Source: Phycisphaerales bacterium (GTDB lineage: Bacteria; Planctomycetota; Phycisphaerae; Phycisphaerales; SM1A02). From it: a stretch of DNA of 7,583 nucleotides. The notes beneath the pieces are model-generated. The model was not told the origin of the DNA. It searched no databases and saw only the letters and a program-made list of their open reading frames with translations. The stretch is taken from assembly GCA_030748805.1 (NCBI GenBank), contig JASMLG010000101.1, positions 1 to 7,583 on the forward strand, read 5' to 3'. The first letter of the stretch is position 1; each line of letters starts with the position of its first letter. Of this stretch, positions 1 through 7,583 are shown piece after piece. The position numbers and the translations under genes were made by a program.

Positions 1-1194
1 TAAATTTGTTCTGCGTATTACGAAATAATCGCAAATCATAATCCCAGCAATTGGACCAAGCAGAGCGCTGTACCCAATTAGCCAAGTAAAAATGTAATCA
101 CCTAAATCGTTGTACAAACGCCAAGGCATGATGACGATTCCGATGATGCAAGTAATAATTCCACCTGTCCTAAACGAAATTTTACTTGGGCTAACATTTG
201 CAAAACCGTTTGCGGGGCTTACAACGTTGGCTGCGATGTTTGTAGAAAGTGTTGCGATAGTCAATGCAATCAAGGAAATTACCACAGCTGTTGTTGAGCC
301 AAGTTTACCGACGAGTACTATCGGATCCCAAATAGCGCTTCCAAAAATAACGATGGTTGCTGATGTAACAGCAATCCCTATAAAAGAAAACAATGTCATA
401 GTTGTTGGCAATCCAATTAACTGACCTAGGGCTTGATCTTTTTGTGTCTTGCAATACCTCGTAAAATCAGGAATGTTTAAACTCAATGTTGCCCAGAAAC
501 CAACCATAGCAGTAAGTTGCGGGAAAAACATTGGCCAGAATGGAGCAGGGTTTTCGGGAGGCGGTGGAAACATTTTTGTAACTCCACCAACTTTTATTGC
601 AGCCCAAATTAAAAGTGCTAGCCCCATCGCAATGAGAAATGGTGCAGCCCATGACTCAAGCCACTTTATGCAATCAATACCACGAAGAACTATGACGAAA
701 TTCAAAATCCAAAACGCGATAAAGCACAAAAACTGTAACCCAGTTATCCCAAGGAAAGGTAAAACGTTTGTGTCCCCTGCAATATCAAGCCAACCAAGGG
801 CACCGAGTACTTGATAAATGGCAAATCCACCAATCCAAGTTTGTATTCCAAACCAACCACAAGCAACCAATGAACGAGCGATTGCTGGTATGTGAGCGCC
901 TTTTGTTCCGAAACTTGCGCGTGCTAGTACGGGAAAAGGTATCCCAAACTTTGTACCAGCATGCCCCATTAAAATCATTGGAACTAAAACAATTAAATTA
1001 CCAAGAAGGACAGTTCCAACCGACTGCCACCAAGTCATTCCCGCTTGAATCATGGACGCGGCAAGCATATACGTTGGGATACAAACTGACATGCCAATCC
1101 AAAGTGCTGCTAAGTGCCACTTCGACCAAGTTCTACTTTCGATTGGAACTGGAGCAATGTCTGAATTGATGAGGTGATTTAGTTCGGGGGTCAT
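1..1194 (-). CDS. NCS1-family nucleobase/hydantoin permease, C-terminus cut by window edge
   Basis: Reading leftward from ATG at 1194 the frame stays open for 398 codons to the window edge; family members are near 480-500 residues, so roughly the last 90 are missing. The protein is strongly hydrophobic, with about ten membrane segments visible. Family hallmarks are GWFGIQTWIGG (residues 113-123), NIPDFTRY (240-247) and STNIAANVVSPAN (317-329). By my own alignment from memory to the sodium-hydantoin symporter Mhp1, Trp114, Gln118, Trp234 and Asn323 match its substrate-site Trp117, Gln121, Trp220 and Asn318. Ala30, Ile33, Ala314, Ser317 and Thr318 match its sodium ligands. It is therefore probably a sodium-coupled inner-membrane importer. 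Its start overlaps the stop of the beta-ureidopropionase gene (ATGA, 1191-1194), so the two are probably translationally coupled. Context favours uracil, thymine, dihydropyrimidine or an N-carbamoyl derivative; hydantoin or allantoin cannot be excluded. Confidence 0.93.
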   Translation of the reverse strand, partial: MTPELNHLINSDIAPVPIESRTWSKWHLAALWIGMSVCIPTYMLAASMIQAGMTWWQSVGTVLLGNLIVLVPMILMGHAGTKFGIPFPVLARASFGTKGAHIPAIARSLVACGWFGIQTWIGGFAIYQVLGALGWLDIAGDTNVLPFLGITGLQFLCFIAFWILNFVIVLRGIDCIKWLESWAAPFLIAMGLALLIWAAIKVGGVTKMFPPPPENPAPFWPMFFPQLTAMVGFWATLSLNIPDFTRYCKTQKDQALGQLIGLPTTMTLFSFIGIAVTSATIVIFGSAIWDPIVLVGKLGSTTAVVISLIALTIATLSTNIAANVVSPANGFANVSPSKISFRTGGIITCIIGIVIMPWRLYNDLGDYIFTWLIGYSALLGPIAGIMICDYFVIRRTNL

Positions 1195-2060
1195 GGTTTG
1201 GTTATTTGTGTGTAACTATCTGGTCTTCGGTCACGGAAAAATTGCCAAGTGTTTCGTACTTCTTCTATCAAGTCAAGGTCTAAATCTGCAACAACGACTT
1301 CGTCTTGGTCTCTTGAACCCTCGACCAAAATTTGTCCACGAGGATCACAGAAATAACTTTGCCCGTAAAACTCACCGATTCCCCAAGGGGCTTCGGTACC
1401 AACTCTATTAATAGCACCAACGTAAAATTGATTTGCAACAGCGTGTGCTGGTTGTTCAAGTTTCCAAAGGTACTCGCTTAAGCCCGCAACCGTAGCAGAC
1501 GGATTGAACACAATTTCCGCTCCGTTTAATCCAAGTTCACGAGCGCCTTCTGGAAAGTGCCGGTCGTAACAAATATAGACACCGATTTTACCTGCGCTTG
1601 TTTCAAAAACAGGATAACCAAGGTTGCCCGGCTTAAAGTAAAACTTTTCCCAGAATCCGGGATTGCAATGGGGAATGTGGTGCTTACGGTATTTGCCAAG
1701 GTATTTACCATATTCATCAATGACTGCCGCAGTGTTGTAGTAGACGCCAGTCATGTCAACTTCATAAATTGGCACGACGAGAATCATCTTGTGTTCTTTT
1801 GCAAGTTGTTGCATTAACTTAATCGTAGGACCATCTGGTATTTGCTCAGCAATTTCATACCAACGAGTGTCTTGTTCAGCGCAAAAGTATGGTCCGTAAA
1901 AAATTTCTTGTAAGCAAGTTACTTGTGCACCTTGTTCTGCTGCTTGTTTGATGAGTTCGATATGTTTATCAATCATCATTTTTTTCGTTTCATCAATAGA
2001 TGAATCCGGAGGTGCTGGATTTGATGCTTGGATCAGGGCTGCTCTGGTTATTCTTGTCAT
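1191..2060 (-). CDS. beta-ureidopropionase (N-carbamoyl-beta-alanine amidohydrolase), nitrilase superfamily
   Basis: This 289-residue cytoplasmic enzyme should hydrolyse N-carbamoyl-beta-alanine (or N-carbamoyl-beta-aminoisobutyrate) to the beta-amino acid, CO2 and ammonia, the third step of reductive pyrimidine breakdown. The carbon-nitrogen hydrolase fold is complete. The catalytic Glu lies in LQEIFYGPYFC (Glu52), the Lys in KYRKHHIP (Lys126) and the Cys in YICYDRHFPEG (Cys164); Glu138 in FWEKFYFKPG fits the second conserved Glu. The motif pattern is that of the UPB1/N-carbamoylputrescine-amidase branch. Assignment over N-carbamoylputrescine amidase (polyamine synthesis) rests on the neighbours, a semialdehyde dehydrogenase and an NCS1 permease. 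The start is ATG at 2060, six bases after GGAAAGGA; an in-frame TTG at 2066 would touch the Shine-Dalgarno. Its stop overlaps the permease start. Upstream lie tandem copies of its own start region. Confidence 0.9.
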   Translation of the reverse strand: MTRITRAALIQASNPAPPDSSIDETKKMMIDKHIELIKQAAEQGAQVTCLQEIFYGPYFCAEQDTRWYEIAEQIPDGPTIKLMQQLAKEHKMILVVPIYEVDMTGVYYNTAAVIDEYGKYLGKYRKHHIPHCNPGFWEKFYFKPGNLGYPVFETSAGKIGVYICYDRHFPEGARELGLNGAEIVFNPSATVAGLSEYLWKLEQPAHAVANQFYVGAINRVGTEAPWGIGEFYGQSYFCDPRGQILVEGSRDQDEVVVADLDLDLIEEVRNTWQFFRDRRPDSYTQITKP

Positions 2061-2101
2061 TTGCAATCCTTTCCGGGGGTTGCTCTTGTTATTCTTGTCA
2101 T
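2057..2101 (-). CDS. Mini-ORF 3 of the tandem array (14 residues, hypothetical)
   Basis: ATG at 2101 reads MTRITRATPGKDCK and its TGA (2059-2057) overlaps the true start codon of the beta-ureidopropionase gene (2060-2058) as ATGA. The sequence in front of it, GGAATGGCTTGCAA, is a weakened Shine-Dalgarno, so efficient initiation here would depend on ribosomes ending mini-ORF 2. Codons 10-12 contain the GGAAAGGA used by the real gene. A function is not known. Confidence 0.4.
   Translation of the reverse strand: MTRITRATPGKDCK
2067..2074 (-). promoter_or_regulatory. Ribosome-binding site of the beta-ureidopropionase gene
   Basis: On the minus strand GGAAAGGA sits six bases before ATG 2060, good Shine-Dalgarno spacing. 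It fixes the start at 2060 rather than the TTG at 2066. The site lies inside the third upstream mini-ORF (codons 10-12, GGA AAG GAT), so a ribosome translating that mini-ORF passes over it. Confidence 0.75.
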
Positions 2102-2142
2102 TTGCAAGCCATTCCGGGGGTTGCTCTGGTTATTCTTGTCAT
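2098..2142 (-). CDS. Mini-ORF 2 of the tandem array (14 residues, hypothetical)
   Basis: ATG at 2142 reads MTRITRATPGMACK and stops at a TGA that overlaps the third ATG (2101) as ATGA. Its own Shine-Dalgarno GGAAAGGA is intact, with six bases to the ATG. Codons 10-12 read GGA ATG GCT instead of GGA AAG GAT, and this change also destroys the Shine-Dalgarno of the following mini-ORF. The first 21 bases are identical to the start of the beta-ureidopropionase gene, marking it as a recent copy. A function is not known. Confidence 0.4.
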   Translation of the reverse strand: MTRITRATPGMACK

Positions 2143-2183
2143 TTGCAATCCTTTCCGGGGGCTACTCTTGTTATTCGGGTCAT
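2139..2183 (-). CDS. Mini-ORF 1 of the tandem array (14 residues, hypothetical)
   Basis: ATG at 2183 opens a 14-codon frame reading MTRITRVAPGKDCK, then TGA. It is preceded by GGAAAGG at suitable distance (GGAAAGGATACGC then ATG), which starts about 14 bases after the mmsA stop. Its TGA (2141-2139) overlaps the next ATG (2142-2140) as ATGA. It mirrors the first six residues of beta-ureidopropionase (MTRITR). No function is known to me. Either it is a translated coupling or leader peptide, or it is a by-product of the duplication. Translation is plausible because it has its own Shine-Dalgarno and lies close behind a translated gene, but it is not shown. Confidence 0.4.
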   Translation of the reverse strand: MTRITRVAPGKDCK

Positions 2184-2206
2184 GCGTATCCTTTCCGTTC
2201 CGGTGG

Positions 2207-3679
2207 TTAAAACCAACGACTGACTAAAATTCTTCCTTCGGTATAAAAACGAACTGAATCCTCACCGTTGGAATGTAATGTTCCAAAGAAGGAGTCCTTC
2301 CAACCACAAAACGGGAAGACCGCCATTGGAGCAGGAACACCAACGTTAATACCAATCATTCCTGCTCCTGCAGTATCTTTAAATTTGTTTGCTGCGAAAC
2401 CACTGTCCGTAAACATTACTGCCATGTTTCCATAAGGAGAGCGGTGAGTTACAGCAATTGCATCATCAAGCGTATCGACTCTTAAAATCGAAAGCACAGG
2501 ACCAAAAATTTCTTCCATTGCTAGTGCGCTATCAGGTGGGACATTATCAAACACCGTTGGTCCAACAAACCCCCGAACTTTGATATCTCTACCATCTAAC
2601 AATAACTCTGCCCCCGCTTCGATACCTTCCTCAATTGCTTTTGTTACTCTTTGCACGCTCGCTTCATCAATAAGCGGTCCCATACCGCAACCTTGTTCAT
2701 CACCTTTTGCAACATTGATTTGTTTCGCTGCCTCAACGACTCTTGGAATAAACCAATCTGGGGCATCGCCAACTAGCACCGCAATTGAACCAGCCAAACA
2801 TCTCTGTCCTGTATTTCCCATCGAAGAACTAATCACTCCATCGATTGCGGCATCTTGGTTTGCGTCGGGCATGATAATCATAGTGTTCTTAGCACCAGCC
2901 ATGCACTGCACTCTTTTACCTTTGGCTGAAGCAGTCGAATAGATGTGTTTTGCTACAGCAGTCGAGCCAACAAAAGAAACTGCTTTTACGTCGTCGTTAG
3001 TTAAAAGATGATTCACAACATCTGGTCCACCAGTCACCATATTCAAGACCCCCGCAGGCAAACCCGCTTCGTGTGCAAGTTCAACTTCTCTCAACGCACA
3101 AAGAGAGACCTTTTCAGAAGGTTTTAAGACAAAAGTGTTCCCGCAAGCAATTGCCATTGGCCACATCCAAAGTGGAACCATAATTGGGAAGTTAAAAGGA
3201 GTAATTCCAACGCATACACCAAGCGGAACACGTTCAAGCGAACTATCTAACGGTATGCCTTCCTCCCGTTCACGGCTAAATGAAGTCGAAACAGCAATTC
3301 GTGGTAACGTCCTTCCCATCATCAACGATGGCGCTCCGCAAGCGTATTCAACACAATCAATTCCCCTGCGAACATCTCCTCTTGCCTCTGCAGTTGTTTT
3401 ACCATGTTCATCGACAATCATTTGAGTGAGTTCGTCGAAGTGCTTTTCAAGTAATTCCTTGAAGCGGAACAAAACTTGGCACCGTTCACCTACTGGCGTT
3501 TCACTCCAACCCCGGAACGCTTTCTCTGCTGAAGCAACCGCTTTCTCTGCTGCGGAGATTTCATCCATTACTACTTCTGCTAAAACTGCACCAGTGGCTG
3601 GGTTAATATCATCACACTTTTCCCCGTTTCCGGGTGCAACGCATTTTCCATCAATAAAATGTTCGATTGTGTTTGTCAT
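2207..3679 (-). CDS. mmsA: CoA-acylating (methyl)malonate-semialdehyde dehydrogenase
   Basis: This 490-residue ALDH-superfamily enzyme should oxidise malonate or methylmalonate semialdehyde with NAD+ and CoA to acetyl- or propionyl-CoA plus CO2. It would complete beta-alanine and beta-aminoisobutyrate breakdown. Visible motifs are the oxyanion Asn163 in PFNFP, KPSE with Lys186, the NAD-site loop FVGSTAVAK, catalytic Cys294 in NTGQRCLAG, and EEIFGPVL near 389. The family tail GWKDSFFGTLHSNGED (from 459) through RFYTE is characteristic of MmsA/IolA. The general-base Glu of hydrolytic ALDHs (LELGGK) is absent; CMAGAK stands there, as expected for a CoA-dependent enzyme. The Arg just before Cys294 and one of Arg104/105 fit the carboxylate-binding arginines of the family. 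Start: ATG 3679 gives the usual N-terminus (TIEHFIDGK). ATG 3700 would add seven residues and overlap the lipoprotein gene. GGAAGG in the last lipoprotein codons is the likely, rather distant, Shine-Dalgarno. Valine or inositol breakdown is an alternative role. Confidence 0.95.
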   Translation of the reverse strand: MTNTIEHFIDGKCVAPGNGEKCDDINPATGAVLAEVVMDEISAAEKAVASAEKAFRGWSETPVGERCQVLFRFKELLEKHFDELTQMIVDEHGKTTAEARGDVRRGIDCVEYACGAPSLMMGRTLPRIAVSTSFSREREEGIPLDSSLERVPLGVCVGITPFNFPIMVPLWMWPMAIACGNTFVLKPSEKVSLCALREVELAHEAGLPAGVLNMVTGGPDVVNHLLTNDDVKAVSFVGSTAVAKHIYSTASAKGKRVQCMAGAKNTMIIMPDANQDAAIDGVISSSMGNTGQRCLAGSIAVLVGDAPDWFIPRVVEAAKQINVAKGDEQGCGMGPLIDEASVQRVTKAIEEGIEAGAELLLDGRDIKVRGFVGPTVFDNVPPDSALAMEEIFGPVLSILRVDTLDDAIAVTHRSPYGNMAVMFTDSGFAANKFKDTAGAGMIGINVGVPAPMAVFPFCGWKDSFFGTLHSNGEDSVRFYTEGRILVSRWF

Positions 3680-3689
3680 GTTGTGTAGT

Positions 3690-6389
3690 TTACCTTCCAT
3701 TCAACTTGGACAACGCCTCTTTTGCAAGAGTAAAGGTCGGTTGTAACTGCACCGCAACTTTAAACGATTCAATTGCCGCATTATTGTCACCTACTGACGA
3801 TTGAGCGTTGCCAAGGTGATACCAAGCGAGCGCAAACGTGGGTGCTAGTTGTACTGATTGTTCTAAAAAATCTAATGCCTTGGAGCCATCACCAAGTTTG
3901 TACCAAGCGTATCCAAGTGCCGCGAGCATCCGAGGATTATTTGGTTGCAAGGCGTTTGCAATTTCCAAATGCTGTAATGCTCTATCAAATTGTTTGCTTC
4001 CAAGAAACGAATTACCAAGTTCAAATTGAATTGTGCTGTTACTTGGAACAAGATCTACTGCTATTTGCAAAAGTTTCTGAGATTCTTCTGATTTGCCAAG
4101 TTGTTTAGCTGCAAGCGCGTATCGGTATCGTGTTTCGGATTGCAGCGTCACGTCTTGTGACATTGCAAATGGTGAGTCCATTGGAACTTCAAAAGCATGT
4201 TTGTAGTATGAATACGACTTGTCATACATTTTTAGGTTGTACGCAAGTTGCGCAATGTTCGCATACGACAAACTATGGTTTGGTTCATCTATAAGTATTG
4301 CTTCCCAAACCGCATTAGCTTCGTCAAATCGACCTGCCATGTACAAAGCCCAGCCGTACTTCGTTCTTGTCATAACATATTCTGGATCTGTAAGTAAACC
4401 AGCTTCAAGATGGACAATCGATTCAGCAATTGAGTCCTCAGTCAGTCGATCACTTCGCAATAAAATATTTGCAAGTGCTAAACGTGCATCTTTGTTCGTG
4501 CCATCAATTTTGATTGCTCTTCGCAACAATCGTTCTGCAGAATCAATATCTCCAGCAATAAAGTCCGTTTGTGCTTGAGTTACAAGATGATGAGCGAGGA
4601 TACAAAGTTCCTCTACTTCCATAAGCCAAGGGTCATCCATTTGAAAGCCCATATCAATTGCAGTGTATGGAGCATGTGGCTGATTATCCATCTCTGCCTT
4701 TGCCGTCAGTACAAGCGAAGTTGCTGCAGGAATATTTGTGTGTTCTAATATCACGAGCACATCTCGCCAAGCACCTTCGTCGGCTGCAAGTTGAGCAAGC
4801 GCAACTTTTGCATAATCGGTGTTTGCTCCCCGTAAGTATTCCTTAGCGAGATCGATGTCACCAATCCCGACATACAACTCACCTAGACGAGTTTGTAACG
4901 GTAAGTATGTAGGATCAAGTTGTTCTGCATGTTGAAAATATGTAAGCGCTGAAGCACTATCCCCTACAGCAACATCGAGCATGCCAAGGTAGTACGGCCA
5001 GCGAGCGTTTGTTGGCTCTTCTTGCATTGCTTGCGAGTACTCCTTACGTGCAGGTAATCCATTAGCATGCAAAAACATTCCCCTTTCCCCAAGGGTTGCA
5101 ATATGTTGCAACTCAATTCGAATTGTTTCAGGTAGCAATTGTTCATGAGTTGTTGACACACCTTCACCATCATTTTTCCAAAGTGCCACTCTTGTAATTT
5201 GATCAAAGGGTGGGTACAGCGCCATCCCACCAACAACTATGTCGGGTCTACCGTCACCTGTAACATCACCAACATCACACGTTACCAAATGGGTTGGTTT
5301 GCTCGCTATGTTTTTCCGAGTAAACGAACCGCCGTCGCCCTGCTCCCACCAAACAATACTCGCTGTCTCTGGTTTATCCCAATGAGCGAACTCGGCAACT
5401 GTAACAATATCGAAATCACCATCACCGTCCAAGTCAATTACCGAAGGACCATACGCACCATCAAGTTGCCCTATTCGATGATAGACAAAATCTAAATCAC
5501 CGCGGTTCTCAAGCCACTGCAGACCATGCGTTGGTAGCGGTCTGTAATCAACAGCAACAAAGGCGTCGCCATTTGTCCAGATAACATCATCATCGCCGTC
5601 TCGGTCAAGATCAGCAATTGTTATACCCGAACTTGAAAAGTCAGCGTCAGCAACATCGTGCAAAATGATTTGCTTAAAGTTTCCACTGCCATCATTTACA
5701 AACCCATAAACCGTCTCCCACTCTTGCGAGAGAAGCGTAACGATATCAAGATCACCATCGTTATCAATATCTGTAATTGGTGCATGAATCGCGCCGCTCT
5801 TGTTTATGAGTTGATGTCTTGAAAAGTTCCAATCACCTTCATTTTCAAACCACCCTACTTGCCCCTGTGTATATCCGAACTGTGCGACAGACAAGTCCAA
5901 ATCACCATCGCCATCGAGATCTCCTGCTTGCACATCAGTAACACGCTGAATTTCTTTTGCAATAACATGTTTTGTAAACGTTTCGCTTCCATCATTTTCT
6001 AAAACGATTACTTCGCCAGTATGAGAATCGGAAGGAAGAATGGTTCCCATCACCGCAACGAGCACATCCAAATCACCGTCGTCATCCATGTCAATTGTTT
6101 CAGCATGCACAGCCCCCGAAACCGACGGAAGTATTGTTTGTTCTATGCCGTGACTAATCCAACTGACCTTCCGCCCAAGCACATCACAAACCAAAACATC
6201 ATTTTCGCCATCCTGATTTAAGTCCACAATATTGACATGGGCAATTGTTGGACGATCGGTAGATTTCGGCAAATCGCCCAGTGGCGCAACCTTGATTGGT
6301 TGTTCACTCGATTCAGGTGCATCTATATATGTATCACTGCAACCGATAAGGGCGATTGAAGTAATTAACAATACTAAATTCCGAAACAT
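3690..6389 (-). CDS. Large lipoprotein: seven-bladed FG-GAP/VCBS beta-propeller plus TPR domain
   Basis: This 899-residue protein begins with a lipoprotein signal peptide (MFRN, hydrophobic LVLLITSIALIG, lipobox LIGC, Cys17), so it should be lipidated and face the periplasm or cell surface. Residues about 50-410 hold seven FG-GAP calcium-type loops of DxDxDGxxD form, beginning at Asp56, 100, 157, 207, 260, 319 and 375, spaced 44-59 residues, as in a complete integrin-alpha-like propeller. Residues about 455-896 are a TPR superhelix with at least eight repeats, clearest at 463-495, 605-630, 677-703, 755-783, 787-817, 820-850 and 854-884. No enzymatic motif is seen, so it is probably a binding or scaffold protein; the ligand is unknown. 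It is the first gene of the operon and ends 10 bases before mmsA. A GAGGG abuts the ATG within a hairpin. Whether it helps pyrimidine use or merely shares the transcript cannot be told. Confidence 0.9.
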   Translation of the reverse strand: MFRNLVLLITSIALIGCSDTYIDAPESSEQPIKVAPLGDLPKSTDRPTIAHVNIVDLNQDGENDVLVCDVLGRKVSWISHGIEQTILPSVSGAVHAETIDMDDDGDLDVLVAVMGTILPSDSHTGEVIVLENDGSETFTKHVIAKEIQRVTDVQAGDLDGDGDLDLSVAQFGYTQGQVGWFENEGDWNFSRHQLINKSGAIHAPITDIDNDGDLDIVTLLSQEWETVYGFVNDGSGNFKQIILHDVADADFSSSGITIADLDRDGDDDVIWTNGDAFVAVDYRPLPTHGLQWLENRGDLDFVYHRIGQLDGAYGPSVIDLDGDGDFDIVTVAEFAHWDKPETASIVWWEQGDGGSFTRKNIASKPTHLVTCDVGDVTGDGRPDIVVGGMALYPPFDQITRVALWKNDGEGVSTTHEQLLPETIRIELQHIATLGERGMFLHANGLPARKEYSQAMQEEPTNARWPYYLGMLDVAVGDSASALTYFQHAEQLDPTYLPLQTRLGELYVGIGDIDLAKEYLRGANTDYAKVALAQLAADEGAWRDVLVILEHTNIPAATSLVLTAKAEMDNQPHAPYTAIDMGFQMDDPWLMEVEELCILAHHLVTQAQTDFIAGDIDSAERLLRRAIKIDGTNKDARLALANILLRSDRLTEDSIAESIVHLEAGLLTDPEYVMTRTKYGWALYMAGRFDEANAVWEAILIDEPNHSLSYANIAQLAYNLKMYDKSYSYYKHAFEVPMDSPFAMSQDVTLQSETRYRYALAAKQLGKSEESQKLLQIAVDLVPSNSTIQFELGNSFLGSKQFDRALQHLEIANALQPNNPRMLAALGYAWYKLGDGSKALDFLEQSVQLAPTFALAWYHLGNAQSSVGDNNAAIESFKVAVQLQPTFTLAKEALSKLNGR

Positions 6390-6414
6390 CCCTCTTATCG
6401 TACTAAAAAGAGGG
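6390..6414 (-). promoter_or_regulatory. Inverted repeat abutting the lipoprotein start codon
   Basis: CCCTCTT (6390-6396) and AAGAGGG (6408-6414) are perfect inverted arms around an 11-base loop. On the minus-strand transcript the proximal arm AAGAGGG directly precedes ATG 6389 and is the only Shine-Dalgarno-like sequence there, so folding would hide it. The role, translational control or an operator, is an inference. No run of U follows on the minus strand, so it is not a terminator. Confidence 0.4.
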
Positions 6415-6449
6415 TTTGCGTGGTTATGAATACGAAAAACAACACCTTT

Positions 6450-6463
6450 TTGTACGAGTACAA
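6450..6463. promoter_or_regulatory. Inverted-repeat operator candidate TTGTAC-GA-GTACAA
   Basis: This is a perfect 6-bp inverted repeat with a 2-bp centre in the divergent intergenic region. It overlaps the -35 position of the rightward promoter (TATAAT at 6475) and lies 61 bp upstream of the lipoprotein start, so a bound dimer could affect both directions. The binding protein is unknown; no regulator gene of that kind is in the window. Confidence 0.4.
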
Positions 6464-6480
6464 GGATATTACACTATAAT
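6450..6480 (+). promoter_or_regulatory. Sigma-70-type promoter for the RRM protein gene
   Basis: A perfect -10 box TATAAT lies at 6475-6480. The best -35 match is TTGTAC at 6450-6455, with a long 19-base spacer, so the -10 carries most of the evidence. Transcription would start near 6487, leaving a leader of about 88 bases before ATG 6575. Confidence 0.55.
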
Positions 6481-6486
6481 CTCGAC

Positions 6487-6574
6487 ATCTAAGCAGCCTA
6501 GTGCCTAGATCTGTGTTTTTTTCTAGGTAAGTTTGTCGCCCAGTAGGGCGGAATGTAAAGGTTAGGTTAGAGTT
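6487..6574 (+). promoter_or_regulatory. Structured 5' leader of the RRM protein gene
   Basis: The predicted untranslated leader contains a compact hairpin, CGCCC-AGTA-GGGCG (6537-6550), and a weaker possible stem CCTAGA/TCTAGG (6504-6509 with 6522-6527) around a U-rich loop. A doubled GGTTA (6560-6569) precedes GAG and the ATG. Small RRM protein genes of bacteria are often controlled through their leaders, for example in cold response. A role here is inference, and I do not recognise a named motif. Confidence 0.35.
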
Positions 6575-6829
6575 ATGAAATTGTATATTGGTAATTTAAG
6601 TTGGGGAACAACAACTGAAGATCTCAAGGCACACTTTGAGCAATTTGGTTCGGTTTCTGATGCAATCGTGATTACAGATCGTCAGAGCGGTCGTTCACGC
6701 GGTTTCGGATTCGTCACAATGGATAACGATGAAGAAGCATCTAAAGCAATCGAAGAATGCAGTGGCCATGAATTAGACGGTCGCGAAATCAAATGCAGCG
6801 AAGCAACACCTCGCAAAACAGAACATTAA
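6575..6829 (+). CDS. Single-domain RRM RNA-binding protein
   Basis: This 84-residue protein is almost entirely one RNA-recognition motif. RNP-2 is LYIGNL (3-8) and RNP-1 is RGFGFVTM (42-49). The aromatic residues at Tyr4, Phe44 and Phe46 are in place to stack on RNA bases, and the spacing between the motifs is normal. A short polar tail (about 76-84) replaces the glycine-rich tail of many cyanobacterial Rbp proteins. Such proteins bind single-stranded RNA in the cytoplasm and are linked in some bacteria to cold response and mRNA handling; the targets here are unknown. The gene stands alone, with its own promoter and long leader upstream and a strong terminator 21 bases after the stop. The start is supported by GAG four bases before the ATG and by the motif position. 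Confidence 0.95.
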   Translation: MKLYIGNLSWGTTTEDLKAHFEQFGSVSDAIVITDRQSGRSRGFGFVTMDNDEEASKAIEECSGHELDGREIKCSEATPRKTEH

Positions 6830-6850
6830 TCAAAAATTAATTTGATATTT

Positions 6851-6882
6851 AAAGCCCCTGACAATTGTCAGGGGCTTTTTTT
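6851..6882 (+). terminator. Intrinsic terminator of the RRM gene (perfect palindrome)
   Basis: Positions 6851-6878 form a perfect 28-bp palindrome. Arms AAAGCCCCTGACA and TGTCAGGGGCTTT flank a central AT, so in practice the loop would use the central AATT. Seven Ts end the element at 6882. The A-run on the left arm is short (AAA), so leftward function would be weaker. It separates the RRM gene from the sigma-factor gene. Confidence 0.92.
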
Positions 6883-6983
6883 ATGCAAATAATTATCCTG
6901 TTATCCCTCTATTTTTCGCATGCAATTTGTGGAAATGTACTTGCTTAAAACAGGACAACTTGGGACGATATGGCTAGAGAGTT

Positions 6984-7571
6984 ATGTCAACTGTTCGCGG
7001 AGAAATTACACAATTCTTAGACGACGCTTCCACAGGAGACAGCGTTGCTATCGCTCGTTTATGGCAAGAAGTAAACGAAGATGTTCACGACATGGCAGAA
7101 AATATATGCAGACGAGAATTTGCAGGCAACACGATTCAGCCCACCCTTCTCGTCAACGAGGTTTGGATGCGACTCTACGGCAAAGATGGCGAGCAACTAA
7201 CTTGGGAAAACCGAGCCCATTTCTTTGGAAGTGTAGCCCGCTCGATGGCACAGATTCTTGTCGATTACTCGAGGAAACGAAATACAATCCGGCGCGGCGG
7301 CGACAGGAAGAAACTTTCAATCGACTTAGTTCCAGGCGAACTTACCTCCAAAGAAACCTGCGTCAACGAGATGATCGAGCCGTTAATGTTGGCAATCAAA
7401 AAATTACAACAAGTCAACGAACGAGCAGCAGAAGTGATTCGCCTTCGTTACGTGCTTGGATTAACCATAGAAACAACAGCAGATATCATTGGCGTAACCG
7501 ACCGCACAGTGCGAACCGATTGGGTCTGGGCGAGGGCGTGGCTTAGGCGCGAACTCAAAGATGACAATTGA
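6984..7571 (+). CDS. ECF-type RNA polymerase sigma factor (TIGR02999/sigma-70 ECF-like family)
   Basis: This 195-residue protein has region 2 at about 20-100 and region 4 at about 132-191. TLLVNEVWMRLY (54-65) and HFFGSVARSMAQILVDYSRK (79-98) are typical of the TIGR02999 family. They cover the core-binding and -10-recognition helices. Region 4 carries the helix-turn-helix (ETTADIIGVTDRTVRTDW, 163-180) for -35 recognition, followed by ARAWLRREL. The length is normal and nothing is missing. ATG 6984 follows GAGAG at four to five bases. No anti-sigma factor is visible; in planctomycetes genes of this family are often followed by a Ser/Thr kinase gene, and here another ATG frame begins inside the last codons. 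Target promoters are unknown. I see no convincing promoter in 6883-6983. Confidence 0.93.
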   Translation: MSTVRGEITQFLDDASTGDSVAIARLWQEVNEDVHDMAENICRREFAGNTIQPTLLVNEVWMRLYGKDGEQLTWENRAHFFGSVARSMAQILVDYSRKRNTIRRGGDRKKLSIDLVPGELTSKETCVNEMIEPLMLAIKKLQQVNERAAEVIRLRYVLGLTIETTADIIGVTDRTVRTDWVWARAWLRRELKDDN

Positions 7572-7583
7572 CAACGAAAAAAT
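7561..7583 (+). CDS. Possible start of a downstream gene overlapping the sigma factor (truncated)
   Basis: ATG at 7561 lies in another frame within the last codons of the sigma gene, an 11-base overlap, and reads MTIDNEK to the window edge. Only seven codons are visible and no clear Shine-Dalgarno precedes it, so the call rests on position. In related operons the gene after such a sigma factor is often a Ser/Thr protein kinase or a membrane anti-sigma protein; the identity cannot be judged here. Confidence 0.3.

Follow-up and report, generated by a model that had tools for sequence, protein, structure and literature searches.

How did four copies of the beginning of one gene come to lie head to tail inside an operon, and does the chain of overlapping short reading frames that they form serve to deliver ribosomes, or is it the by-product of a duplication? 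This question is raised by the window, i.e., the whole stretch of 7,583 nucleotides that was analysed, where a tandem array adds 123 bp between a dehydrogenase gene and the gene of a carbon-nitrogen hydrolase (hereafter, the enzyme), which is followed by a permease gene (Table 1). Each 41-bp unit consists of a Shine-Dalgarno sequence (SD), an ATG and the initial codons of the beta-ureidopropionase-like gene, and the four minus-strand ATGs, at 2183, 2142, 2101 and 2060, are spaced by exactly 41 nt. The first three of them open frames of 14 codons each, with TGA codons that end at 2139, 2098 and 2057, and the fourth is the start of the 289-residue enzyme. At all three junctions within the array the TGA of one mini-ORF and the next ATG share the letters ATGA.

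Table 1. Features of the operon and of the tandem array, in window coordinates
Feature	Position	Strand	Basis or remark
mmsA-like (methyl)malonate-semialdehyde dehydrogenase	2207..3700	minus	Pfam PF00171 and NCBIfam TIGR01722, above cut-off
First leader, with SD GGAAAGGA	2184..2206	minus	sequence; regarded as the original leader
Tandem array, four copies of a 41-bp unit	2036-2197	minus	TRF, repeat search, lag test
Mini-ORF 1, MTRITRVAPGKDCK	2139..2183	minus	TGA overlaps the next ATG by 4 nt
Mini-ORF 2, MTRITRATPGMACK	2098..2142	minus	TGA overlaps the next ATG by 4 nt
Mini-ORF 3, MTRITRATPGKDCK	2057..2101	minus	TGA overlaps the enzyme ATG by 4 nt; degraded SD upstream
Carbon-nitrogen hydrolase, beta-ureidopropionase-like, 289 aa	1191..2060	minus	Pfam PF00795
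NCS1 nucleobase permease, runs past the window edge	1..1194	minus	PF02133 and TIGR00800, above cut-off

The earlier note on this DNA had described the repeated units and the 14-codon frames in the same terms, and both its coordinates and its arithmetic agree with TRF and with the sequence, including the overlap of the last mini-ORF with the true start. Its count of the steps was off by one: the ATGA shared by the end of the enzyme gene and the beginning of the permease gene (1194-1191), which it called the fifth, is the fourth junction of this kind, and the four ATGs that precede that junction allow three re-initiations instead of four. Overlaps of 4 or 1 nt are the ones taken to indicate termination-reinitiation, and the 4-nt form is present at four ATGA junctions, that of the permease included.

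The copies are not identical, since seven substitutions relative to the consensus are found when the three mini-ORFs are summed. The SD that precedes the ATG at 2101 is degraded, with GGAATGGC in place of GGAAAGGA; the enzyme's own SD is intact, with GGAAAGGA placed 6 nt before the ATG and a predicted interaction with the anti-SD of -5.4 kcal/mol. The leader before 2183 differs from the repeated one; without gaps it matches the last spacer at 7/20 positions, and by eye an indel separates the two. When gaps are allowed it resembles by eye the leader of a congener that has no array (G036), with only 9/20 ungapped matches in the last 20 nt. One site in codon 5 alternates across the copies (A, C, A, C), and the first and third spacers are identical over 16 nt, a pattern that might suggest growth by dimers, from two to four copies, but that is too thin to be claimed.

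With regard to the operon itself, the enzyme reached the cut-off of none of the NCBIfam equivalogs, the best being N-carbamoylputrescine amidase (256 bits versus 410), and the source names of its relatives vary among beta-ureidopropionase, N-carbamoylputrescine amidase, acyltransferase and nitrilase-related hydrolase. The label beta-ureidopropionase therefore rests on the names of some relatives and on the neighbouring genes; the dehydrogenase and the NCS1 permease would fit a role in pyrimidine breakdown. Read from the sequence in ten members of the genus, the enzyme-permease junction is -4 in the window, G035, G029 and G038, -1 in G031 and G032, 0 nt in G001 and G028, and 16 nt in G030; for G036 it is -1 when the first of its ATGs is taken as the start. 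By eye, this ATG shares its frame with a TTG further downstream, which fits the other starts. Elsewhere in the window, a gene for an FG-GAP/TPR protein (3690-6389, minus strand) is divergent from that of an ECF sigma factor (6984-7571, plus strand; TIGR02999 above cut-off). An adapter origin was considered for an ORF that starts with MYKRQ at 110, and was rejected given that no match to the Nextera adapter was found with up to 3 mismatches.

The repetition clearly exceeds chance. TRF reported a period of 41 with 4.0 copies, a score of 233 and 86% matches in the window, and the lag-41 identity within the array is 0.835, versus a maximum of 0.446 among 2000 single-base shuffles; thus, the copies are a genuine head-to-tail repeat. 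A long ORF (at least 100 codons) preceded by a chain of three ATGA-linked mini-ORFs (10-40 codons each) was searched for on both strands of 190 related loci, some of which overlap or come from one genome, and none was found in 3.38 million strand-bases, with a script that does recover the chain of the window. Two-member chains start at 33 positions of these loci, several of them nested in one chain or present under two locus identifiers. It could be argued that the assembly of the metagenome made the repeat or miscounted its copies; this is very improbable, because the copies carry several different substitutions and one SD variant, and a related two-copy state occurs independently in another genome (G028, see below).

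The predicted RNA fold of the region is unremarkable (z -0.21), Rfam gave no match within the window, and no sigma-70-like promoter was detected at 1900-2400. Five terminator-like sites were found versus a mean of 0.5 in shuffles; four of these lie among the repeats on the plus strand, in antisense orientation to the operon, and the remaining one falls within the dehydrogenase gene (minus strand). They are tentatively taken as a composition effect of the repeat.

A central issue is whether the precise geometry of the chain demands selection. All single tandem duplications with a period of 20-100 were simulated on the inferred single-copy start, i.e., the leader and gene of the window, each unit beginning 9-40 nt before the ATG and ending 4-60 nt after it. 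The exact ATGA chain was the outcome in 310 of 1796 cases (17%). This outcome was rarer (0.8%) when the starts of 128 relatives were used, because few of their genes begin with ATGA; in the same simulations a stop that overlaps the next start by 1-20 nt was obtained in 9.5% of the duplications. The gene begins with ATGAC in the window, with ATGGC in eight of the nine congeners and with ATGTC in G028; the lower yield in the relatives thus identifies the ATGAC of the window as the special ingredient. As ATGAC is common to all four copies, it was probably present before the duplication. With ATGG instead, the mini-ORF would extend 13 nt into the unit that follows, which is equal to the overlap seen in G028. 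Likewise, the fact that the three mini-ORFs are still open carries little weight, given that 6-8 random substitutions (7 were observed) leave all of them open in approx. 30-41% of the trials. The chain therefore needs no selection, and neither the substitutions, nor the decayed SD, nor the RNA folding show any sign of constraint.

From these results, the array is with fair probability a nearly neutral tandem duplication of the gene's own start that has been tolerated because of the stop-start overlaps that form by themselves. Duplication is supported by the register of the tandem copies with the start of the gene and by the single start found in eight of the nine congeners that carry it. Slippage or recombination would have duplicated in tandem the beginning of the enzyme gene, comprising the SD, the ATG and approx. 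eight codons, and the repeat would then have grown to four copies of 41 bp. Each upstream copy would become a 14-codon ORF with a stop that overlaps the following ATG, as expected given that 41 leaves a remainder of 2 on division by 3 and that the gene begins with ATGAC. Ribosomes would enter at an intact SD, terminate at ATGA, and a fraction of them would reinitiate on the next ATG, so that passage from the first leader through the mini-ORFs would involve a loss at each step; direct entry may also take place at the intact SDs, including the last one. Since ribosomes would be handed along or enter directly, the insertion of 123 bp would cost the enzyme little, and the array would be close to neutral or would cause a modest change in expression.

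Previous work with reporters gives some ground for this proposal. In both E. coli and Haloferax, tight coupling has been reported for overlapping gene pairs; the final 15 nt of an upstream gene were enough for coupling, and a spacing of approx. 20 nt nearly abolished it in a gene-dependent manner, one pair retaining 60% at 14 nt (PMC10666635). In the array, the TAA of the dehydrogenase (2209-2207) lies 23 nt upstream of the first ATG, so coupling from the dehydrogenase gene is probably weak. Removal of an intragenic SD is reported to have altered reinitiation to widely differing degrees, and one overlapping pair of E. coli, bioBF, showed no coupling (PMC6728339); hence, the geometry would be no guarantee of reinitiation. 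The termination-reinitiation scheme of the earlier note may be retained in the sense that the geometry appears competent according to these reporter data (PMC10666635, PMC6728339), but not with its four steps. The chain itself is probably what lets the enzyme tolerate the insertion.

An alternative is that the array is a relay under selection, in which serial coupled entry sites raise or buffer the translation of the enzyme and, by way of the ATGA between the two genes, that of the permease, without dependence on the dehydrogenase gene. The -4 overlap at all three array junctions and the tight enzyme-permease junction in most of the ten genus members agree with it, as do the duplicated start of G028, which is in equal phase, and the scarcity or absence of comparable start duplications in the other genes sampled; besides, ribosome delivery by natural short ORFs has precedents, such as ORF-11 of the integrons as reported in PMC8876359. 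We consider this alternative unlikely, given that the SD of the third mini-ORF has decayed, that the geometry arises readily in the simulations, that the openness of the mini-ORFs is not in excess, and that a single start suffices in eight of the nine congeners. For the same reasons, the tuning or ribosome-loading role put forward in the earlier note finds no support in the sequence, and its other suggestion, a neutral product of slippage, is at least as likely as a functional role, although the duplication in G028 speaks against pure neutrality.

The distribution of the array among relatives bears directly on this point. The closest genomes found are metagenome-assembled genomes of Phycisphaerales; L001 shows 94% protein identity, and proteins with 92-95% identity are encoded by nine genomes of the genus to which L001 belongs, whereas at the DNA level their enzyme genes are only 80-83% identical to that of the window. 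Nearer proteins exist (P0002 with 98% and P0122 with 97% identity, in a protein-level comparison). An enzyme with more than 90% identity is encoded in 9 of the 13 genomes of the genus. The earlier note had proposed to compare the same intergenic region in relatives: eight of these nine congeners have a single start, but G028 (locus L086) carries a weaker, two-copy counterpart. Its two starts are 44 bp apart and in the same phase as in the window; an ATG located 28 nt past the dehydrogenase stop opens an ORF of 18 codons, MARVTRAATAEKDFVCQG, which reaches 13 nt into the enzyme gene and ends there in TAA. In this duplicated start of G028 (L086:1457-1513), the upstream copy, ATGGCACGAGTAACAAGAGCAGCA, is by eye more similar to the starts of the other congeners than is the start of the gene itself.

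An upstream copy of the start was convincing only in the window (23/24) and in G028 (18/24) among 130 enzyme starts, with scores that were reached by none of 200 single-base shuffles in either case; the next-best copies scored 15/24, and this value was matched by 4-14 of 200 shuffles. The scan comprised 131 starts including the window, of which 130 have upstream sequence (L048 was dropped). It holds some genomes under two identifiers (L001/L085 and L003/L102 among them), and 10 of the 130 tallied positions, being aligned first residues and not true starts, are not ATG, GTG or TTG. For the sampling of the family, 20 further loci were added, and others at approx. 65% identity and below were left out. 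In the 13 genomes of the genus, the array unit was detected at no locus other than this gene, and among the matches listed for 400 sampled genomes of the order, with at most two candidates scored per genome, it appeared only in G028 and G036, at this same gene, and in G379; the genome of the window itself lies outside these two sets. The match in G379, which is outside the genus, covers 35 bases at 86% identity and is weak (G379:C71:17398-17432, locus L149, E 1.1e-4). Viral contigs gave no match to the array pattern, and contained five distant relatives of the enzyme with 52-54% identity.

Some separate observations were made on these loci. Before the enzyme ATG at 1501 of L083 (G035) lies what is by eye the longest dehydrogenase-enzyme gap among the single-start congeners, and it holds a hairpin-like pair, AACTGCCTAC/GAGGTAGTT, and an out-of-frame ATGAC right before the real start. 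P0001 is a 400-residue homologue of the enzyme with an internal repeat of approx. 110 residues on a contig of 1671 bases, due to internal duplication or misassembly. In a TRF survey of the fetched loci (618,731 bases), 5 of the 25 arrays with a period of 20-120 found outside the genus are at or near candidate ORF starts (L008, L017, L062, L070 and L080).

Is the start of this gene then prone to duplication? No ATG-aligned upstream copy with at least 19/24 matches was found for 904 ORFs (1268 candidate ATGs) in 1.10 Mb, out of approx. 7.8 Mb, from four congeners; this sample was limited to non-overlapping ORFs of 300 nt or more and to ATGs no further than 90 nt from their earliest possible start, and the window and G028 served as controls. 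The start of one other gene scored 18/24, equal to G028 (L229, period 142), and was judged a chance match of a ATGATGATT run. For the enzyme gene, on the other hand, the start is duplicated in two of the ten genus members that have it, the window counted. With two such cases here and at most one doubtful case elsewhere, either two lineages have retained the result of an old event or there is a gene-specific cause, i.e., the start of this gene duplicates, or is retained, more readily than others. Both explanations look less neutral, and the duplication of the G028 start at an equivalent place and phase counts against the nearly neutral reading.

The first of these explanations supposes that the ancestor of the window and G028 already had a leader mini-ORF followed by the gene, and that this two-copy state was lost elsewhere and expanded in the window; it is compatible with either near-neutrality or a selected relay. 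The phase was kept in spite of the 3-nt difference in length (41 versus 44, both of which leave a remainder of 2 on division by 3), which hints at constraint. The spacers that precede the gene in the window and in G028 are identical at 14 of 20 positions, whereas the best of the other 128 leaders reach 10/20 with the window spacer and 11/20 with that of G028, and when the window spacer was shuffled base by base, the observed gapped score was attained in 2 of 2000 cases. As 71 of 111 fourfold sites differ between the two genes (64%), a surviving similarity of the spacers would mean constraint. However, part of the spacer match is owed to the shared SD, the comparison was chosen after the data had been seen, several losses would be required, and a clade of the window and G028 is neither backed nor rejected (AU p 0.195) by a poorly supported tree that contains partial dehydrogenase sequences of G036 and G038; the tree of the enzyme alone is likewise poorly supported. 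We therefore regard an old two-copy state as a possible but rather doubtful explanation. A bolder proposal, to which we assign quite a low probability, is that the array amplifies a gene start and thereby raises or buffers the expression of one member of the operon: tandem ribosome-entry sites linked by 4-nt overlaps would relay ribosomes, whichever copy they entered at, into the enzyme and the transporter, and their copy number would be a dial tunable by slippage, with G028 (two copies) and the window (four) as two of its settings. The case of G028 keeps such more interesting readings open.

The array would be informative whichever of these readings is correct. If the mini-ORFs are translated, they offer a natural test of the handover of ribosomes through successive 14-codon ORFs, and of whether serial extra initiation sites raise or lower the output. 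If, as we favour, the array is nearly neutral, it illustrates how an operon can accommodate a duplicated start codon, the stop-start overlaps arising spontaneously, and suggests a route by which duplicated gene starts could give rise to small leader ORFs.

Several known systems resemble the array in part. The ATGA junctions themselves are equal to the -4 junctions at which overlapping genes are reported to undergo termination-reinitiation (PMC6728339, PMC10666635); such junctions normally link two real genes, whereas here they link three mini-ORFs copied from the downstream gene. In the integrons, the short leader ORFs ORF-11, ORF-17 and ORF-18, which have their own SD, are reported to act through coupling and so to supply the gene behind them with ribosomes (PMC8876359). 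An integron leader is a single ORF of unrelated sequence, in contrast with the mini-ORF of the window, present in three copies of the gene start. These leaders are best known for cassettes that have no initiation signals of their own, although they also precede some that have them; the enzyme gene retains GGAAAGGA. In the synthetic bicistronic design, a short first cistron is placed ahead of the target gene (PMC5995908). Those leaders are engineered and single, while the array of the window is natural and fourfold. Bicistronic design leaders combine a stop-start overlap with an internal SD. The leader regions of ermC reportedly include natural tandem duplications in a translational leader, but this leader is the attenuator of an inducible gene, and we know of no ATGA chain formed by its duplications.

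The closest precedent is that of the mycobacterial interspersed repetitive units (MIRUs), which are reported in a 2025 review to insert at start codons, where their internal ORF is coupled at -4 nt to the gene with a likely minimal impact on expression (PMC12548453). The array shares with them a short ORF at the start of a gene and the -4 spacing, the latter at its three ATGA junctions. MIRUs are dispersed and apparently mobile; by contrast, the 41-bp unit of the window is the gene's own start, and was not dispersed in the genomes searched. Their description in 1997 reportedly included copies arranged in tandem between a pair of co-transcribed genes. No natural array in which tandem copies of a start are coupled to one another was found in the open-access literature searched, as judged by titles and the openings of abstracts. 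Even so, the statement of the earlier note that no such case had been described was too strong, considering the -4 coupling reported for MIRUs (PMC12548453). The coupling of a short ORF to a gene start is a logic already known from these elements, and what sets the window apart is an array of starts that is self-derived, fourfold and linked by -4 overlaps.
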